Positions 1 through 64,000 of a stretch of DNA of 64,000 nt are shown here, piece by piece (the first letter of the stretch is position 1; every line of letters begins with the position of its first letter). Made by a program: the position numbers and the translations under genes. Source of the stretch: Candidatus Saccharimonadota bacterium (GTDB taxonomy: Bacteria; Patescibacteriota; Saccharimonadia; Saccharimonadales; UBA4665); NCBI GenBank assembly GCA_024635495.1, contig JAGXIT010000004.1, forward strand, positions 1 through 64,000, written 5' to 3'. The notes under the pieces were generated by a model, which was not told where the DNA came from, did no database searches, and saw only the letters and a program-made list of their open reading frames with translations.

Positions 1-1
1 C

Positions 2-3000
2 CTCACCATGAACATTGGTGGTACTGGCACTGTCGCCTCATGGGACGGAGAGATGGACCCAAGACTCAAGCTCACCGCTGTCCCATACGCCTTCAACGCC
101 AAGACTGCATCACAGCTCCAAACCAGCAACGGAGCCAACAACGCCACTCTCAGCATCCAATCTCCAACCGTTGGTAGCCAAACCTTCGTTATCCAAGACC
201 AGGGCGCAGCAGGGACCTACAACATCCTGACAGAAGGTGACATAGCCGGCACCTACATCAAGCTTCAAGCAACGTCTCCTGGTACTACTCAGACAGGGAA
301 CTTCAACATATCTGGCAGTGGTATAGCTGCAACCCTACAGGGTAGTACCTCAGTCCTCACCCCAACCCTCGACACCGCCACCGCCATAGCCCTCAACATT
401 GGTACTACCAACGCCACCAGCATCAATTTGAATGAAAACACAACCATTGCAGCAGGCAAGAGCATCACCTTTGCGGCCGGGTCTGGTACCTTCAATCAAT
501 CTGCGAGCACCGGCACCTTTGCGACCAGTACAGGGAGTGTCAGCCTAAACGGCAATACCACCGTCGCTACCAACAAGAGCTTCACCGCCAATGGTAGCGC
601 ACTATTCAAGAACGCTACAGACTCTACAGCTGGCTTGAGCGTACAAAACGCCGCAGGCACAAGCATACTCAATGTAAACACGACCGAGAAGTCTGTGAAT
701 ATAGGTACGGCAGTAAGCTATCCAGACTACGTCCTGGGTGTTGGCTTTGCTACAAAAGTTGACTACGCTACGGGCAGCGGTCCAAAATCCGTTACCACTG
801 CCGACTTCAACGGCGATACCTACCCAGACCTCGCCACCGCAAACAATGGAGGCAATACAGTCTCCATCCTTCTCGGCACCGGCACCGGGACTTTCGCCCC
901 TAAAGTCGACTATGCGACGGGCCAAACTCCAAACTCCATCACCACCGCTGACTTCAACGGCGACACCTATCCCGACCTTGCCGTAACCAACAATAACGCC
1001 AACACTGTTTCCGTTCTTCTCGGCAACGGTGATGGCACCTTCGCCGCCAAAGCCGACTACGCCAACAGTAGTTACCAATATTCCATCACCGCCGCTGACT
1101 TCAACGGCGACACCTACCCAGACTTGGCGGTGGTACGGGGTATTAATACGGGCGCTGTCTCCATCTACTTGAATAACGGCGATGGCACCTTTGCCCCCAA
1201 AGTAGACTACGCTACCACCGCCACCACATACTCCATCACCGCCGCTGACTTCAACGGCGACACCTATCCCGACCTTGCTACCGGTGATAGTAACAAGAAT
1301 ATTTCCGTTTATCTAAACAACGGCGACGGCACCTTCGCCGCCAGGGTTGATTACTTAACCTACAGCAATCTACAATCTGTCACGAGCGCTGATGTTGATT
1401 CTGACGGCAAGGTTGATCTTTTAGCCACCGCCGGTTCTAGCGGCAATTGGTTCTATATATATTATGGCAACGGCGATGGCACCTTTGGCTCGATGGCGTA
1501 TTATGCCACAGGCGCTAGCCCATACTCCATCACCACCGCCGACTTCAACGGTGATTCCAAGGTTGATATCGCCACAGCTAACAATAGCGGGTCTTCCGTT
1601 TCAATCATATTAAATAGTTATGCTGTTATATACACTACCCCTACGTTCTCTGAAACTATATCTGACCCCACTAAGGCGGGCTTCATCCTTCAGGCTGCTG
1701 CCGGCCAAACTGCAGACATCTTCCGCATCCAAGATTCCAATGCAACTGGCGCATACCTTGATGTCACCGCCAACGGCAATATCGGCATTGGCACCAGCAC
1801 CCCAACCCAGAAACTCGATGTCGCTGGCTCGGTTAACATTTCCAACAGCTTATATATAAACAGCACCAAACGTATCGACTCGAGCGGTAATCTACTTAAT
1901 ATAGGTAGCATCACTGCAAGCGGCCCAGTCCTCTTCAAGAACAGCACAAACAGTACTGGCGCCTTTGCGGTTCAGAACGCATCTGGCGGTATCGTACTCA
2001 GCGCAGATACTACCACCGACACGATAACGATAGCCAATCTAGCAGTAACCGGCAGCATAAGCCTGCCACACGGCGCTGACTTCAGTACCACGGGCTCTAG
2101 CGACGATGTTGACTTCGGCGTAGGCTCTCTATTCCGCTTGACGGGTGCTAGCGCTCAAACTATCACCGGTATCGCTGGCGGTACTGACGGTCGCATGGTT
2201 ACCCTCATGAATACCGCTGCACAGGATGCCACACTATCCAATAACTCTGCTAGCTCTCTGGCTGGCAACAAGATTACCACTGGCACAGGTTCTGACCTAT
2301 CTATCGCGGCCGGTGCGAGCGTCAGCCTGGTCTACGATAGCGTTTCTACTGTCTGGCGGGTGGTTGGCACTATATCTGGCGCTACCAGCGGCGGTAGCTA
2401 CATAACGCTCCAGGCAACGACTCCAGGTGTTGCAGATACTGGCAACTTCAACATATCCGGCAGTGGTATAGCTGCAACACTACAAGGGAGCACGTCAGTC
2501 CTCACGCCACTCCTCGACACTGCCTCGGCCACAGCGCTTAATATTGGTACTACAAACGCCACCAGTATTAATCTGAACGAGAACACAACCATTGCAGCGG
2601 GCAAGACCTTCACCGCCAACGGCAGTGCACTGTTCAAGAACGCTACAGATTCTACAGCTGGCTTGAGCGTACAAAATGCCGCAGGCACCAGCATACTTAC
2701 TGTAGATACGACTAATAAGAAGATAAGCGTGAATGGTGGGGCAACTTATACCCCTGCAAGCGTTTTGCCACAGCTACAAGCTAAGGTAGATTATGGTGTT
2801 GGAACAGCCCCTTCTAGTGAGATTAGCGGCGACTTCAACGGCGACACCTATGCTGACCTTGCCGTCACAAACTCCAGCTCAAATACAGTATCTGTGATGA
2901 TGGGGAATGGCGACGGCACCTTTGCCGCCAAAGTCGATTACGCCACGGGTTCTAGTCCACGCTCAGTCACCACCGCCGACTTCAACGGTGATACCTATCC

Positions 3001-6000
3001 AGACCTTGCCGTCGCAAACTCCAGCTCAAACACAGTCTCTGTCTTCCTTGGCACCGGCACTGGCACATTCGCCGTCAAGGTCGATTACGCCACCGGCACT
3101 AGCCCATACTCCGTCACCACCGCCGACTTCAACGGTGATACCTACCCAGACCTTGCCGTCGCAAACCAAGGCTCCAACACCGTCTCAATCCTCCTCGGCG
3201 CTGGCGATGGCACCTTCGCCGCTAAAGTCGATTACGCCACCGGTTCTCAGCCATACTCAGTCACCACCGCCGACTTCAACGGTGATACCTACCTAGACCT
3301 TGCGGTTGCTAATTACATCTCCAGTACTGTCTCCGTCTTTCTCGGTAACGGCGATGGCACTTTCAACACTAAGGTAGACTATGCTACGGCCACCTATCCA
3401 CAATCTGTCGTCACCACAGATCTCGACGGTGATACCTACCCAGATATCGTGACCGCAAACTACTTCACTAACATCTCTGTCTTAATGAACAACGGCGGTG
3501 GCACATTTGCGCCAAAAGTTGATTATGCCACCGCTGGTAACCAGTTACAGTCAGTTACTACCGCCGATCTCAATGGCGACACCTACCCCGATCTCGCTGT
3601 TTCAAGCTATAGCTCCAACAAGCTCTCGGTGTTTATCAATACCGGGGCAGGTGGTTTTAGCTCAAAAGTTGATTACACAGCCGGTACTCAGCCGTACTTC
3701 GTTACCGCTGCTGACTTCAACGGTGATACTTACCCAGACGTCGTAGTCGCAAACAGGGGCTCGAATAGTGTATCCATCCTTCTCAACACTGGCAACGCTA
3801 GCTCCCAGGTAACCGGTGCTATCTCTGCAGCATCGGCAAGCAATACACAATCAGCCTTAATAATAAAAGGTGCTGGTAGCCAACAAGTAGATTACTTCCG
3901 CGTGATGACTAGCGCCGGCTCACCACTACTTGTACTAGACTCTCAGGGTTATCTCGGACTCGGCACAGCTACCCCAACTCAACTTCTCGATGTAAACGGT
4001 ACTGCAAATGTGCTCAGTCTCAACACTAGTGGTACCCAGCGCATCGATAGCTCAGGCAACCTAGTTAATATAGCCGCACTTACCTTCAGTAATGCCGCTA
4101 ACCGTACTATATCTGTGGCGCAAGCCGCTTCTGGCGTAGGCAATAACCTATCCGTCATAGCAGGCCAGGGCGCTTCAGGCAGCGCAGGCGGTAACCTCGT
4201 CCTCCAGGCAGGTGCCAATGGCACCGCCAGCGGCACACCAGGCTCTGTTATCGTCAAGGCGAATGGCGGAGATAGCTCAAGTGCGTTCCAGGTCCAAAAT
4301 GCCAGCGGCACCGGTATATTGACCGTAGACTCTACAAACAAGACCGTAAATATTAATGGCGGCGGCACATTCAATGCGTATCGCCCAGGAGGGAGCTTCT
4401 CTGCTAGGGTAGAATATGGTACTACTAACCGTTACGTAAGTGTTCGTAATGCAGACCTGAATAATGATGGCGACCAGGATCTGGTTGTGATGGATACCTG
4501 GCCAAGTAGAATTCGAGTCTTTAATAACAACGGAGATGGTACTTTTGCGACCAGTGTTATATACAGTACTGCTGGGCAAGGTCAAGACGTGGCTATCGCA
4601 GATTTCAATGGCGATACCTATAAGGATATAGTCGCCACAGACGGTACCGCCAATAAGGTCTCGGTCTTTATGAATAACGGTGATGGCACCTTCGCCGCCA
4701 AAGTTGACTACACGACGGGTAGTAATGCCTACGGCACTATTGCAGGTGATTTCAACGGCGACACCTACCAAGACTTTGCCGTCACAAACTACGCCTCAAA
4801 TACAGTTTCTGTCTTCATAAACAACGGTGACGGCACTTTTGCGGCCAAAGCGGATTACGGGACTGGCAGCCAGCCTATCAGCGTAGCTACGGCAGACCTC
4901 AATGGCGACACCTACCCAGATTTAGTGGTTGGTAACAACGGAGCAAACTCAGTTTCAGTATTACTCAACAACGGCGACGGCACCTTCGCCACGAAAATTG
5001 ACTATGGGACGACTTCAAACTATCTACAGGATGTCGTTGCGGCCGACGTAAATGGCGATACCCATCCTGATATTATTGCCTCAGTCGGTAATTATGTATC
5101 CGTGCTCATCAACAACGGCGACGGCACCTTCGCCACAAAGGTCGACTACTCGGCTGGTAGTGCACCAAGACATATTGCGGTCGGTGATTTCAACGCTGAT
5201 GGTAGCCCAGATTTGGCATTATCTACCACTGGCAACATGGTCACCCTGCTAAACAACGGGGGAGGTGGTTTTGGGTCTCCTACAACCTATGCCGGACCAA
5301 CTTCATTGCCCGCCGGTGGCGCAGCGGCTGCCGATTTCAATGGCGACGGTACGGTAGATGTTGCTACCACCAACTGGTATCAGTTCAATACTTCGACGAC
5401 CACTATGTCGGTTTATCTTAATGGTGCTGAGCTTATCACGGTCTCTTCTGGGCTCACGGTAACTGCGCCAAGTGATACCCAGTCGAACCTCTTACTAAGG
5501 GGAGCCTCTGGACAGGTCGTAGACTATCTCCATGTGATGGATAGTAGTGGCGCGCAGTTGCTGAACATAAATTACAGCGGTGTCCTCAACGGCTACGTAG
5601 GCATTTCTACGCCAAACCTTGATACTATTAGTGCCAGCGCGCTCAATATAGGTACGACAAATGCCACGAGTATCAACATTAATCAGAACACCGTCCTTGC
5701 CGCCAACAAGTCCATCACCATCACCGGCGGCAACACTGCCTCCCGCCCAGGCTCACCAACCGAAGGTATGGTCTACTACGATACTACTACCAAGAAGCTT
5801 CTTACCTACGCCAACGGCAAATGGCAAGCAGACCGCACAGACGCTATCCTCGTCGCCGCTAGTGACTCCTCACAAGCAGACAAAGACGCTGCCGACTACG
5901 TCGGCGATGGTAACACTGCCGCAGCAGCTGATGGTGACCAAGTAGAGATAAACGCTGCTCTCACCGCAGCAAGCGGCAAGAAGGTCGTCCTCCTGGCTGG

Positions 6001-9000
6001 TACCTACACTGTAGATGCGTCAATATCTGTACCGAACAACACTACGCTTACGGGTGTTGGTAATGGCACAGTTGTAGAGCTTGCAGACTTAGGTGGCGCG
6101 AACGATACTCTCATCGAGAGCATTGACGCAAGTACGGGCACGGGCGTTGTTATTCGTGACATGAAGCTTGACGGACGGAACGACTTGAATACGACGGGGG
6201 CGCAGCAGGGAATGTATCTCAATATCAATGCTTTCAACGGAATCGGCGCGACTATAGAAAGCCTCTTTATTACTCGGTTTAGCGGTAGTGGCATCTACGC
6301 TTACTATACGAACTACAGTAATTTCACAAATAACACCATTACAGCTAACGGTGATAGGGGCATATATTTCTATTCTGGTAGTAACGACAACATTAACGGC
6401 AATACTATATTCGGAAATGCTAACGCGGGAATTGAGTTTTTGACTGGCACATCTACCAGGATTAGCAATAATAAAATATCTAGCAATGGAACCGGGGTTT
6501 ACCTCAATGCTGGTAGCGATTACAACAATATTGTTGGCAATGAGCTTTCCGGGAACGCCATATATACCAGTTCATCAGACAGCACAACGATCAGTGGAAA
6601 TACAATTAGATTTAGCGGTATTAATCTATCTAATTCTAAAGGAACTACTGTTGTAGGGAATAATATATATAATGCAACCAACTACTCCATATATATCTAT
6701 AATGGCTCTAGCTCCAATAGTGTCACCGCTAATAACCTCCAGAATAGTGGTGGCGCCACTACCAATAATGCTATCTACCTTGTTAGCGCAGACTCCAACT
6801 CTATCACTGGGAACTTCATTACCGACACCAGTGCCACCACCAACAACCTTGCCATCAATATATCCAACGGTACTTCAGACACCAACTACCTCGCTGACAA
6901 TACCCTCGGTGGTGGCAGCGTAAACGACGGCGGCACAGGTACTATCTATGGTGGCCAGCTCGATGGCTCAGATAACTATCTCGTTCAGCCGGCCGGTAGC
7001 ATCGAACTCCAGTCTGACACGAATGTCGCCGGTACCTTATCTGCTTCTACGGCCGTGCAGACACCATCACTCGACACGATAAGCTCCGGCGTCCTTACTA
7101 TCGGCGCCACGAATGCTACCAATATTCAGATAGGCAGCAATACTACCGACGCCACCGCTCATCTCTTCATCTTCGATAGCTACAATGGTGTATCAGACCC
7201 TACTGGTTACAACGGGGCTATGTACTACAGCACGAGCACTAATATGCTTAGGTGTTACCAGAACGGAGCCTGGGGAGGCTGTAGCGGAACAGGTACCGGA
7301 GTAGGTGGTAGTGGTACCTCTGGCCAAGTAGCTTACTTCAATAGCACGAGTAGTATTACGAGTAGCGCCAGCTTTACCTACGACTCAGGCACCAATACAC
7401 TTGCTGCCACTAACCTGCAGGGTAGTGGCGCGGGTATCACGGCTATAAACGGTACAAACATTTCAAGTGGCACTGTTGCGAATGCTCGTCTTACCGGCTC
7501 AGGTGCTCTCACGGTTACGGCCGGCAACGGCTTAACCGGTGGGGGCAGTGTTGCTCTCGGTGGTAGCACTAGTGTCGCAGTTGGGGCAGGTAGCTGTATC
7601 ACGGTTGCTAGTACTAGTGTTTCGGTTACGAGTAATTGTGTTGATGCCACAACCCTAGACTCGTTAGACTCATCGCAGTTTATACGTAGTGACGCTGACG
7701 ACACAACAATAGGACGGCTTATTATGGACGATACATCTAATGGTGATTCTTATGGCGCAGCCCCTCTCGAGATAAGGCAGAGCTGGTCGAGTGGCACGGG
7801 TGATGCACCGCATATCTCGTTCCATTATAGTGGTGCAGTTGCATCGCAAATTGGTTTTCTTAAGGGGGACAATTCGGGTGACATCTCTATTCTAGATAAC
7901 CCAGGAACGGGTTACGAAACACTGCGCGTGAGAGACTTAAAGCTTGGTGGAACTCAGATAATCACGAGTGGCGGAGCACTCCAAAATGTAACTGCCAGTG
8001 CTAGCATAATTACATCGGGCACCCTTAGTGATGCCCGCCTTAGCTCAAACGTCGCACTGCTCAATGCTACCCAGACATTCACCGGCGCCAACACATTTGA
8101 TGCAAGCCTAAATGTGAATGGTGACATCATAGCATCCGGTACTTCTGGTCTCACTGTTGGGCGTGGTGGCTTCTATTCTGGATATCGCTCAGTTTTTCAG
8201 GGTGTTAATGGTAGCCTGCCACTGTTGGTGCTCAATGGGACAACAACTGGGGCGGTTACTGTTATTGGCATTGGTCAAAATGGTGCTGTTGCCGGAACGA
8301 TTAGTGTTAGTGGGGGTACCACTTCCTATAATGCTTTTACTGGTTCGCACTACGCCACGCTTGCGCCAGGTACTAGTGAGCCGGATATGGCTAAGCTGAT
8401 GTCATTTGCTGGTAATGCCACTGAGCAAATGAATGGTAACGGTGAAATAATATATCCAGTCAAGGAGAATCAGATAGCGAACGATCCGAAGGCGTTTGGT
8501 TCGTTTAATGGTTCAACTGACGCGGGCACCCCAGATAAGTACCCCGAAGGCTCGCTATATCTTATCTCGGCCGCGGGGAATGGCACCGTCTGGGTAGCAG
8601 ATAATGGATCCGGTAATATTGCGACGGGTGAGCCGCTTATTTCAAGCACTCTAGCTGGCTACGCTATGCGAGATCCAGGTACCTACCAGACGAGCCACGT
8701 ATTCGCCAAGGCGGCGCAGAACATAGACTGGAACACTGTCAGTAAAACAACCAATGGCGTAAAAGTAGCCAAGCTCAGTATCTTGTACAGCTACTATGAT
8801 CAAGACAACACCTTTGCTGTGATGCAGGCTGCCGGTAAACTAACTATCAATACTCTCAGTGCCTCGAGTATCACCACAACCGCCCTCACAACCGGTACAA
8901 TCACCGTGAATGGTAATGCTAGCTTCTCTGGCAATGTCGTGGTCGCTGGCACGCTCAAAACCGGTGATATTTATGTGAACGGGCACATAGTGACGAAGGG

Positions 9001-9343
9001 TGCTATACCAACCGCTACGATTGGTACTGCACTCGGTGCTGGTGTACTCGGCGATAGTACAACCGACCCAGTTATCGCAAATGATGGTACCGACGGGGCG
9101 GGCACCATTACGGTCACTGCTGGCTCTAATGATGTCACAGACGGAGTGCTCGCTCATGTCACCTTCGCCAAGGCCTACGGCCAATCGTTCAAGGTCACCA
9201 TAAGTGCGCTCAACAAAGACACGTCGTACTTGCACCTGTATGTGAATCAAACCAGTGACGGATTCGATATCGTATCTGGTGACGCGCTCAATTCGGGCAC
9301 GCAGTACAAGATAAATTACCTCGTCTTGGGCGCACAGCAATAG
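2..9343 (+). CDS. Giant surface/adhesin-like protein, 5' partial
   Basis: The frame is open to the window edge, and the first visible residues (MDPRLKLTAVPYAFNAKTA) resemble the end of a conserved N-terminal module, so the true start lies upstream. More than 3,110 residues are visible, rich in Ser, Thr, Asn, Gly and Ala. Counting from the ATG at 8: propeller block 1 about 250-540 (6 repeats), block 2 about 924-1261 (7), block 3 about 1463-1811 (7), each repeat with a DFNGDTYPD-type calcium loop (FG-GAP/VCBS). A pectate-lyase-like right-handed beta-helix follows at about 1947-2290. Between blocks lie tail-fibre-like modules (GIGTSTPTQKLDV; LDT..ALNIGTTNATSINL four times). No sortase signal or C-terminal membrane segment is visible. 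By family precedent these are extracellular adhesion or ligand-binding folds; a role in host or surface attachment is inference. The export signal would lie outside the window. Confidence 0.85.
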   Translation, partial: LTMNIGGTGTVASWDGEMDPRLKLTAVPYAFNAKTASQLQTSNGANNATLSIQSPTVGSQTFVIQDQGAAGTYNILTEGDIAGTYIKLQATSPGTTQTGNFNISGSGIAATLQGSTSVLTPTLDTATAIALNIGTTNATSINLNENTTIAAGKSITFAAGSGTFNQSASTGTFATSTGSVSLNGNTTVATNKSFTANGSALFKNATDSTAGLSVQNAAGTSILNVNTTEKSVNIGTAVSYPDYVLGVGFATKVDYATGSGPKSVTTADFNGDTYPDLATANNGGNTVSILLGTGTGTFAPKVDYATGQTPNSITTADFNGDTYPDLAVTNNNANTVSVLLGNGDGTFAAKADYANSSYQYSITAADFNGDTYPDLAVVRGINTGAVSIYLNNGDGTFAPKVDYATTATTYSITAADFNGDTYPDLATGDSNKNISVYLNNGDGTFAARVDYLTYSNLQSVTSADVDSDGKVDLLATAGSSGNWFYIYYGNGDGTFGSMAYYATGASPYSITTADFNGDSKVDIATANNSGSSVSIILNSYAVIYTTPTFSETISDPTKAGFILQAAAGQTADIFRIQDSNATGAYLDVTANGNIGIGTSTPTQKLDVAGSVNISNSLYINSTKRIDSSGNLLNIGSITASGPVLFKNSTNSTGAFAVQNASGGIVLSADTTTDTITIANLAVTGSISLPHGADFSTTGSSDDVDFGVGSLFRLTGASAQTITGIAGGTDGRMVTLMNTAAQDATLSNNSASSLAGNKITTGTGSDLSIAAGASVSLVYDSVSTVWRVVGTISGATSGGSYITLQATTPGVADTGNFNISGSGIAATLQGSTSVLTPLLDTASATALNIGTTNATSINLNENTTIAAGKTFTANGSALFKNATDSTAGLSVQNAAGTSILTVDTTNKKISVNGGATYTPASVLPQLQAKVDYGVGTAPSSEISGDFNGDTYADLAVTNSSSNTVSVMMGNGDGTFAAKVDYATGSSPRSVTTADFNGDTYPDLAVANSSSNTVSVFLGTGTGTFAVKVDYATGTSPYSVTTADFNGDTYPDLAVANQGSNTVSILLGAGDGTFAAKVDYATGSQPYSVTTADFNGDTYLDLAVANYISSTVSVFLGNGDGTFNTKVDYATATYPQSVVTTDLDGDTYPDIVTANYFTNISVLMNNGGGTFAPKVDYATAGNQLQSVTTADLNGDTYPDLAVSSYSSNKLSVFINTGAGGFSSKVDYTAGTQPYFVTAADFNGDTYPDVVVANRGSNSVSILLNTGNASSQVTGAISAASASNTQSALIIKGAGSQQVDYFRVMTSAGSPLLVLDSQGYLGLGTATPTQLLDVNGTANVLSLNTSGTQRIDSSGNLVNIAALTFSNAANRTISVAQAASGVGNNLSVIAGQGASGSAGGNLVLQAGANGTASGTPGSVIVKANGGDSSSAFQVQNASGTGILTVDSTNKTVNINGGGTFNAYRPGGSFSARVEYGTTNRYVSVRNADLNNDGDQDLVVMDTWPSRIRVFNNNGDGTFATSVIYSTAGQGQDVAIADFNGDTYKDIVATDGTANKVSVFMNNGDGTFAAKVDYTTGSNAYGTIAGDFNGDTYQDFAVTNYASNTVSVFINNGDGTFAAKADYGTGSQPISVATADLNGDTYPDLVVGNNGANSVSVLLNNGDGTFATKIDYGTTSNYLQDVVAADVNGDTHPDIIASVGNYVSVLINNGDGTFATKVDYSAGSAPRHIAVGDFNADGSPDLALSTTGNMVTLLNNGGGGFGSPTTYAGPTSLPAGGAAAADFNGDGTVDVATTNWYQFNTSTTTMSVYLNGAELITVSSGLTVTAPSDTQSNLLLRGASGQVVDYLHVMDSSGAQLLNINYSGVLNGYVGISTPNLDTISASALNIGTTNATSININQNTVLAANKSITITGGNTASRPGSPTEGMVYYDTTTKKLLTYANGKWQADRTDAILVAASDSSQADKDAADYVGDGNTAAAADGDQVEINAALTAASGKKVVLLAGTYTVDASISVPNNTTLTGVGNGTVVELADLGGANDTLIESIDASTGTGVVIRDMKLDGRNDLNTTGAQQGMYLNINAFNGIGATIESLFITRFSGSGIYAYYTNYSNFTNNTITANGDRGIYFYSGSNDNINGNTIFGNANAGIEFLTGTSTRISNNKISSNGTGVYLNAGSDYNNIVGNELSGNAIYTSSSDSTTISGNTIRFSGINLSNSKGTTVVGNNIYNATNYSIYIYNGSSSNSVTANNLQNSGGATTNNAIYLVSADSNSITGNFITDTSATTNNLAINISNGTSDTNYLADNTLGGGSVNDGGTGTIYGGQLDGSDNYLVQPAGSIELQSDTNVAGTLSASTAVQTPSLDTISSGVLTIGATNATNIQIGSNTTDATAHLFIFDSYNGVSDPTGYNGAMYYSTSTNMLRCYQNGAWGGCSGTGTGVGGSGTSGQVAYFNSTSSITSSASFTYDSGTNTLAATNLQGSGAGITAINGTNISSGTVANARLTGSGALTVTAGNGLTGGGSVALGGSTSVAVGAGSCITVASTSVSVTSNCVDATTLDSLDSSQFIRSDADDTTIGRLIMDDTSNGDSYGAAPLEIRQSWSSGTGDAPHISFHYSGAVASQIGFLKGDNSGDISILDNPGTGYETLRVRDLKLGGTQIITSGGALQNVTASASIITSGTLSDARLSSNVALLNATQTFTGANTFDASLNVNGDIIASGTSGLTVGRGGFYSGYRSVFQGVNGSLPLLVLNGTTTGAVTVIGIGQNGAVAGTISVSGGTTSYNAFTGSHYATLAPGTSEPDMAKLMSFAGNATEQMNGNGEIIYPVKENQIANDPKAFGSFNGSTDAGTPDKYPEGSLYLISAAGNGTVWVADNGSGNIATGEPLISSTLAGYAMRDPGTYQTSHVFAKAAQNIDWNTVSKTTNGVKVAKLSILYSYYDQDNTFAVMQAAGKLTINTLSASSITTTALTTGTITVNGNASFSGNVVVAGTLKTGDIYVNGHIVTKGAIPTATIGTALGAGVLGDSTTDPVIANDGTDGAGTITVTAGSNDVTDGVLAHVTFAKAYGQSFKVTISALNKDTSYLHLYVNQTSDGFDIVSGDALNSGTQYKINYLVLGAQQ

Positions 9344-9456
9344 CAAAATATTGAGTATATTTTTAGTTCAATCTACCTCATTCTCAGGCCAACAGTTACC
9401 TTACTTTTTTTCTTGGGAAAACCTCATTTTCTTCTTTTGCTATGGCGCAAAGTAGC

Positions 9457-9484
9457 CTTACTTTTGTCTTGAAACAAAAGTAAG
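9457..9484. repeat. 28-bp palindrome, copy 1
   Basis: Perfect 11-bp arms CTTACTTTTGT/ACAAAAGTAAG around the loop CTTGAA. It recurs with the loop inverted (TTCAAG) at 9967-9988 and 11022-11049. Palindromes with this core resemble REP-type repeats as I remember them from other bacteria; that parallel is unverified. Confidence 0.8.
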
Positions 9485-9853
9485 CAAAAATTCAAGACCA
9501 AAGGCTCCTGCTCTTGGTTGGCTCATTGCTCGGTTCAACAACCGATGCGAGAACTCGCTCGCATCCACTCACTCAAACAACTCGCATCGCCTAACGGAAG
9601 TTGTTGAGCCCGACAACACCCAAGGCCAGGAACATTCGCATGGCCGGGAGGAATGGTAGGTGGTGGTTGGTAAATAGTAGATGGTATATAGAAATTGGAG
9701 ATTCGAATGTGTTTTGACTGGCACTCTGGAGTCAGCCCGGCCTGAATGTTGTGGAACCGCACAATAGCAGTAAAAATGCGACGTGGCAGTGTTTTTACAT
9801 TGTGCCTGTCCACAACAATCACCGAGTCGATGTAAATGTGCCGAGGTTTTCTG

Positions 9854-9880
9854 CTTCTCTTTTGTCGGCAAAAAGAGAAG
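9854..9880. repeat. Palindrome with 10-bp arms
   Basis: Arms CTTCTCTTTT and AAAAGAGAAG enclose a short GTCGGCA loop. It belongs to the hairpin cluster between the giant gene and parA. Function unknown. Confidence 0.6.
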
Positions 9881-9900
9881 ATACAGAAGCCGTAAGCGTG

Positions 9901-9924
9901 CCCGGCCTTTTTGGCCGGGTTTTT
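9901..9924 (+). terminator. Rho-independent terminator-like hairpin
   Basis: CCCGGCC, a TTTTT loop and GGCCGGG are followed by five T. The form is textbook, but it lies about 560 bases beyond the giant gene, so it may end a transcript of the intervening element rather than of that gene. Confidence 0.6.
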
Positions 9925-9966
9925 GGCCGCGCAAAAAGCTGGGTAGATGAAGTTGGAGTCTGTATG

Positions 9967-9988
9967 CTTTTGTTTCAAGACAAAAGTA
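9967..9988. repeat. Palindrome, copy 2
   Basis: Perfect 7-bp arms CTTTTGT/ACAAAAG around loop TTCAAG, inverted relative to copy 1 and in the same orientation as copy 3. Together with copy 1 it bounds the hairpin-rich stretch; together with copy 3 it brackets parA. Confidence 0.75.
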
Positions 9989-10104
9989 GGGTATATGAAT
10001 AAATAGAGCTTGGTCGTGGCCGATTATTATGAAAAATACCTGCGTTTACTAGGGTGCCGAAATCTGTTACGCTTAAGGGTAGAAAAAGGGGAAACAAAAC
10101 ACCA

Positions 10105-10866
10105 ATGGCACTGGTACTCGCTATTACCAATCAGAAAGGCGGCGTCGGCAAAACGACGACAGCCGTGAATCTTGCTGCCTTGCTCGCAACGAGCAAACGT
10201 CGAGTAGTACTAGTTGACCTTGACCCCCAAGCGAATGCCACCAGTAGTCTCGGACTTGAAAAAGACAAGCTTAAGTATACGCTCTACGATGTATTGCTCG
10301 GCAAGGCGACCGTGAAAGATACGATTCAATCGACCGGCCGCAAGAATCTCTTTGTGCTGCCGGCAAGCGCTGAGCTTGCACAGGCTGAGGTGGATCTTGT
10401 AGGTGTGACGCGCCGTGAGTATCAACTAGCCGAGGCTATTAGTGCGATTAATGCCGATATCATTATCATCGACTGCCCGCCAGCACTCGGGCTACTGACT
10501 ATCAATGCTCTTACGGCTGCAGAGGGTGTGCTCATACCAGTGCAGGCAGAATACTTTGCGCTCGAGGGCTTGAGTCAACTACTCCAGACGATTCATCTCG
10601 TGCGCCAAGGCCTCAATACTCACCTCAAGATATTTGGTGTCGTACTGACGATGTTCACCAAGCGCACTGTACTGAGCGAACAGGTAAAAAAAGAGGTGGA
10701 GCAGCACTTTGGACAGCAGTTATTCAAGACTGTGATACCGCGCAACATCAAACTAGCAGAAGCACCAAGCTACGGAAAAACCGCTGCAGAGCATGATAAA
10801 TGGAGCAAGGGAGCTCGTGCCTACAAAGCCTTGGCTGCTGAGGTCTTAGAGCGCGCCGAACTATAG
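10105..10866 (+). CDS. parA: ParA/Soj chromosome-partitioning ATPase
   Basis: A 253-residue Walker ATPase that drives chromosome or plasmid segregation with ParB. The deviant Walker A (NQKGGVGKTT), the VDLDPQANAT motif and the IIIDCPPALGLLT Walker B are intact, and the length is normal for Soj-type ParA. I start at ATG 10105 because Soj proteins begin a few residues before the P-loop; AAAGGGG lies about 13 bases upstream. An in-frame GTG at 10054 would add 17 basic residues. The gene converges on parB 222 bases downstream instead of forming the usual parAB operon, and it is bracketed by palindrome copies 2 and 3. Confidence 0.93.
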   Translation: MALVLAITNQKGGVGKTTTAVNLAALLATSKRRVVLVDLDPQANATSSLGLEKDKLKYTLYDVLLGKATVKDTIQSTGRKNLFVLPASAELAQAEVDLVGVTRREYQLAEAISAINADIIIIDCPPALGLLTINALTAAEGVLIPVQAEYFALEGLSQLLQTIHLVRQGLNTHLKIFGVVLTMFTKRTVLSEQVKKEVEQHFGQQLFKTVIPRNIKLAEAPSYGKTAAEHDKWSKGARAYKALAAEVLERAEL

Positions 10867-10904
10867 TCAGCGTATACGATAACTCGTCACTGCGGGGCGC
10901 TAAG

Positions 10905-10936
10905 AATACTAGTATTAAATCTAGTATATATACTAG
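10905..10936. repeat. Tandem AT-rich palindromes between parA and parB
   Basis: AATACTAGTATT (10905-10916) and CTAGTATATATACTAG (10921-10936) are both perfect palindromes sharing the CTAGTAT unit. They lie between the convergent 3' ends of parA and parB. They do not match the parS consensus as I know it. They could be a protein-binding site or a double-stranded structural element. Confidence 0.6.
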
Positions 10937-11021
10937 TATTTCTATACACTTCCGTATCTGTTATAGGTAGGGCAGGGTGTAGAGTAATTTTTAGAATCTT
11001 TAGCTTTTTATATCTATTAAT

Positions 11022-11049
11022 CTTACTTTTGTTTCAAGACAAAAGTAAG
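11022..11049. repeat. 28-bp palindrome, copy 3
   Basis: Exact reverse complement of copy 1: arms CTTACTTTTGT/ACAAAAGTAAG, loop TTCAAG. It lies 40 bases past the parB stop codon, so it could also act as a hairpin at the ends of both convergent genes, although no long T run follows. Confidence 0.8.
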
Positions 11050-11088
11050 AGGAAATGAGATTACTTATTCAAAAATGCGTTTAGTCAT

Positions 11089-11949
11089 TTAGCGATTAAG
11101 CTCGTCGAGTATTCGCTGGAGTTCATCGTCAGACTTGAAAACTATCTCCAGTCGTCCGCCCTTCGCACTACGGTGTAACTTGATAGCAGTACCATACCGT
11201 TTGCTCAACAGTTTCGTCTCAGGCGTTTCGGTTGCTGCTCGTGCGACAGTTTCCTTTTTGCCAGTCACCCCTTGTTTTATAGAGGTAACATATCGCTCTG
11301 CCTGACGGACATTCCAGCTCTGTGCAATAATCAATTTGAGCAATTCATCCTGCAAATCTGGCGTATCTTTGAGGGCGAGGATTTGGCGGGCGTGTCCTTC
11401 GCTGATATCCCGAGCGGCGAGTGCTTCTCGTGCTGGTTTTGGCAATTGCAGTAAACGCACGATATTGCTGATAGTCGTCTCGGCCTTGCCAAGTCTTGTG
11501 GCAATTTGATTGTAGTTCAGGTTGAATTGATCGTGTAGACGTGCGATTGACAGTGCTTGTTCGAGCGGGCTGAGATCGACACGCTGGACGTTTTCGATGA
11601 TGGCGATTTCGAGTCGCTCGAGCTGCTGAGTGCTGCGCACCACCGCTGGTACGGTCTTGAGGCCTGCCTCTTGAGCTGCGCGCCACCTTCGCTCACCAGC
11701 GACGATGATATATGTTCCTTCGTGAGGGCTAACCACGAGCGGTTGCACGATACCGTGTCTGCGAATGCTTGCTGCAAGCTCAGCGATGGCAGCCGCATCA
11801 AATACTGTGCGGGGTTGCTCTGGGTTTGGCTGTAAATCGCTAATCTTCAGCTTCTCTATACGCTCACCCGATTCTACAAGTGCATTTGTATCAAAATCTT
11901 GCGGTATAAGAGAGCCAAGGCCCCTGCCGAGTCCGGATTTACTTCCCAT
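11089..11949 (-). CDS. parB: ParB/Spo0J partition protein
   Basis: A 286-residue CTP-dependent DNA clamp that loads at parS and works with ParA. The N-terminus has the family signature GLGRGLGSLIP. The ParB/Srx CTPase domain follows (LQPNPEQPR; GERRWRAAQEAGL, with the GERR box), then the helix-turn-helix (YNQIATRLGKAETTISN) and a short C-terminal dimerisation region. ATG 11949 is chosen because GGGAG stands 5 bases upstream; two in-frame GTGs precede it directly. The gene is convergent with parA. I saw no canonical parS in the window. Confidence 0.95.
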   Translation of the reverse strand: MGSKSGLGRGLGSLIPQDFDTNALVESGERIEKLKISDLQPNPEQPRTVFDAAAIAELAASIRRHGIVQPLVVSPHEGTYIIVAGERRWRAAQEAGLKTVPAVVRSTQQLERLEIAIIENVQRVDLSPLEQALSIARLHDQFNLNYNQIATRLGKAETTISNIVRLLQLPKPAREALAARDISEGHARQILALKDTPDLQDELLKLIIAQSWNVRQAERYVTSIKQGVTGKKETVARAATETPETKLLSKRYGTAIKLHRSAKGGRLEIVFKSDDELQRILDELNR

Positions 11950-12079
11950 CACCACTCCCGTTTTTATTCATACATATATACTAGCATGAAGAAGATGGAA
12001 GCTGGAATATAGATAAGCAGAATGCTATTGAATGAGATTTATGGACTATGAAGGCTTCATGGCAAAAGAAGGTTATAAG

Positions 12080-12101
12080 TTCTAAAGATAAATCTTTAGA
12101 A
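12080..12101. repeat. Hairpin after lepB
   Basis: Perfect 9-bp arms TTCTAAAGA/TCTTTAGAA with a TAAA loop, beginning just past the lepB stop codon. No T run follows on the minus strand, so it is a weak terminator or an mRNA 3'-end stabiliser. Confidence 0.45.
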
Positions 12102-12107
12102 GGGGTT

Positions 12108-12773
12108 TTAAAACAGTTTGAATTGACCGAGCGGTAAGATTCTGGCGACGAGCTTGCCGACGATCTGATCTGTTTCGACGGGGCCAAATGTGCGCGAATC
12201 AAGTGAGTTTGGACGATTGTCGCCACAAATAAATACTTGCGTACTTGAGAGCTGGACATCAACATCTATCTGAGAGAGCGGGATAGTGCCGTCTTGCCCG
12301 TAGGGCAGGGTTGTATCCGGCTGGAAACCTCCAGGGTGCTCATCATTAAATACAGTAGTTACACCGTCCTTAATGACCACATGGTCACCAGGTAAGCCAA
12401 TTACTCGCTTTACTAGCTGCTTGGTATTGTCGGCGCTCCCGTAGTTGGACAAGCCAGATTCACTCAAAATAATAACATCGCCACGGTTTGGCACATATTG
12501 GTGATTGGTGATACGCGCCCAGGTACGAGGTAGCTTCCAGACAATAAGTCGGTCATTGTTAAGTAGGGTTGGCTGCATGCTTGGACCATCAACTTGATAT
12601 GATTGAAATACGAAAATCGTCAGGACAAAAGCCAACACGGGCGCGAGGAGTAGAATGCCAACAGAACCAAGTGTCGAAACGAATCGTGAACGACTTGATC
12701 TTTGATGGCTGGTGTTTGGCGCTACTGACGTCTCTTTCACCTCTGTTGATTTCGGCTGGTTGTCTTCATTCAT
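12108..12773 (-). CDS. lepB: Signal peptidase I
   Basis: A 221-residue membrane serine protease that removes signal peptides from exported proteins. After a polar N-terminus, one membrane segment (GILLLAPVLAFVLTIFVF) leads into the catalytic Ser box GPSMQPTL. The Lys general base sits in VKRVIGLPGD, and box E is GDNRPNSLDSR. All S26 motifs are intact. ATG 12773 is used because a TATAGT box ends 9 bases before it; an in-frame TTG at 12794 lies within the promoter. Divergent from the LCP gene. The giant surface protein and the CHAP hydrolase are plausible clients. Confidence 0.95.
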   Translation of the reverse strand: MNEDNQPKSTEVKETSVAPNTSHQRSSRSRFVSTLGSVGILLLAPVLAFVLTIFVFQSYQVDGPSMQPTLLNNDRLIVWKLPRTWARITNHQYVPNRGDVIILSESGLSNYGSADNTKQLVKRVIGLPGDHVVIKDGVTTVFNDEHPGGFQPDTTLPYGQDGTIPLSQIDVDVQLSSTQVFICGDNRPNSLDSRTFGPVETDQIVGKLVARILPLGQFKLF

Positions 12774-12838
12774 GCTCGTATAACTATACTGCAAATAAGT
12801 GACAGCGCCAAAATTATATAAATTCTTACTGATATGCT

Positions 12839-12866
12839 TTGAGTCGTCCAGCTACTTTGGTATAAT
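12839..12866 (+). promoter_or_regulatory. Promoter of the LCP operon
   Basis: TTGAGT (12839-12844), a 16-base spacer and TATAAT (12861-12866). The -10 lies 16 bases before the ATG at 12883, giving a leader of about 10 bases. Upstream in-frame starts therefore fall before the promoter. Confidence 0.7.
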
Positions 12867-12882
12867 TTCGTACAGAATCGGT

Positions 12883-14508
12883 ATGGAAATAAAAAGACAA
12901 AAAAACAACAACAACCCTACTTCAAGAACGCTTGATGGTTTTGTCGTAAAGTCTCGAGGTAGTGCACACTACACACCCCGAGCTCATACAACGAAAAACC
13001 CTGGTGCAATTGACTGGAAAATTCCCGCAAATACTGCAAGCGTGAAGCGTGATACAACACCAGCCCAAAAACCAGAATCAAACAAGCGACTTCCGAGTAT
13101 TTCTCTACCTGATTTTGATATTCCACAGTTTGACTTGCCGAAGTATGTTGCTCCTGAGAGACCCAACACAATCGTATCTCACCGAAGGCGGTGGGTGCGT
13201 ATTATGGCGCAGATGGGCGCAGTCTTTGGCCTACTCCTCGTAGTTACAGGTAGCTATATGTTTTGGCGTAGCTATGTCGATTTGCACAAAGTGTTTACCG
13301 GCTCCGGAACGGTTGCAGCACTTACTTCTCAACGGGTGGCCCCAGAGCTACTTGACGGTGAAGGTGATGGCCGGGTAAATATCCTATTGCTCGGTATCGG
13401 CGGCCCCGCACATCCGGGCGGTGACCTGACAGATACGATAGTTGTATTTAGCGTCGATCCGGTCAATGGGACTGCTGCAATGTTGAGTGTTCCTCGAGAC
13501 CTCTGGGTGAAGATGCCCGTAAATTATTTTGGCAAATACCAAAAAATAAATGCAGCGTACAGTAGTGGCAAATATGATTATCTGGGACGAACCGATCTGA
13601 AAAACAATGATTCTAAGGCAGTTCAAGCCGGACTCTCGTCGATAGATGAAGCGGTAGGCACTGTGCTTGGTCTGCGTATTAACTATCACGTCTTAGTTAA
13701 TTTTGAGGCGTTTCGTGAAGCAGTCGACACGGTGCAGGGCGTCACGCTTGATGTGAAATCACCCCTGTACGATCCGACTATGGCGTGGGAAAACAATAAT
13801 AATCCTATACTTGCAGCTGCCGGTTTGCAGACGATGGATGGCAAACAAGCGCTCAATTATGCACGTTCCCGCGAGACCAGCTCTGATTTCGCTAGAGGCG
13901 AACGCCAGCGTGAGCTACTCGTTGCACTCAAGGACAGAGTACTCACACTGGGCACACTGAGTAACCCGACCAAGATAGCAGGTCTAATGAGCACGCTCGG
14001 TAGTAATGTGCACACCGACCTCAGTACTGAGGCAGCCGCTCGTCTATTTACGATTACGTCGGGCATCAAAGACGATGAGATTGCCTCACTGAGCCTCACT
14101 GAGCCAACGCAGCTCGTCACTACTGATAGAGTAGGAAGCTTCTCGGTTGTTCGTCCTATCGCTGGGTTCGATACATACAGTGATATTCAAGACTATGTCC
14201 GCTTACAGCTACGTGATGGTTATCTTGCTCAAGAAGATGCCCCAATCTATGTACTTGCAAACAGCGAAGAAGCTCGCGCAAATATGGTAAAAACGCTTGG
14301 TATCCTCGGCTATAATATTGCTGGCTCAACAGTGACGGATAAAACACTACCGACAACCAAGACCGTCATAAACCAATCCGCAGGCAAGTCACCATATACT
14401 GAACATTATCTTCTTGATCGGTATGGCAAAGCTGCTAGTGCGGAGGCACTCCCTATAGGAATCCAGGTGCCAACGAGCACGCAATTTGTTATACTGGCAG
14501 GGACATGA
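12883..14508 (+). CDS. LytR-CpsA-Psr (LCP) family cell-wall ligase
   Basis: A 541-residue protein of the family that transfers undecaprenyl-linked glycopolymers onto peptidoglycan. A long basic and proline-rich cytoplasmic N-terminus precedes one membrane segment at about 108-128. The extracellular LCP domain shows GDLTDTIVVFS, the phosphate-binding LSVPRD (Arg205) and the Arg-rich YARSRETSSDFARGERQRE segment. A C-terminal LytR_C-like domain begins near IYVLANSEEARANMVK. The start is set by the promoter and ATG at 12883. The downstream membrane gene overlaps by 4 bases, so the two are translationally coupled. The polymer substrate is unknown. Confidence 0.92.
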   Translation: MEIKRQKNNNNPTSRTLDGFVVKSRGSAHYTPRAHTTKNPGAIDWKIPANTASVKRDTTPAQKPESNKRLPSISLPDFDIPQFDLPKYVAPERPNTIVSHRRRWVRIMAQMGAVFGLLLVVTGSYMFWRSYVDLHKVFTGSGTVAALTSQRVAPELLDGEGDGRVNILLLGIGGPAHPGGDLTDTIVVFSVDPVNGTAAMLSVPRDLWVKMPVNYFGKYQKINAAYSSGKYDYLGRTDLKNNDSKAVQAGLSSIDEAVGTVLGLRINYHVLVNFEAFREAVDTVQGVTLDVKSPLYDPTMAWENNNNPILAAAGLQTMDGKQALNYARSRETSSDFARGERQRELLVALKDRVLTLGTLSNPTKIAGLMSTLGSNVHTDLSTEAAARLFTITSGIKDDEIASLSLTEPTQLVTTDRVGSFSVVRPIAGFDTYSDIQDYVRLQLRDGYLAQEDAPIYVLANSEEARANMVKTLGILGYNIAGSTVTDKTLPTTKTVINQSAGKSPYTEHYLLDRYGKAASAEALPIGIQVPTSTQFVILAGT

Positions 14509-15257
14509 GTGGTATATTCGGCAGATTAAAGCCAAGCCGCGGATTCGCGCATATTTTTTATATTATTTCGAACCTTGCACTACCAATGTTGGTATACGTA
14601 TTGGTGAGACAAGATTTTGTGCCCGTAGCAGTTACACTATTCCTTTTGAGTAAGTGGCGAATGCTCGCGGTTCGTCCGCGTTTTTGGATGGCGAACATTC
14701 GTACTAACTCAGTCGATGCCATCGTCGGTATATCAGTCATCGCACTCATGAATAGTACGGATACTCCAGTGACGCAACTCGTGTATGCTGCGGCCTGGGC
14801 GGTTTGGCTCATACTCCTTAAGCCACGCACGAAACTTATGGGTATCGCTATGCAGGCCCTTATCGCCGAGATGGTTGGATTGATGGCAGTATTCTCTCTT
14901 TGGGATCACGCAAGTCTCTGGGTCTTGGTTACGGCAGTTGGGCTGATCTGTTTCTTTACCGTACACCATTTCTTTTATGCGTTTGAAGAGCCACGCATGC
15001 GACTATTAGCGTATGTGTGGGCTTATTTCGGTGCAGCACTGACTTGGATTTTGAGCCATTGGCTGATTTTCTACTATCAAGTACTTGCGCAACCGGCATT
15101 AATTATCGCAGCGTTATCAATCGGTTTTGCGACGCTCTATTATCTTGATCATGTCGACAAGTTGTCCCAAAACGTCCGCCGCCAAATCATCTTCATAATG
15201 GCAACCATGGTGCTTGTCATTCTTGTTTTCTCTGACTGGGGAGACAAGGTAGTCTAA
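14505..15257 (+). CDS. Polytopic membrane protein coupled to the LCP gene
   Basis: 250 residues, almost entirely hydrophobic, with about seven or eight predicted membrane segments (for example ISNLALPMLVYVLV and the C-terminal IIFIMATMVLVILVF). There is no catalytic motif I recognise. Its ATG overlaps the LCP stop codon (ATGA), the classic sign of coupled translation, so it probably acts with the LCP protein in envelope assembly. An alternative is an unrelated transporter-like protein; no transporter signature is seen. Confidence 0.75.
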   Translation: MSGIFGRLKPSRGFAHIFYIISNLALPMLVYVLVRQDFVPVAVTLFLLSKWRMLAVRPRFWMANIRTNSVDAIVGISVIALMNSTDTPVTQLVYAAAWAVWLILLKPRTKLMGIAMQALIAEMVGLMAVFSLWDHASLWVLVTAVGLICFFTVHHFFYAFEEPRMRLLAYVWAYFGAALTWILSHWLIFYYQVLAQPALIIAALSIGFATLYYLDHVDKLSQNVRRQIIFIMATMVLVILVFSDWGDKVV

Positions 15258-15290
15258 GATACAAGGCCGGTCTGGTCTACGCAGCTTTCT

Positions 15291-16166
15291 CTAGGCAAGT
15301 GAACCAGCGGGAATATATATTTGAGCCAAGCCAGACGTCCCAACTAGGCTATACCCCGATTTATGTGCAAGTAACTTGATTGCATCATGCTGATGGGCTA
15401 GTGATTCGGTAATAATCAGTTGAGGCGCAGTATCAAGCGAGACTATCTGCTCAAAAAGTTTTCGGTAGTGAGTGAGCCCATCCGCACCACTAAATAGTGC
15501 AAGGTCTGGCTCGTGTTTTGCTGCCAAATTTATTGAGTAATCTTTGGGTACATAGGGTAAGTTACAAAGTAAAATAACAGGGGTGGATAGCAATGTTTTT
15601 TGAGTACTAAATTTGTTCAATAAGTCAGACTCAATCACTTGAATGTCTGCCTTACATTGAGCAGCATTTTCTGTCGCGAGTAGGCGGCACTGGGCACTTA
15701 TGTCAGTTGCGATGACGTTAGCTGTGGGAATTTCAAGCTTTGCGGTCACGGCGAGTATGCCGCTGCCAGTTCCGATATCTACGATAGTACAATTTTTTGG
15801 TAGGGTGTCGGCATGAGCGAGTAACAAATCTATAATCGATTCCGATTCCGGCCGCGGCACTAGTACGTGTTTGTTTATTTGAAATTGCCGTCCGTAGAAT
15901 TCGGTTGTGCCACGAATGTATGCCAATGGTTCATGATTGGCACGTCGCACAATATACTTATCTAGTTTTTTGTGAGTAGTAAGAGAGAGCTCATATTCTG
16001 GATGTGCCAGTAACCAGGCTCTGTCTTTTTGTGTAGCATCCTCGAGCAGCACTAAACAATCAAGACGATCGGTCTCAACTCCGGCGAGCGCCAAGTGTTG
16101 GGTTGCTGATTGTAGCCAACTGGATACAGAAAATGTATTATTCTTGGCTGAGGATCTCGCGCTCAT
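15291..16166 (-). CDS. prmC: Release-factor glutamine N5-methyltransferase
   Basis: 291 residues. It methylates the Gln of the GGQ motif in RF1 and RF2, raising termination efficiency. A helical N-terminal domain precedes the SAM-binding motif I (DIGTGSG, 130-136). The substrate-Gln motif, normally NPPY, reads NLPY (202-205) followed by VP, a variant that keeps Asn, Pro and Tyr. The gene follows prfA directly, its start overlapping the prfA 3' end by 29 bases in another frame, so enzyme and substrate are co-expressed. Both release factors encoded here carry GGQ. Confidence 0.93.
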
Positions 16167-17190
16167 ATTCGTGTAGCTTTTCTATGAGGTCATTTATGTC
16201 ACCGGCAAGTGCGGCAGGAATGTTACTGCGGGAGTAGCCGATACGATGGTCTGTAATGCGGTCTTGAGGAAAATTGTACGTACGAATCTTTTCGCTTCTA
16301 TCGCCCGAGCCAATGAGTTTCTTGCGAGAGTCACTGAGGGTTTTTTGTTCTTCCTCTATCTTTATTTGGAGTAGGCGAGAGCGGAGGACACTCAAAGCCT
16401 TTGCTTTATTCTTGATTTGAGATTTTTCATCTTGGTTGGCTACGACGATGCCGCTTGGTAGGTGAGTGATGCGCACGGCTGAATCCGTCGTGTTGACGCT
16501 CTGCCCACCGTGTCCACCACTGCGAAATACATCGATGCGCAAATCGTTTGGGTTAATCTCGACGTCTGTTTCTTCGGCTTCAGGCAGAACAGCTACAGTA
16601 ACGGTTGAAGTATGTACGCGACCCTGACTTTCAGTAGCGGGGATGCGTTGTACTCGGTGCACACCAGCTTCAAACTTGAGCTGTCGGTACATGTCGTCGC
16701 CTCGCATGGCGAAAATTATTTCCTTAAAACCGCCAACATCACTTGGGCTTTCGCTGACCAGCTCCGCTTTGTAGCCGTTCGTCTCACCCCACCTGATGTA
16801 CATGCGATATAATTCGGCCGCAAAAAGACTAGCTTCGTCACCGCCGGCGCCGGCACGTATCTCTACAATGACGTCTTTTTCATCATTTGGATCCTTGGGC
16901 GTCAGGACGACCTCAAGCTCATCTGAGTTATGTTTTTGCTGTGTTTCGAGTTGGGCTAATTCGTCTGCCGCCAAATCAGCTAAGTCACCACCTTCATTGA
17001 CTAATGTACGCGATTGAGCGACCTCGTCGGCTAGTCGGTGCTTTTCATCGAATAGGTGAATGATGTTTTCGAGGAATGATTGCCGCTTGGCAAGTTTTGG
17101 GTATCGGGCATCACTGAATATAGCTGGGTCTTGCAGCTTTTCCTGCAGCTCAACATACTCTACCCGTAATGATTGCTCTTTATTCTCCAC
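16138..17190 (-). CDS. prfA: Peptide chain release factor 1
   Basis: 350 residues; reads UAA and UAG. The stop-codon reading loop with the PAT tripeptide is in [14 protein letters not shown], and the catalytic GGQ is in [15 protein letters not shown]. Length and domain order are standard for RF1. The start is GTG 17190, with AAGGAAG upstream and a TATACT box (minus strand, about 17214-17219) giving a short leader. It is the first gene of a prfA-prmC pair. RF2 is encoded at 38394, so this genome uses all three stop codons. Confidence 0.96.
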
Positions 17191-17225
17191 GTATCATTCT
17201 TCCTTCTAGTTACTTAGTATAAACA

Positions 17226-17260
17226 AAACCGCCCGAGATAGATATCTACTAGGCGGTTTT
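17226..17260 (-). terminator. Terminator of rpmE2
   Basis: Arms AAAACCGCC/GGCGGTTTT enclose a small inner palindrome (TAGATATCTA). A T-rich tail follows on the minus strand (GGCGGTTTTGTTT). It lies 13 bases past the rpmE2 stop codon and separates that gene from prfA. Confidence 0.8.
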
Positions 17261-17273
17261 GGATATAAAGTCG

Positions 17274-17615
17274 CTATGCTTTTTCGGTGACGTCTTCGCC
17301 TTTTTCGGCTTTGGCTGCAGCGCGGGCGCTTGTTTTCTTGGCAGCAGCAATACGTGCAGACTTGGCTTTTTCAGCAGCGGCAGCACGAGCCTTAAACTTG
17401 TCAACTCGACCTTCGATATCGAGCACACGCTCTTCACCGGTGAAGAATGGGTGTGAACTGCTTGTGATATGAACTTTCACAAGCGGATATTCAACGCCAT
17501 CAACCTTGATAACTTCTTCGGTTGCGACAGTCGACTTCGTGATAAAAGTCTCGTTGTTATTAAGATCCTGAAATACGACAGGACGATAGTTTGCGGGGTG
17601 CAAATCTTTTTTCAT
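17274..17615 (-). CDS. rpmE2: Ribosomal protein L31 type B with basic tail
   Basis: A 113-residue large-subunit protein. The core (MKKDLHPANYRPVVFQD; SSSHPFFTGEER) matches the zinc-free type B L31, without the CxxC pair. About 40 extra C-terminal residues form an Ala/Lys/Arg-rich tail (FKARAAAAEKAKSARIAAAK), longer than usual. The start is ATG 17615 with AGAGGAACC upstream; further upstream in-frame codons lie in the leader. A strong minus-strand promoter at 17717-17745 and a leader of about 95 bases precede it, which may hold an autoregulatory element. Followed by its own terminator, so monocistronic. Confidence 0.93.
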   Translation of the reverse strand: MKKDLHPANYRPVVFQDLNNNETFITKSTVATEEVIKVDGVEYPLVKVHITSSSHPFFTGEERVLDIEGRVDKFKARAAAAEKAKSARIAAAKKTSARAAAKAEKGEDVTEKA

Positions 17616-17716
17616 ATATGGTTCCTCTACCCAGAAATATAAATTGTAGTGTGCATGGTAACTGGTTAGCAAGCGGGTGTCCCTGCAGTCAGCGCTATCC
17701 CAAGCAATTGAAAGAG
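17616..17716 (-). promoter_or_regulatory. rpmE2 5' leader, possible autoregulatory RNA
   Basis: About 95 transcribed bases precede rpmE2, long for this genome, where most first genes look leaderless. The leader contains complementary segments (AGCG...CGCT around CTGCAG) that could fold. Ribosomal-protein leaders are often autoregulatory in bacteria; here that is an inference from length and foldability only. Confidence 0.35.
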
Positions 17717-17745
17717 AGTATATCACCTCTGTTGGGCGAGGTCAA
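17717..17745 (-). promoter_or_regulatory. Promoter of rpmE2
   Basis: On the minus strand TTGACC, a 17-base spacer and TATACT: one of the best consensus promoters in the window. It overlaps the last codons of the upstream DUF475 gene. Confidence 0.8.
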
Positions 17746-18770
17746 GACATGCGGCGCGCTCGAAACACACTCCACCATACGGCACTTGATATGAATACAA
17801 GCCCAAGACTACCCACAAACCACTCAGGTAATACGATGCCGTAAAGATGCAACAGCATGACTGCGCCAAGGAATCCTATCGCCCAATGAGCTCCGTTTGA
17901 TAGATAGACGTATTTTTCCAGAACATCTGAGCGCACGAGATGAATGGTCATCGCTCGCACCCAGACTGCGCCCGTGCCAAGGCCTGCAATAATAAGGATC
18001 ACACTGTTGGTGATTGCAAATGCACCTATGACGCCGTCGAGCGAGAAGCTCGCATCAAGCACCTCAAGATACATGAAAGAGGCGAGTCCGGCCCAGCCAG
18101 TCGCTACGACGGCATTCTTCTTCATGGTTGCCTTGTTGCCCAGTGCAGCGCCAAGTACGTCAAGACCAATATGTAAGGTGGTGGCGGTAATCGCCGCAAA
18201 AAGTACGGTCGTCTGGTGAGATTGGTCAACAGTGAAGTAGAGCAGGATTGCGCCAAGCAACATAAAGAAGGTGGTGATATTGTCTATCTTGCCGAGCTTG
18301 CCCAGATATTTCTCAAAGAAGCCGAGCCAATGAGTTTTCTTTTCGTAATCGATAAAGTAACTCAGGGCGATCATCACAAGGAAGGTACCGCCGAAGGCGT
18401 AAATAACTGATTCGGATTTCTCTAACTCGTGGCCGTACTCATCTGGGTGGTTAAGGGCTAGATCGATTACTTGGCTAAAACTTAGATGCCCAGACGCCAT
18501 AACGATAAATATCGGCAAGACGAAGCGGACGACAAACACCGCGATGAAAATGCCGACGGTCAGAAACATGCGCTGCCAAAATGGAGACATAGTGACGAGC
18601 ACCTTGCTATTTATGACGGCATTATCAGCGCTGAAGGTAGTTTCGAGTAGTGTAAGGACTAATACGGTTAAAAGCGCGCCAAGACCAAGGTTCCAGCCGA
18701 CGAGTGCAAATATAATGAGTGTTGCTACTATGGCAAACCAATATATCTTGAGTAACTCGCGTTTTGTCAT
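17742..18770 (-). CDS. TerC/DUF475-like integral membrane protein
   Basis: 342 residues with about nine membrane segments. Family hallmarks are the acidic-Asn motif ETTFSADNAVINSKVL in an early helix and a second VLDASFSLDGVIGAFAIT motif, as in TerC-type proteins linked to metal-ion export or to helping membrane-protein secretion. The fit is better to the DUF475 branch. ATG 18770 is chosen: a minus-strand TTGCCC/17/TATGCT promoter ends 6 bases before it. The upstream extension of the frame crosses the divergent rpsB promoter and is not coding. Substrate unknown. Confidence 0.85.
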   Translation of the reverse strand: MTKRELLKIYWFAIVATLIIFALVGWNLGLGALLTVLVLTLLETTFSADNAVINSKVLVTMSPFWQRMFLTVGIFIAVFVVRFVLPIFIVMASGHLSFSQVIDLALNHPDEYGHELEKSESVIYAFGGTFLVMIALSYFIDYEKKTHWLGFFEKYLGKLGKIDNITTFFMLLGAILLYFTVDQSHQTTVLFAAITATTLHIGLDVLGAALGNKATMKKNAVVATGWAGLASFMYLEVLDASFSLDGVIGAFAITNSVILIIAGLGTGAVWVRAMTIHLVRSDVLEKYVYLSNGAHWAIGFLGAVMLLHLYGIVLPEWFVGSLGLVFISSAVWWSVFRARRMS

Positions 18771-18776
18771 GATGTA

Positions 18777-18805
18777 AGCATAAAGGGTTGGTGGCATTTG
18801 GGCAA
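18777..18805 (-). promoter_or_regulatory. Promoter of the DUF475 gene
   Basis: Minus strand TTGCCC, a 17-base spacer and TATGCT, 6 bases before the start codon, so probably leaderless. Its -35 lies inside the palindrome at 18794-18809. Confidence 0.6.
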
Positions 18806-18809
18806 ATGC
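18794..18809. promoter_or_regulatory. Operator-like palindrome between divergent promoters
   Basis: GCATTTGGGCAAATGC: perfect 7-bp arms with a 2-base centre. It covers the -35 of the DUF475 promoter and abuts the rpsB -35 at 18810, a placement suited to a dimeric regulator acting on both genes. Confidence 0.5.
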
Positions 18810-18838
18810 TTGCATGACAGGGGTTATTTTGCTAAAAT
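18810..18838 (+). promoter_or_regulatory. Promoter of rpsB-tsf
   Basis: TTGCAT, a 17-base spacer and TAAAAT. Transcription should start near 18845, leaving a leader of about 100 bases before rpsB. Confidence 0.7.
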
Positions 18839-18844
18839 AATCTG

Positions 18845-18946
18845 GCAATATTAATGAAGCAGGTCGGAGTGAGACTCTCCCGCAAAATGCCGTGTAGGCA
18901 CTTGCAGGTCTCTGGCTGAAGAACAAGAGTCGGAAGGATCCATACT
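18845..18946 (+). promoter_or_regulatory. rpsB structured leader
   Basis: A leader of about 100 bases able to fold: GGAG/CTCC around 18867-18882, then a nested stem GCAA-AA-TGCC-GTGTA-GGCA-C-TTGC around 18884-18906. The Shine-Dalgarno GGAAGGA precedes the ATG. The position matches the S2-binding autoregulatory leader known in other bacteria; sequence identity to it is not established. Confidence 0.45.
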
Positions 18947-19687
18947 ATGGCAGTTAGCGTAGATATAAAGAAACTTTTAGAAGCAGGTGCTCACTTCGGT
19001 CACAAGACCGAGCGATGGCACCCAAAAATGGCACCATACATCCACAGCAAGCGGGGTGGTAGCCACATTATTGACCTAACAAAAACTGTCTCTAAGCTCA
19101 ATGAAGCACTTAGCTTTATCGAAGAAGTTGCGAGCAAAAACAAGCAGGTTCTTTTCGTTGGCACAAAGCGACAGGCGCAAGATATCGTCAAGAAGCTCGC
19201 CGAAGACACTAAAGAACCTTTCGTTACTGAGCGTTGGCTCGGTGGTATGCTGACCAACTGGAATACTATCGGTGGTCGTATCAAACACCTCGTAGACCTT
19301 GAGACTAAGATGGCATCTGGCGAACTTGCGAATAAGTTCAACAAGCTCGAAGTACAGCGTTTCCAAGAAGAAATCGAAGCCATGAATGAAATGTATGGTG
19401 GCATCAAGGAATTGAATGCTCGTCCTGGCGTGGTTGTGATATTTGATATCGTACATGACCAAAATGCGGTACGCGAAGCTCAAAAGCTTGGCCTGCCAAT
19501 TGTCGGTATCTGCGACACGAACAGTGACCCAACGGGCATCGATTATGTTATACCTTGCAATGACGACGCTATCAAAGGACTACAGCTCATGGCTGGATAT
19601 TTCGGCGAAGCAGTTGAAGCAGGTCGTGCTAAAAGCAAGCCAGCAGATAAAGAAGCCGCAGACAAAAAAGTAGCCGACAAACTATAA
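18947..19687 (+). CDS. rpsB: Ribosomal protein S2
   Basis: 246 residues. The N-terminus (KKLLEAGAHFGHKTERWHPKM) and the VIFDIVHDQNAVREAQKLGLP and CDTNSDPTGIDYVIPCNDDA blocks are unmistakable S2. A 30-residue Lys/Ala/Asp tail ends the protein. SD GGAAGGA lies 8 bases before the ATG. First gene of the rpsB-tsf-frr-uppS-rseP-proS run; tsf follows after 30 bases. S2 assembles late on the 30S subunit. Confidence 0.98.
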   Translation: MAVSVDIKKLLEAGAHFGHKTERWHPKMAPYIHSKRGGSHIIDLTKTVSKLNEALSFIEEVASKNKQVLFVGTKRQAQDIVKKLAEDTKEPFVTERWLGGMLTNWNTIGGRIKHLVDLETKMASGELANKFNKLEVQRFQEEIEAMNEMYGGIKELNARPGVVVIFDIVHDQNAVREAQKLGLPIVGICDTNSDPTGIDYVIPCNDDAIKGLQLMAGYFGEAVEAGRAKSKPADKEAADKKVADKL

Positions 19688-19717
19688 TCGAATATAACCC
19701 CGGAGGACAATAATAGT

Positions 19718-20311
19718 ATGGCAATTAGTATTAATGACATTAAGCGCTTACGTGAGCTAACAGGTGTTGGTATGACTGATGCAAAAAAGGCTCTCGACGC
19801 AGCAGATGGTGACTTCGACGCTGCACTCAAGGAAATGCGCAAAAAAGGTATGACTAAAGCAGAGAAGCGCGGTGAGCGTGAGGCTCGACAGGGCATCATT
19901 GGCACTTATAACCATGATAGTCGCATTGGCGTCATCGTAGAAGTTAATTGTGAGACAGATTTTGTTGCTCGCAACAAAATTTTCACTGATCTCGTAAAAG
20001 ATATCTCAATGCATGTCGCTGCCTCATCACCGTTGTACGTTAGTGCCGATGACATTCCAGCTGAAGAGCGAGAAGCCAAGAAGCAAGAGCTATTGACCGG
20101 CGATGCGCTCAAAGGTAAACCAGCTGAAATGACAGAGAAAATCGTCGAAGGCCAACTTTCAAAATATTTCGCAGAACGATGTTTATTGGACCAGCCGTTC
20201 ATCAAGAATCCCGATACAACTGTTGGTCAGTATGTCAAAGAGCATATTGCTAAGCTCGGCGAAAATATCGTCGTCCGACGATTTTCCCGAATAGCACTCG
20301 GCGAGAAATAA
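19718..20311 (+). CDS. tsf: Elongation factor Ts, short form
   Basis: 197 residues; the GDP/GTP exchange factor of EF-Tu. The N-terminal UBA-like helix bundle (IKRLRELTGVGMTDAKKAL) and the core (GVIVEVNCETDFVARN) with the TDFV motif are intact. At 197 residues it is much shorter than the roughly 280-residue enterobacterial form and resembles the compact Thermus type with a single core subdomain. GGAGG lies 11 bases before the ATG. In most bacteria pyrH follows; here the next gene is frr. Confidence 0.97.
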   Translation: MAISINDIKRLRELTGVGMTDAKKALDAADGDFDAALKEMRKKGMTKAEKRGEREARQGIIGTYNHDSRIGVIVEVNCETDFVARNKIFTDLVKDISMHVAASSPLYVSADDIPAEEREAKKQELLTGDALKGKPAEMTEKIVEGQLSKYFAERCLLDQPFIKNPDTTVGQYVKEHIAKLGENIVVRRFSRIALGEK

Positions 20312-20373
20312 ATCAGCACTGACTGAAGTGCTATACTGAGTTTAAGCAGGCAACCGTCACCAAAGGAGTAAAT

Positions 20374-20937
20374 ATGAGCCCAAATCAGGTCGTTGAAGAC
20401 GCCAAGAAGAAGTTCACTGGAGCAGTGGACCACTATCATGAGCAACTTAAGGCAGTCAGAACTGGGCGAGCGAATGCAGCTATGCTTGATGGTGTGATGA
20501 TTGAGGCTTACGGTCAACCAATGCCGCTCAATCAAGTCGCAAATGTAATGGCACCTGAGGCGCAACTCCTTCAGATAACTCCTTTTGACCCAAATAACTT
20601 ACAGGCTATTGCGAGCGCTATTCGCGATAATCCATCGCTCGGACTTAACCCTAGCGATGATGGCCGGGTGGTCCGCGTGCCAGTCCCGGCTCTAACAGAA
20701 GAGCGTCGGCGCGATCTCGCAAAGCAGCTGAGCGGCAAACAAGAAGACGCTATGATAGCCGTTCGAAGTATTCGCCATGATGCACTTGACGGCATTGATA
20801 GCGCCAAGAAGGGTAAAGAGATTGGCGAGGATGATGCCAAGCGTCTAAGCGCGCAGGTAGAAGACATCATGCAAAAAACTCGTACCGATATAGAGGCTGC
20901 AACAAAGGCAAAAGAAGCCGATATAATGACAGTATAG
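20374..20937 (+). CDS. frr: Ribosome recycling factor
   Basis: 187 residues of the normal RRF length; splits post-termination ribosomes with EF-G. Signatures are RTGRANAAMLDGVMIEAYG, ITPFDPNNLQAIASAIRD and the C-terminal helix with DDAKRLSAQVEDIMQKT. SD AAAGGAG sits 5 bases before the ATG. A small hairpin (AGCACT/AGTGCT, 20315-20332) and a TATACT box lie in the 62-base gap after tsf, so it may have its own promoter. pyrH, usually between tsf and frr, is absent. Confidence 0.97.
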   Translation: MSPNQVVEDAKKKFTGAVDHYHEQLKAVRTGRANAAMLDGVMIEAYGQPMPLNQVANVMAPEAQLLQITPFDPNNLQAIASAIRDNPSLGLNPSDDGRVVRVPVPALTEERRRDLAKQLSGKQEDAMIAVRSIRHDALDGIDSAKKGKEIGEDDAKRLSAQVEDIMQKTRTDIEAATKAKEADIMTV

Positions 20938-20946
20938 GATTTAGAT

Positions 20947-21648
20947 TTGGCAAAGCCTCAAACTTTAACTGTCCCTGTACACATCGGCTTTATTATTGAT
21001 GGTAATCGTCGATGGGCTGCTTCTGAGGGGCTTCCATTAGCCGAAGGCCACCGACGTGGTCACAGCGTACTGAGGAGTGTCACCGAGCATGCATTTTCTC
21101 TGGGCGTGCAGTATGTCTCAGCGTATATTTTTTCAACTGAGAATTGGAGTCGCAACAAACAAGAGGTGGACTACCTCATGAAATTGTTGCGGTGGGTGCT
21201 CAAAGATGAACTACAAACGTTTCATGAAAAGAATATTCGTTTGCTGTGGGTTGGGAGCTCCGTTGAATTGCCAGCAAGTATTCAAAAAGCCATAAAAAAC
21301 GCCGAAATGCTCACAGAGAAAAATACAGCAGGTACCTTCGTGCTGTGTCTCAATCACGGTGGGCATCGAGAGATTACAGAGGCGGTTCGCCGAATTGTTT
21401 CAACAGATATGCCACCAGAAGACATCGATGAGGCAACCATTACCCATGCGCTTGATCACCCAGAAGTTCCACCGATTGATCTTATTATCCGAACGAGCGG
21501 AGAACAGCGCCTAAGTAACTTTATGCTGTGGAGAGCTGCATATAGTGAGTTGATTTTTAGAGATGAATACTGGCCAGCATTTTCTTCGGACGCACTCGAC
21601 GAATGTCTGGTAGAATATAGCAAGCGACAACGAAGATTTGGGGGGTAA
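20947..21648 (+). CDS. uppS: Undecaprenyl diphosphate synthase
   Basis: 233 residues; cis-prenyltransferase making the C55 lipid carrier used for peptidoglycan and LCP substrates. The catalytic Asp is in GFIIDGNRRWA (Asp18), where DGNGRW is more usual. AEGHRRGH, YIFSTENWSR and the C-terminal RTSGEQRLSNFMLWRAAYSE motif are present. The start is TTG 20947, with AGGA 7 bases upstream. cdsA and dxr, normally between uppS and rseP, are missing. It ends one base before the rseP start. Confidence 0.96.
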   Translation: MAKPQTLTVPVHIGFIIDGNRRWAASEGLPLAEGHRRGHSVLRSVTEHAFSLGVQYVSAYIFSTENWSRNKQEVDYLMKLLRWVLKDELQTFHEKNIRLLWVGSSVELPASIQKAIKNAEMLTEKNTAGTFVLCLNHGGHREITEAVRRIVSTDMPPEDIDEATITHALDHPEVPPIDLIIRTSGEQRLSNFMLWRAAYSELIFRDEYWPAFSSDALDECLVEYSKRQRRFGG

Positions 21649-21649
21649 C

Positions 21650-22849
21650 GTGGTTCTATTTATTATCGGCATCATACTATTTATTCTACTTGTGGTAGTA
21701 CATGAGCTCGGGCATTTTTGGGCTGCCAAACGAAATGGTGTTGAAACAGAAGAATTTGGTATTTTCTTCCCACCACGACTGTATAAAAAACGAATGAAGG
21801 GTGGATGGGACTTCACCATCAATCTATTGCCGCTGGGCGGATTCGTAAAACTCAAAGGCGAGACAGATAGCGATAAACGTCCGGGTAGCTTCGGGGCTGC
21901 AACAGATTGGGCCAAGGCCAAAATCATGCTTGCAGGCGTCGGGGTAAATCTACTGACGGCATTGGTCTTGTTCATGCTACTGGCCTTAATCGGTATGCCA
22001 AAGCTTATCGACAATCAATTTACGGTGGCGAGTGATACACACATCGTCAAGCAGGAAGTCATCATGAGCTATGTTGAGCCTGATTCGCCGGCAGATAAGG
22101 CCGGTTTGCGAGATAGAGACGTCCTCGTTGCCATAGGCTTACCGGCAAGCGTTGTGGAAGGTTGTGACGCCCAGATTTGTGATACCCAAACTATTTCATC
22201 CGCAGACACCGTTCGCCAGGTTACAGAAGACACTCTTACGAAGAGCAGTGAACTTGTGCTGGAGGTCAAAAGAAGTGGAGAGACAAAATATATTCAAGTA
22301 ACACCAAATTCATTGGAGGCCGTTACAGCAAGTGAGAAAACCGATAATCCAAAGGCTTATTTGGGCGTAGTGCCAACTGAATATACGATTCAGCGTTCGA
22401 CATGGTCTGCGCCGGTCGTCGCAGTCGGTTTGACTGGGCAGCTCACTAAGCTAACCTTCCAGGGGCTTGGGAATGCGCTGCAGGGTTTAGGAGGCATTGT
22501 CGCGGGGGCGGTGACCGGTAACACTCAAGCTCGACAATCTGCTCAGACAGAGGCAAGCGATCAAGTCTCGGGCCCGGTTGGTATATTTGTAATTTTACAG
22601 AGTGGTAGTTCACTTGGGTTCCAATTTATGTTGATGATTATTGCCGTTATATCACTAACACTTGCCATCATGAACGTACTGCCGATACCGGCGCTCGATG
22701 GTGGTCGTCTCTTCGTGATGGGTCTAGCGCGCGTGCTCAAGCGCCCATTGACTCCAAAACTTGAGGAAGGTATCTATGCCGCCGGCTTTTTGTTTTTGAT
22801 ATCCTTAATCGTTCTCATTACCTTAGTTGATATAAAAAGGTTTTTTTAG
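21650..22849 (+). CDS. rseP: RseP-type site-2 metalloprotease (M50)
   Basis: 399 residues; intramembrane zinc protease cleaving anti-sigma factors and leftover signal peptides. HEXXH is in the first membrane segment (VVHELGHFWAAK, His18/His22), a PDZ domain follows (VEPDSPADKAGLRDRDVLV), and the third zinc ligand is in NVLPIPALDGGRLF, near 350. At least four membrane segments. GTG 21650 is preferred: GGGGGG sits 4 bases upstream. A TTG at 21638 would overlap uppS. The CPBP protease gene follows after 2 bases. Confidence 0.93.
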   Translation: MVLFIIGIILFILLVVVHELGHFWAAKRNGVETEEFGIFFPPRLYKKRMKGGWDFTINLLPLGGFVKLKGETDSDKRPGSFGAATDWAKAKIMLAGVGVNLLTALVLFMLLALIGMPKLIDNQFTVASDTHIVKQEVIMSYVEPDSPADKAGLRDRDVLVAIGLPASVVEGCDAQICDTQTISSADTVRQVTEDTLTKSSELVLEVKRSGETKYIQVTPNSLEAVTASEKTDNPKAYLGVVPTEYTIQRSTWSAPVVAVGLTGQLTKLTFQGLGNALQGLGGIVAGAVTGNTQARQSAQTEASDQVSGPVGIFVILQSGSSLGFQFMLMIIAVISLTLAIMNVLPIPALDGGRLFVMGLARVLKRPLTPKLEEGIYAAGFLFLISLIVLITLVDIKRFF

Positions 22850-22851
22850 GG

Positions 22852-23649
22852 GTGAAGCTTATACCTAAGTTTCATAAAAAAGCAGAACAGGTACTTTCTG
22901 ATCAAGACTCCAAGCAGCAGCGCATGTGGCATCCTGTCGCTGCGATTAGCTATGTAATTCTTCTGTATGTTCTGTCTCAGCTGGCAGCAAGTTTTTTGCT
23001 CGTGGGGGTACTCTACGCATTTGGCTGGGATATTCATCGCATCACTGATTGGTTAGGAAGCGATACGTTCGCACAATTTTTGTTTGTATTGCTCACCGAG
23101 ATAGTAACGGTGGGTGGAATAGTGTGGTTCTTGAAGCGTCGTGGCTTCAAACTTGCGGCGATTGGCTGGAATAAGCCGAAGCTAAAATACCTCGGCCTCG
23201 CTGTGATTGGGTTTGGAATATATTTTCTCGGGTATGTACTTGTTTCGATTATCGCAGGCCTGCTTCTGCCATCACTCAACTTCGATCAACGTCAGGAACT
23301 TGGCTTCGAGCAAACAAAAACTACCATTGAGCTACTTCTCGTATTCATTAGCCTCGTCGTGCTGCCACCGATAGCAGAGGAAATAGTCTTCCGGGGCTTT
23401 TTATTCACCAGTTTGCGCAAACGGCTACCATTTATTTGGACAGCCGTTATTACCAGTATACTTTTTGCCATTCCCCATCTGCAGTTTGGCTCTAATGCGC
23501 CACTGCTTTGGGTCGCTGCTCTCGATACGCTCGTGCTATCGGTGGTGCTTTGTTATGTCCGCGAAAGAACCGGCAGCCTTTGGCCGGGGATATTTATCCA
23601 CGTACTCAAAAACGGCATCGCGTTTACTGCACTGTTTTTGCTCGTCTAA
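22852..23649 (+). CDS. CPBP (CAAX/Abi) intramembrane metalloprotease
   Basis: 265 residues, about eight membrane segments. Motif 1 EEIVFRGFLF (Glu-Glu...Arg) and motif 2 ILFAIPHL with a His match the CPBP family of glutamate-dependent intramembrane proteases; the third motif near the C-terminus has His in IFIHVLKNGI. GTG 22852 directly follows AGGGG, so the initiation site is uncertain; ATG 22924 is an alternative. It follows rseP by 2 bases, placing two intramembrane proteases in one transcript. The substrate is unknown; family members process membrane proteins or give peptide immunity. Confidence 0.88.
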   Translation: MKLIPKFHKKAEQVLSDQDSKQQRMWHPVAAISYVILLYVLSQLAASFLLVGVLYAFGWDIHRITDWLGSDTFAQFLFVLLTEIVTVGGIVWFLKRRGFKLAAIGWNKPKLKYLGLAVIGFGIYFLGYVLVSIIAGLLLPSLNFDQRQELGFEQTKTTIELLLVFISLVVLPPIAEEIVFRGFLFTSLRKRLPFIWTAVITSILFAIPHLQFGSNAPLLWVAALDTLVLSVVLCYVRERTGSLWPGIFIHVLKNGIAFTALFLLV

Positions 23650-23696
23650 TCACAGGTGGATGGTACAATAGCAGGTATGTTGAACAGGTTGTCGAT

Positions 23697-23780
23697 ATGT
23701 ATGCGTATTATGCCGCTGGGGCGGTACTAGTTTTATATATCCAGAAAAATATACGTTATAGCATAAGGAAATATTTATGA
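23697..23780 (+). CDS. Possible 27-residue membrane peptide before proS
   Basis: A short frame whose TGA overlaps the proS ATG (ATGA). The peptide is hydrophobic then basic (YAAGAVLVLYI then KNIRYSIRKY), like a small membrane peptide. A weak AGG lies 8 bases upstream. A TACAAT box at 23664-23669, typical of this genome's promoters, precedes it and also precedes an ATG at 23677 (17 codons, other frame). It may be a real micro-protein, a translational leader or chance. Confidence 0.3.
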   Translation: MYAYYAAGAVLVLYIQKNIRYSIRKYL

Positions 23781-25480
23781 AGACATCAGAACTTTTTACC
23801 CGAACCGCAAGACAAGCACCAGCCGAAGAGGTATCTAAGAACGCTCAATTACTCATCAGGGCGGGATATGTGTATAAGATGATGGCCGGGGTGTATGCTT
23901 ACACGCCACTTGGTTTGCGGGTACTCGAGAATATCAAGCAGATTGTGCGTGAAGAAATGAATGCGATTGGTGGCCAAGAGCTTATCATGAGCAGCCTGCA
24001 GAAGAAAGAAACGTGGGATGCAACTGGTCGCTGGGACGACGAAGTCGTTGATATTTGGTTCAAATCAAAGCTGAAGGATGGTACAGAGGTCGGATTTGCC
24101 TGGTCGCACGAAGAGGCAATCATCGAAATGCTCAAAACGTATCTGACGAGCTACAAAGATCTACCGATTAATGTGTATCAATTTCAGACCAAGATGCGCA
24201 ACGAGCTGCGCGCTAAAAGTGGTATCATGCGTGGCCGTGAATTTATTATGAAGGACATGTATAGCTGTAGTATTAATGCCGAGCAGCACGAAGCATTTTA
24301 CCAGTCGAGTATTGATGCCTACATGCGAGTATTTAATCGAGTAGGGCTTGGTGACGTAACCTATGTGACATTTGCAAGCGGTGGCGCGTTTACGCAGTAC
24401 AGCCATGAGTTTCAGACGATTTGCGAGGCTGGCGAGGATAAGATCTATCAAATCCCAAGCAGCGGACAAGCCTTCAACGAAGAAGTCGCACCATCACGTG
24501 CGCCAGCATTTGCTGACATGCCAACCGAACAAGAAGATATGAACGTCGTGGAGGCAGAAGGGCTGACAGGTGTCGGCGCAATCGCTGAGCGACTAGCCAT
24601 CCCTCGGGAGCGAACCACAAAAACTATGCTCTATCTTGCTGATGACGAGATGGTTGCAGCAGTTGTGAGAGGTGATTACGCGGTCAATGTGGACAAGCTG
24701 CGAGCAGTGCTTGATGCTCAGAAGCTACAGCTAGCCTCAGAGGATAACATACGTGACATCACTGGCGCCGAGCCAGGCTATGCTGGCCTAGTAAATATGC
24801 CTGAGGGAGTTAGAGTCATTGTGGATGATGCCTGTGAGCCATTGGTGAACTTCGAAACAGGCGCCAACAAGACTGGTCAACACGCTGCCAATATAAACTG
24901 GGACAGGGATGTAACGAAGCCAGATACCTTCCACGACATTAAGATGGCGAAAAAAGGTGATATCCATCCTGAGACGGGCGAAGTATATACCATCCACAAG
25001 ACAGCTGAAGTAGGAAATATATTCAATTTTGGCACGCAAAAGAGTAAAGACACGAACTTTAGTTACACCGATGAGCAGGGGGAACTGCAATACGTACATC
25101 TTGGCTCGTACGGTATCGGCGTTACGCGACTTATGGGAGTTTTGGCGGAGAACTTCTCTGACGAGAAGGGTTTGCGCTGGAGTGACGAAGTAGCACCGTT
25201 CCGAGTCTACTTGGTGCGTATTGGTAATGACGAGGAAACCATCTCCGCTGCAGATACGCTATATGCTAAGCTCCAGAGCTGGGGAATAGAGGTGCTGTAT
25301 GATGACTCGGAGAAACGCCCGGGTGAGAAATTTGCTGACGCGGACCTGATCGGCATTCCACATCGAATCGTCGTAAGCCCAAAGACAATTGCCGAAGAAA
25401 AATACGAATACAAAAAACGCACCGAAGACGAAGCCGAAATCTTGGACATAGAATCTTTAAAGTCAAGATTGACCCAATAG
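23777..25480 (+). CDS. proS: Prolyl-tRNA synthetase, bacterial type with editing domain
   Basis: 567 residues, class II. Motif 1 and 2 regions are clear (YTPLGLRVLENIKQIVREEM; RNELRAKSGIMRGREFIMKD) and motif 3 is in GSYGIGVTRLMGVLAE. Between motifs 2 and 3 lies a YbaK-like insertion (about 230-400) that deacylates Ala-tRNAPro, which marks the bacterial rather than the archaeal/eukaryal type. A C-terminal anticodon-binding domain ends the protein. SD AAGGA lies 9 bases before the ATG. It follows the rseP region, as in many bacteria. Confidence 0.97.
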   Translation: MKTSELFTRTARQAPAEEVSKNAQLLIRAGYVYKMMAGVYAYTPLGLRVLENIKQIVREEMNAIGGQELIMSSLQKKETWDATGRWDDEVVDIWFKSKLKDGTEVGFAWSHEEAIIEMLKTYLTSYKDLPINVYQFQTKMRNELRAKSGIMRGREFIMKDMYSCSINAEQHEAFYQSSIDAYMRVFNRVGLGDVTYVTFASGGAFTQYSHEFQTICEAGEDKIYQIPSSGQAFNEEVAPSRAPAFADMPTEQEDMNVVEAEGLTGVGAIAERLAIPRERTTKTMLYLADDEMVAAVVRGDYAVNVDKLRAVLDAQKLQLASEDNIRDITGAEPGYAGLVNMPEGVRVIVDDACEPLVNFETGANKTGQHAANINWDRDVTKPDTFHDIKMAKKGDIHPETGEVYTIHKTAEVGNIFNFGTQKSKDTNFSYTDEQGELQYVHLGSYGIGVTRLMGVLAENFSDEKGLRWSDEVAPFRVYLVRIGNDEETISAADTLYAKLQSWGIEVLYDDSEKRPGEKFADADLIGIPHRIVVSPKTIAEEKYEYKKRTEDEAEILDIESLKSRLTQ

Positions 25481-25549
25481 CCAAACCAAGGTACCATACC
25501 TTAACTCAATCGGACATATTCAAGAGGGTACCCAATATAGGAGAACAAT

Positions 25550-26008
25550 ATGAAAAAGTTATTTCACTTAACACAATCAGGCATTGACGAACTAGAGGCC
25601 GAGAAGCAAGCCTTAATCGCGAAGCGTGCTCAAATTGCTGAAGCCATTAAAACAGCCCGCGAAATGGGCGACTTGTCGGAGAATGCTGAATACCAATCTG
25701 CTCGCCAAGAACAGGAACGTCACGAAGCTCGTATCGAAGAGATAGAGCACATACTGACAAATGCTGACATCATTAAAGCAAGCAAGAGCAAGCAGGTTGT
25801 ACTCGGCTCAACTGTGACTCTCAAACAGTCAACAGGTAAGGAAATGACCGTGCAAGTAGTGGGTACGATCGAAGCCGACCCCACGGCACAGAAGATATCC
25901 GATGAATCACCAATCGGAAAAGCATTACTTGGCAAAAAGGAAGGCGAAGCTGTTGAAATTGTTAAACCAGCAGAGACGATAACTTACACAGTAGTAGCGA
26001 TTTCTTAA
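25550..26008 (+). CDS. greA: Transcription elongation factor GreA
   Basis: 152 residues; stimulates RNA cleavage in backtracked RNA polymerase. The N-terminal coiled coil carries the acidic tip (KTAREMGDLSENAEYQSAR, with Asp and Glu of the tip), and the C-terminal FKBP-like domain has GSTVTLK and PIGKALLGKKEGE. Normal length. AGGAG sits 6 bases before the ATG. A strong terminator follows, closing the rpsB-to-greA run. Confidence 0.97.
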   Translation: MKKLFHLTQSGIDELEAEKQALIAKRAQIAEAIKTAREMGDLSENAEYQSARQEQERHEARIEEIEHILTNADIIKASKSKQVVLGSTVTLKQSTGKEMTVQVVGTIEADPTAQKISDESPIGKALLGKKEGEAVEIVKPAETITYTVVAIS

Positions 26009-26030
26009 GATAAGAAAATTGAATAGTCTC

Positions 26031-26065
26031 AAACAGGTCACCACACGGTGACCTGTTTACTTTTC
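26031..26065 (+). terminator. Rho-independent terminator of greA
   Basis: Perfect 12-bp arms AAACAGGTCACC/GGTGACCTGTTT with an ACAC loop, followed by TACTTTTCT. The strongest terminator in the window. Confidence 0.88.
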
Positions 26066-26115
26066 TGTGCTCTCAGGAGACAATGAGTATATACAACCAT
26101 AAGGGGGTCATTGAG

Positions 26116-26895
26116 ATGGAAGACATACCTGCAAGTGCTCCGGTTACAAACGTTTCTCGGACAAAAGCCTTAACCGTAAGGCTCAATCCTTGGTGGCTGG
26201 TAACCCTATTATCTGTTGCCCTCTTGGCAGTAGTGTTCATGTGGCATCCTTGGCAACAATTTAGCACAGACAGAACGATCCAGGTGAGCGGAGGCGCTTT
26301 GCTAAAGGCGGAGCCAGATGAATTCATCTTTTCGCCAAGCTATGAGTTTAAGAACGGCAGCAAAGAAGCTGGGCTTGCGTCCTTAACAAGCAAAAGTGAG
26401 ACTCTTATTGTAGCTATCAAAAAGCTGGGCATATCTGATAGTGACATCAAGTCTAACGCAAATAGCTATAGCGATTATTACGTTTATAGTCCAGTAACAA
26501 AAGAAAATACATATACACTAATTCTGACCATTACGACCCACACTAAAGAAATGGCGCAAAAAGTGCAAGATTATCTTATCGCGACCTCTCCAACTGGTAC
26601 AATTACCCCGCAGGCTACCTTTAGTATCGCAAAACAAAAGGAACTTGAATCGAAAGGCAGGGACGAGGCTACTAAAGACGCACGAGGTAAGGCGGAACAA
26701 CAGGCCAAGAACCTTGGTTTCAAACTTGGTGCAGTGAAAACAGTATCAGATGCTGGTTATTCGGGCGGAGTTGTGCCTATGTATGGCTTATTAGCTGAAG
26801 ATAATGCCCCAGTGAGCTCAAATACTAGCCTTAGCGTTCAGCCAGGCCAAAATGATCTGAGCTACACTATTGATGTGACGTACTATATCCGATAA
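26116..26895 (+). CDS. SIMPL-domain (DUF541) anchored protein
   Basis: 259 residues from ATG 26116. One N-terminal membrane segment (WWLVTLLSVALLAVVFMW) anchors an extracytoplasmic SIMPL domain: RTIQVSGGALLKAEPDEFIFS, LITAIKKLGI-type helix, and the C-terminal DLSYTIDVTYYIR strand. ATG 26116 has GGGGG about 8 bases upstream; ATG 26083, with AGGAG only 3 bases away, would add 11 residues. It follows the greA terminator and is probably transcribed alone. SIMPL proteins are periplasmic or surface proteins of uncertain function, some linked to oxidative stress. Confidence 0.85.
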   Translation: MEDIPASAPVTNVSRTKALTVRLNPWWLVTLLSVALLAVVFMWHPWQQFSTDRTIQVSGGALLKAEPDEFIFSPSYEFKNGSKEAGLASLTSKSETLIVAIKKLGISDSDIKSNANSYSDYYVYSPVTKENTYTLILTITTHTKEMAQKVQDYLIATSPTGTITPQATFSIAKQKELESKGRDEATKDARGKAEQQAKNLGFKLGAVKTVSDAGYSGGVVPMYGLLAEDNAPVSSNTSLSVQPGQNDLSYTIDVTYYIR

Positions 26896-26902
26896 GTGAA
26901 AA

Positions 26903-27619
26903 TTACTTACGTGCTGCTTGGATATATATGTACGAAGCGGGTAGGGCAGTAGCAATAGACCCCGCGAGTGCGGTCCAAGCAAGTACGCGGGTTGCCTTTG
27001 ACATGTTTTCGTATATTTCTATTTTTTGAGGTTCGGTTGCTTCGACTCGTAGCTGATGAAAGGTTGCCGACAACATGAATGAGCCAAGGGAAAGACGCTG
27101 TTCGCCGGCAGTAAGTTTACCTTCGGATACCACAACGGGTTCGTTACCACGGACGTTAGCGATAATTGACGGGATAACCGTGGACGCCTTCTCGGCAGCT
27201 AAAATCACAGCAGCGGATTTCGGCAATATTCCTGCTTTTGCGAGCGAGTAGACAGTGAGAGGAATGCGAATGGCGTCCGACCCAGCATCAGCTCTCCGGC
27301 CCAAGGGTGATCTCGTGGCTGTCATGGTAGCCCCTGCGCCGTCCAGAACATCGAAAATGCCTTCAGTGGCATACAAAGCGGTTGCAGTGAGTAGTGTTTT
27401 TGCGGATAGTGTACTATCTTTCACGTTTCCTCGAGAGAGGAGCTGATTTGCTCTGAGGGTTGCTATAGTCCCCGCCGCGGTGAGCGCATTCCCGAGCGTC
27501 ACTATGCCATGGGTGGCTGCAGCTATATCTTGCCAAACATTTCGTTCCTCTGGCTGAATAAATTCCCATTCGGGGATATCCCCAATTGCGTGGGACTGTA
27601 GGTACGTGTCAATACTCAT
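26903..27619 (-). CDS. CDP-alcohol phosphatidyltransferase-like membrane protein
   Basis: 238 residues with several membrane segments. The family motif D-x2-DG-x2-AR-x8-G-x3-D-x3-D is present at residues 90-115 (DVLDGAGAT, then Gly107, Asp111, Asp115), with all four catalytic or metal-binding Asp in place but Arg replaced by Thr98. An NALTAAGTIATLR segment at 44-56 resembles the NxLTxxR lead-in of PgsA-type enzymes. It would join a CDP-activated lipid or alcohol to an acceptor in phospholipid synthesis, or may be an altered paralogue. Convergent with the SIMPL gene. TATAAT ends 7 bases before the ATG. Confidence 0.78.
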   Translation of the reverse strand: MSIDTYLQSHAIGDIPEWEFIQPEERNVWQDIAAATHGIVTLGNALTAAGTIATLRANQLLSRGNVKDSTLSAKTLLTATALYATEGIFDVLDGAGATMTATRSPLGRRADAGSDAIRIPLTVYSLAKAGILPKSAAVILAAEKASTVIPSIIANVRGNEPVVVSEGKLTAGEQRLSLGSFMLSATFHQLRVEATEPQKIEIYENMSKATRVLAWTALAGSIATALPASYIYIQAARK

Positions 27620-27722
27620 TCCTGTGATTATAGCGACTCCATGAACGCATCCAAAGCATAGGCATAATCATATGTTGCTATCTATTTCCATCTGGGGTCA
27701 ACTCCGGTACAATACTGTAGTT

Positions 27723-29252
27723 ATGCAGTGGTTACGAAAAATCGTCGATGAGCTCATTTCAGCACACGGTACAGAGGGTATCGTGGTGTCTTCGGGTGTT
27801 TCGCCATCTGGCAAGTATCACCTGGGCACCTTGCGCGAGATACTGACAGCAGAAGCGATTGCACGTGAGGTTCGCCGCCGTGGACACGAGGCGAGGCATA
27901 TACACGTCGTCGATGATCTAGACTTCATTCGAAAAGTACCTGCCGGAATTCCCGAGAGCTTTAGTCAATATCTCGGCAAACCACTCTGTGACATTCCCGC
28001 GCCTGACGGCTCCGACCAATCATACGCCGATTACTTCCTACAAGATTTATCCAGCGCCAGCGATTCACTACACCTTGAGGCTGAGGTGATGCGGGCACAT
28101 GAAAAATACCGTAGCGGTTTCTTCGTGAGCGCCATCGAAACAGCAGTCGACCACATCGATGAAATCAAGCAGATTCTCGAGCAAATCTCTGGCCACAAAG
28201 TCGATGACAACTGGTCGCCGATCCAGGTACTTGAAGATGGCTATCTCAAAAACCGTCCATTTATCCGACGCAATGACGACAAGACCCTCGTCTATCGTGG
28301 CGCCGATGACCAAGAACGACAAGTCAGTTATGCAACCGGGGAAGTGAAGCTGAATTGGCGAATAGACTGGCCAGCTCGTTGGGCATTGCTTGGGGTAGTG
28401 GCGGAGCCGTTTGGTCGCGACCATGCGGCAAAGGGTGGTTCGTACGATACAGGTAAAGTTATCGTCAAAGACATTTATGATATGGATGCGCCATATCCAA
28501 TCCCATATCAATTCATAAATCGCACTGGCGAAACAAAGAAGATGAGCAAGAGCGCCGGTGACACGATTACGTTAAGTGAGCTGCTCGAAGTCCTGCCATC
28601 AGAAGTTATTTGGTATTTCATAGTTCGCTACGCACCTGAAAAGCAACTTTTTTTCGATGATGGTGCGACATTGATTCGCTTGATTGATGAATTTGGCCAA
28701 CTACTTGCCAAAGAGGACAAGACTGAAGACGAACAGCAACTGGTTGAACTCTGCATGTATGGTATTGATGAGCCAACCGTCAGTGCCGTGCCATTTTCAT
28801 TGCTCATTAGTAGCTATCAGGCCGCTCTAAAGGACCAGCAGCGTACACTCGACATCATCGGCCGCACAGAATACAAGTCGGTAGTAGATAACGATCACGA
28901 AACTATCATTCGCGAGCTGCGCTTCATCGACGCGTGGCTAGAGAAGCGAGCCCCAGAGGATAGCAAATTTTCATTGAGGGATTCAATCGATTCAAGTGAG
29001 TTTAGCGAGGTTGAGCGCCAAATGTTCGCCGAGCTTGCCAAGAACGTTACAGATGCGCCAGAAGATGCTGATGGCGAATATTTTCACCATGCACTGTATG
29101 CGCTTAAAGAGAAGTTTGATCTGCAGCCCAAGGATATATTCACGGCACTGTACCGACTACTCATCGGTAAAGCGAGCGGACCTCGAGCTGGTTGGTTCCT
29201 GTCGATTCTGCCGCGTGATTGGCTCATCGAGAGGCTGAAACTCCAAAAATGA
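27723..29252 (+). CDS. lysS: Class I lysyl-tRNA synthetase
   Basis: 509 residues from ATG 27723. The HIGH signature reads HLGT in SPSGKYHLGTLREI and the KMSKS loop is in ETKKMSKSAGD, both class I marks; lysine enzymes of most bacteria are class II. FGRDHAAKGGSYDTGK matches the class I LysRS core, and an alpha-helical anticodon-binding region follows. TACAAT ends 9 bases before the ATG, so the mRNA should be leaderless; the upstream frame extension lies in the promoter. The zincin gene overlaps its stop codon by 4 bases. Class I LysRS is typical of archaea and scattered bacteria. Confidence 0.93.
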   Translation: MQWLRKIVDELISAHGTEGIVVSSGVSPSGKYHLGTLREILTAEAIAREVRRRGHEARHIHVVDDLDFIRKVPAGIPESFSQYLGKPLCDIPAPDGSDQSYADYFLQDLSSASDSLHLEAEVMRAHEKYRSGFFVSAIETAVDHIDEIKQILEQISGHKVDDNWSPIQVLEDGYLKNRPFIRRNDDKTLVYRGADDQERQVSYATGEVKLNWRIDWPARWALLGVVAEPFGRDHAAKGGSYDTGKVIVKDIYDMDAPYPIPYQFINRTGETKKMSKSAGDTITLSELLEVLPSEVIWYFIVRYAPEKQLFFDDGATLIRLIDEFGQLLAKEDKTEDEQQLVELCMYGIDEPTVSAVPFSLLISSYQAALKDQQRTLDIIGRTEYKSVVDNDHETIIRELRFIDAWLEKRAPEDSKFSLRDSIDSSEFSEVERQMFAELAKNVTDAPEDADGEYFHHALYALKEKFDLQPKDIFTALYRLLIGKASGPRAGWFLSILPRDWLIERLKLQK

Positions 29253-29620
29253 TAGAGGTGGATGAACCGACTTTTCAGGCGCTTATCGATAAGGCATTCG
29301 ATAGCCTGCCTGAGCTGCACCGAGACAAAGTGCAGAATGTCGCCATCGTGACGGCTGATTTTCCAAGCCTCGAACAGAGAGAACGGCTTAAACTACGTGG
29401 CGACCAAACACTCCTTGGCTTGTACGAGGGTGTACCGCTGACGCAGCGGCAGGGCAGGCAGGCGTTTATGCCTGATGTGATTACGCTCTTCCGGCTGCCA
29501 TTACAGGGCATGAGTGCTGATGAGGATAGTCTGTATGAGAATATTCGTCATACGCTATGGCACGAAGTCGCGCACTACTACGGTCTTGATCACGACAAAA
29601 TACACGAGCTGGAACAGTAG
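29249..29620 (+). CDS. Zincin-like metallopeptidase
   Basis: 123 residues. The C-terminal HEVAHYYGLDHDKIHELE carries the full zinc signature HExxHxxGxxH, as in the small single-domain zincin family (PF06262). The middle segment VITLFRLPLQ and the late Arg/His helix match that family's usual length of about 120 residues. ATG 29249 overlaps the lysS stop codon (ATGA), so it is coupled to lysS. The substrate is unknown. Confidence 0.87.
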   Translation: MIEVDEPTFQALIDKAFDSLPELHRDKVQNVAIVTADFPSLEQRERLKLRGDQTLLGLYEGVPLTQRQGRQAFMPDVITLFRLPLQGMSADEDSLYENIRHTLWHEVAHYYGLDHDKIHELEQ

Positions 29621-29629
29621 CTCTGCTAA

Positions 29630-30172
29630 TTAGTCTTTGGTCTTGGTTTTGCTTGGAGTCGTTTCTTTTACCTTCAGATAGGCTGGGCGAATTTGGAAGA
29701 GGAGCCAAAAGCCAATAGCACTCCCGATGAGCCCGCCCAGGAACGAGCCAAAGCCTCGGCCATCAATAAATAGGCTGACAACTGAATATGCGACACTTAA
29801 GAGTGCCACATAGAACAGATAATCCCAACCTTTTTTGAGTCGTGCCTTTAGGGGGCTGTATGCAAAAGCATACAACAATGCATTTACCGTCAGGAATGCG
29901 ATACCGAGCCATACCCATACCGTAAAGTTGCTGTTTGTAATAGTATCGCCTCCATAGGCTCTACTAAGTTCGTTCGCCCAGTTCACAAGGCTACTAACGC
30001 TGCGAGCGGCGTTCCATAATCCATATGCCCCAACTGCGCTAAAGATTGCGCCGATGAGCACTAGGTAGGGGTTATATTCGACTAAAAACTTTTTGCCACC
30101 CTCGGGTAGCTTCGGCGCTTTTTCACCGAAAACCTCTTGTAATGATTCTTCGATACCTTTGACGCTTGTCAT
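29630..30172 (-). CDS. Four-helix membrane protein of unknown function
   Basis: 180 residues with about four membrane segments (YLVLIGAIFSAVGAYGLW; VWVWLGIAFLTVNALLYAF; LFYVALLSVAYSVVSLFI; SFLGGLIGSAIGFWLLFQI) and a Lys/Thr-rich tail. No family recognised. SD GGAGGTG is one of the strongest in the window, 5 bases before the ATG, unlike the many leaderless genes. It converges with the zincin gene, 10 bases away. Confidence 0.78.
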   Translation of the reverse strand: MTSVKGIEESLQEVFGEKAPKLPEGGKKFLVEYNPYLVLIGAIFSAVGAYGLWNAARSVSSLVNWANELSRAYGGDTITNSNFTVWVWLGIAFLTVNALLYAFAYSPLKARLKKGWDYLFYVALLSVAYSVVSLFIDGRGFGSFLGGLIGSAIGFWLLFQIRPAYLKVKETTPSKTKTKD

Positions 30173-30300
30173 ATGGACACCTCCGTTATGTGTACTTTCA
30201 TCGTAGTCTTATTCTGAGAATCTTACAAGCTGCCCGAAATAGTTACAGGCTTATCTTCATTGTCCAGGCTAATATTACTCCAACCTGTTATAATCCAGAC

Positions 30301-30924
30301 ATGAAGAGGGCGGTGATTTTTGATTTTGACGGCACGATTGTTGACAGCTTGCATGCGGTCATCAAAGTGTTTGAGGATATGACCAAAACTCGTTACCATT
30401 TGAAGCCTGAAGAGATCGAAGAGCTCCAGCACAAAGATCTGCTACAAATTGCACTTGAGCTTAATATACCAAAATGGAAAATACCTTGGCTTATCATAAA
30501 AGGTAGGCGCATGTTCCGCGCTCATATGAGAAGCGTCAAAGTGCACACCGGAATCCCTGAAGTCCTAAGGGCACTTGCCGAGAAGGAAGTACTGTTGTTT
30601 GTCCTTAGTTCGAATAGCAAATCAAATGTCCAAAAATATTTATCCTGGAATGGGCTCGACACGTATTTCAAGAATGTGTACGGCAATGCCGGTGTGCTCG
30701 GCAAGGCGCGTAAGCTGCATACACTCTTTAAGAATGAAGGTGTTCAGGCTGAAGGAAGCTGGTATGTTGGTGATGAAACTCGTGATATTGTCGGTGCACA
30801 TGCAGTCGGTATGAAAATTGTGGCTGTTTCATGGGGCTATAATAGTCGCCGAGCGCTAGCTGACAAATCTCCAGATGCACTTGTTGATACTCCTACTGAG
30901 TTGCTTCGAACGCTTACAAAATAA
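30301..30924 (+). CDS. HAD-superfamily hydrolase, phosphoglycolate-phosphatase-like
   Basis: 207 residues from ATG 30301. Motif I VIFDFDGTIVDS supplies the nucleophile Asp and the acid/base Asp; motif II Ser/Thr is in LFVLSSNS; Lys of motif III is near GKARKLH; motif IV is WYVGDETRDIVGAHAVGMK. The cap domain is the helical type between motifs I and II. The best resemblance is to the Gph/phosphatase branch; the substrate is not determined. An extended -10 (TGTTATAAT) ends 6 bases before the ATG; the longer upstream frame would cross the promoter. Confidence 0.88.
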   Translation: MKRAVIFDFDGTIVDSLHAVIKVFEDMTKTRYHLKPEEIEELQHKDLLQIALELNIPKWKIPWLIIKGRRMFRAHMRSVKVHTGIPEVLRALAEKEVLLFVLSSNSKSNVQKYLSWNGLDTYFKNVYGNAGVLGKARKLHTLFKNEGVQAEGSWYVGDETRDIVGAHAVGMKIVAVSWGYNSRRALADKSPDALVDTPTELLRTLTK

Positions 30925-30991
30925 GCAATAGTTATCCGCCGGCTAACTTCTACTCTGTTAATTAGGTGGCTTGTTGCGTACAATAAGCTGC

Positions 30992-31765
30992 ATGAGTTAC
31001 AAAAGGGAACGATCTCAGCCGTACAAGCCGGGCCAAACAGCACCATATAAAGTATCGCGTTCGAAGATCGAATTATTTACACAATGTCAGCGTTGCTTCT
31101 GGCTCGATGCGCGTCATAAAATTACGAGACCGAGTAGTCCGCCGTTTAACATCAATAAAACCATCGATGAGTTATACAAAAAAGAATTTGATGTACACCG
31201 TAGTGCTGGCACACCGCATCCAATAATGGTTGAAAATAGTATCAAGGCGGTGCCGTTCCAGCATGAGAACATGGATGAATGGCGATATAATTTCACCGGC
31301 GTAAAAACGCTGCACACACCAAGCAACTTCCATGTGTTTGGTGCAGTCGATGATGTATGGGTGAACGAGGCAGGAGAGCTCATGGTGGTTGACTACAAAG
31401 CTACGAGCAAGAATAAGCCAGTTAGTCTCGACAGTGATTGGCAGATTAGTTATAAGCGTCAGATGGAAGTCTACCAATGGCTGCTTCGTGCCAATGATTT
31501 CCCAGTAAGCGACACTGGCTATTTTGTCTATACAAATGCACGCATGGATCTCGATGGCTTTGCTGACAAACTTGAGTTTACGACCAAACTGATTCCGTAT
31601 ACCGGTGATGCGAGTTGGGTTGACGATACTTTGATGGCGATGAAAGATTGTCTCGAAGGAGACATGCCAGCCGTCGGCGTGAGCATTATGGGTGGCGAGT
31701 GCGAACATTGTGCTTACGCACGTTCGCGTACAGAGCTAACGCTCAAGGCCCTCCAGAAGAAATAG
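30992..31765 (+). CDS. PD-(D/E)XK nuclease with a Cys cluster, Cas4/AddB-like
   Basis: 257 residues from ATG 30992. The nuclease core is GAVDDVWVNEAGELMVVDYKAT: Asp120/121 of motif II, Asp134-x-Lys136 of motif III, then QMEVYQWLL. Four cysteines frame it: Cys32 and Cys35 (CQRC) before, Cys237 and Cys240 (CEHC) after, the layout that binds a 4Fe-4S cluster in Cas4 and AddB. No cas genes or CRISPR array lie in the window, so a stand-alone repair or recombination nuclease is more likely. TACAAT ends 7 bases before the ATG. Confidence 0.82.
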   Translation: MSYKRERSQPYKPGQTAPYKVSRSKIELFTQCQRCFWLDARHKITRPSSPPFNINKTIDELYKKEFDVHRSAGTPHPIMVENSIKAVPFQHENMDEWRYNFTGVKTLHTPSNFHVFGAVDDVWVNEAGELMVVDYKATSKNKPVSLDSDWQISYKRQMEVYQWLLRANDFPVSDTGYFVYTNARMDLDGFADKLEFTTKLIPYTGDASWVDDTLMAMKDCLEGDMPAVGVSIMGGECEHCAYARSRTELTLKALQKK

Positions 31766-31766
31766 T

Positions 31767-32633
31767 TTATTTGTCTTTGTGTATGACGACTTGAGGGAAT
31801 GGTATCGTGACGCCGTTTTTCTCGAAAGCCTTTTTGATGCGACGTCGGAATTCACCGGCAACGTCCCACTGCGCGGCTGGCTCTACCTTGCCAAGCGCTT
31901 TGATGCGCACGGCAGAATCTTCAAAACCATCAACTCGCAAGAAGGCAATTGGTTCAATGATGCGAGCCTTCCACGCCTCATCAGTAGCCATTTGCTTGCC
32001 AACTTCATTTATGACTTTTTCGACGACATCGACGTCTGACTCATAGGCAACGCCAATATCTACATTTACATTTGCATAGTTGAAAGTACGGTTTGTCATT
32101 ATATCAGTCATGCCGTTGCGTATGATATGTAAGTTGCCATCAAGGTCACGTAGGCGCGTGACGCGAATTGTGATATCCTCGACTACTCCCGAGGTCTCTT
32201 TACCGGCTGCATGCAATGTTACGATATCGCCAACTCGATATTGATTCTCGATGATTATAAATATGCCCGCCACAGTATCACTTATGGCCGATTGGGCCCC
32301 GATACCGATGATTAGTCCAATGAAACCAGCCCCAGTTGCCAGGGCGGCAACATTAATGTTGAGCTGTGAAAGAATGACGACAGCACCGACTATCCATATA
32401 ATTGCCGCAGAAGCAGTTTGAAAAATCTGGGTAAGAGTCTGTTCGCGTTTTTTCTCATCGAGGGCGGTCTTGTATCTGTGACCCATGACAGCCCTGCGGA
32501 CAATCCTACCGACAACTCTCCCGGAGATTATCTGAAGTAATAGAGTTACAACTACAGCAAGTGCGACCTGAACAATTGTCGAACTAAGGGTTTGCTTGAT
32601 TACGTCTAAATCCATGCCTCCACAGTAGCACAT
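31767..32633 (-). CDS. MscS-family mechanosensitive channel
   Basis: 288 residues with an N-terminal membrane segment (IVQVALAVVVTLLLQII), two more to the pore helix (ALATGAGFIGLIIGIGAQSA), and the beta domain (YRVGDIVTLHAAGKETSGVVEDITIRVTRLRD) typical of MscS. It opens on membrane tension to protect against osmotic shock. The start is uncertain: ATG 32633 follows a TAGACT-like box by 10 bases; ATG 32615 has GGAGG only one base away. Divergent from serS. Confidence 0.92.
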   Translation of the reverse strand: MCYCGGMDLDVIKQTLSSTIVQVALAVVVTLLLQIISGRVVGRIVRRAVMGHRYKTALDEKKREQTLTQIFQTASAAIIWIVGAVVILSQLNINVAALATGAGFIGLIIGIGAQSAISDTVAGIFIIIENQYRVGDIVTLHAAGKETSGVVEDITIRVTRLRDLDGNLHIIRNGMTDIMTNRTFNYANVNVDIGVAYESDVDVVEKVINEVGKQMATDEAWKARIIEPIAFLRVDGFEDSAVRIKALGKVEPAAQWDVAGEFRRRIKKAFEKNGVTIPFPQVVIHKDK

Positions 32634-32657
32634 TTCGCTATGTAGTCTAAGTGTAGC

Positions 32658-32686
32658 TTAACGGGAGGGGGTTGAGTATGTATACT
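32658..32686 (+). promoter_or_regulatory. Promoter of serS
   Basis: TTAACG, a 17-base spacer and TATACT; 7 bases separate the -10 from the ATG, so the transcript should start at or beside the start codon. Confidence 0.65.
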
Positions 32687-32693
32687 AAGCACT

Positions 32694-33938
32694 ATGGTAG
32701 ATATACAATTTGTGCGAGACAACCCTGAACTTGTACAGCGAAAGTCAGCCGAGAAGGGTTATGCCGTCGACACGGTGCAACTTATTGAGGTAGACACGCA
32801 ACGTCGAGCTATCTTGACGAACGTCGAAGAACTACGCGCACAGCGCAATACATTAACGGATACTATGAAGGGTGGCAAGCCAACTGACGATCAAATCGCA
32901 CAGGGCAAGGACCTAAAAGTTCGCATAGCCGAGGTCGAAACATCACTCGAAGAAGTGGATGCGAAGTTCAACGAGCTGTTGTGGCAGATACCAAACCCGA
33001 TTGCCGATGATGTGCCGCTTGGCGGAGAAGAAGATAGCGTTGAGATAAAAAAGTTTGGCGACCAAAATACAGGAGCAGTCGACCACCTCGACTATGCCAC
33101 CCAGCGAGATTGGGTTGATTTCGAGCGTGGCGCGAAGGTCGCCGGCGCAAAATTCTATTATCTCAAAGGTGATTTGGCGCTTCTCGAAAATGCCATCACC
33201 CAGTTTGCACTCGATTTTGTCACCAAGAAAAACTTTACGTACATGACTGTGCCTCACATGGTGAATACGCGAATCGCAAGTGGTGCTGGTTTTGCCCCAC
33301 GAAATGACGATTCAGCAAACGAATATTTCATCGAAGGCGAAGACTTGACACTTATTGGTACCGCAGAGGCACCCCTGACTGGTTATCACGCCGATGAGAT
33401 TATTGAGGAAGAAAAACTTCCGTTGCTTTACGCTGGCTATAGCCCCTCGTATCGCAAGGAGGCTGGTACGTACGGCAAACATGCCCGTGGACTTTTTCGC
33501 GTGCATCAATTCAACAAACTTGAAATGTATGTATTTTGTTTGCCGGAAAAAAGTACCGAAATGCACGAAACCATTCTCTCTATCGAGGAGGAACTTTGGC
33601 AGGCAATCGGTATCCCGTACCACGTCGTGAATATTGCTGCTGGTGATCTCGGCGCTCCCGCAGTGAAGAAGTATGATATCGAATATTGGTCTCCGGTTGA
33701 TAAAAAATATCGTGAACTGACCAGCTGTAGTAACTGTACCGATTTCCAAGCGCGCAACTTAAATATTCGAGTTCGTCGCAAGGATGGTTTAGTAGAGACA
33801 CTGCATACATTAAATGGCACGGCGGTTTCGCTTGCTCGGTCACTAGTCGCTATTTTAGAGCACTATCAGAACGAAGATGGTACACTAGATATACCGACTG
33901 TACTTAGACCATATATGGGAAATAGAACACAGCTATAG
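32694..33938 (+). CDS. serS: Seryl-tRNA synthetase
   Basis: 414 residues, class II. The N-terminal coiled-coil arm that grips the tRNASer long variable arm spans about 30-100 (IDTQRRAILTNVEELRAQRN-like). Motif 2 is in YSPSYRKEAGTYGKHARGLFRVHQF and motif 3 in LNGTAVSLARSLVAILE. Typical length. The promoter ends 7 bases before the ATG and there is no SD. hpf follows after 17 bases. Confidence 0.97.
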   Translation: MVDIQFVRDNPELVQRKSAEKGYAVDTVQLIEVDTQRRAILTNVEELRAQRNTLTDTMKGGKPTDDQIAQGKDLKVRIAEVETSLEEVDAKFNELLWQIPNPIADDVPLGGEEDSVEIKKFGDQNTGAVDHLDYATQRDWVDFERGAKVAGAKFYYLKGDLALLENAITQFALDFVTKKNFTYMTVPHMVNTRIASGAGFAPRNDDSANEYFIEGEDLTLIGTAEAPLTGYHADEIIEEEKLPLLYAGYSPSYRKEAGTYGKHARGLFRVHQFNKLEMYVFCLPEKSTEMHETILSIEEELWQAIGIPYHVVNIAAGDLGAPAVKKYDIEYWSPVDKKYRELTSCSNCTDFQARNLNIRVRRKDGLVETLHTLNGTAVSLARSLVAILEHYQNEDGTLDIPTVLRPYMGNRTQL

Positions 33939-33955
33939 GTAATAAAAGGAGCTTT

Positions 33956-34318
33956 ATGATTCACACGTTGAGTGCTGAAGGATTTGACCTGACGCCAAAA
34001 TTACAAAAATATCTCACCGGCAAAGTAAAAGATATAGAGAAGTACATACCTCGCAAAGCTCGTGAATCTGCGGTTTTGGCCGTGCACTTCAAAGTGTCTA
34101 AAAAGGGTCAAGAAAAGACGTGTACACTTGCACTGCAATTACCACAAAAGACACTCTCTGCTCACGAAACTACCGGACATATGTACGCGGCACTTGATAT
34201 TGCGACTGTAGAAATTCGTCGGCAACTCGCGGACTACAAAAGTACACATAGTAAGCACGGTTTACGGCACCGTATTGCTCGCGGATTTAAACGCGGCAAA
34301 ACACCCGAAGAATCTTGA
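33956..34318 (+). CDS. hpf: Ribosome hibernation-promoting factor, short form
   Basis: 120 residues of the HPF/RaiA fold (beta-alpha-beta-beta-beta-alpha), binding the 30S decoding region in stationary phase. The beginning GFDLTPKLQKYLTGKVKDIEKY and the helix HMYAALDIATVEIRRQLADYK match the family. The C-terminus is a short basic tail without the dimerisation domain of long HPF, so it should not by itself make 100S dimers like the long form. SD AAAGGAG lies 4 bases before the ATG. It lies between serS and secA. Confidence 0.92.
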   Translation: MIHTLSAEGFDLTPKLQKYLTGKVKDIEKYIPRKARESAVLAVHFKVSKKGQEKTCTLALQLPQKTLSAHETTGHMYAALDIATVEIRRQLADYKSTHSKHGLRHRIARGFKRGKTPEES

Positions 34319-34376
34319 TAACCTGGCAACCTATTGCACGCTTTGTTTTTTATTCGCACTCCGAAGACAAACAGGG

Positions 34377-34382
34377 TACAAT
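34377..34382 (+). promoter_or_regulatory. -10 box of secA
   Basis: TACAAT with a weak -35. Unlike most first genes here, about 40 transcribed bases and two GGAG sites precede the secA ATG. Confidence 0.45.
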
Positions 34383-34430
34383 GGATGCTAACTGCAAACA
34401 ACTCGTGGAGGCATAGGAGTAACACGCACG

Positions 34431-37031
34431 ATGAACAATAAAGTCTTTAAACGTCTTTTGGGTGACCCTCAGGCGAAAACCATTAAGCGCTTACGTAAGC
34501 GAGTCAAGATTATCAATGATCTTGCTCCGAAGTACGAAAAGATGTCGACCGAAGAACTCAAGGGTCAGACAGATATTTTGCGCAATCGATTGAAAAAAGA
34601 GTCACTTGACGCTCTTTTGCCCGATGCATTTGCGATTGTGCGTGAGGCGGCGAGCCGTACCCTCAAGCAACGGCACTACGACGTACAGCTTATCGGTGGC
34701 ATGGTTATGCATGAGGGCAATGTCGCTGAGATGAAAACCGGTGAGGGAAAAACGCTCGTTGCAACCGCACCAATGTATCTGAACGCACTTGGAGGCAAGG
34801 GCGCACATCTCGTGACAGTGAACGACTACTTGGCGCAACGTGATGCTGGTTGGATGGCACAGGTATATGATTTTCTTGGGCTTACGACCGCTGTTATTAT
34901 GGCTGAGCGTTCATATATTTATGACTCAAAATTCGTCGATGAAGAGCATGAGGATGAGCGTTTTCGGCACCTCAAGCCTTGCACGCGACAAGAAGCCTAT
35001 GCTGCAGATGTTACCTATGGTACCAATAACGAATTCGGGTTTGACTACTTGCGCGACAACATGGTTCGTGAGATAGATCAGCTCCGTCAGCGTGATTTAA
35101 ACTATGCTATCGTCGACGAGGTTGACTCCATCCTTATCGATGAGGCCAGGACGCCATTAATTATTAGTGCGCCAAGTGTGACGCCAGGCAATGCCTACGA
35201 GCAATTTGCTCGCACCGTGCGCCAGCTCAAGCCCGCCCACTACGAAGTAGACGAAAAGCGAAAAACAGTTATCTTGAACGATGATGGTATCGATAAGCTT
35301 GAAAAGATTCTTGGTATACAAAACCTCTATGGTACTGAAAATATTCGTACCTTGTATCACATGGAGCAGGCACTCCGTGCTCAGACATTATTCAAGCGTG
35401 ACAAAGACTACGTCGTCACAAATGAAGGCGAAATCGTCATTGTCGACGAGCACACTGGTCGTCTCCTAGCTGGCCGTCGTTACAACGAAGGTCTTCACCA
35501 AGCGATTGAGGCCAAAGAGGGTGTTGAGGTTCAGGAAGAGTCTATGACGCTGGCGAGTATCTCATTCCAGAACTATTTCCGCCTCTACGATAAACTCTCG
35601 GGTATGACCGGTACAGCGCTCACGGAAGCTGAAGAATTCCATCAGATCTATAAACTTGATGTCGTCGAAGTCCCATCCAATCGCAAACTTGTTCGTATCG
35701 ATAAGACGGACCGCATTTACCGAAATGAGGCTGCAAAATTCAAGGCAATTGTAGCCGAGGTCAAAGCTCTACACGAGAAAGGGCAGCCGGTACTTATTGG
35801 TACCGCCTCAATCCAGAAGAACGAAAAACTTGATGGCTTACTGAAAAAAGCAGGCGTTCCACACCAAGTGCTCAACGCGAAGAACAATGAACGCGAAGCG
35901 AAAATTGTTTCTGCCGCTGGTCAGCCCGGTGCAGTCACATTGGCAACGAATATTGCTGGTCGTGGTACTGATATCGTGCTTGCCGAGGAAGTCAAAGCGC
36001 TGGGTGGTTTGTATGTACTCGGGTCAGAACGACACGAATCCCGCCGAATTGATAATCAGCTCCGTGGTCGTTCCGGTCGTCAAGGTGATGCTGGTATGAC
36101 ACAATTCTATGTTAGTACCGAAGACGATTTGATGCGTATATTCGGTGGTGATCGAATCAGTACTGTCATGGACCGCCTGAAAGTAGAAGACAATGTTCCA
36201 ATCGAAAATCGCATGATATCTCGTAGTCTCGAATCGGCGCAGAAAAAAGTCGAGGGGTTCCACTTTGATCAGCGTAAAAACGTCGTTCAATATGACGATG
36301 TAATGAACCGACACCGTAAAGCAACTTATGCAATGCGTCGTGAAATTCTTCGGTCAGATGACATCAGTAAGCGCGTCAAAAAATATATTGAAGAAGAAGT
36401 TGCATTATTGGCTCAGTCGCCAGCTAGTACGACCGATGAACTTGAAACAATGGTTCGCCAGCTTATGCCTTTTGATGAGTCGTCGTTTGATAGAGTCTTT
36501 GCTGCATCAGCTGATAAGGTCCAATCAGTCCTTCTGACTGAGGCTAAGGAACTATACAAAGGCCGTGAAGTGGCGTTCACCAATGAGGTAATGCGTAAGA
36601 TTGAGCGAGATATATACCTACAAATTCTTGATAATCTCTGGATGCAACACCTCGAGAACATGGATCACCTGCGTGAAGGTATCGGCTGGATGAGTGTCGG
36701 TCAGCGCGATCCACTTGTCGAATACCGTCGACGCGGACAGGTTATATTTGAGGATATGCAGCATAACTTGCGTCATGAAGTGCTTCGAGCACTATTCCAT
36801 GCCGCACCAATTGCTGCAGACCAGCTTGAACGCCCAGTTGAAACTGAATTGACGCGAGCAGCACGAGCTTCAGTCGATAATGCCGGACAAATTATTGACG
36901 GTGAAGCAGAGTTTAGTGAGGGTGATTTCGATAACAGACCAAAAACCAAGCCGGCTTCTAATTCCAAGAAACGTGCGAAGGCAAACAAGGCAGAACGGCA
37001 ACGAAAAGCAAAGGCTCGTAAACGAAAATAA
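34431..37031 (+). CDS. secA: Preprotein translocase ATPase SecA
   Basis: 866 residues; drives Sec export through SecYEG. Walker A MKTGEGKT at 101-108, DEAD-type Walker B with VDEVDSILIDEARTPL, and the NBD2 motif ATNIAGRGTDI plus ESRRIDNQLRGRSGRQGD are intact. The helical scaffold and wing follow (MDHLREGIGW). The C-terminal zinc-binding CxC...CH tail is replaced by a Lys/Arg-rich end (KANKAERQRKAKARKRK), so SecB or ribosome docking by that tail is not expected. It probably exports the giant surface protein and the hydrolase at 41355. Confidence 0.98.
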   Translation: MNNKVFKRLLGDPQAKTIKRLRKRVKIINDLAPKYEKMSTEELKGQTDILRNRLKKESLDALLPDAFAIVREAASRTLKQRHYDVQLIGGMVMHEGNVAEMKTGEGKTLVATAPMYLNALGGKGAHLVTVNDYLAQRDAGWMAQVYDFLGLTTAVIMAERSYIYDSKFVDEEHEDERFRHLKPCTRQEAYAADVTYGTNNEFGFDYLRDNMVREIDQLRQRDLNYAIVDEVDSILIDEARTPLIISAPSVTPGNAYEQFARTVRQLKPAHYEVDEKRKTVILNDDGIDKLEKILGIQNLYGTENIRTLYHMEQALRAQTLFKRDKDYVVTNEGEIVIVDEHTGRLLAGRRYNEGLHQAIEAKEGVEVQEESMTLASISFQNYFRLYDKLSGMTGTALTEAEEFHQIYKLDVVEVPSNRKLVRIDKTDRIYRNEAAKFKAIVAEVKALHEKGQPVLIGTASIQKNEKLDGLLKKAGVPHQVLNAKNNEREAKIVSAAGQPGAVTLATNIAGRGTDIVLAEEVKALGGLYVLGSERHESRRIDNQLRGRSGRQGDAGMTQFYVSTEDDLMRIFGGDRISTVMDRLKVEDNVPIENRMISRSLESAQKKVEGFHFDQRKNVVQYDDVMNRHRKATYAMRREILRSDDISKRVKKYIEEEVALLAQSPASTTDELETMVRQLMPFDESSFDRVFAASADKVQSVLLTEAKELYKGREVAFTNEVMRKIERDIYLQILDNLWMQHLENMDHLREGIGWMSVGQRDPLVEYRRRGQVIFEDMQHNLRHEVLRALFHAAPIAADQLERPVETELTRAARASVDNAGQIIDGEAEFSEGDFDNRPKTKPASNSKKRAKANKAERQRKAKARKRK

Positions 37032-37098
37032 CGTACAGGCAAAGATGGGCTGCGTACAGTGTTGTACCGCGCACTATTTCGCCAACAAAGAACTATTT

Positions 37099-38391
37099 AT
37101 GAAACATACAGTTGAAGAAATCACTCTCAAGAACGGTGCAAAGGGTTTGTGCATCCATGTGCCAGATGCGACTGTCATGAATTTGTATATGAATTTTCGC
37201 GCAGGCGAGTATCTCGTAGAGCACCACAAGTGGGAAACACCGCATTTGATGGAGCATATGCTGCTCGGGGCAAATGATGAGTACCCGCGTGCCAGAGATT
37301 TTCAAGCTGAAGTCGAGAAAAACGGTGCCTACAGCAACGCCTCAACTGATGTCTATGATATCGTCTACGAAACTGAATGCGCAGATTTTGAATGGAAACG
37401 AGTTATGGGTCTTATCTTGACCGCGATTGAGCGACCGCTGTTTCTGCAAGAAGAGTTTGAAGCTGAGTATGGAAACGTCAAAGAAGAGCTAGCCGCTCGT
37501 GCAAACAGTCATTATCGTCAACTCGGTGCAGAAAGCCGTAAGGCCTATGGACTTGTTTCCGAAACAGATAAAGAGCGTCTCGTGCTTATGGACAATGTCA
37601 CGCTTGATGACATACGTGAGCATTATCACCGTACTCACACTACTGAAAACATGCGTTTTGTGGTTGCTGGCAATATCACTCCAACCAGAAAAACTGCAAT
37701 CATCGATATGCTTGAAAACATAAGGTTGCCTCGTGGTGAGCGTTTCATGATGCCTGATGAGATAGTGAAGCCACTCAAGACGCCTGTGTGTTTGCCTAAT
37801 AAAACCGTTGACACACTATACTTTTATATAGATGCGTTTATCGAGCGGCGCTTACTAGAGAAAGAGCTTGATTCGCTCAGTATCGTGAACGCATTGTTGA
37901 CCGAGACGCTTTACTCGAAAATACTTGGCACGGCTCGCGAAAAAGGTCTTGTCTATGGGATGAACTCTGGTTTCCAGCAGATTAAATTGAGTAGTAACTT
38001 CTGGTTCGGTAGTCAGGTTTCGCCGACGAATGCTGCGGCACTTTTTGATATTATCATCGAACAGCTGGGCAATATCTTTAAGGGTGAAATCGCCGAAGTG
38101 GATATTGCTGCCGCCCAGGCTTACTCGATTGGACGCTATCAACGTAGCGCTCAAACAGTCGCCAGTATAGCAAGCGGATATACTGGACGATATTTTTTCG
38201 ATGATCACATCGATGATTATTACGCCATACCTGAGCGTATTATGGCTGTTACTAAGCAGCAGATTATCGACACCACCAGAGCGATGTTCTCAGACAACAT
38301 CGGTGGACTTGGAATATATGGAAACGTGAACGAAAAACTTGCTGATGAGCTCAACAAGCAAATAGCTGTGCTCTGGCAACAGGATTGGTAG
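37099..38391 (+). CDS. M16-family zinc peptidase
   Basis: 430 residues from ATG 37099. The inverted zinc motif HLMEH is in ETPHLMEHMLLG (His-x-x-Glu-His), with the downstream Glu in EEFEAEYGNVKEELAAR, so the catalytic half is complete. One M16 catalytic half plus one partner half fits this length, as in mitochondrial-processing-peptidase-like and PqqL-like proteins. An in-frame ATG at 37045 would add 18 Cys-containing residues; I prefer 37099 because the family core begins there. It follows secA by 67 bases. The substrate is unknown, and no signal peptide is visible. Confidence 0.88.
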   Translation: MKHTVEEITLKNGAKGLCIHVPDATVMNLYMNFRAGEYLVEHHKWETPHLMEHMLLGANDEYPRARDFQAEVEKNGAYSNASTDVYDIVYETECADFEWKRVMGLILTAIERPLFLQEEFEAEYGNVKEELAARANSHYRQLGAESRKAYGLVSETDKERLVLMDNVTLDDIREHYHRTHTTENMRFVVAGNITPTRKTAIIDMLENIRLPRGERFMMPDEIVKPLKTPVCLPNKTVDTLYFYIDAFIERRLLEKELDSLSIVNALLTETLYSKILGTAREKGLVYGMNSGFQQIKLSSNFWFGSQVSPTNAAALFDIIIEQLGNIFKGEIAEVDIAAAQAYSIGRYQRSAQTVASIASGYTGRYFFDDHIDDYYAIPERIMAVTKQQIIDTTRAMFSDNIGGLGIYGNVNEKLADELNKQIAVLWQQDW

Positions 38392-38393
38392 AT

Positions 38394-39479
38394 ATGGATG
38401 AGCTAACCCAGCAATCAGATAGGCTCAGGGTTGCAGTCGAAGATGCGCTTACACGAATTGGATTTTCTGATTTACTGTTACGAAAAGAATCACTAGATAG
38501 ACAGATAGCAGACGTGTCGCTTTGGGATGAACCGAACTTCGCCCAACGTATTACGAAAGAGCATGGCATGCTTGCCAAGCGGCTGCAGCCATGGATTGAT
38601 TTGCGCCAGCTCCTGCAAGAGACTAGGGAATTGTTGAGCCTGGGAGATTCGTCTATTGTGACTGATTTAAGCAAACAATTACAAACTGCCGAATCGCAAT
38701 TCGAGGCGCTCAAAGAAGAGCTCAAATTTGCTGGACCGTACGATCAAAATGCAGCCATTTTAAGTCTTCACGCCGGCGCTGGCGGGGCGGATGCACAAGA
38801 CTGGACGGGGATGCTGCTGCGCATGTATGTGCGATGGGCTGAACAAAATGAGTACTCAGTTCAGATGGTCGATGAGTCGATGTCAGAAGACGGTGGTGTC
38901 AAGAGTGTAACAGTTGAAATAACAGGGGCATTTGTCTACGGAAAACTCAAAGGCGAGCATGGCGTACATCGTCTTGTAAGGCTTAGCCCGTTCAATGCCG
39001 AGAGCCGCGAAACAAGCTTTGCGAAGGTAGAAGTATTGCCCGAGATAAACACACCCGAGCTTATCGAAATCGATGAGAAAGACTTAAAAATTGACGTCTA
39101 TCGTAGTGGTGGTCATGGCGGACAGAGTGTTAACACGACAGACTCGGCAGTACGTATTACACACCTACCAACTGGCATCGTGATTGCTATCCAAAACGAA
39201 AGAAGCCAGCTACAAAACAAAGAGACTGCTATGACTATCTTGCGCTCACGACTCGCGCAGTTACAACTTGAGCAGCATGCCGAAAAAGTAGAAGGCCTAA
39301 AGGGACCTAACGAACAGGCTGCCTGGGGGAACCAAATCCGAAGTTATGTCCTGCACCCATATAAGCAGGTAAAAGACCTTCGTACGGGCCACATCTCACC
39401 TGATCCAGACGATGTTCTGGCCGGCAACCTGGGTCCATTTATCGGCGCGTATCTCGATCATACTCTCGGCGACAAATAG
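38394..39479 (+). CDS. prfB: Peptide chain release factor 2
   Basis: 361 residues; reads UAA and UGA. The SPF tripeptide is in RLSPFNAESRETSFA and the GGQ motif in [15 protein letters not shown]. The whole protein is in one frame: the CTTTGA programmed +1 frameshift used by many bacteria to autoregulate RF2 is absent. ATG 38394 lies 2 bases after the M16 stop codon. It completes the release-factor set with prfA, and prmC at 15291 should methylate both. Confidence 0.96.
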   Translation: MDELTQQSDRLRVAVEDALTRIGFSDLLLRKESLDRQIADVSLWDEPNFAQRITKEHGMLAKRLQPWIDLRQLLQETRELLSLGDSSIVTDLSKQLQTAESQFEALKEELKFAGPYDQNAAILSLHAGAGGADAQDWTGMLLRMYVRWAEQNEYSVQMVDESMSEDGGVKSVTVEITGAFVYGKLKGEHGVHRLVRLSPFNAESRETSFAKVEVLPEINTPELIEIDEKDLKIDVYRSGGHGGQSVNTTDSAVRITHLPTGIVIAIQNERSQLQNKETAMTILRSRLAQLQLEQHAEKVEGLKGPNEQAAWGNQIRSYVLHPYKQVKDLRTGHISPDPDDVLAGNLGPFIGAYLDHTLGDK

Positions 39480-39486
39480 CACCGTT

Positions 39487-39508
39487 CATAAGCCGCTTAT
39501 GGTACAAT
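39487..39508 (+). promoter_or_regulatory. ftsE promoter with overlapping palindrome
   Basis: CATAAGCCGCTTATG (39487-39501) is a perfect 6-bp-arm palindrome directly before TACAAT (39503-39508), which ends 7 bases before the ATG at 39516. The palindrome occupies the -35/-10 spacer, a repressor-like position. Confidence 0.55.
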
Positions 39509-39515
39509 GAGCCAG

Positions 39516-40220
39516 ATGATTTTACTTGATAGAGTAACCAAAACTTACAACAAGAATTTAGGATCGGCACTTGACCGTGTCTCTTTACATATAGAGCCAA
39601 AAGAGTTTGTTATTGTCGTCGGCCAAAGTGGTGCAGGCAAGAGTACACTCTTGAAACTACTCACCCGCGAAGAGCGTCCGACCAGTGGTAAGATTATTGT
39701 CGGTGGAATTGATTATGACAAGCTTTCGGACAAGAAAATACCTTTGTTGCGTCGACGAATAGGTACCGTGTTTCAGGACTTCAAACTACTCCCTAATCGC
39801 ACGGTATTCGAGAATGTCGCGTTTGCGCTCGAGATCGTGGGGGCCAGTACTAAGGAGATAAATAATACTGTGCCGCGAGTGCTTGATATCGTGAACCTCA
39901 AGGATAAAGCGAAGCGAATGCCAATAGAACTCAGTGGTGGTGAACGCCAACGTGTCGCGATTGCGCGTGCGATTGTTCGTCAGCCGAAAATTCTTATTGC
40001 CGATGAGCCAACCGGCAACCTCGACCCAAAGCACGCATGGGATGTCATCCGCATACTCGAGAAAATCAACCGTTACGGCACGACGGTGCTACTTACGACA
40101 CACAACCAAGACATTGTGAACCGTCTCAAACGGCGAGTTGTTACTATTGAGGGTGGGCGTATAGTCAGTGATCGCGCAAATGCTGATTATGATAATACGT
40201 CAGGGAAAAAGGCGAAGTAA
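39516..40220 (+). CDS. ftsE: Cell-division ABC ATPase FtsE
   Basis: 234 residues. Walker A GQSGAGKST (36-44), signature LSGGERQRVAIARAI, Walker B ILIADEPTGNLDP and the H-loop TTHN are complete. ATG 39516 is chosen over ATG 39507, because the latter lies inside the TACAAT -10 box. ftsX starts 2 bases after the stop codon. FtsEX is a divisome ABC complex that transmits ATP hydrolysis to a periplasmic peptidoglycan hydrolase; the likely target here is the CHAP protein two genes on. Confidence 0.96.
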   Translation: MILLDRVTKTYNKNLGSALDRVSLHIEPKEFVIVVGQSGAGKSTLLKLLTREERPTSGKIIVGGIDYDKLSDKKIPLLRRRIGTVFQDFKLLPNRTVFENVAFALEIVGASTKEINNTVPRVLDIVNLKDKAKRMPIELSGGERQRVAIARAIVRQPKILIADEPTGNLDPKHAWDVIRILEKINRYGTTVLLTTHNQDIVNRLKRRVVTIEGGRIVSDRANADYDNTSGKKAK

Positions 40221-40221
40221 C

Positions 40222-41169
40222 ATGAATAAGCACTTGATAGCATTTGGCCGTATTATTCGTACCGGGTTTGTCTATTTTGGACGTAACGCCTGGCTCGCCA
40301 TTGCAGCGATTGCAATTATGGTGATTACGCTTACAATCATTTTGTTTTCGATTATCGCAAATGCAACATTTAGCAATACTATTGCACAGATTACCGACAA
40401 AATCGACATCTCTGTCTATCTCAAAGATGATGTGACTGAGGCCCAGGCTCAAGAATTTGTAGCCGAGATTACGAAACAACCACAAGTTTCTGACGTGCAA
40501 TACCTTGATAAGTCAGATGCGCTCCGTGCTTTCATCGAGCAAAATGCAAATAACGAAAATTTATTGGCAGCCGTCAATGAAACAGACAACCCACTGCCCG
40601 CAACCATTAGGATCAAGCCCATCACACTTAATGAGATGCCAGCCATTCGTGATTTTGTTACGCAAGAAAAATGGCAAAATCTACAATCAGACCCTGTGTC
40701 TGATAATGGCGAACGCCGCCAAACGATAGATAAGATTACACATGCGACGAATATCCTGCGTGAAGCAGGCCTTGTCGCCGTTATCGTTTTTGCGGTCATA
40801 TCTGTTGTAATCATCTTCAATACGATTCAGATGGCAATCTTCAATCGTCGCGACGAACTGCAGATTATGCGTTTGCTTGGCGCTACAACCTCATACATTC
40901 GCGGGCCTTTTGTCGTTGAGACAATTATATATGGGGTGATATCCGCTATTGCATCAATATTCATCATCAATGCGCTATTTGTCACCGCATCGAGCTCACT
41001 ACAAGCAACAAGCCTTGGACTACTCGATATTAGTTATAGCCAACAATTCTTCCAGGGTCACTATTGGCAGCTGTTGTGGATGCAGCTTACGCTTGGTATA
41101 CTGATTGGAGCCGCTTCTTCTGTCATTGCCACTCGGCGGTATCTGAAATTCAAAACGTCAAAGAAATAA
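40222..41169 (+). CDS. ftsX: Cell-division membrane protein FtsX
   Basis: 315 residues from ATG 40222. A first membrane segment (WLAIAAIAIMVITLTIILFS), an extracellular domain (DISVYLKDDVTEAQAQEFV...) and three C-terminal membrane segments match the FtsX topology. The AALREAGLVAVIVF-type coupling region and IMRLLGATTSYIRGPF loop are present. It binds FtsE and relays to an extracellular hydrolase, PcsB in streptococci or RipC in mycobacteria. AAGG lies near the start. Confidence 0.94.
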   Translation: MNKHLIAFGRIIRTGFVYFGRNAWLAIAAIAIMVITLTIILFSIIANATFSNTIAQITDKIDISVYLKDDVTEAQAQEFVAEITKQPQVSDVQYLDKSDALRAFIEQNANNENLLAAVNETDNPLPATIRIKPITLNEMPAIRDFVTQEKWQNLQSDPVSDNGERRQTIDKITHATNILREAGLVAVIVFAVISVVIIFNTIQMAIFNRRDELQIMRLLGATTSYIRGPFVVETIIYGVISAIASIFIINALFVTASSSLQATSLGLLDISYSQQFFQGHYWQLLWMQLTLGILIGAASSVIATRRYLKFKTSKK

Positions 41170-41273
41170 ATCTATACAAAAACGAGCGTTCTTCGACGCT
41201 GATTCGTAACCAAAACTGCATTTCAAGCACGATTGGGTATGTTTTCATCATCGAAAATAATGTTAGCGTAATA

Positions 41274-41288
41274 CCTAAGTTGCTTAGG
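41274..41288. promoter_or_regulatory. Palindrome upstream of the CHAP gene promoter
   Basis: CCTAAGTTGCTTAGG, perfect 6-bp arms with a 3-base centre, 10 bases before the -35 box. The same 6+3+6 layout as the ftsE palindrome, CATAAGCCGCTTATG, with shared AAG/CTT centres, so one regulator might bind both. It could also be a weak ftsX terminator. Confidence 0.4.
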
Positions 41289-41297
41289 GGGAGGGGA

Positions 41298-41326
41298 TTG
41301 AAGGATTTGCAAGACCGTGATATCAT
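41298..41326 (+). promoter_or_regulatory. Promoter of the CHAP hydrolase gene
   Basis: TTGAAG, a 17-base spacer and TATCAT. The leader to ATG 41355 is about 22 bases with no SD. Confidence 0.6.
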
Positions 41327-41354
41327 AAGCATGTTAGCGACAACACAAAAATTC

Positions 41355-42533
41355 ATGAAAAAAATACTCTCTCAATCAGTCGCAAAGCGTTTTTCGAGCA
41401 CCATGAGAACCGGTGTTCTTCTGGCTATGTGTGCAGTTATAGGTGTAGCTTCTCTCATCCCATCCTGGCAACAGCGCGTGCAGGCAGATGAGTACGAGGC
41501 GCAGATAAATGCGCTACAGACTCAAAATGCCTCTACTCAAGATACACTTGAGATTCTTGCCGGCCAGGCTTCAAATTATAACGATGCAATTACGAAGCTA
41601 CAGTTACAAATAGATGGAGTTATCGCATCTATTGCCAAAAACAAAGCTGCGCAAGCTGATTTGCAGAAAAAGATTGAGGCAGCTCAAAAAGAAATCGATT
41701 CACAACGAAAGCTTCTGGCAATTGACCTCAAGGCAATGTATGTTGATGGCACCCCAAGCTCACTCGAAATGCTCGCTACAAGCAAAAATCTCAGTGATTT
41801 CGTAGACAAGCAAGAATACAGAGTGCGCGTTCAAGAGAAAATTCAGGATTCACTTCAGGTGATTGCGGAGTTGCAAAAGCAATTGCAGGTTCAGAAGGCA
41901 AAAATTGAGACCCTTATTAAGGACATGCAGCAACAACAGGCAACGCTTGCTGTTGATCGCGCTAAACAGCAAGAATTGTTCAACTACAATCAGTCGCAAC
42001 AGGATAGTTACAACGTCAAGATTAAAGAAAACAATGCAAAGGTCGCAGAATTACGTGCGGCACAGGCAGCTGCAAACGCACAGATAAATGGTCAACTTGT
42101 ATCAAATGGTGTCTGTGGTGGTGGCTATCCAGCTCAAGCAAATAGCCCATGGGGCGGCTATTGGGGCTGTAATTACCCCAAGGACAATGCTGTAGACAAT
42201 TGGGGTATGTATAACCGTGAATGTGTCAGTTATACCGCATTTAAGGTCTACGAGGCATACGGTTATATGCCGTACTGGGGCGGTCATGGCAATGCAAACC
42301 AGTGGCCATCAAATGCTCGGGCTTCTGGGATTCCAACAGGTAGTAGCCCTAGGGTTGGATCAGTCGCGGTTTGGAATGTTGGTTACTATGGCCACACGAT
42401 GTGGGTTGAGGCTATTAACACCGACGGTAGTATTGTCGTCAGCCAGTATAACTATAATTGGAATGGCAATTATAGTGTCATGAAGGTGAGCGCTGCAATG
42501 GCTTCAAACTTTACGTACATCTACTTCAACTAG
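41355..42533 (+). CDS. Secreted coiled-coil CHAP peptidoglycan hydrolase, PcsB-like
   Basis: 392 residues. A signal peptide (MKKILSQSVAKRF, hydrophobic VLLAMCAVIGVASLI, cleavage near VQA) precedes a long coiled coil of about 200 residues, as in PcsB and RipC. The C-terminal CHAP domain has the catalytic Cys290 (RECVSYTAFK) and His347 (YGHTMWVEA). It is predicted to cut peptidoglycan at division, switched on by FtsEX; the gene order ftsE-ftsX-CHAP supports this. The start at 41355 is set by the signal peptide; the longer upstream frame lies in the intergenic region. Confidence 0.92.
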   Translation: MKKILSQSVAKRFSSTMRTGVLLAMCAVIGVASLIPSWQQRVQADEYEAQINALQTQNASTQDTLEILAGQASNYNDAITKLQLQIDGVIASIAKNKAAQADLQKKIEAAQKEIDSQRKLLAIDLKAMYVDGTPSSLEMLATSKNLSDFVDKQEYRVRVQEKIQDSLQVIAELQKQLQVQKAKIETLIKDMQQQQATLAVDRAKQQELFNYNQSQQDSYNVKIKENNAKVAELRAAQAAANAQINGQLVSNGVCGGGYPAQANSPWGGYWGCNYPKDNAVDNWGMYNRECVSYTAFKVYEAYGYMPYWGGHGNANQWPSNARASGIPTGSSPRVGSVAVWNVGYYGHTMWVEAINTDGSIVVSQYNYNWNGNYSVMKVSAAMASNFTYIYFN

Positions 42534-42548
42534 ACGAGACAGTTTCAC

Positions 42549-43565
42549 TTACCGTATCGATTTGTATAGCCGAAAAGCGGTGTACGCAAATGATTTGTAG
42601 ACGATGTCATATGGATTCTTGTGTGTGACACGGTAGCCACCAAAACGTTTCTTGAAGCTCGTCACGCCACCAAGCTCTTGGCTCTTGACGTCGTCGATGA
42701 TGCCGCCGAAGTTAAATAGGGTTGCCTCGTAATGCTTCGCTTCTTGTATCGCTGCCCACAACACAGCATAAGCTGGGGCAATCTTGCGGAACTCATTACT
42801 CGATCCAGCAAAAACATAGTGGGTTTGCTTGTCATAGGTGACGAAGAGTGCCGCCGCTGCCGGTTTGCCATCTATTGTCGCGATAGTCACAAAGCCGTCC
42901 GTATCAGAAAGAGAAGATAAGTAGGCTTCGTAGTAGCCCCGGTCAAAAATACCAAAATTGTCTCTTTCGGCAGTCGTTTGCATGAGAGCAAAAAAATCAT
43001 CGAGAGGGGCTTCTTGTGGTGCGTAATGGGTGATGACTGTCTCGGCGCGTTCGGCCAGTCGGATGTTGTAACGAGCATGCTTATGGAAGCCCATCCAGAG
43101 CGCATCTTTGCCTTGAGAGATGTCGAGCACCCATTCAGCTCGGGGCTGTAGACTTGCAGTACGTGCTACTTTTGCGCTTATTGGTTTGGCAGATGTCTCC
43201 GCTGTTAAATCATCAGTATCTAAGCGGACGAACGTACAGCCAAGTCGTTTTGCGATAGGCTTCAAAAATATGCGGAGTTCATTGAGGAGCTCTTCGTCCC
43301 ATGTAGAACTTATTGGGCCGTAGGGAGCATACAAAAAACGCAGGCCGCCTGGGGCAGTATAGGTGATTGCGAGACCGCTACCGATGAGCTTTTCGTCTTT
43401 TTTTATGAGAAAATACACGACATCCTTGCCACTTTTTGTCTGAATTTCACCATAAAATGGCGCTTGCAGAAAAGATACTGGCTCTTTGCTAGCTGTAGCG
43501 CCGACAGAGCTTACCGCACTTTCGTATTGTTTCAGGGTGCATTCTTCGAAGTTGTAACCAACCAT
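42549..43565 (-). CDS. FemABX-type aminoacyl transferase (lipid II interpeptide bridge)
   Basis: 338 residues with two GNAT-like folds. The beginning of the second domain (KHARYNIRLAERAETVI), the RDNFGIFDRGYYEAYL segment and the late GVTSFKKRFGGYRV motif match FemX/FmhB-type enzymes that add amino acids from aminoacyl-tRNA to the peptidoglycan stem peptide. TACAAT ends 10 bases before the ATG. It converges with the CHAP gene and is divergent from the S41 protease, in a cell-wall block. The amino acid added is unknown. Confidence 0.87.
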   Translation of the reverse strand: MVGYNFEECTLKQYESAVSSVGATASKEPVSFLQAPFYGEIQTKSGKDVVYFLIKKDEKLIGSGLAITYTAPGGLRFLYAPYGPISSTWDEELLNELRIFLKPIAKRLGCTFVRLDTDDLTAETSAKPISAKVARTASLQPRAEWVLDISQGKDALWMGFHKHARYNIRLAERAETVITHYAPQEAPLDDFFALMQTTAERDNFGIFDRGYYEAYLSSLSDTDGFVTIATIDGKPAAAALFVTYDKQTHYVFAGSSNEFRKIAPAYAVLWAAIQEAKHYEATLFNFGGIIDDVKSQELGGVTSFKKRFGGYRVTHKNPYDIVYKSFAYTAFRLYKSIR

Positions 43566-43630
43566 ACTGCCTTCTATTGTAGCAGGAACTTCTGCCGAAA
43601 CGACGTTTCCTCATGTATACTACTAACCAT

Positions 43631-44839
43631 ATGCAAAAAGGACGTATTCGTAAGCTCTTTTTAAGCCGTGCTGTGAGATGGTTGTCGATCGCGCTCGTAA
43701 TCATTGTAGTTTTCATGGGGGGTCTTTTTATTGGGCAGGGCAAAATTACATTTAACGGGCATACAGCAAATAGCGACTTGCCAGCGACGCTCGATTTTTC
43801 CCAAATAAACGAAGTCTATAAAGTGCTTCGAGAGAAGTACGATGGTACATTATCCGAACAGCAGGTCACTGATGGCCTGAAACACGGTCTAGCCGAGAGC
43901 ACCGGCGATCCATATACCGTTTATTTCACGTCAACTGAATCAGAAGCTTTCAATAGCGAACTTCAGGGTACAATCACTGGCATTGGCGCCCAGCTCGAAC
44001 AAGATGCCGATGGTAATATAGTCGTCGTTGCGCCACTTGCGGGCTCACCAGCCGAAGCAGCTGGCGTCCGGGCGAAAGATATCATCGTCAGCGTTGATAG
44101 TGATTCGATAAGTGGCAAGTCGGTGTACGATGCAGTGATGTCTATCCGTGGCGAAAAGGGCAGCAAGGTTAAGATTGGTGTAGTCCGTGGTGGTACAAAA
44201 GCGCTCGAGCTGACGATTACGCGCGATACTATTCAGGTGCCAACTGCCGAGTCAAAGATTTTAGATGGCAATGTTGGCTACTTGCGAGTAAGTCAATTTA
44301 GCGATGATACTACTCGTCTCGTCATGAATGCGGTTGCTAGCTTTGAAAAAGCGAAAGTAAATAAAGTAATACTAGATTTACGTGATAATCCAGGCGGTGA
44401 AGTCACAACTGCAGTAGACTTGAGCAGTTTGTGGCTCAAGCAGGGTGATCTTATTGTGCAACAACGTCGTGACAAGACAGTCATCGACAATAATTACGCT
44501 ACTGGCGTAAATTCGCTCGCTGGGATCAAGACAGTAGTGCTTGTGAATAGTGGTTCAGCCTCCGCCTCAGAAATTACTGCACTAGTCCTCCGTGATAAGG
44601 GTGGGGCATATCTAATTGGCGAGCAGACGTACGGCAAAGGCGTGGTGCAGCAGCTGATTCCATTCTCAGATGGCAGCGCGCTCAAGGTGACTATTGCGAA
44701 GTGGTATTCACCAAAAGGCACCAACATAAACAAGGTCGGTATCAAGCCAGACAAGATCGTGAAGCCAACAGACAAAGACTATGCCGATGGCAATGATATC
44801 CAGCTCAAAGCAGCCGAAACATGGCTCAATGCACAATAA
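43631..44839 (+). CDS. ctpA: S41-family carboxy-terminal processing protease
   Basis: 402 residues from ATG 43631. A short cytoplasmic N-terminus and one membrane segment (LSIALVIIVVFMGGLFIGQG) precede a PDZ domain (GSPAEAAGVRAKDIIVSV) and the S41 core with Ser in NSGSASASEI and Lys in GEQTYGKGVVQ, the catalytic dyad. DLRDNPGG is conserved. TATACT ends 9 bases before the ATG. It degrades tagged or misfolded extracytoplasmic proteins, or matures secreted ones. The paralogue name is a family-level choice. Confidence 0.93.
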   Translation: MQKGRIRKLFLSRAVRWLSIALVIIVVFMGGLFIGQGKITFNGHTANSDLPATLDFSQINEVYKVLREKYDGTLSEQQVTDGLKHGLAESTGDPYTVYFTSTESEAFNSELQGTITGIGAQLEQDADGNIVVVAPLAGSPAEAAGVRAKDIIVSVDSDSISGKSVYDAVMSIRGEKGSKVKIGVVRGGTKALELTITRDTIQVPTAESKILDGNVGYLRVSQFSDDTTRLVMNAVASFEKAKVNKVILDLRDNPGGEVTTAVDLSSLWLKQGDLIVQQRRDKTVIDNNYATGVNSLAGIKTVVLVNSGSASASEITALVLRDKGGAYLIGEQTYGKGVVQQLIPFSDGSALKVTIAKWYSPKGTNINKVGIKPDKIVKPTDKDYADGNDIQLKAAETWLNAQ

Positions 44840-44855
44840 GCATTTGATAACGGAG

Positions 44856-44892
44856 TTGCACTACAGAGTAAAAACAGGTATATTTTAATACC
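44856..44892 (+). promoter_or_regulatory. pyrG promoter and hairpin
   Basis: TTGCAC (44856-44861), a 17-base spacer and TATATT (44879-44884). A GGTAT/ATACC hairpin (44877-44892) overlaps the -10 and the probable transcription start. pyrG is often controlled by CTP; whether the palindrome serves that is inference. Confidence 0.55.
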
Positions 44893-44909
44893 AGAAAAGA
44901 GGTGTACGC

Positions 44910-46514
44910 GTGGCAGATAAGCAAACGAAGTTTGTGTTTGTAACCGGTGGTGTGTTGTCAGGGCTCGGTAAGGGCATTACGGCAGCCTCAATTGGCAACC
45001 TTCTAAAAGCCCGCGGTCTCTCCATCAATATCCAAAAGTGTGATCCATATCTCAATGTTGACGCTGGTCTCTTGAACCCACGAGAGCACGGCGAATGTTT
45101 CGTCACGAAAGACGGTGCCGAGACAGATCTCGACCTCGGTCACTATGAGCGCTTCATAGACCAGGAGCTGACCCAATCGAGCTCACTTATGAGTGGTCGA
45201 GTACTACTCAACGTTATCGAGGCTGAGCGAGCCGGCAAATTCGGCGGTAACACTGTGCAGATTATTCCGCACGTTACTCGCACGATTCAAGATGCGATTA
45301 TCGAAACAGGCAAGGGCTACGATGTACATATTGTAGAAATCGGTGGTACTGTCGGGGACTATGAGAGCCAATCATTCCTCGAGGCTATCCGCGAGCTCGG
45401 CATGCGGGTTGGGCTCGAAAATTGTCTCTATGTGCACGTGGTCTACATGCCATACCTCGGCGCGAGTCGAGAGTTCAAAACCAAGCCAGCTCAAAACTCC
45501 GTGCGTGAACTTCGTGGGCTTGGCATCGCGCCAAATGTTCTCGTTTGTCGAAGTGAAACACCATCCGACGTCGCCGTAAAAGATAAGCTTAGCTTATTCA
45601 CTGGCGTGAAATCAGAAGCGATTGCGCTATTACCAAACGCAAAGAGTATTTATGAAGTTCCGCTTACGCTTGAAGATACCGGCATAGCGGATGTGGTCTG
45701 CAAAGAACTTTCGCTCAAAGTACACAAGCCAGAGCTCAAGAAGTGGCGCGAAATGGTAGCGCGAAGCACCACGGATACAAAAAAGCCACTCAAAGTTGGT
45801 GTCGTCGCGAAGTACATGGACAATAGTGACACCTACATGTCGGTCTTTGAAGCACTCTATGCTGCTGCTTGGGCGCACGATACCCAAGTCGACATTCGCT
45901 GGATAGATGCTTCTCGTCTCGAGAAAATGTCCGATGAAAAGGTTACAGAAGAACTCAATAGTGTCGATGGTCTTGTCGTGCCAGGCGGCTTCGGTACTCG
46001 TGGTGTCGAAGGCAAGATTAAGGCCGCGCAGTTTGCCCTGCAGCACAAAAAGCCGTATCTCGGTCTCTGCTACGGATTACATATGATGGTTATCGCGGCA
46101 GCTCGGCTTGCTGGTCATGCAGACGCCAATACGACAGAGGTAGACCCGAGCACTTCCTACCCAGTGATTTTGACTATGGAGGGCCAAGCGGGCAAGGAAA
46201 ACACCGGTGGTACAATGCGCCTCGGCGATTATTCCTGTCACTTTGCGAAAGACACTCTCGCTGCGAAGCTGTATGGCTCACAGGACGTCGTAGAACGACA
46301 TCGCCACCGCTATGAAGCAAACGGAGCTCATGTAGACGAATACGAAGCTTGGGGTATCCGTGCGAGCGGTATGAACCCAGACAATGGCCTCGTTGAGGTT
46401 ATTGAAGGTGTTGATCATCCGTTTTTGCTGGCAAGTCAGTATCATCCAGAGTTTAAGTCTCGGCCGAACGACCCTCACCCAATGTTTCTCGGCTTTATCG
46501 GCTCATTGAAATAG
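44910..46514 (+). CDS. pyrG: CTP synthase
   Basis: 534 residues; makes CTP from UTP with glutamine or ammonia. The synthetase domain begins KFVFVTGGVLSGLGKGI, with the P-loop-like SGLGKG and IQKCDPYLNVD. The C-terminal glutaminase domain has PGGFGTRGVEGK, the nucleophile Cys in YLGLCYGLHMMV, and the His-Glu of SQYHPEFKSRP. GTG 44910 with AGAGGTG upstream. The only pyrimidine gene in the window; pyrH is not in its usual place by tsf. Confidence 0.98.
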   Translation: MADKQTKFVFVTGGVLSGLGKGITAASIGNLLKARGLSINIQKCDPYLNVDAGLLNPREHGECFVTKDGAETDLDLGHYERFIDQELTQSSSLMSGRVLLNVIEAERAGKFGGNTVQIIPHVTRTIQDAIIETGKGYDVHIVEIGGTVGDYESQSFLEAIRELGMRVGLENCLYVHVVYMPYLGASREFKTKPAQNSVRELRGLGIAPNVLVCRSETPSDVAVKDKLSLFTGVKSEAIALLPNAKSIYEVPLTLEDTGIADVVCKELSLKVHKPELKKWREMVARSTTDTKKPLKVGVVAKYMDNSDTYMSVFEALYAAAWAHDTQVDIRWIDASRLEKMSDEKVTEELNSVDGLVVPGGFGTRGVEGKIKAAQFALQHKKPYLGLCYGLHMMVIAAARLAGHADANTTEVDPSTSYPVILTMEGQAGKENTGGTMRLGDYSCHFAKDTLAAKLYGSQDVVERHRHRYEANGAHVDEYEAWGIRASGMNPDNGLVEVIEGVDHPFLLASQYHPEFKSRPNDPHPMFLGFIGSLK

Positions 46515-46515
46515 G

Positions 46516-46544
46516 TTGCACCGCGAGAATAACTAGGGTAACAT
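46516..46544 (+). promoter_or_regulatory. Promoter of the receiver-domain gene
   Basis: TTGCAC, a 17-base spacer and TAACAT, with the -10 ending 7 bases before the ATG; probably leaderless. It starts 2 bases past the pyrG stop codon. Confidence 0.7.
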
Positions 46545-46551
46545 AAGCAGT

Positions 46552-46941
46552 ATGGACGACACAGCAGCCAAACCGAAAAAAATCCTTCTTGTAGAAGATG
46601 ACGATGCACTAGCAAATACCTATATGATGCGATTACAGGCCGAAGGCCTTGATATCCGTCGCGTTGCCAATGGCGAAGAAGCACTGTCTGCTGCTCGCGA
46701 ATACCGACCAGATCTTGTCGTGCTCGATGCGATGATGCCAAAAGTCAGTGGTTTCGATGTGCTCGACATCCTCCGTAACACCCCAGAGACGGGTAATCTC
46801 AAGATTATTATGCTTACCGCACTCAGCCAAGATAGTGACAAGCAGCGTGCACAGGGCTTAGGTGTCGACGACTACCTAGTCAAATCTCAAGTCGTGATGA
46901 GCGACGTGGTCGACCGTATCAAATACCACCTCGGCATATAA
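46552..46941 (+). CDS. Stand-alone response-regulator receiver protein
   Basis: 129 residues, one REC domain and no output domain. The acidic pair (Asp16/Asp17 in LLVEDDDAL), phosphoacceptor Asp59 (VVLDAMMP), Thr89 and Lys111 are all in place, so it should be phosphorylated. Such CheY-like proteins act by protein-protein contact. No kinase adjoins it; the nearest candidate is the degenerate kinase at 53799. It has its own promoter and terminator. It contrasts with the pseudo-receiver at 54525, which lacks the Asp. Confidence 0.9.
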   Translation: MDDTAAKPKKILLVEDDDALANTYMMRLQAEGLDIRRVANGEEALSAAREYRPDLVVLDAMMPKVSGFDVLDILRNTPETGNLKIIMLTALSQDSDKQRAQGLGVDDYLVKSQVVMSDVVDRIKYHLGI

Positions 46942-46961
46942 CTCACATATATAGACTCTTC

Positions 46962-46988
46962 AGAGCGGCACATGAGCCGCTCTTTTTA
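46962..46988 (+). terminator. Rho-independent terminator after the receiver gene
   Basis: AGAGCGGC/GCCGCTCT arms, loop ACATGA, then five T. Confidence 0.87.
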
Positions 46989-47003
46989 TACCAGAGCCCA
47001 ATA

Positions 47004-47032
47004 TTGACTTTTCATCATGCTTATGCTACTAT
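47004..47032 (+). promoter_or_regulatory. Duplicated promoter, copy 1
   Basis: TTGACT, a 17-base spacer and TACTAT, ending 7 bases before ATG 47040. The 29 bases match the second copy at 47310-47338 at all but one position. Confidence 0.8.
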
Positions 47033-47039
47033 GTTTACC

Positions 47040-47249
47040 ATGACACACGAAACAAACACACAACCTACACAAATAACAGCCGAAGATTTAGGCAGAATTG
47101 TGATTGAAGTCGCTGACTTAGATAACGCCCCAGAAACTGTATCAGTAAACGTAGAGAGCTATGAGCCTCGCTTTGAAGGTGCAGGTACACCCGAAGACAA
47201 GGCGACTGATCTACAGAAACGCAACGCGCTTGGTTATAAATCTCGCTAA
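47040..47249 (+). CDS. Small acidic protein of unknown function
   Basis: 69 residues beginning MTHETNTQPTQITAEDLGR, acidic with a basic end (LQKRNALGYKSR), no membrane segment and no cysteine. No family recognised. ATG 47040 is preferred: a near-consensus promoter ends 7 bases upstream, so the upstream in-frame codons are not transcribed. It has its own terminator. Its promoter is duplicated in front of the FHA gene, and both start MT with similar DNA at the beginning, so the two are probably co-regulated partners. Confidence 0.72.
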   Translation: MTHETNTQPTQITAEDLGRIVIEVADLDNAPETVSVNVESYEPRFEGAGTPEDKATDLQKRNALGYKSR

Positions 47250-47270
47250 AGTAATTCAACGCAATGAAGC

Positions 47271-47300
47271 AAAAGGGCCCAACTCGCGAAGGGCTCTTTT
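47271..47300 (+). terminator. Rho-independent terminator of the small gene
   Basis: AAAAGGGCCC/GGGCTCTTTT arms (one G-T pair) with a 10-base loop; the right arm ends in a T run. Confidence 0.8.
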
Positions 47301-47309
47301 ACTATATAA

Positions 47310-47338
47310 TTGACTTTTCATCACGCTTATGCTACTAT
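47310..47338 (+). promoter_or_regulatory. Duplicated promoter, copy 2
   Basis: TTGACT, 17 bases, TACTAT, differing from copy 1 at one spacer position. It drives the FHA gene, with a leader of about 20 A-rich bases lacking an SD. Confidence 0.8.
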
Positions 47339-47365
47339 TAACAGTAGTAATTCAAAACAAAAACC

Positions 47366-48526
47366 ATGACACAGCACGAACAGATTATTCAACCCCCAGA
47401 TGCAGAGCAGCTTTTACAGGTGCATAATTTACATAGAAGTGAACTAGCCCTTGATCCTGCACAAGAAATCTACGACGCCGCAGAGCTAGGTATAGTCCAG
47501 GAAATGAAGGATTATAGGGTTGGCGTTATGGCTGAAGTCCGTATTCCAACCGAAAAAGGTAAGGACGTAGTTGCAGCGATACTGTCTGTCACGAGAAAAG
47601 CCGATGGTGCACAAAAGTTTATAATGCAGGGCCTTGCAAAAGACCAAGACGGAAAAATGGTTTCAAATGGCCGTCAACATGTTGAGATTACTGAAAAAGG
47701 TATCGTTTTTGGTCGTAACGGTGACGATGATGCAAAGCGTAGTGACGAAGTGCCCTCATCATTGCTGTGGCCGCCTAAAAGTTATGGTTCCGCTACGTCA
47801 CGTCGACATGCATCCGTACATATAGAAGAAAGAGACAATGGTCCTGAAGTAATTATATCTGACAATTCAAGTAATGGTACGGAGGTAGTTACTCCCGTAC
47901 ATGAAACAAAAGCTGTATCGGCAGAGGCAGTACGAGCTGTCGGCGGAGTGCGTGAATTAGCTGGTGAGGTTGCGGTAGGATCGGCCGTGCAGGCAACTGC
48001 TGAAACACAAGAAGCCGCACATAATGATATTGATGCGGCGGAGCGTTCAGTAGCTCAACTCGTAGAATCTGGTCGCGAAGGGTTTGCCGGTATGCTATTT
48101 AGTGAGCTAGTTCGTAATGGTGACATCGACGAAGTAAAAATTGGTAGAGCATTGAGAGATATGAGTGCGCGTATGAACGAGATGACCGGAGGCGGTAAGC
48201 AATTTGCAGGCTTTGAGGACATTGCTGATAGAATGCACGAAATCGTCCAAAAAGAATCAAAAGCACAGCGATACTCAGGACAAATTCGTGGTACCAATGC
48301 ATATGCCGTTAGGGACTTGGTCGCAGATGCAGTTCAAGTGGCGGGTGCGCATCTAGAGAAACATAGACAGTGGCACGAAGAAAAAGGGAATAGTAGCTCT
48401 GCTAATGTTGACGCTACTACTATACAGTCAGTGTTCTATGATGGTATGAAATTTGCTATGCGTGATGTCTCGACGATGAATGGCGCTCCTGTATCTGAAT
48501 ACATCAACAGTAAACTTAGTGGCTAA
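47366..48526 (+). CDS. FHA-domain protein
   Basis: 386 residues. The FHA phosphothreonine-binding fold lies at about 65-175 with all hallmark residues: Gly116-Arg117 (FGRNGDD), Ser145-x-x-His148 (SRRHAS) and Asn170-Gly171-Thr172 (DNSSNGT). An insertion of about 25 residues separates GR from SRRH. The Ala/Glu/Asp-rich C-terminal half, about 210 residues, is helical and unrecognised. No Ser/Thr kinase lies in the window. It is cytoplasmic, with no signal peptide. The promoter is shared in sequence with the 69-aa gene upstream; a terminator follows. Function unknown. Confidence 0.83.
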   Translation: MTQHEQIIQPPDAEQLLQVHNLHRSELALDPAQEIYDAAELGIVQEMKDYRVGVMAEVRIPTEKGKDVVAAILSVTRKADGAQKFIMQGLAKDQDGKMVSNGRQHVEITEKGIVFGRNGDDDAKRSDEVPSSLLWPPKSYGSATSRRHASVHIEERDNGPEVIISDNSSNGTEVVTPVHETKAVSAEAVRAVGGVRELAGEVAVGSAVQATAETQEAAHNDIDAAERSVAQLVESGREGFAGMLFSELVRNGDIDEVKIGRALRDMSARMNEMTGGGKQFAGFEDIADRMHEIVQKESKAQRYSGQIRGTNAYAVRDLVADAVQVAGAHLEKHRQWHEEKGNSSSANVDATTIQSVFYDGMKFAMRDVSTMNGAPVSEYINSKLSG

Positions 48527-48553
48527 AGACAGCTATCACTTGATTACTATTAA

Positions 48554-48585
48554 AAACAGCGCCTTCTCGGCGCTGTTTATTTTGA
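48554..48585. terminator. Bidirectional terminator between FHA gene and rpmA
   Basis: Arms AAACAGCGCC/GGCGCTGTTT with loop TTCTC; T-rich on both sides (TTTATTTT on plus, and the AAAAA-flanked minus strand). It can end both the FHA gene and the minus-strand rpmA transcript. Confidence 0.8.
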
Positions 48586-48597
48586 TTCGTATCAAAT

Positions 48598-48870
48598 TTA
48601 TTCGACGGTGACTTCGGTGCGGCGAACTGATTTGCCGGAGAAGGTGCGAACCTTACGGCTGGTCATGTTCACGATGCCGTCTTTTGCGGCGTGGATAGTG
48701 AAGTTACGGCTGAGAGTCGTACCTTTGCCTGGTCGCTTTGACATGCCAACCTGGCGGACGATGATTTGTCCGACTTTAACGCTCTGGCCGCCAAATAGCT
48801 TTACACCGAGGCGTTGGCCTGGACTATCGCGATTATTTTTGCTGGTACCGCCAGCTTTTACGTGTGACAT
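48598..48870 (-). CDS. rpmA: Ribosomal protein L27
   Basis: 90 residues near the peptidyl-transferase centre. The beginning MSHVKAGGTSKNNRDSPGQ matches L27 without the Prp-cleaved leader of Firmicutes. The GVKLFGGQSVKVGQIIVRQ core is typical. It lies 6 bases after the stop codon of the upstream RNA methyltransferase, so the two form an operon. rplU (L21), the usual neighbour, is not here. No clear SD. Confidence 0.96.
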   Translation of the reverse strand: MSHVKAGGTSKNNRDSPGQRLGVKLFGGQSVKVGQIIVRQVGMSKRPGKGTTLSRNFTIHAAKDGIVNMTSRKVRTFSGKSVRRTEVTVE

Positions 48871-48876
48871 GGAGTG

Positions 48877-50064
48877 CTACTTTCTTGTTAGGACTAATAA
48901 TTCACGAGCGACAATCTGATCTTCTCGGTAGTAGAGAAGCTCGCTCTCCAGAACGTGCTCAAATTCTACTCGATTATAGCCAATTTCCTCGAGAGAGTCA
49001 AGTAATCGCAGGTGCCGAAACGTATCTGTACCTATCTGCCAGGCTGGGACGGCCAGACAAAGCCGCGTTCCGGACGGAAGCTGGCTACGAATATTGCGAA
49101 GGGACTTCGTCAATATGGCGTTTACGTCAGTCGCAGTTTGCGTGAGTATTTCCCGAGTTGGTGTAGCGGTAAATGGACGGCCAAGATAGGCTTCGCTAGC
49201 GATGAAGGCTGGCAGGGGGTTCCACTGATGATAGGTAGCATCGGCTGCTTCAAGCTCAAAATTTGTCTCAAGCGTGTCGGTCTCGGTGCGAATCCATTCG
49301 ATATTCTTTCTCGAGAAATCAATCATGCGTGGCTCGAGATCGGTACCGTGGGCGCTATAGCCCATGAGCATAGCTTCCTGCAGAATGACGCCGGTGCCAC
49401 AGAACGGGTCAAGCACGATGGTATCTGGTGTGGCGGGTTTTTGACCAGCGGCGAGGTTGATAATAATTTGGGCAAGCTTAGGTGGTAGCATGCCGACTCG
49501 TGCATCGCGCTTTGGTCGTCCGCGGTCGCGGAGCGTGTAGCTTTCGATATTTTGGACCGCCGTGGTTTGCGCGATAACTGTCTTTCCGTCAGAGGTCGCG
49601 ATACAGAGGAGCTCGACGCCACCGGGTTGAGTTAGCTTGTTGTGTATCACCTGAGCGGTGTTGAGCTCGAGTGCTGGATTTGGTGTCAGGCGGACGCTGC
49701 GGCCAGTGCTACGGAGGATTTTTTTGAGAGTGAGGCCAGCAGCGGTTAATTTTGCCGGTGTCATATCGAAGCCAAATGCACTGAGTCCGAGGGTAATTTT
49801 GCTATCGCCGTCTATATCCATAGAACGCAGCAGCTTGGCGAGTTCTTTTTCAACCAGCTTCCAATTGGTGTTTGGGAGCTCGCTGAGCACTTTTGCGACA
49901 CGGGTACTTCCACCTAACCGAGCAAAATTAATGTGGTCGGCTTCAAGATCTACGCCAGCGACAGACTGGGCAATTCTCGAGACAGTTTCACCGCCATACA
50001 AGCTTTCTAGCTCGGCAAGCCCAAGCGCCGGCTGACGTCCTAATATGCAAACAGATTGAATCAT
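48877..50064 (-). CDS. THUMP-type RNA methyltransferase, TrmG10-like
   Basis: 395 residues from ATG 50064. The THUMP-like N-terminal half is followed by YTLRDRGRPKRDARVGMLPPKLAQIIINLA, a block as in archaeal tRNA (guanine-10,N2)-methyltransferases, and SAM motif I DPFCGTG (219-225). The usual catalytic DPPY/NPPY is not found; SEAYLG stands in that region (290-295), so the target or chemistry may differ. The C-terminus is Rossmann-like. The start lies between two face-to-face promoters at 50065-50084. rpmA follows after 6 bases. Confidence 0.78.
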   Translation of the reverse strand: MIQSVCILGRQPALGLAELESLYGGETVSRIAQSVAGVDLEADHINFARLGGSTRVAKVLSELPNTNWKLVEKELAKLLRSMDIDGDSKITLGLSAFGFDMTPAKLTAAGLTLKKILRSTGRSVRLTPNPALELNTAQVIHNKLTQPGGVELLCIATSDGKTVIAQTTAVQNIESYTLRDRGRPKRDARVGMLPPKLAQIIINLAAGQKPATPDTIVLDPFCGTGVILQEAMLMGYSAHGTDLEPRMIDFSRKNIEWIRTETDTLETNFELEAADATYHQWNPLPAFIASEAYLGRPFTATPTREILTQTATDVNAILTKSLRNIRSQLPSGTRLCLAVPAWQIGTDTFRHLRLLDSLEEIGYNRVEFEHVLESELLYYREDQIVARELLVLTRK

Positions 50065-50083
50065 ATGTATAATACTACGACAG
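50065..50083. promoter_or_regulatory. Overlapping divergent leaderless promoters
   Basis: On plus, TATAAT (50068-50073) ends 10 bases before ATG 50084. On minus, TAGTAT (50077-50072) ends 7 bases before ATG 50064. The two -10 boxes overlap, so polymerase can bind only one at a time; the start codons are only 19 bases apart. Confidence 0.55.
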
Positions 50084-51181
50084 ATGGCCGAAAACTCATA
50101 CCTCAAGCGCAACTGGAAGATGATACTCAATATCATCACTGTCGTGGCGCTCCTCGTATTAGCGTACGCAATTCGTGATCAGCTCGCGCAGACTCTCGAT
50201 AATCTTTTTCGCGTGAATGCCTGGTTCTTGCTGCTCATGATTCCGGCACAGATCTTGAACTATGATTCGCAAGCACGTCTCTACAAGGGCCTCTTTGGAG
50301 TAGTGGGCAACAAGCTGAATTACAAGCAGCTCTACAAGGCGAGCGTCGAGCTAAACTTCGTTAATCATGTCTTCCCAAGCGGCGGCGTAACGGGCATTTC
50401 CTACTGGGGCTTGCGTATGAAGGGTGAGCACATCACTAGTGCTAAGGCGACTGCAGTACATCTGATGAAGCTGGTTATGCTGATTTTATCATTCGAAATC
50501 CTGATAGCAGTTGGTCTGTTTGCCCTCGCGGTGCAGGGGCAGATGAGTAGTATTATTCTCTTGCTAGCCGGTAGCATCATGACAGTCGTGGTTATTCTCA
50601 CGGCTGCGCTCGGCTTCATCCTTGGCAGCAAACGTCGTATTGCCTCGTTTTTGACCTACATGACGACGGTGCTGAATAAGATAATACACAAATTCCGACC
50701 GAAACGACCACAGGCAATCAACACCGAAAAAGTCGGTGAGGTATTCAACGATCTACACGAAAACTACATGCTCATGAGTAGGAATGTGCCATCACTACGC
50801 CGGCCATTTATGTGGGCGCTACTCGCTAATGTCTGGGAAATCGCCACTATCTACGTCGTCTACATGGCCTTTGGCGAATTTGTGAATATTGGCGCAGTCA
50901 TCATCGCATATGCAGTCGCGAACTTCGCTGGGCTCATCAGTGTGCTACCGGGCGGCATCGGTGTATACGAGGCATTGATGACACTGACGTTGACAGCTAC
51001 CGGAGTTCCATCACGCATCAGTCTGCCGGTCACGATTATGTACCGTGTACTGAGCACTCTTATCCAGCTGCCTCCAGGGTATTATCTCTACCACAAGAAT
51101 CTTTCACAAAAATCAGAGATCGCGAATTTTGCTGACGAACATCCTTCAGCGGAAGATGCATCGCCACCTGATAAAAACTAG
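50084..51181 (+). CDS. LPG-synthase-TM-domain (UPF0104-like) lipid flippase-like protein
   Basis: 365 residues, about eight membrane segments. The family block LPGGIGVYEALMTLTLTATGVP, with GG...EA, is the hallmark of the MprF N-terminal flippase domain and its stand-alone relatives; the earlier SGGVTGISYWGLRMKGE matches too. No synthase (aminoacyltransferase) domain is attached. It probably moves or senses lipids in the membrane; the substrate is unknown. TATAAT lies 10 bases before the ATG. xseA follows after 15 bases. Confidence 0.87.
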   Translation: MAENSYLKRNWKMILNIITVVALLVLAYAIRDQLAQTLDNLFRVNAWFLLLMIPAQILNYDSQARLYKGLFGVVGNKLNYKQLYKASVELNFVNHVFPSGGVTGISYWGLRMKGEHITSAKATAVHLMKLVMLILSFEILIAVGLFALAVQGQMSSIILLLAGSIMTVVVILTAALGFILGSKRRIASFLTYMTTVLNKIIHKFRPKRPQAINTEKVGEVFNDLHENYMLMSRNVPSLRRPFMWALLANVWEIATIYVVYMAFGEFVNIGAVIIAYAVANFAGLISVLPGGIGVYEALMTLTLTATGVPSRISLPVTIMYRVLSTLIQLPPGYYLYHKNLSQKSEIANFADEHPSAEDASPPDKN

Positions 51182-51189
51182 CCTATACT
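51161..51189 (+). promoter_or_regulatory. Promoter of xseA
   Basis: TCGCCA, 17 bases, TATACT, ending 7 bases before ATG 51197; the -35 falls inside the end of the upstream gene. Confidence 0.55.
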
Positions 51190-51196
51190 GTAGCGT

Positions 51197-52330
51197 ATGA
51201 ATCCTACAGGTGGCATAGTGCTCGGGGTAAGCGAATTTGTCGACTACCTCAATCAGACGATGGAAATGGCGTTTCCGTACGTAGAGCTTGAAGGCGAGTT
51301 GTCTAATTTCAAAATCAGCAAAAACAAGTGGCTTTACTTTGACCTCAAAGATGAGACGGCATCGCTGCGCTGTTTTGGTACGGTTTATAGCCTACCGGGC
51401 CCCCTCGAAGACGGCATGATGGTGCGCGTGGCCGGTGCACCGCGGTTACACCCAATGTTTAACTTTAGCTTCAATGTGCAGTCGATCGTTCCGGTTGGAG
51501 AAGGGGCGCTGAAGCGGGCTGCAGACTTACTCGCTCGAAAGCTCGAGGCCGAAGGTCTGTTTGAGCCAGCCCGCAAGCGACCGCTACCGTTTCCGCCCCA
51601 GCGTATTGCGCTTATCACCGCTGGCGACTCTGCTGCGTATGCGGATTTTATGAAGATTACGAAGGCACGCTGGGGTGGACTCGATATCGTACATCACAAT
51701 GTCCTCGTGCAGGGCGAACAATCGCCAGCGCAAATCGTTGCAGCGATCAAACAGGCCAACGAAGCTATCGACCTACCAGGGGTAATCGTGCTGATTCGTG
51801 GTGGCGGTAGCGCCGATGACCTTGCGGCATTCAGCGACGAGCGCGTGGTACGTGCCGTGGCAGCTAGTCGTGTGCCGACGCTGGTTGCGATTGGCCACGA
51901 AATCGATACCAGCCTTGCTGAGCGGGCTGCCGATATGCACGCCAGCACGCCGAGCAACGCTGCTGAGCTACTTGTGCCCGATCGCAAGACAGAGTTACGC
52001 CAAGTACGCGCTGCTGCACAGCAGCTCGATGAGGCGCTGCGAGACATCGTGACTACTCGACGAGAACAAATCCAAGCAGTCGCTATTCGATTTGACGAAC
52101 AATTACAGCAGAAGCTCCGAGATGCGATGGCGAGTGTGGGCAATGCGGCTCGGCTACTTATCGCGTACAACCCACGCCGACCGCTTGTACAGGGCTATGC
52201 GATGGTGAGAGACGCGCAGGGGGATATCGTGACGGCGCGTCGATTGCACCCACATGATCGCGTGCAGTTAGAATTTAGTGATGGCAGTGCCCAGGCAGAT
52301 ATAATTAATAGTACGAAAGATAAGGAGTAG
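51197..52330 (+). CDS. xseA: Exodeoxyribonuclease VII large subunit
   Basis: 377 residues, on the short side. The N-terminal OB fold (VELEGELSNFKISKNKWLYFDLKDE) binds DNA; the catalytic core has PFPPQRIALITAGDSAAYADF, VLIRGGGSADDLAAFSDERV and GHEIDTSLAERAADMHASTPSNAAELLVP, the conserved blocks of XseA. A helical C-terminal stretch makes contacts with XseB. xseB starts 4 bases after the stop codon. Confidence 0.96.
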   Translation: MNPTGGIVLGVSEFVDYLNQTMEMAFPYVELEGELSNFKISKNKWLYFDLKDETASLRCFGTVYSLPGPLEDGMMVRVAGAPRLHPMFNFSFNVQSIVPVGEGALKRAADLLARKLEAEGLFEPARKRPLPFPPQRIALITAGDSAAYADFMKITKARWGGLDIVHHNVLVQGEQSPAQIVAAIKQANEAIDLPGVIVLIRGGGSADDLAAFSDERVVRAVAASRVPTLVAIGHEIDTSLAERAADMHASTPSNAAELLVPDRKTELRQVRAAAQQLDEALRDIVTTRREQIQAVAIRFDEQLQQKLRDAMASVGNAARLLIAYNPRRPLVQGYAMVRDAQGDIVTARRLHPHDRVQLEFSDGSAQADIINSTKDKE

Positions 52331-52334
52331 AACC

Positions 52335-52535
52335 ATGGCAAAACAAGCAGCATTTGATTACAACGCGAAGACCACAGAGCTCGACATGGTACTCGTGAAG
52401 CTACAGGATGCAGACACACCCCTCGATGAGGCGATGAAGCTACACGAAACAGGTAAAGCGCTCGTCAAGGAGCTCGAAACGTTTCTGCAGCATGCAGAAA
52501 ATGAGATAGAGACGGCACTCAAGAGCAAAGGCTAA
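52335..52535 (+). CDS. xseB: Exodeoxyribonuclease VII small subunit
   Basis: 66 residues, the small helical subunit. The typical FDYNAKTTELDMVLVKLQDADTPLDEAMKLHETG layout is clear. AAGGAGTAGAACC precedes the ATG. The stop codon TAA overlaps the next ATG by one base (TAATG), so the downstream methyltransferase is coupled. Confidence 0.93.
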   Translation: MAKQAAFDYNAKTTELDMVLVKLQDADTPLDEAMKLHETGKALVKELETFLQHAENEIETALKSKG

Positions 52536-53017
52536 TGACAATTCTCGTCATCGTCCTCGCGTTTGGTATCCTCGCCTTCGGTGGGGTATTGCTATATGGT
52601 GCGCCGTACTTACCGACTTTGCGGCCGCAAATACAAACAGCCTTCAATCTACTTGCGCTTAAGAAAGGTCAAACATTGCTCGAACTCGGTTGTGGTGATG
52701 GCAAGGTACTTATCGCAGCGGCAGAGCGAGGTTACCACGTGATTGGTATCGAGCTCAATCCGTTCCTTGCGTTCATTGCGTGGCTGCGTACTCGCAAATA
52801 TGGTGCTGCGGTGCAGGTGATATGGGGTAACTACTGGCGAATGGATTGGCCGAAAGCCGATGGCGTTTATGTATTTTTGCTCGACCGATTTATGCCCAGG
52901 CTCGATGAGCGCATGCACTCATACGGTGGTCCGCTAGTAAGCGTGACATTCCAGATTAGTGGCCAAGAACCTGTGGTAGCGCAAAACGGTGTATTCCTCT
53001 ATCACTATGACAAGTAA
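52535..53017 (+). CDS. Membrane-anchored class I SAM methyltransferase
   Basis: 160 residues: an N-terminal membrane segment (ILVIVLAFGILAFGGVLLYG), then motif I ELGCGDGKVLIAAAERG with the acidic IELNP loop. It resembles the small FAM173-like protein-lysine methyltransferases, also membrane-anchored, but the substrate cannot be told. Its start overlaps the xseB stop codon, so it is co-translated with exonuclease VII; the link may be only transcriptional. Confidence 0.8.
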   Translation: MTILVIVLAFGILAFGGVLLYGAPYLPTLRPQIQTAFNLLALKKGQTLLELGCGDGKVLIAAAERGYHVIGIELNPFLAFIAWLRTRKYGAAVQVIWGNYWRMDWPKADGVYVFLLDRFMPRLDERMHSYGGPLVSVTFQISGQEPVVAQNGVFLYHYDK

Positions 53018-53020
53018 TGC

Positions 53021-53050
53021 TTGCGCTTACATCGGTCTATACGGTACCAT
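53021..53050 (+). promoter_or_regulatory. Promoter of the anchored protein gene
   Basis: TTGCGC, 18 bases, TACCAT, ending 6 bases before ATG 53057. Probably leaderless. Confidence 0.55.
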
Positions 53051-53056
53051 TAGCGT

Positions 53057-53722
53057 ATGAATTACAAGGGGAATGAACGTGGCAGCAGCACAACGCTCGT
53101 CATATCGCTTATCTCAGTATCGGTTCTCTTCGTCACCGCACTCAGTTTTGGTATCTGGGCTTTTATAGGCAAGCAAGACTACAAAACCAATTCCGATAAG
53201 AAGGTGACAACAGCAGTTGAGTCAAATACCAAGACAGTTCAGGCCGAAGATGCAGCCAAATATGCCGAAGCGGCCAAGAGCCCACTCAAGACATACACTG
53301 GGCCAGAAGCCTATGGTAGTGTACAAATTAAGTATCCAAAAACGTGGAGTGCCTATGTCATTTCTGATAGTTCGCGTACACCACTTGATTTATATGCGCA
53401 TCCAGATGTAGTTCCTTCGGTAACAGATACAGATTCGCTGTTTGCACTGCGGGTTGAGGTGTTATCATCGAGCTATAGCGACACTGTCGCACGCTACAAG
53501 TCATTGCAGAAATCAGGCAAGGTCACTGTGCAGCCGTACGCACTTACAAAGAATCCAGATCAAGCTGGAGTGCGAATCACTGGCCAGATTAGGACAAATG
53601 TCGATGGGGTGATGATCATATTGCCATTACGCGACAAAGCACTCGAGATTTCTACAGAGTCAAACAAGTACCTCAAGGATTTTGACAACATTATTTTGCC
53701 AAATGCGAGCTTCTCACCATAG
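53057..53722 (+). CDS. Membrane-anchored extracytoplasmic protein
   Basis: 221 residues. One membrane segment (TLVISLISVSVLFVTALSFGIWAF) precedes an extracytoplasmic domain of about 180 residues beginning after a Lys/Thr/Asn/Ala-rich linker. The domain (VQIKYPKTWSAYVISDSS, RVEVLSSSYSDTVARYKSL, a late IILPNASF) loosely resembles PsbP-like or DUF1795-like folds; this is a weak, by-eye suggestion. No lipobox Cys. Function unknown. Confidence 0.7.
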   Translation: MNYKGNERGSSTTLVISLISVSVLFVTALSFGIWAFIGKQDYKTNSDKKVTTAVESNTKTVQAEDAAKYAEAAKSPLKTYTGPEAYGSVQIKYPKTWSAYVISDSSRTPLDLYAHPDVVPSVTDTDSLFALRVEVLSSSYSDTVARYKSLQKSGKVTVQPYALTKNPDQAGVRITGQIRTNVDGVMIILPLRDKALEISTESNKYLKDFDNIILPNASFSP

Positions 53723-53798
53723 CTTCGACACCCCGAATCAGCTATACTAGCTAGTAAGATTACTTGGGTGTGGGAGTAAATATGGGGGTACGAACGTC

Positions 53799-54521
53799 GT
53801 GGTAACATCGGCAAAACACACAGATCCAGATGATAGTACACTTTTTGTGAGTGTCGCTGATGGCGTCAGCCGTGCTTTGTTACAGATTTCTCGTGCTGCC
53901 GAGGTCGCTCCAGGCCTAAAGCCAAAGGCGCGGCAGGCACAACTGGCGGCCATCCACGATATTTCCCAAGCCTCTTTGCAACTACTCGAGGGCTACGCCC
54001 TGACACTGCGCTTGCAGAGCGGGCACGAGCAGCCTGAGTTGGCACCGCTCTCTATCAAGTCACTCCTGAGTGACACGGCTCAATTACTCAGCCCGTATGC
54101 AGCACAATTCAATATTCAGCTTGAACTGGATGTGTCGGCACGACTCGAGCCAATCTTGAGCGATCGCAACATCTTGCAGGCGGCACTTGTCAGCCTTGGC
54201 CAGGTATTTATCGCGGCGCATTCTGAGACAGAAGAGCGGGGCGTCGTGCGACTAGCTGCGCACAAAACACGCTATGGTATCGTGGTCGGCCTGTACGGGA
54301 AGGGCGTCGAGATGAGCAATTCGGCACTGCGCCGTGCTCGTGCACTTGGTGGCAAGGCATTCCAGCCGTACTCAGGCTTCGTGAGTGGCGCTGCCAGTGG
54401 TGTCTTTGTAGCTGACGGTTTGCTTCACGCGTTACCCGCACAATTACACGCCGCTCGTTACCATAACGCAGCAGGCCTCGCCGCAACCTTGCCAGTGTGT
54501 CAGCAGCTTGAATTGGTATAA
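53799..54521 (+). CDS. Degenerate histidine-kinase-like protein
   Basis: 240 residues without membrane segments. The helical region at 45-75 contains AAIHDISQASLQLLEGYALTL, H-box-like with His53. The following domain has HATPase-like strands (ILSDRNILQAALVSLG), but the N-box Asn is not where expected and the G-box is weak (SGAASGVFVADGLL). It probably binds ATP poorly or not at all. GTG 53799 has GGGGG about 10 bases upstream. It ends 3 bases before a receiver gene that has lost its phosphoacceptor Asp, so the pair may signal by contact, not phosphotransfer. Confidence 0.62.
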   Translation: MVTSAKHTDPDDSTLFVSVADGVSRALLQISRAAEVAPGLKPKARQAQLAAIHDISQASLQLLEGYALTLRLQSGHEQPELAPLSIKSLLSDTAQLLSPYAAQFNIQLELDVSARLEPILSDRNILQAALVSLGQVFIAAHSETEERGVVRLAAHKTRYGIVVGLYGKGVEMSNSALRRARALGGKAFQPYSGFVSGAASGVFVADGLLHALPAQLHAARYHNAAGLAATLPVCQQLELV

Positions 54522-54524
54522 CGC

Positions 54525-54908
54525 ATGCACATACTCCTCGTTGAACCAGATACCGTACTCGCAAAATCATATGTACTTGGTCTCAAGCAGGCCGGTTTCA
54601 GCCCGCACCATGCCGTCTCAGCACAGCAAGCCATCCAGTACGCCGATGAGCAAATGCCAGATGTAGTCGTTGTCTCACTCGAGATGGCGAGACACAATGG
54701 CATCGAGTTTCTCTATGAGTTTCAGAGCTATCCAGAGTGGCAAGCTATACCAGCGATACTACTCACGAGCCTGCCGACAGCCGAGGCGCTGAAGGACGAT
54801 ATTTTGCACGAGCAGCTGAATGTACATGCAGTGCTACTACGGTCTCAAACATCAGTTGCAGACCTTACTCGCGCTATCCAGCGAGTGATGCAACGGCAGG
54901 GAGCTTGA
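54525..54908 (+). CDS. Pseudo-receiver protein without phosphoacceptor Asp
   Basis: 127 residues with the REC fold: MHILLVEPD start, central VVVVSLEMARHNGIEFLYEF and helix 5. Aligned with the canonical receiver at 46552 (VVLDAMMP), the phosphorylated Asp is Ser51, and the conserved Lys is Arg106; Thr81 stays. Glu7 and Asp9 are the remaining acidic residues. It should not be phosphorylated in the usual way. recO begins 6 bases after its stop codon, so it is transcribed with the degenerate kinase and a DNA-repair gene. Confidence 0.75.
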   Translation: MHILLVEPDTVLAKSYVLGLKQAGFSPHHAVSAQQAIQYADEQMPDVVVVSLEMARHNGIEFLYEFQSYPEWQAIPAILLTSLPTAEALKDDILHEQLNVHAVLLRSQTSVADLTRAIQRVMQRQGA

Positions 54909-54914
54909 GCTCAC

Positions 54915-55610
54915 ATGAATCAGCAAAAGACGAGGGGCATCATACTCAGGCGAGTCGCCTACGGCGAAGCTGATCGTATCATTACGGTGCTAACGGATGA
55001 TGTCGGTAAGCTGGCACTCATCGCAAAGGGTGTTCGCAAGCAGAAGAGCAAGATGGCCGGTGGTATCGATCTCTTCAGCGTGAGTGAGCTAGCCTACGTA
55101 AAAGGTCGTGGCAACATCGGCACGCTCGTGTCGTCTCGTCTGCAGCAGCACTACGCGGGCATCACGAAGGACATCAATCGCACCATGCTCGGCTACGAGC
55201 TGATCAAGCTGCTCGATACAGTCACCGAGGACGAAACAGAGGTAGAATACTTCGATTTACTCGAGGCGGCCTTCATCGCTCTCGACGACGCGACGATATC
55301 GATGGACCTCATCCGCGCGTGGTTTACCGCGCAACTTTTGCGCCTGACCGGCAGTAACCCGAATCTGCACACCGATGTCCACAAACAGGCATTCGATGCT
55401 GGTGCTACGTACGACTTTGATGTCGAGGCCATGGTTTTCACACCCGTAGACGGCGGTATGTTCGCCGGCAACCATATCAAGCTACTACGACTAGTATTTA
55501 GTGATACGCCACTGAACGTTATCCAAAAGGTACAGGGCCTAGAAGATTGGTTACCAGAAATTGCTCGGGTGATACTACTTATGAAACAAAATCAGTTGGG
55601 GGTTGAATAA
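54915..55610 (+). CDS. recO: Recombination mediator RecO
   Basis: 231 residues; loads RecA on SSB-coated DNA with RecR. The N-terminal OB fold (TRGIILRRVAYGEADRIITVLTDDVGKLALIAKGVRK) is typical, with the helical C-terminal half. The zinc-binding Cys residues of some RecO proteins are absent, as in many CPR relatives by my recollection. The ATG has a GAG site upstream. The hairpin at 55615-55676 lies directly downstream. Confidence 0.92.
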   Translation: MNQQKTRGIILRRVAYGEADRIITVLTDDVGKLALIAKGVRKQKSKMAGGIDLFSVSELAYVKGRGNIGTLVSSRLQQHYAGITKDINRTMLGYELIKLLDTVTEDETEVEYFDLLEAAFIALDDATISMDLIRAWFTAQLLRLTGSNPNLHTDVHKQAFDAGATYDFDVEAMVFTPVDGGMFAGNHIKLLRLVFSDTPLNVIQKVQGLEDWLPEIARVILLMKQNQLGVE

Positions 55611-55614
55611 AATT

Positions 55615-55676
55615 ATGACCACCGGCAGCAACAGCGGACTCCGAGGAGTCGCGCGCTGTTACCGGCCGGCGGTCAT
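55615..55676. repeat. GC-rich imperfect inverted repeat
   Basis: 62 bases fold into one long interrupted stem: ATGACC/GGTCAT outside, AACAGCG/CGCTGTT in the middle, GACTCC/GGAGTC at the tip. No T run follows on either strand. It lies between convergent recO and the minus-strand 55697 gene; it may block read-through or be a mobile-type hairpin. Confidence 0.65.
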
Positions 55677-55696
55677 GGGTTGTTCGTTGGCCTCCT

Positions 55697-56422
55697 TTAG
55701 GCGATGCCGAGTAGAGCATTGTACTGCTCTTGATTGAGCTCGATGACCATGCTCTTGAGTCCAGCATTCACAATCGGGTCGAGGCCGCCTTTTAGCGTAT
55801 CCTCGCTCAGAACTGTCAGGTCTATTACCTCGCATTGTCGCACTAAGAATGCATTGACGAGCACGCCTCGACATCCGTAGTGATAGTGACTTTCGACGCC
55901 CAGTTTCTTCGAGGTTCCCTCGGTGAAAAGCATCGTTGCACGTGCGGTATCGACGGGCTTAACCTCAAAAGCAATCTTGGAAATGGGAATCCCCAAGGTA
56001 TACATGATGGGCTCATCGTCTTTGCGGGTCGTGAAACTCACGGACATTGTTGAGCCAGCCAGTGACCCACTCGATGCAAAAAAGCCATCTTGTGCCATCG
56101 TCGTATCGTTGCCGATATCGATTGGATAGGTCTGGGCGGGGTTGAGCCCTAGCTCCGATGCGGCGTAGCTGTACGACAGACTGGTCGGTTTACTCCTGTC
56201 TATGGTGTCGTAGATAGCATCCCACGCGAAGAAGTTGGCCGAGAACATACCAAGTACGAAAATGACCATAGTCGTAACGACTACGCGCCAGCGTTTGCTC
56301 TCGACGTCATGCTTCAAAGCATAGCCCTGCTCAATGCCAGGGGCATACTTGTAGGAAATGATTAGCCAGACAATAGTGAGAATGGCCAAAACAAAACCCC
56401 AATCATTCCATTGAACTTCCAT
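55697..56422 (-). CDS. Two-helix membrane protein of unknown function
   Basis: 241 residues from ATG 56422. Two membrane segments (WGFVLAILTIVWLIISY and VVVTTMVIFVLGMFSANFFAW) bracket a short charged loop; the remaining 170 residues are predicted outside, ending with the helical LNQEQYNALLGIA. No family recognised. AGGAG lies 11 bases upstream of the ATG. Upstream in-frame codons to 56533 overlap the promoter of the 58-aa gene, so they are not used. Confidence 0.72.
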   Translation of the reverse strand: MEVQWNDWGFVLAILTIVWLIISYKYAPGIEQGYALKHDVESKRWRVVVTTMVIFVLGMFSANFFAWDAIYDTIDRSKPTSLSYSYAASELGLNPAQTYPIDIGNDTTMAQDGFFASSGSLAGSTMSVSFTTRKDDEPIMYTLGIPISKIAFEVKPVDTARATMLFTEGTSKKLGVESHYHYGCRGVLVNAFLVRQCEVIDLTVLSEDTLKGGLDPIVNAGLKSMVIELNQEQYNALLGIA

Positions 56423-56538
56423 TTTGATCACTACTCCTAGGTTGCAAAGGTACAAACGAACGAACTGACCTAATACTACAATAAAATTCGTATTTTGCAA
56501 ATCAGGACAAAACCCTGTACTCACTATAGACAAACAGA

Positions 56539-56544
56539 TATAAT
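56539..56544 (+). promoter_or_regulatory. -10 box of the 58-aa ORF/glyS operon
   Basis: TATAAT ending 9 bases before ATG 56554; probably a nearly leaderless start. Confidence 0.6.
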
Positions 56545-56553
56545 CATAGGCAT

Positions 56554-56730
56554 ATGCGTGAGCAAAACAGTGAAGTACCAGATCATGTGCCAGTAGCCTG
56601 GGAAGATGGACGAAGATTCATTACGCTTGAAGGAATGGCGGTGCCAGTCCTGACGGACCCAGAACTAGCCTGTGTTACACACTTATTTGCACCAACTACA
56701 GAAAATGAAGGGGACATCGAACATGAGTGA
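56554..56730 (+). CDS. 58-residue small protein coupled to glyS
   Basis: A small ORF beginning MREQNSEVPDHVPVAWEDGR and ending NEGDIEHE, acidic, with no membrane segment and one Cys. It starts 9 bases after a perfect TATAAT, and its TGA overlaps the glyS ATG (ATGAGTGA), so glyS should be translated partly by re-initiation from it. No family recognised. It is either a true small protein or a translational leader. Confidence 0.65.
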   Translation: MREQNSEVPDHVPVAWEDGRRFITLEGMAVPVLTDPELACVTHLFAPTTENEGDIEHE

Positions 56731-58051
56731 GCACAAAAATGAGGTCAAACTAGAAGATATTGTGAGCCTAGCGAAGCGTCGCGGGTTTATTTATCCCGGT
56801 TCAGATGTCTACGGCGGCTTGGCTGGCACATGGGACTACGGTCCACTCGGCGTATCGCTCAAGCGCAATATCATGAACCTCTGGTGGCAGATGTTCGTCG
56901 ATGGCCGCGATGACATGTATGGCGTCGATGCGGCGATACTTATGAATCAAAAAGTCTGGCAGGCTTCTGGCCACGTCGATACCTTCACCGACCCACTGGT
57001 CGAGTGCAATACTTGCCATGCGCGCCATCGTGCCGACAAGCTCGATGACGCAAACAAGTGCCCAAACTGCGGCCAAACTGGCACTTTCGGCGAAGCTAAG
57101 CAGTTCAATATGATGTTCAAGACCAATGTCGGCCCCGTCGATGACGAAAACTCTGTTAGCTACCTTCGCCCAGAGACCGCGCAAGGTATCTTCACGAATT
57201 TCAAGAATGTCGTCGATAGCTTCTACCCAGATGTACCATTTGGTATCGGGCAGCAGGGCAAGGCATTTCGAAATGAGATCTCCCCACGTGACTTCGTTTT
57301 CCGCAGCCGCGAGTTTGAGCAAATGGAGATTGAATACTTCGTGAAGGAAGAAAACTGGGAAGCCGAGTTTGAGAAGTGGGTGGAGCTCTGCAAGCAGTGG
57401 TTCACCGCACTTGGTCTGCCAGAGAGCAGCGTGCATGAGCTCGAAGTACCAGAAGAAGACCGCGCACACTACAGCAAGCGCACCATCGACTTTGAGTTTG
57501 ATTACCCAATCGGCCGCGAAGAGCTGATGGGCCTCGCGTACCGCACCGACTTTGACCTGAAAAACATCGAGCGCGTCAGCAAAAAGAGTATGGAATACCG
57601 ACCAAAAGACGGTAGTGATTCCTACGTGCCACACGTGATAGAGCCAAGTTTCGGCGTGGAGCGTGCACTCATGGCTGTACTCGTCAGTGCCTACCGAGAA
57701 GACGAGCAAAACGGAGAAAAGCGCATCTTCCTCGCGCTGCCATACGACCTCGCGCCTATCAAAGTTGCCGTCTGCCCACTGGCGAAGAACAATGAAGCCC
57801 TCGTAGCCAAAGCCCGAGATATTTATGCCATGCTCAAAGAGCAAGTAGGCGATGTACTCTGGATAGACAGCGGCAACATCGGCAAGAACTACCGCAAGAT
57901 GGATGAAATCGGCGTGCCATACGTCGTGACCGTAGACTTCGAGACGCTAGAAGGCGACCAGAAGGACACCGTCACCCTCCGCCACCGCGACACCACCAAC
58001 CAAGAACGCGTTGAACTTAGTAATTTGATTTCTGAATCTAAGAAGCGTTAG
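56723..58051 (+). CDS. glyS: Glycyl-tRNA synthetase, dimeric alpha2 type
   Basis: 442 residues, class II. The sequence runs GFIYPGSDVYGGLAGTWDYG, motif 2 IGQQGKAFRNEISPRDFVFRS and motif 3 VIEPSFGVERALMAVL, then an anticodon-binding domain. Four Cys in CNTC and CPNC between motifs 1 and 2 can hold zinc. This is the one-chain alpha2 form rather than the alpha2beta2 GlyQS of most Proteobacteria. ATG 56723 with AAGGGG 9 bases upstream; an alternative in-frame start at 56672 would lie inside the 58-aa ORF. Confidence 0.97.
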   Translation: MSEHKNEVKLEDIVSLAKRRGFIYPGSDVYGGLAGTWDYGPLGVSLKRNIMNLWWQMFVDGRDDMYGVDAAILMNQKVWQASGHVDTFTDPLVECNTCHARHRADKLDDANKCPNCGQTGTFGEAKQFNMMFKTNVGPVDDENSVSYLRPETAQGIFTNFKNVVDSFYPDVPFGIGQQGKAFRNEISPRDFVFRSREFEQMEIEYFVKEENWEAEFEKWVELCKQWFTALGLPESSVHELEVPEEDRAHYSKRTIDFEFDYPIGREELMGLAYRTDFDLKNIERVSKKSMEYRPKDGSDSYVPHVIEPSFGVERALMAVLVSAYREDEQNGEKRIFLALPYDLAPIKVAVCPLAKNNEALVAKARDIYAMLKEQVGDVLWIDSGNIGKNYRKMDEIGVPYVVTVDFETLEGDQKDTVTLRHRDTTNQERVELSNLISESKKR

Positions 58052-58068
58052 CGACTTACCGGGCAAAT

Positions 58069-59001
58069 ATGAGTAAGGCGAGACGCAAAGCAATAAAGAA
58101 AAATAAATTTCTAACAGCGAGTGCCTATAAGAGTTTTTCGCACGAAGCGGCGACCTTTTTGCAAAAGTCAAAAAAGAACTGGGCCATATTGTTTTTAGCT
58201 GCAATATTTACATTCGCATCAGGCATACAGGCTACTGGTTGGCTTTTTCAACAATTAACGAAAAGCTATAATAATAATATTGGTTGGAAAAATGAAGAGA
58301 CTAGTAGGCTAAACAGCCTCGCTGCGAATATGCAGCTTGGAGCAGTCAAAAAAGCCTTGGATTCTGAGCCTTTACTCATTAATGCTCAGGGCGACTTTAT
58401 TGAGTATACTTTTCGACAAAGAGGCGGTTGGGTGCAAGTAATAACTGATAAAAACCAGAGAACATTGATGTACTCAATTGCGATTTGTGATCTAAGTTTT
58501 AAGCCAAGGATTACATTGTCTAATGGCCGAATCATTAAAGTAAATGAGGATCATCTTGATACATTAAACGATTTGGGCGAAGGTAAAACATTGTATTTTA
58601 TTTCTGGGGCTACGGCAAATTCATACTTACTTGAAGGAGGTTATGCGGCAAACCCAGGCAATTATCAGTCCTATTATGCGGGCGCCACGGACAGCTGTGG
58701 TGTTATCGATGTCCCAGACTACGCGTACGCTGCACTTGATGAAAACGCATGCAAGAGTACACATCTCGGACTACAGGGACGAGATGAAGAATACTGTCAG
58801 TATGATAAAAATAATACCAAAATCAACCAAATGAGAATGGAAGTGAAAATTAACACGATTATTGTTACTGCTCCCGTGTTTACAATAGATGATTTAGGGG
58901 GCGCATTTAACTTGGGCCCTAACAGACTAGAGCTTAGGGTTTTAACGGATTACAACAAATCCACCGGAGAACTCATAAAGACGATCCCATACTATAATTG
59001 A
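58069..59001 (+). CDS. Single-pass membrane protein of unknown function
   Basis: 310 residues. A very basic N-terminus (MSKARRKAIKKNKF) and one membrane segment (NWAILFLAAIFTFASGIQATGW) precede an extracytoplasmic domain of about 230 residues with four Cys near 540-720 of the coding sequence that could form disulfides. No family recognised. The gene is visibly richer in A and T than its neighbours (long runs such as ATAATAATATT), and a 48-base direct repeat begins 13 bases after its stop codon; both hint at a recent arrival. It starts 17 bases after glyS. Confidence 0.7.
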   Translation: MSKARRKAIKKNKFLTASAYKSFSHEAATFLQKSKKNWAILFLAAIFTFASGIQATGWLFQQLTKSYNNNIGWKNEETSRLNSLAANMQLGAVKKALDSEPLLINAQGDFIEYTFRQRGGWVQVITDKNQRTLMYSIAICDLSFKPRITLSNGRIIKVNEDHLDTLNDLGEGKTLYFISGATANSYLLEGGYAANPGNYQSYYAGATDSCGVIDVPDYAYAALDENACKSTHLGLQGRDEEYCQYDKNNTKINQMRMEVKINTIIVTAPVFTIDDLGGAFNLGPNRLELRVLTDYNKSTGELIKTIPYYN

Positions 59002-59013
59002 GTATTTTGAGAC

Positions 59014-59061
59014 TAACAGAGGGGAGCTTGGGGACTTATGTAAGTCCTTATATAAGTTTTG
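59014..59061 (+). repeat. 48-base direct repeat, copy 1
   Basis: Matches 59358-59405 at 42 of 48 positions by eye. It contains the near-palindrome GGACTTATGTAAGTCC followed by CTTATATAAGTTTTG. The two copies flank the pspC gene. Confidence 0.8.
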
Positions 59062-59093
59062 TGGGGCGCAAGTGTGAGCTTCTTGTATATATG

Positions 59094-59123
59094 TTGCAAA
59101 ACACGGGTGAAGAGCAATAGAAT
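59094..59123 (+). promoter_or_regulatory. Promoter of the PspC gene
   Basis: TTGCAA, 18 bases, TAGAAT, ending 6 bases before ATG 59130. Probably leaderless. Confidence 0.65.
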
Positions 59124-59129
59124 AGAGAT

Positions 59130-59330
59130 ATGAAAAAGCGATTGTATCGATCAACGGACGACAAAATGATAGCAGGGGTATGCGGTGGTATCGCCGAGTA
59201 CTTCGACATCGACCCAGTGATTGTGCGGCTTGTCTTCGTCGCACTCCTCGTCGGTGCGGGTAGCGGCTTCCTAGCATATCTTGTTTTGTATGTCGTCGTA
59301 CCAGAAGCCCCAGACAGTAAAAAATCCTAG
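59130..59330 (+). CDS. PspC-domain small membrane protein
   Basis: 66 residues. KRLYRSTDDKMIAGVCGGIA, then EYFDIDPVIVRLVFVALLV and a hydrophobic end form a complete stand-alone PspC domain (PF04024) with the GVCGGIAxYF motif. PspC proteins sense or stabilise the membrane under stress. No pspA or other psp gene adjoins it. It stands alone between two copies of a direct repeat. Confidence 0.93.
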   Translation: MKKRLYRSTDDKMIAGVCGGIAEYFDIDPVIVRLVFVALLVGAGSGFLAYLVLYVVVPEAPDSKKS

Positions 59331-59357
59331 ATAAGGTATATAGAAAGTTTTTTGAAT

Positions 59358-59405
59358 TAACAGAGGGGAATCGAGGGACTTATATAAGTCCTTATATAAG
59401 TTTTG
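59358..59405 (+). repeat. 48-base direct repeat, copy 2
   Basis: Contains the perfect palindrome GGACTTATATAAGTCC (59376-59391), then CTTATATAAGTTTTG. Direct repeat of 59014-59061 on the other side of pspC. Confidence 0.8.
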
Positions 59406-59465
59406 CGCACCAATATTGTGTGAGAACAAAATCAAGCCTGTATCTGCTCGTGCTAGTATAAAATC

Positions 59466-59972
59466 ATGCACGTAACAGTGAATGACAAAATGCAGCAGGG
59501 GTATAGCTACGAGCTCGTCGCGCCGGTGGGTCGGGACTTCGCCGAGGATTTCAAGCCAGAGCTGACTCCACAGCAGATGCTCGAGCTCGGTGTATTCGGT
59601 GGCGTGTACATGCGAGATTGCCGAAGTGAATTCCCAGCCGAATGGTTTGCGCACGCTCGCTTCGTACCCGAGGGGCAGGGGCGAGACCCGCAGCTCAACT
59701 ATTTCGAAATCAATGCCAGCCAGCCACTGAGCGAGTGGCGACGCAAGGGATGGATACATCCAGATGACCCACGTGGTTGGTTCCAGTGGTATTGCCGCTA
59801 CTACATGGGGCGTCGCATGCCAGAGGAAGACGTGCGCCAGATCAAGCGCTGGAGGCAAATGACACGCCACATCGGTCAGATCAAGAAGCACTGTCACCCT
59901 GGTGACCAGACCTGTCGCCGCAGGCAACGCCAAGCGCTCCTACATTGGGCGTATGATAGTCGCCAGCTGTAG
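59466..59972 (+). CDS. Conserved hypothetical protein, Trp/Tyr/Arg-rich
   Basis: 168 residues, no signal peptide or membrane segment. The C-terminal half (LSEWRRKGWIHPDDPRGWFQ, then WYCRYYMGRRMPEEDVRQIK) is strikingly rich in aromatic and basic residues, and a Cys-containing tail follows (KKHCHPGDQTCRRRQRQALL). I remember close relatives in varied bacteria and in fungi or plants, annotated only as hypothetical; no named domain comes to mind. TAGTAT ends 6 bases before the ATG. rnhA follows after 14 bases with its own -10 box. Confidence 0.8.
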   Translation: MHVTVNDKMQQGYSYELVAPVGRDFAEDFKPELTPQQMLELGVFGGVYMRDCRSEFPAEWFAHARFVPEGQGRDPQLNYFEINASQPLSEWRRKGWIHPDDPRGWFQWYCRYYMGRRMPEEDVRQIKRWRQMTRHIGQIKKHCHPGDQTCRRRQRQALLHWAYDSRQL

Positions 59973-59974
59973 GC

Positions 59975-59980
59975 TACAAT
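59975..59980 (+). promoter_or_regulatory. -10 box of rnhA
   Basis: TACAAT, 6 bases before ATG 59987; probably leaderless. Confidence 0.55.
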
Positions 59981-59986
59981 AGACTG

Positions 59987-60442
59987 ATGACTATTTATTA
60001 CACAGATGGCAGTGCAAGCCCAAACCCGGGTCCTGGTGGCTTTGCGGTAGTGAGTGATGGCAAGCCTGTTGTGCTCGGCGGCGAACCCAGCGGTGAGCAG
60101 ACGACGAATATTCGCATGGAAGGCTACGCGATGATGGCGGCGCTCAAACATGCCGATGGCAAGCCGTGCAAAATCTACAGCGACAGTGAGTTCTGGATAA
60201 ACGTGATTACCAAATGGTCACTCAACTGGGAGGCGAATGGCTGGAAGAAAAAGGGCGGCCCGATAAAAAACATCGATATAGTACAAGAAATCTGCCCACT
60301 CTATCGTGCAAGCAAGGCTGAACTTATTTGGGTGCGTGGACACGTGGGCGACGAAGGAAACGAACTAGCAGACGAATGGGCAAATAAAGCGCGCGAGCGT
60401 AAACTAACTGACCCGGTAGTGGTCGAAGGGGAAACAGCATGA
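59987..60442 (+). CDS. rnhA: Ribonuclease HI
   Basis: 151 residues; removes RNA from RNA-DNA hybrids. All catalytic residues are seen: Asp7 (YYTDGSASPNPGPGG), Glu45 (RMEGYA), Asp66 (YSDSEF), His119 (RGHVGDEGN) and Asp129 (ELADEWANKA). The basic handle WSLNWEANGWKKKGG is present, as in E. coli type enzymes. The stop codon overlaps the next ATG (ATGA), coupling it to the split-barrel protein. Confidence 0.96.
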   Translation: MTIYYTDGSASPNPGPGGFAVVSDGKPVVLGGEPSGEQTTNIRMEGYAMMAALKHADGKPCKIYSDSEFWINVITKWSLNWEANGWKKKGGPIKNIDIVQEICPLYRASKAELIWVRGHVGDEGNELADEWANKARERKLTDPVVVEGETA

Positions 60443-60891
60443 GTGAAGAATCACGCGATGATCGTGTCTGGCGTCAACTCAACGAAGTGAAGGTTATGCA
60501 ACTAGGCACCTCGATACACGATGAGCCATGGGTGAGCAACATCTACTTCGTAGCAGACAGAGAAAACGAAGCGATTTACTGGCTCAGTAAGCCAGAGCGC
60601 TGGCACAGCGAGCATCTTCTCGAGCAACCATTGGCTGCATTCGCCGTGATGGTAGAGCCAGAAATCCCCGTGATTGGCATGCAGGGCGCCGGGCCTGTCG
60701 CCCTTGTGAAGGATGACGCCGAGGTAGCATCGGTGATTGAGCGCTATCTCAAGAAGTATGACAAGGGGCAGGACTTTTTGGAGCGCTACCGTAGCGGTAC
60801 AAACAAGCACAATGTCTACAAAATGCAGCTCACACACTTCCAGCTTTTCGATGAGCGCAACGAAACCAAAGCCCCGCTGGACATCCTCTAG
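60439..60891 (+). CDS. Pyridoxamine-5'-phosphate-oxidase-like split-barrel protein
   Basis: 150 residues with an FMN-binding split-barrel pattern: VKVMQLGTSIHDEPWVSNIYFVAD, then IYWLSKPERWHSEHLLEQP and a final strand VYKMQLTHFQLFDER. Such proteins reduce or oxidise small molecules using FMN or F420; the substrate cannot be assigned. Coupled to rnhA by a 4-base overlap. Cytoplasmic. Confidence 0.82.
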   Translation: MSEESRDDRVWRQLNEVKVMQLGTSIHDEPWVSNIYFVADRENEAIYWLSKPERWHSEHLLEQPLAAFAVMVEPEIPVIGMQGAGPVALVKDDAEVASVIERYLKKYDKGQDFLERYRSGTNKHNVYKMQLTHFQLFDERNETKAPLDIL

Positions 60892-60968
60892 TAGCATTTC
60901 GCAAAACGCTTAACCTTGACCCCAGATAATTATTTCGCTAGGCTAACTAGCATATAAAAGAGATAAAT

Positions 60969-61559
60969 ATGTCCGTAGAGACCGAACGATATATTCATTC
61001 CGATGCGCCCGACCCTGCGCAGCTCAGACAACTTGCTGCAGTTGGCATTTCTTCTGTTGTTGCTCGGCAAAAACTTAAATCTCCAGCAAGATTTCCAAAC
61101 TCGCACTATTTTATTGACACAGTAGATGCGATAGCTGAAGAACCTATGAATTTTGGGGATGGCCAAATGGAGATCTATCATCGAGTTGCAGGTAGAATGG
61201 GCCGTGATATTCACAGCGATGCTGGAGTGAAGCTTCGTAAATGGTCGCTCAAGATGTATGACGTGTACGCAATGCGAGGCAAAAAGGATTGGGTTAATAT
61301 GCAGGCACTCTATAAGTTTGGCTGGGACGATCAAAAAACACTGGTTGCTGAGCGCATGCTACGAATAATTGATGCAAATGGTGTACAAGTGCATGATACG
61401 GCTGATGCGATAGATAATTTTTTTGTGCCGGATAATATGGCAGCACTTTGGCACGCAGAGACTGAAATGTCTCTAGTCACCGCGCCCGAGTGCGACGAGT
61501 TGATAGAGGGCATGCAGCGATACTTTTCGATGGTTGAAGAAACAAGCGGCCGAGAATAA
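60969..61559 (+). CDS. Protein of unknown function
   Basis: 196 residues, soluble, mainly helical by composition. No domain recognised. Noted segments: ISSVVARQKLKSPARFPN and the Trp-rich RKWSLKMYDVYAMRGKKDWVN. A TTGACC/17/TAGGCT promoter (60916-60944) lies upstream, with TATAAA nearer the ATG; no good SD. It stands alone between the rnhA pair and msrA. Confidence 0.68.
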   Translation: MSVETERYIHSDAPDPAQLRQLAAVGISSVVARQKLKSPARFPNSHYFIDTVDAIAEEPMNFGDGQMEIYHRVAGRMGRDIHSDAGVKLRKWSLKMYDVYAMRGKKDWVNMQALYKFGWDDQKTLVAERMLRIIDANGVQVHDTADAIDNFFVPDNMAALWHAETEMSLVTAPECDELIEGMQRYFSMVEETSGRE

Positions 61560-61645
61560 ATCATAGTACAAAAATTGTATAAAAACCACTTGCAAGCGGG
61601 TGTAGAGTGGCGGATGATGTGAATAGTTAACGGTAGGGGGTGATT

Positions 61646-62170
61646 ATGGAAAAACACATTGTACTTGGCGGCGGATGCTTCTGGTGTATTGAAGCGGTTT
61701 TCCAGCGTCTTGAGGGCGTTCGGGCGGTCTTGCCAGGCTATGCCGGTGGTCACGTCGATAATCCTACCTACGAACAAGTCTCGTCGGGTGAAACAGGGCA
61801 TGCCGAAGTGCTGGAAGTGTTTTATGACCCAGATGTTCTTACACTCAAGCACTTGCTCAAGGTATTTTTCGCGGCACACGACCCGACGACACCAAATCGT
61901 CAGGGCGCAGATGTCGGCACACAGTATCGCTCGGCGATTTACTATAGCGATGACGGCGATTTGCACGATATCGAAGAGACGATAGAAGATGTACAGACCA
62001 AACTGCATGACGATGTCGTCACCGAAGTGAAACCACTCGAGGAATTTTTCGAGGCAGAAGATTATCATCATGATTATTACAATCAAAACAATGCAGCAGG
62101 CTACTGCCGTATGGTGATAGATCCAAAGCTCCATAAGCTGCAAGAATATCTACACGAAGAGTCTATCTAA
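61646..62170 (+). CDS. msrA: Peptide methionine sulfoxide reductase A
   Basis: 174 residues; reduces methionine-S-sulfoxide. The catalytic Cys11 is in GGGCFWCIEAVFQ, with GYAGGHVDNPTYEQVSSGETGHAE and HDPTTPNRQGADVGTQYRSAIYY as the signature blocks. ATG 61646 has AGGGGG 5 bases upstream; GTG 61640 in frame would add two residues. No msrB is attached. It protects against oxidative damage. Confidence 0.97.
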   Translation: MEKHIVLGGGCFWCIEAVFQRLEGVRAVLPGYAGGHVDNPTYEQVSSGETGHAEVLEVFYDPDVLTLKHLLKVFFAAHDPTTPNRQGADVGTQYRSAIYYSDDGDLHDIEETIEDVQTKLHDDVVTEVKPLEEFFEAEDYHHDYYNQNNAAGYCRMVIDPKLHKLQEYLHEESI

Positions 62171-62184
62171 GCCTCTGTTTACGG

Positions 62185-62190
62185 TATACT
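62185..62190 (+). promoter_or_regulatory. -10 box of the SanA-like gene
   Basis: TATACT ending 6 bases before ATG 62197; probably leaderless. Confidence 0.55.
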
Positions 62191-62196
62191 AGAGCT

Positions 62197-62844
62197 ATGT
62201 CAGAGGAACAAACGGGTAAAACCCGGCACAGAGTTATTTTTGGCGGCATGTTTGTCGGTCTACTTTTCTTCGCCGCGATGGCATTGTGGGTGCCAACGAT
62301 ATTTGTGAATGTGATGACGCGTAGCTACCGCTATGAGCTGAGCGAGACAAGCATCGCAGATATACCGAGCCGCGATACGGCGATAGTATTTGGCGCGGCA
62401 CTGCGCAAGAAAGGCACCGAGCCATCTGCCTTTCTGACATGGCGGGTAAATACCGCAGTCGAACTGTACAAAGCAGGCAAGGTGAAGCACCTCTTAATGA
62501 GCGGCGATGGTAGCTACTACGACCATGATGAGCCAGTCGTTATGCAAAAAGTTGCTATGGCGCAGGGAGTCCCAGAGAAGGACATTTGGCTCGATAAGTT
62601 TGGCTTCGATACGTACGATTCGTGTACCCGTGCGAAGAAATACCGCCAGGTCACAAGCGCAATCGTGGTGACACAGGGTTACCACGAACCACGAGCTGTT
62701 TTCACCTGTCGGTATGTCGGTATCGATACCATTGGGGTAAATGCGCAGTCGGAGCCCGGCGAGGGTTGGAGCCTGTATGCAATTGCGCGTGAATGGCTCT
62801 CAACTGATAAATTATTTGTGCAGCTTCTCGTCAATAAATTTTAG
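62197..62844 (+). CDS. SanA/YdcF (DUF218) membrane protein
   Basis: 215 residues with an N-terminal membrane segment (GMFVGLLFFAAMALWVPTIF) and a DUF218 domain: DTAIVFGAALRKKGTEPSAF, VKHLLMSGDGSYYDHDEPVVM, DTYDSCTRAKKY and VVTQGYHEPRAVF. SanA in E. coli is tied to envelope permeability and vancomycin tolerance; YdcF binds SAM. The exact reaction is not known. A weak hairpin follows. Confidence 0.9.
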   Translation: MSEEQTGKTRHRVIFGGMFVGLLFFAAMALWVPTIFVNVMTRSYRYELSETSIADIPSRDTAIVFGAALRKKGTEPSAFLTWRVNTAVELYKAGKVKHLLMSGDGSYYDHDEPVVMQKVAMAQGVPEKDIWLDKFGFDTYDSCTRAKKYRQVTSAIVVTQGYHEPRAVFTCRYVGIDTIGVNAQSEPGEGWSLYAIAREWLSTDKLFVQLLVNKF

Positions 62845-62849
62845 CAGCG

Positions 62850-62874
62850 ACCGTTTGTAAAAATCACAAACGGT
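62850..62874 (+). terminator. Hairpin after the SanA-like gene
   Basis: Perfect 9-bp arms ACCGTTTGT/ACAAACGGT around AAAAATC, 6 bases after the stop codon. No T run follows, so terminator function is uncertain. Confidence 0.5.
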
Positions 62875-62929
62875 ATACCAACCTCATTCTGATACAATAA
62901 GATGATTATTTAGAGGGGATTATTTCATC

Positions 62930-64000
62930 ATGCCGACGGCTAAACGTACGACTAAAAAGACTGGGACAAAAAAAGCAGAATCACTTCGTCCACTGCAGCG
63001 CTTCGCGCTCTTTTTCTTCGATCGACCAAAGTCAACGTTTCTAATATGGATAGTGCTCGTAGTGTTTGGTGCGCTGAGCTACACGACATTCTTGAAAAGA
63101 GAAGGTTTCCCGAGCATCAATATTCCGATTGCCATCGTAAATGGCACATATTTCGCCAATGATCCAGCCAAAGTCGATAGCGATATCGCCAAACCAATAA
63201 CTGATATTGCACTGAAGCAAGACGGGGTAAGTGCGGTACAATCTCGTAGCTCGGGCAATTTCTACTCCGTTTTTATTCAATATGACTCATCGGTAGATAG
63301 CCACACGGCAGCAGTTGAACTTGAAAAGATTGTTTCTAATGAATTTAGATTGCCGCCAACCGCCACCGCCGAGTTTAACGTTCCGTACTTCGGTGTAACT
63401 GGTGGCGATGCAAAAAAGATTGACGCACTTATTTCTATATACGGTACACAAGGGCAGACAAGTGCCGAACTCGTTGCGCCAGCGCAGGCCGCGGTAGAAT
63501 ATCTCAACGCGCACAAGCCATCACTGGTGAAAGAATTCTTCCTCCGTAATTCATTTGAAACCGCCAAAAATCCGGTGAATGGTATGGATCTAACAATTCA
63601 GAAGACGTTTGACCGCTTTGCGAGTCAGACTACCAGCTCAACGCCTTCGATTACGATTGGTACAGTTGGGGTTGATAGTGTCGATGTTATCAAGCTCGAT
63701 AACCAGCTCAAGCTAGCACTTCAGGACTTGTCTAAGCAGCCGAGCCAAGCCGAAACTAGGAACATTGTCAGCGCTAGTAGTGCGCCAGCAATCAAGGGTG
63801 AAATTGGTGAACTACAGAAAGTGCTGCTCGAGGGTTTGATAGCTGTGCTTGTCATAGGATCAATCGTGATTGCCGTGCGCGCTTCTTTCATCACTGTCAT
63901 CGCTATGCTCACTGTCATCATGACTAGTCTTGGCTTCCTATTCTTGATCGGCTATTCACTGAACGTCATTACGCTATTTGCTCTCATCTTGGGGCTGAGC
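62930..64000 (+). CDS. RND-family efflux permease, 3' partial
   Basis: 357 residues to the window edge, no stop codon. A basic N-terminus (AKRTTKKTGTKKAES) precedes the first membrane segment (FLIWIVLVVFGALSYTTF) and FLKREGFPSINIPIAIV, like the AcrB start. A porter-like domain follows, then membrane segments ending SLNVITLFALILGLS, the TM4-like LNxxTLxALxLG motif of RND transporters. It would use the proton gradient to move a substrate. TACAAT at 62893-62898 and AGAGGGG lie upstream. The rest of the gene, including the second repeat half, is outside the window. Confidence 0.85.
   Translation, partial: MPTAKRTTKKTGTKKAESLRPLQRFALFFFDRPKSTFLIWIVLVVFGALSYTTFLKREGFPSINIPIAIVNGTYFANDPAKVDSDIAKPITDIALKQDGVSAVQSRSSGNFYSVFIQYDSSVDSHTAAVELEKIVSNEFRLPPTATAEFNVPYFGVTGGDAKKIDALISIYGTQGQTSAELVAPAQAAVEYLNAHKPSLVKEFFLRNSFETAKNPVNGMDLTIQKTFDRFASQTTSSTPSITIGTVGVDSVDVIKLDNQLKLALQDLSKQPSQAETRNIVSASSAPAIKGEIGELQKVLLEGLIAVLVIGSIVIAVRASFITVIAMLTVIMTSLGFLFLIGYSLNVITLFALILGLS

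What the first reader, a model, noticed from the sequence alone, without database searches (positions are those of the whole stretch)
2..9343. Giant protein with three 6-7-repeat propellers, a beta-helix and fibre modules
Three separate blocks of 6, 7 and 7 FG-GAP repeats (20 in all) are visible, each block close to the seven blades of a classic integrin-type propeller. Each is preceded by near-identical linker modules (LDT..ALNIGTTNATSINL; LFKNATDS..VQNA), and one beta-helix follows block 3. The near-identical repeat DNA (the DFNGDTYPD units) suggests recombination between modules and easy gain or loss of blades. A large multi-propeller surface fibre would suit attachment to a host cell in a parasitic CPR bacterium.
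Basis: partly seen in the sequence, partly recalled or inferred. Interest (0 to 1): 0.65.

Follow-up and report, generated by a model that had tools for sequence, protein, structure and literature searches.

The report
Giant Saccharibacteria surface fibre, three propellers
The window starts inside the gene for a very large exported fibre protein of a tiny parasitic bacterium (Saccharibacteria) that carries one six-bladed and two seven-bladed propeller domains related to lectins that grip the cell wall of other bacteria, so it is probably a host-attachment fibre of a kind already known in outline.

Summary
ORF 2..9343(+) has 20 FG-GAP repeats in blocks of 6, 7 and 7, then a right-handed beta-helix. 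The ORF is cut by the contig edge; its missing start lies on the left end of contig C4 with a signal peptide. The two ends hold complementary halves of one N-terminal domain, the only copies in the genome. AlphaFold2 with an alignment models block 1 as a confident propeller of 24 strands, six blades (pLDDT 84.5, pTM 0.84). The closest solved structures by profile are Streptomyces umbrella-toxin lectins (UmbA4, E=1.7e-21), then CRTAC1, PVL and integrin alpha. Variation between blades is concentrated in the two loops that form the sugar pocket in such lectins. Relatives occur in Saccharibacteria at one place, between rplU and parA, with very different middles. Best reading: an exported adhesive fibre that recognises glycans on a host bacterium; binding itself is inferred.

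The parts
2..118 (+). C-terminal part (model positions 95-133) of the N-terminal NLNFQARL...LTAVPYAF domain; the rest (model 2-29, preceded by a signal peptide) is at G000:C4:1-282, strand -
   Evidence: L022, L023 and G001 hold the two parts in one frame
247..691 (+). First linker/fibre module (LDTATAIALNIGTTNATSINL ... LFKNATDSTAGLSVQNA)
   Evidence: DNA 80-82% identical to 2392-2719
743..1621 (+). Propeller block 1, six FG-GAP repeats (residues 248-540), modelled as six four-stranded blades
1622..2770 (+). Fibre modules between blocks 1 and 2, with GNIGIGTSTPTQKLDV and the second copy of the linker at 2392-2719
2771..3793 (+). Propeller block 2, seven FG-GAP repeats (residues 924-1264)
   Evidence: profile hits to propeller lectins and integrin alpha
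4391..5425 (+). Propeller block 3, seven FG-GAP repeats (residues 1464-1808), the most diverged
6227..6607 (+). Right-handed parallel beta-helix (residues 2076-2202)
   Evidence: Pfam Beta_helix 3.5e-14; region shared with L100 (36% over 514 aa)
8897..9340 (+). C-terminal domain (residues 2966-3113), shared with the gene beside parA in genus mate G004 (52% over 147 aa)
10054..10866 (+). parA, the conserved right-hand neighbour of the fibre locus in the genus

Best explanation
This is one giant exported surface protein (3113 residues in the window plus about 94 residues on contig C4 and about 50-60 lost in the assembly gap) of a Saccharibacteria species. A Sec signal peptide takes it out of the cell. 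A conserved N-terminal domain and repeated fibre modules form the shaft. One six-bladed and two seven-bladed calcium-binding FG-GAP propellers and a beta-helix are carried along it as binding heads. The propellers most likely work as lectins: the calcium loops and core hold each blade together, while two loops per blade, which differ from blade to blade, form glycan-binding sites, so that many weak sites on one fibre give strong and selective attachment to the wall polymers of a host bacterium. The locus is fixed between rplU and parA, but its modules are swapped between species, as expected for a part that follows the host. Shown: gene, export signal, repeat blocks, fold of block 1 (model), locus position, module turnover. 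Inferred: trimer or other fibre assembly, calcium, glycan binding, host attachment.
For: 20 of 20 repeats keep the DxNxDxxxD-type loop. Block 1 modelled at pLDDT 84.5, pTM 0.84, 24 strands; Foldseek PDB matches are propellers, UmbA4 among the best with the highest sequence identity, 22%. Profile search: UmbA4 1.7e-21, a second umbrella-toxin secreted esterase chain 4.7e-17, CRTAC1 1.7e-14, PVL 1e-12, AAL2 4e-10, integrin alpha-V 7e-08. UmbA4 is a six-bladed propeller that binds teichuronic acid of an actinobacterium, with conserved calcium loops and divergent pocket positions (PMC13274773); blade variability here has the same pattern: mean entropy 2.55 bits in the connecting segment and 2-3 loop, 1.20 elsewhere. 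Export signal and single-copy N-terminal domain. Same architecture on one contig in the complete genome CP023991.1 (L105: signal, N-terminal domain, fibre, one FG-GAP block, then a kelch gene and parA). A lectin-like VCBS protein is essential for epibiotic growth in a cultured Saccharibacterium (PMC10633639).
Against: The GlcNAc pocket residues of PVL/AAL2 (Trp, His) are missing and the connecting segment is shorter (PMC4483166), so no ligand can be named. No cell-wall anchor or C-terminal membrane segment was seen, so the protein might be released. FG-GAP propellers also serve non-glycan roles (integrin, CRTAC1). Only 37 of 393 class members have any FG-GAP_3 match, so this head is optional. 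Loop variability alone does not prove binding.
Confidence: 0.62

Rival explanations
1. A structural surface coat or cell-to-cell fibre: the propellers are rigid spacers in a sheath, without a specific ligand.
For: Very long Thr/Gly/Ala/Ser-rich protein with fibre modules; related genes at the same place without any Pfam-recognised propeller (G001, 2115 aa, no Pfam match); no pocket signature of a known lectin.
Against: Variation is concentrated in the two loops that line ligand sites in lectins; module turnover at one locus between species fits recognition better than a constant coat.
Confidence: 0.2
2. Glycan-degrading or effector-carrying secreted protein: propellers and beta-helix target an activity to the host wall.
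For: A right-handed beta-helix is also the fold of many polysaccharide lyases (general knowledge; Pfam match); FG-GAP-like propellers occur as targeting modules in antibacterial toxin particles (PMC13274773).
Against: No catalytic or toxin domain in Pfam or NCBIfam scans; no sequence match of the beta-helix region to a solved enzyme.
Confidence: 0.1
3. Prophage tail fibre or tailspike.
For: Fibre motifs such as NIGIGTSTP; weak match of the C-terminal region to phage spike proteins (E=0.002).
Against: Signal peptide; no match of the C-terminal 747 aa in 50,697 phage records; no informative PHROG hit; locus conserved between the housekeeping genes rplU and parA.
Confidence: 0.04
4. The C4 and C5 ends belong to two different genes, so the protein in the window has an unknown N-terminus.
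For: The joining piece of about 50-60 residues is not in the assembly; some class members carry several genes with this domain.
Against: The two ends carry complementary halves of the domain (model 2-29 and 95-133) and no other copy exists in a 99.8% complete genome; six of seven genus members start such a gene beside rplU.
Confidence: 0.06

Closest known systems
Umbrella-toxin lectin UmbA4 (6-bladed propeller) of Streptomyces (PDB 9oee; PMC13274773)
   Same: Best profile match of the propellers (1.7e-21); six blades as in block 1; conserved calcium loops with divergent pocket positions
   Different: No trypsin-like N-terminal domain or particle context here; several propellers on one long fibre; ligand unknown
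PVL/AAL2 fungal lectins (PDB 2bwr, 4tqj; PMC4483166)
   Same: FG-GAP-like seven-bladed propeller with calcium loops; the NNGDGTF segment is shared
   Different: GlcNAc pocket residues Trp/His and the longer connecting segment are missing
Integrin alpha propeller and integrin-type bacterial propellers (PMC3192720)
   Same: FG-GAP repeats, calcium loops, seven repeats in blocks 2 and 3; profile match 7e-08
   Different: Strict cage motif absent in all 20 blades; block 1 has six repeats
Giant surface proteins of Vampirococcus, another CPR bacterium (PMC8080830)
   Same: Very large surface proteins, some with integrin domains, proposed for host recognition and attachment
   Different: This family has its own N-terminal domain and a fixed rplU-parA locus in Saccharibacteria
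Fibre proteins of CP023991.1 (L105) and JAQGGW010000001 (L079, L080), Saccharibacteria
   Same: Signal, same N-terminal domain, fibre, FG-GAP propellers
   Different: 7 and 14 blades instead of 20; a kelch gene lies beside them, which this genome lacks

Membership tests
FG-GAP_3 repeat family (PF13517) | Repeats above the Pfam gathering score | tested here: met
   485 bits for the protein, cut-off 26.9, 20 stretches
Beta-propeller fold | Ring of four-stranded blades | tested here: met
   Block 1: 24 strands, pLDDT 84.5, pTM 0.84; propeller matches in the PDB.
Integrin alpha-type propeller (PMC3192720) | Seven repeats | tested here: inconclusive
   Blocks 2 and 3 have seven, block 1 six
Integrin alpha-type propeller (PMC3192720) | FG-GAP/Cage motif (aromatic-aromatic-G-aromatic, X13-20, P, X2-15, G) in every blade | tested here: not met
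   0 strict matches in 20 blades
Integrin alpha-type propeller (PMC3192720) | DxDxDG-like calcium loop | tested here: met
   DxNxDxxxD or DxDxDxxxD in 20 of 20
PVL/AAL2 GlcNAc lectins (PMC4483166) | Pocket Asn, Gly-Gly-Trp and His in the connecting segment | tested here: not met
   No GGW...H in the blades; 3 Trp and 2 His in the three block regions together
UmbA umbrella-toxin lectins (PMC13274773) | Homologous propeller lectin domain | tested here: met
   Profile E=1.7e-21 and 4.7e-17
UmbA umbrella-toxin lectins (PMC11062931) | N-terminal trypsin-like domain | tested here: not met
   No such domain by Pfam in the window protein or in the 94-aa N-terminal piece
Saccharibacteria NLNFQARL fibre family (defined here) | Signal peptide plus NLNFQARL...LTAVPYAF domain | tested here: met
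   the middle of the domain lies in the assembly gap
Sortase-anchored surface adhesins | C-terminal sorting signal and membrane segment | tested here: not met
   C-terminus ends ...KINYLVLGAQQ with no hydrophobic segment
Saccharibacteria host adhesins | Binding to a host cell or glycan | not testable with these tools
   Needs protein or mutants

The most novel reading that the evidence does not exclude
The rplU-parA interval is a dedicated host-range locus of Saccharibacteria in which exported fibres with interchangeable propeller heads (none, FG-GAP of 6 or 7 blades in 1-3 copies, kelch) are swapped between species, and the FG-GAP heads recognise actinobacterial wall polymers with the same kind of lectin domain that Streptomyces uses to aim its umbrella toxins.
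Probability: 0.28. Interest if true: 0.68.

Novelty: new member of a known kind. Interest (0 to 1): 0.42.

Why it matters
How Saccharibacteria choose and hold their hosts is largely open; pili and a few glycan-binding proteins are implicated (PMC10633639, PMC12206443). This locus gives a named, conserved place in the genome and a modular protein with propellers of a lectin family whose bacterial-wall ligand is known in one case, so host recognition becomes testable with purified domains. The protein itself is not a new kind of object.

Tried and rejected
AlphaFold2 on block 1 without an alignment gave pLDDT 37.8 and was discarded. A single-sequence PDB search with block 2 found nothing; profiles were needed. 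I first recalled AAL2 as six-bladed; the paper says seven (PMC4483166), so that argument was dropped. The weak matches of the C-terminal region to small toxin B subunits (E 0.1-0.7) are chance level and were not used. A 25,790-residue frame in G015 is an artefact: 72 of the 100 kb fetched are masked N. Recent blade duplication was rejected for most blades. A first search of named genomes with alignment A1 failed and was repeated with A2. No Rfam family and no tRNA in the window.

Full report
Observation. The open frame 2..9343 on the + strand has 3113 codons and runs off the start of the window. Pfam finds 20 FG-GAP_3 stretches (5.3e-149) and a beta-helix (3.5e-14); FG-GAP_3 occurs nowhere else in this 820-kb genome. 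A blade HMM places the repeats in blocks of 6, 7 and 7 at residues 248-540, 924-1264 and 1464-1808.

The missing N-terminus. The window starts at base 1 of contig C5. Of the other contig ends, C4-left carries a frame that runs off the end with '...RSAAVFLLLSLPLFFLTRVPTPAYA|ATTDNLNFQARLQTGAGSIAPDGYYNVEFKL', a signal peptide and the start of a domain that in genus mates continues to 'LTMNIGGT..WDGEM.PRLKLTAVPYAFNAKTAS', which is where the window begins. A profile of this domain finds in the genome only these two complementary pieces, model positions 2-29 and 95-133. So one gene is split by a gap of roughly 50-60 codons; the join itself is inferred.

Locus. C4 beyond the N-terminal piece holds rplU and ileS; the window holds parA and parB after the fibre gene. 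In the genus the same N-terminal domain starts beside rplU in six of seven genomes, while the seventh contig ends too early, and large surface genes lie beside parA. In G001 the interval is intact, 20.7 kb, with a 2116-residue frame of this family without propellers and a 2241-residue kelch-repeat frame. In the complete genome CP023991.1 the order is rplU, fibre gene with seven FG-GAP repeats, kelch gene, parA. A named-genome scan found 55 loci with the domain, deposited as Candidatus Saccharibacteria or as unclassified bacteria/Patescibacteria; about 23 have a kelch-repeat gene nearby and 18 have rplU just upstream. The domain occurs in 90 of 295 genomes of the class, any FG-GAP_3 match in 37 of 393. 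This genome has no kelch match by protein or family search, while G001, G002 and G005 do. BLAST between the window protein and relatives shows shared ends or modules with unrelated middles: a mosaic.

Fold. Without an alignment the model was useless. With 24 rows from the window and relatives, block 1 is predicted at pLDDT 84.5 and pTM 0.84 with 24 strands, that is six four-stranded blades. Caveats: seven-repeat rows were trimmed to six for the alignment, and ring closure could not be inspected. Foldseek returns propellers, at TM 0.5-0.67, so it supports the fold but does not settle the blade number. Blocks 2 and 3 were not modelled.

What the propellers resemble. By profile the nearest solved structures are two umbrella-toxin secreted esterase chains (UmbA4 9oee 1.7e-21; 8w20 4.7e-17), then CRTAC1, PVL, AAL2 and integrin alpha-V. 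UmbA4 is a six-bladed lectin that binds teichuronic acid of Streptomyces griseus; its calcium loops are conserved and its pocket positions diverge between blades (PMC13274773). [quoted passage not shown] no other pair of contiguous four-column segments reaches this); in AAL2 these two segments form the sugar pocket (PMC4483166). The exact column limits were set with the data in view, and loops vary in general, so this is supporting evidence only. The AAL2 Trp/His pocket and the integrin cage motif are absent.

Repeat evolution. Blade DNA identity is 34-86%; four-fold sites are close to chance agreement except among blades 2-4 of block 2. Linker copies are 80-82% identical. Fourteen of 20 blades have their nearest relative in the same protein (one blade was taken out of register there). 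This indicates growth within the gene and some homogenisation, mostly old, rather than current recombination between near-identical units.

Mechanism and limits. The most likely function is attachment of the parasite to a host bacterium through many glycan-binding sites on one fibre. Precedents: giant surface proteins in Vampirococcus (PMC8080830) and an essential lectin-like VCBS protein in a Saccharibacterium (PMC10633639). Assembly as a trimer, calcium binding, the ligand, the host and the way the protein stays on the cell are not shown; no C-terminal anchor was found.

Verdict. A real and well-formed example of a known kind, with three features worth keeping: propellers of two sizes in one protein, kinship to lectins that bind actinobacterial wall polymers, and a fixed locus with exchangeable modules.

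Noticed in passing
window 10054-10866 (+) and 11089-11955 (-): parA and parB are convergent here, while in genus mates G002 and G004 they point the same way; L102 is also convergent. parB alone seems to have been inverted.
   Followed up: partly
G001:C4 (L044), L105:14752-19605, L047:2-2062: A very large kelch-repeat propeller gene commonly lies beside the fibre gene in Saccharibacteria and is missing in this genome. The gene pair looks like a unit worth a study of its own.
   Followed up: partly
G000, G002, G003, G004, G005 and G006 assemblies at the fibre gene: Most assemblies of the genus break inside or just before this gene's N-terminal region, which could reflect strain variation downstream of a conserved start.
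   Followed up: no
L083 (G146) 72-4875 (-): A fibre plus FG-GAP gene with at least 20 repeats is split into overlapping frames (863 and 755 aa), which suggests a frameshift or an assembly error.
   Followed up: no
G000:C1 left end (L009): Another exported protein (signal peptide, truncated after 228 codons) is cut by a contig end.
   Followed up: no
window 1-4000: GC skew is -0.19 here, while nearly all the rest of the window is mildly positive, and GC is high (0.53): probably a composition effect of the Thr/Asn/Ala-rich repeat coding.
   Followed up: no
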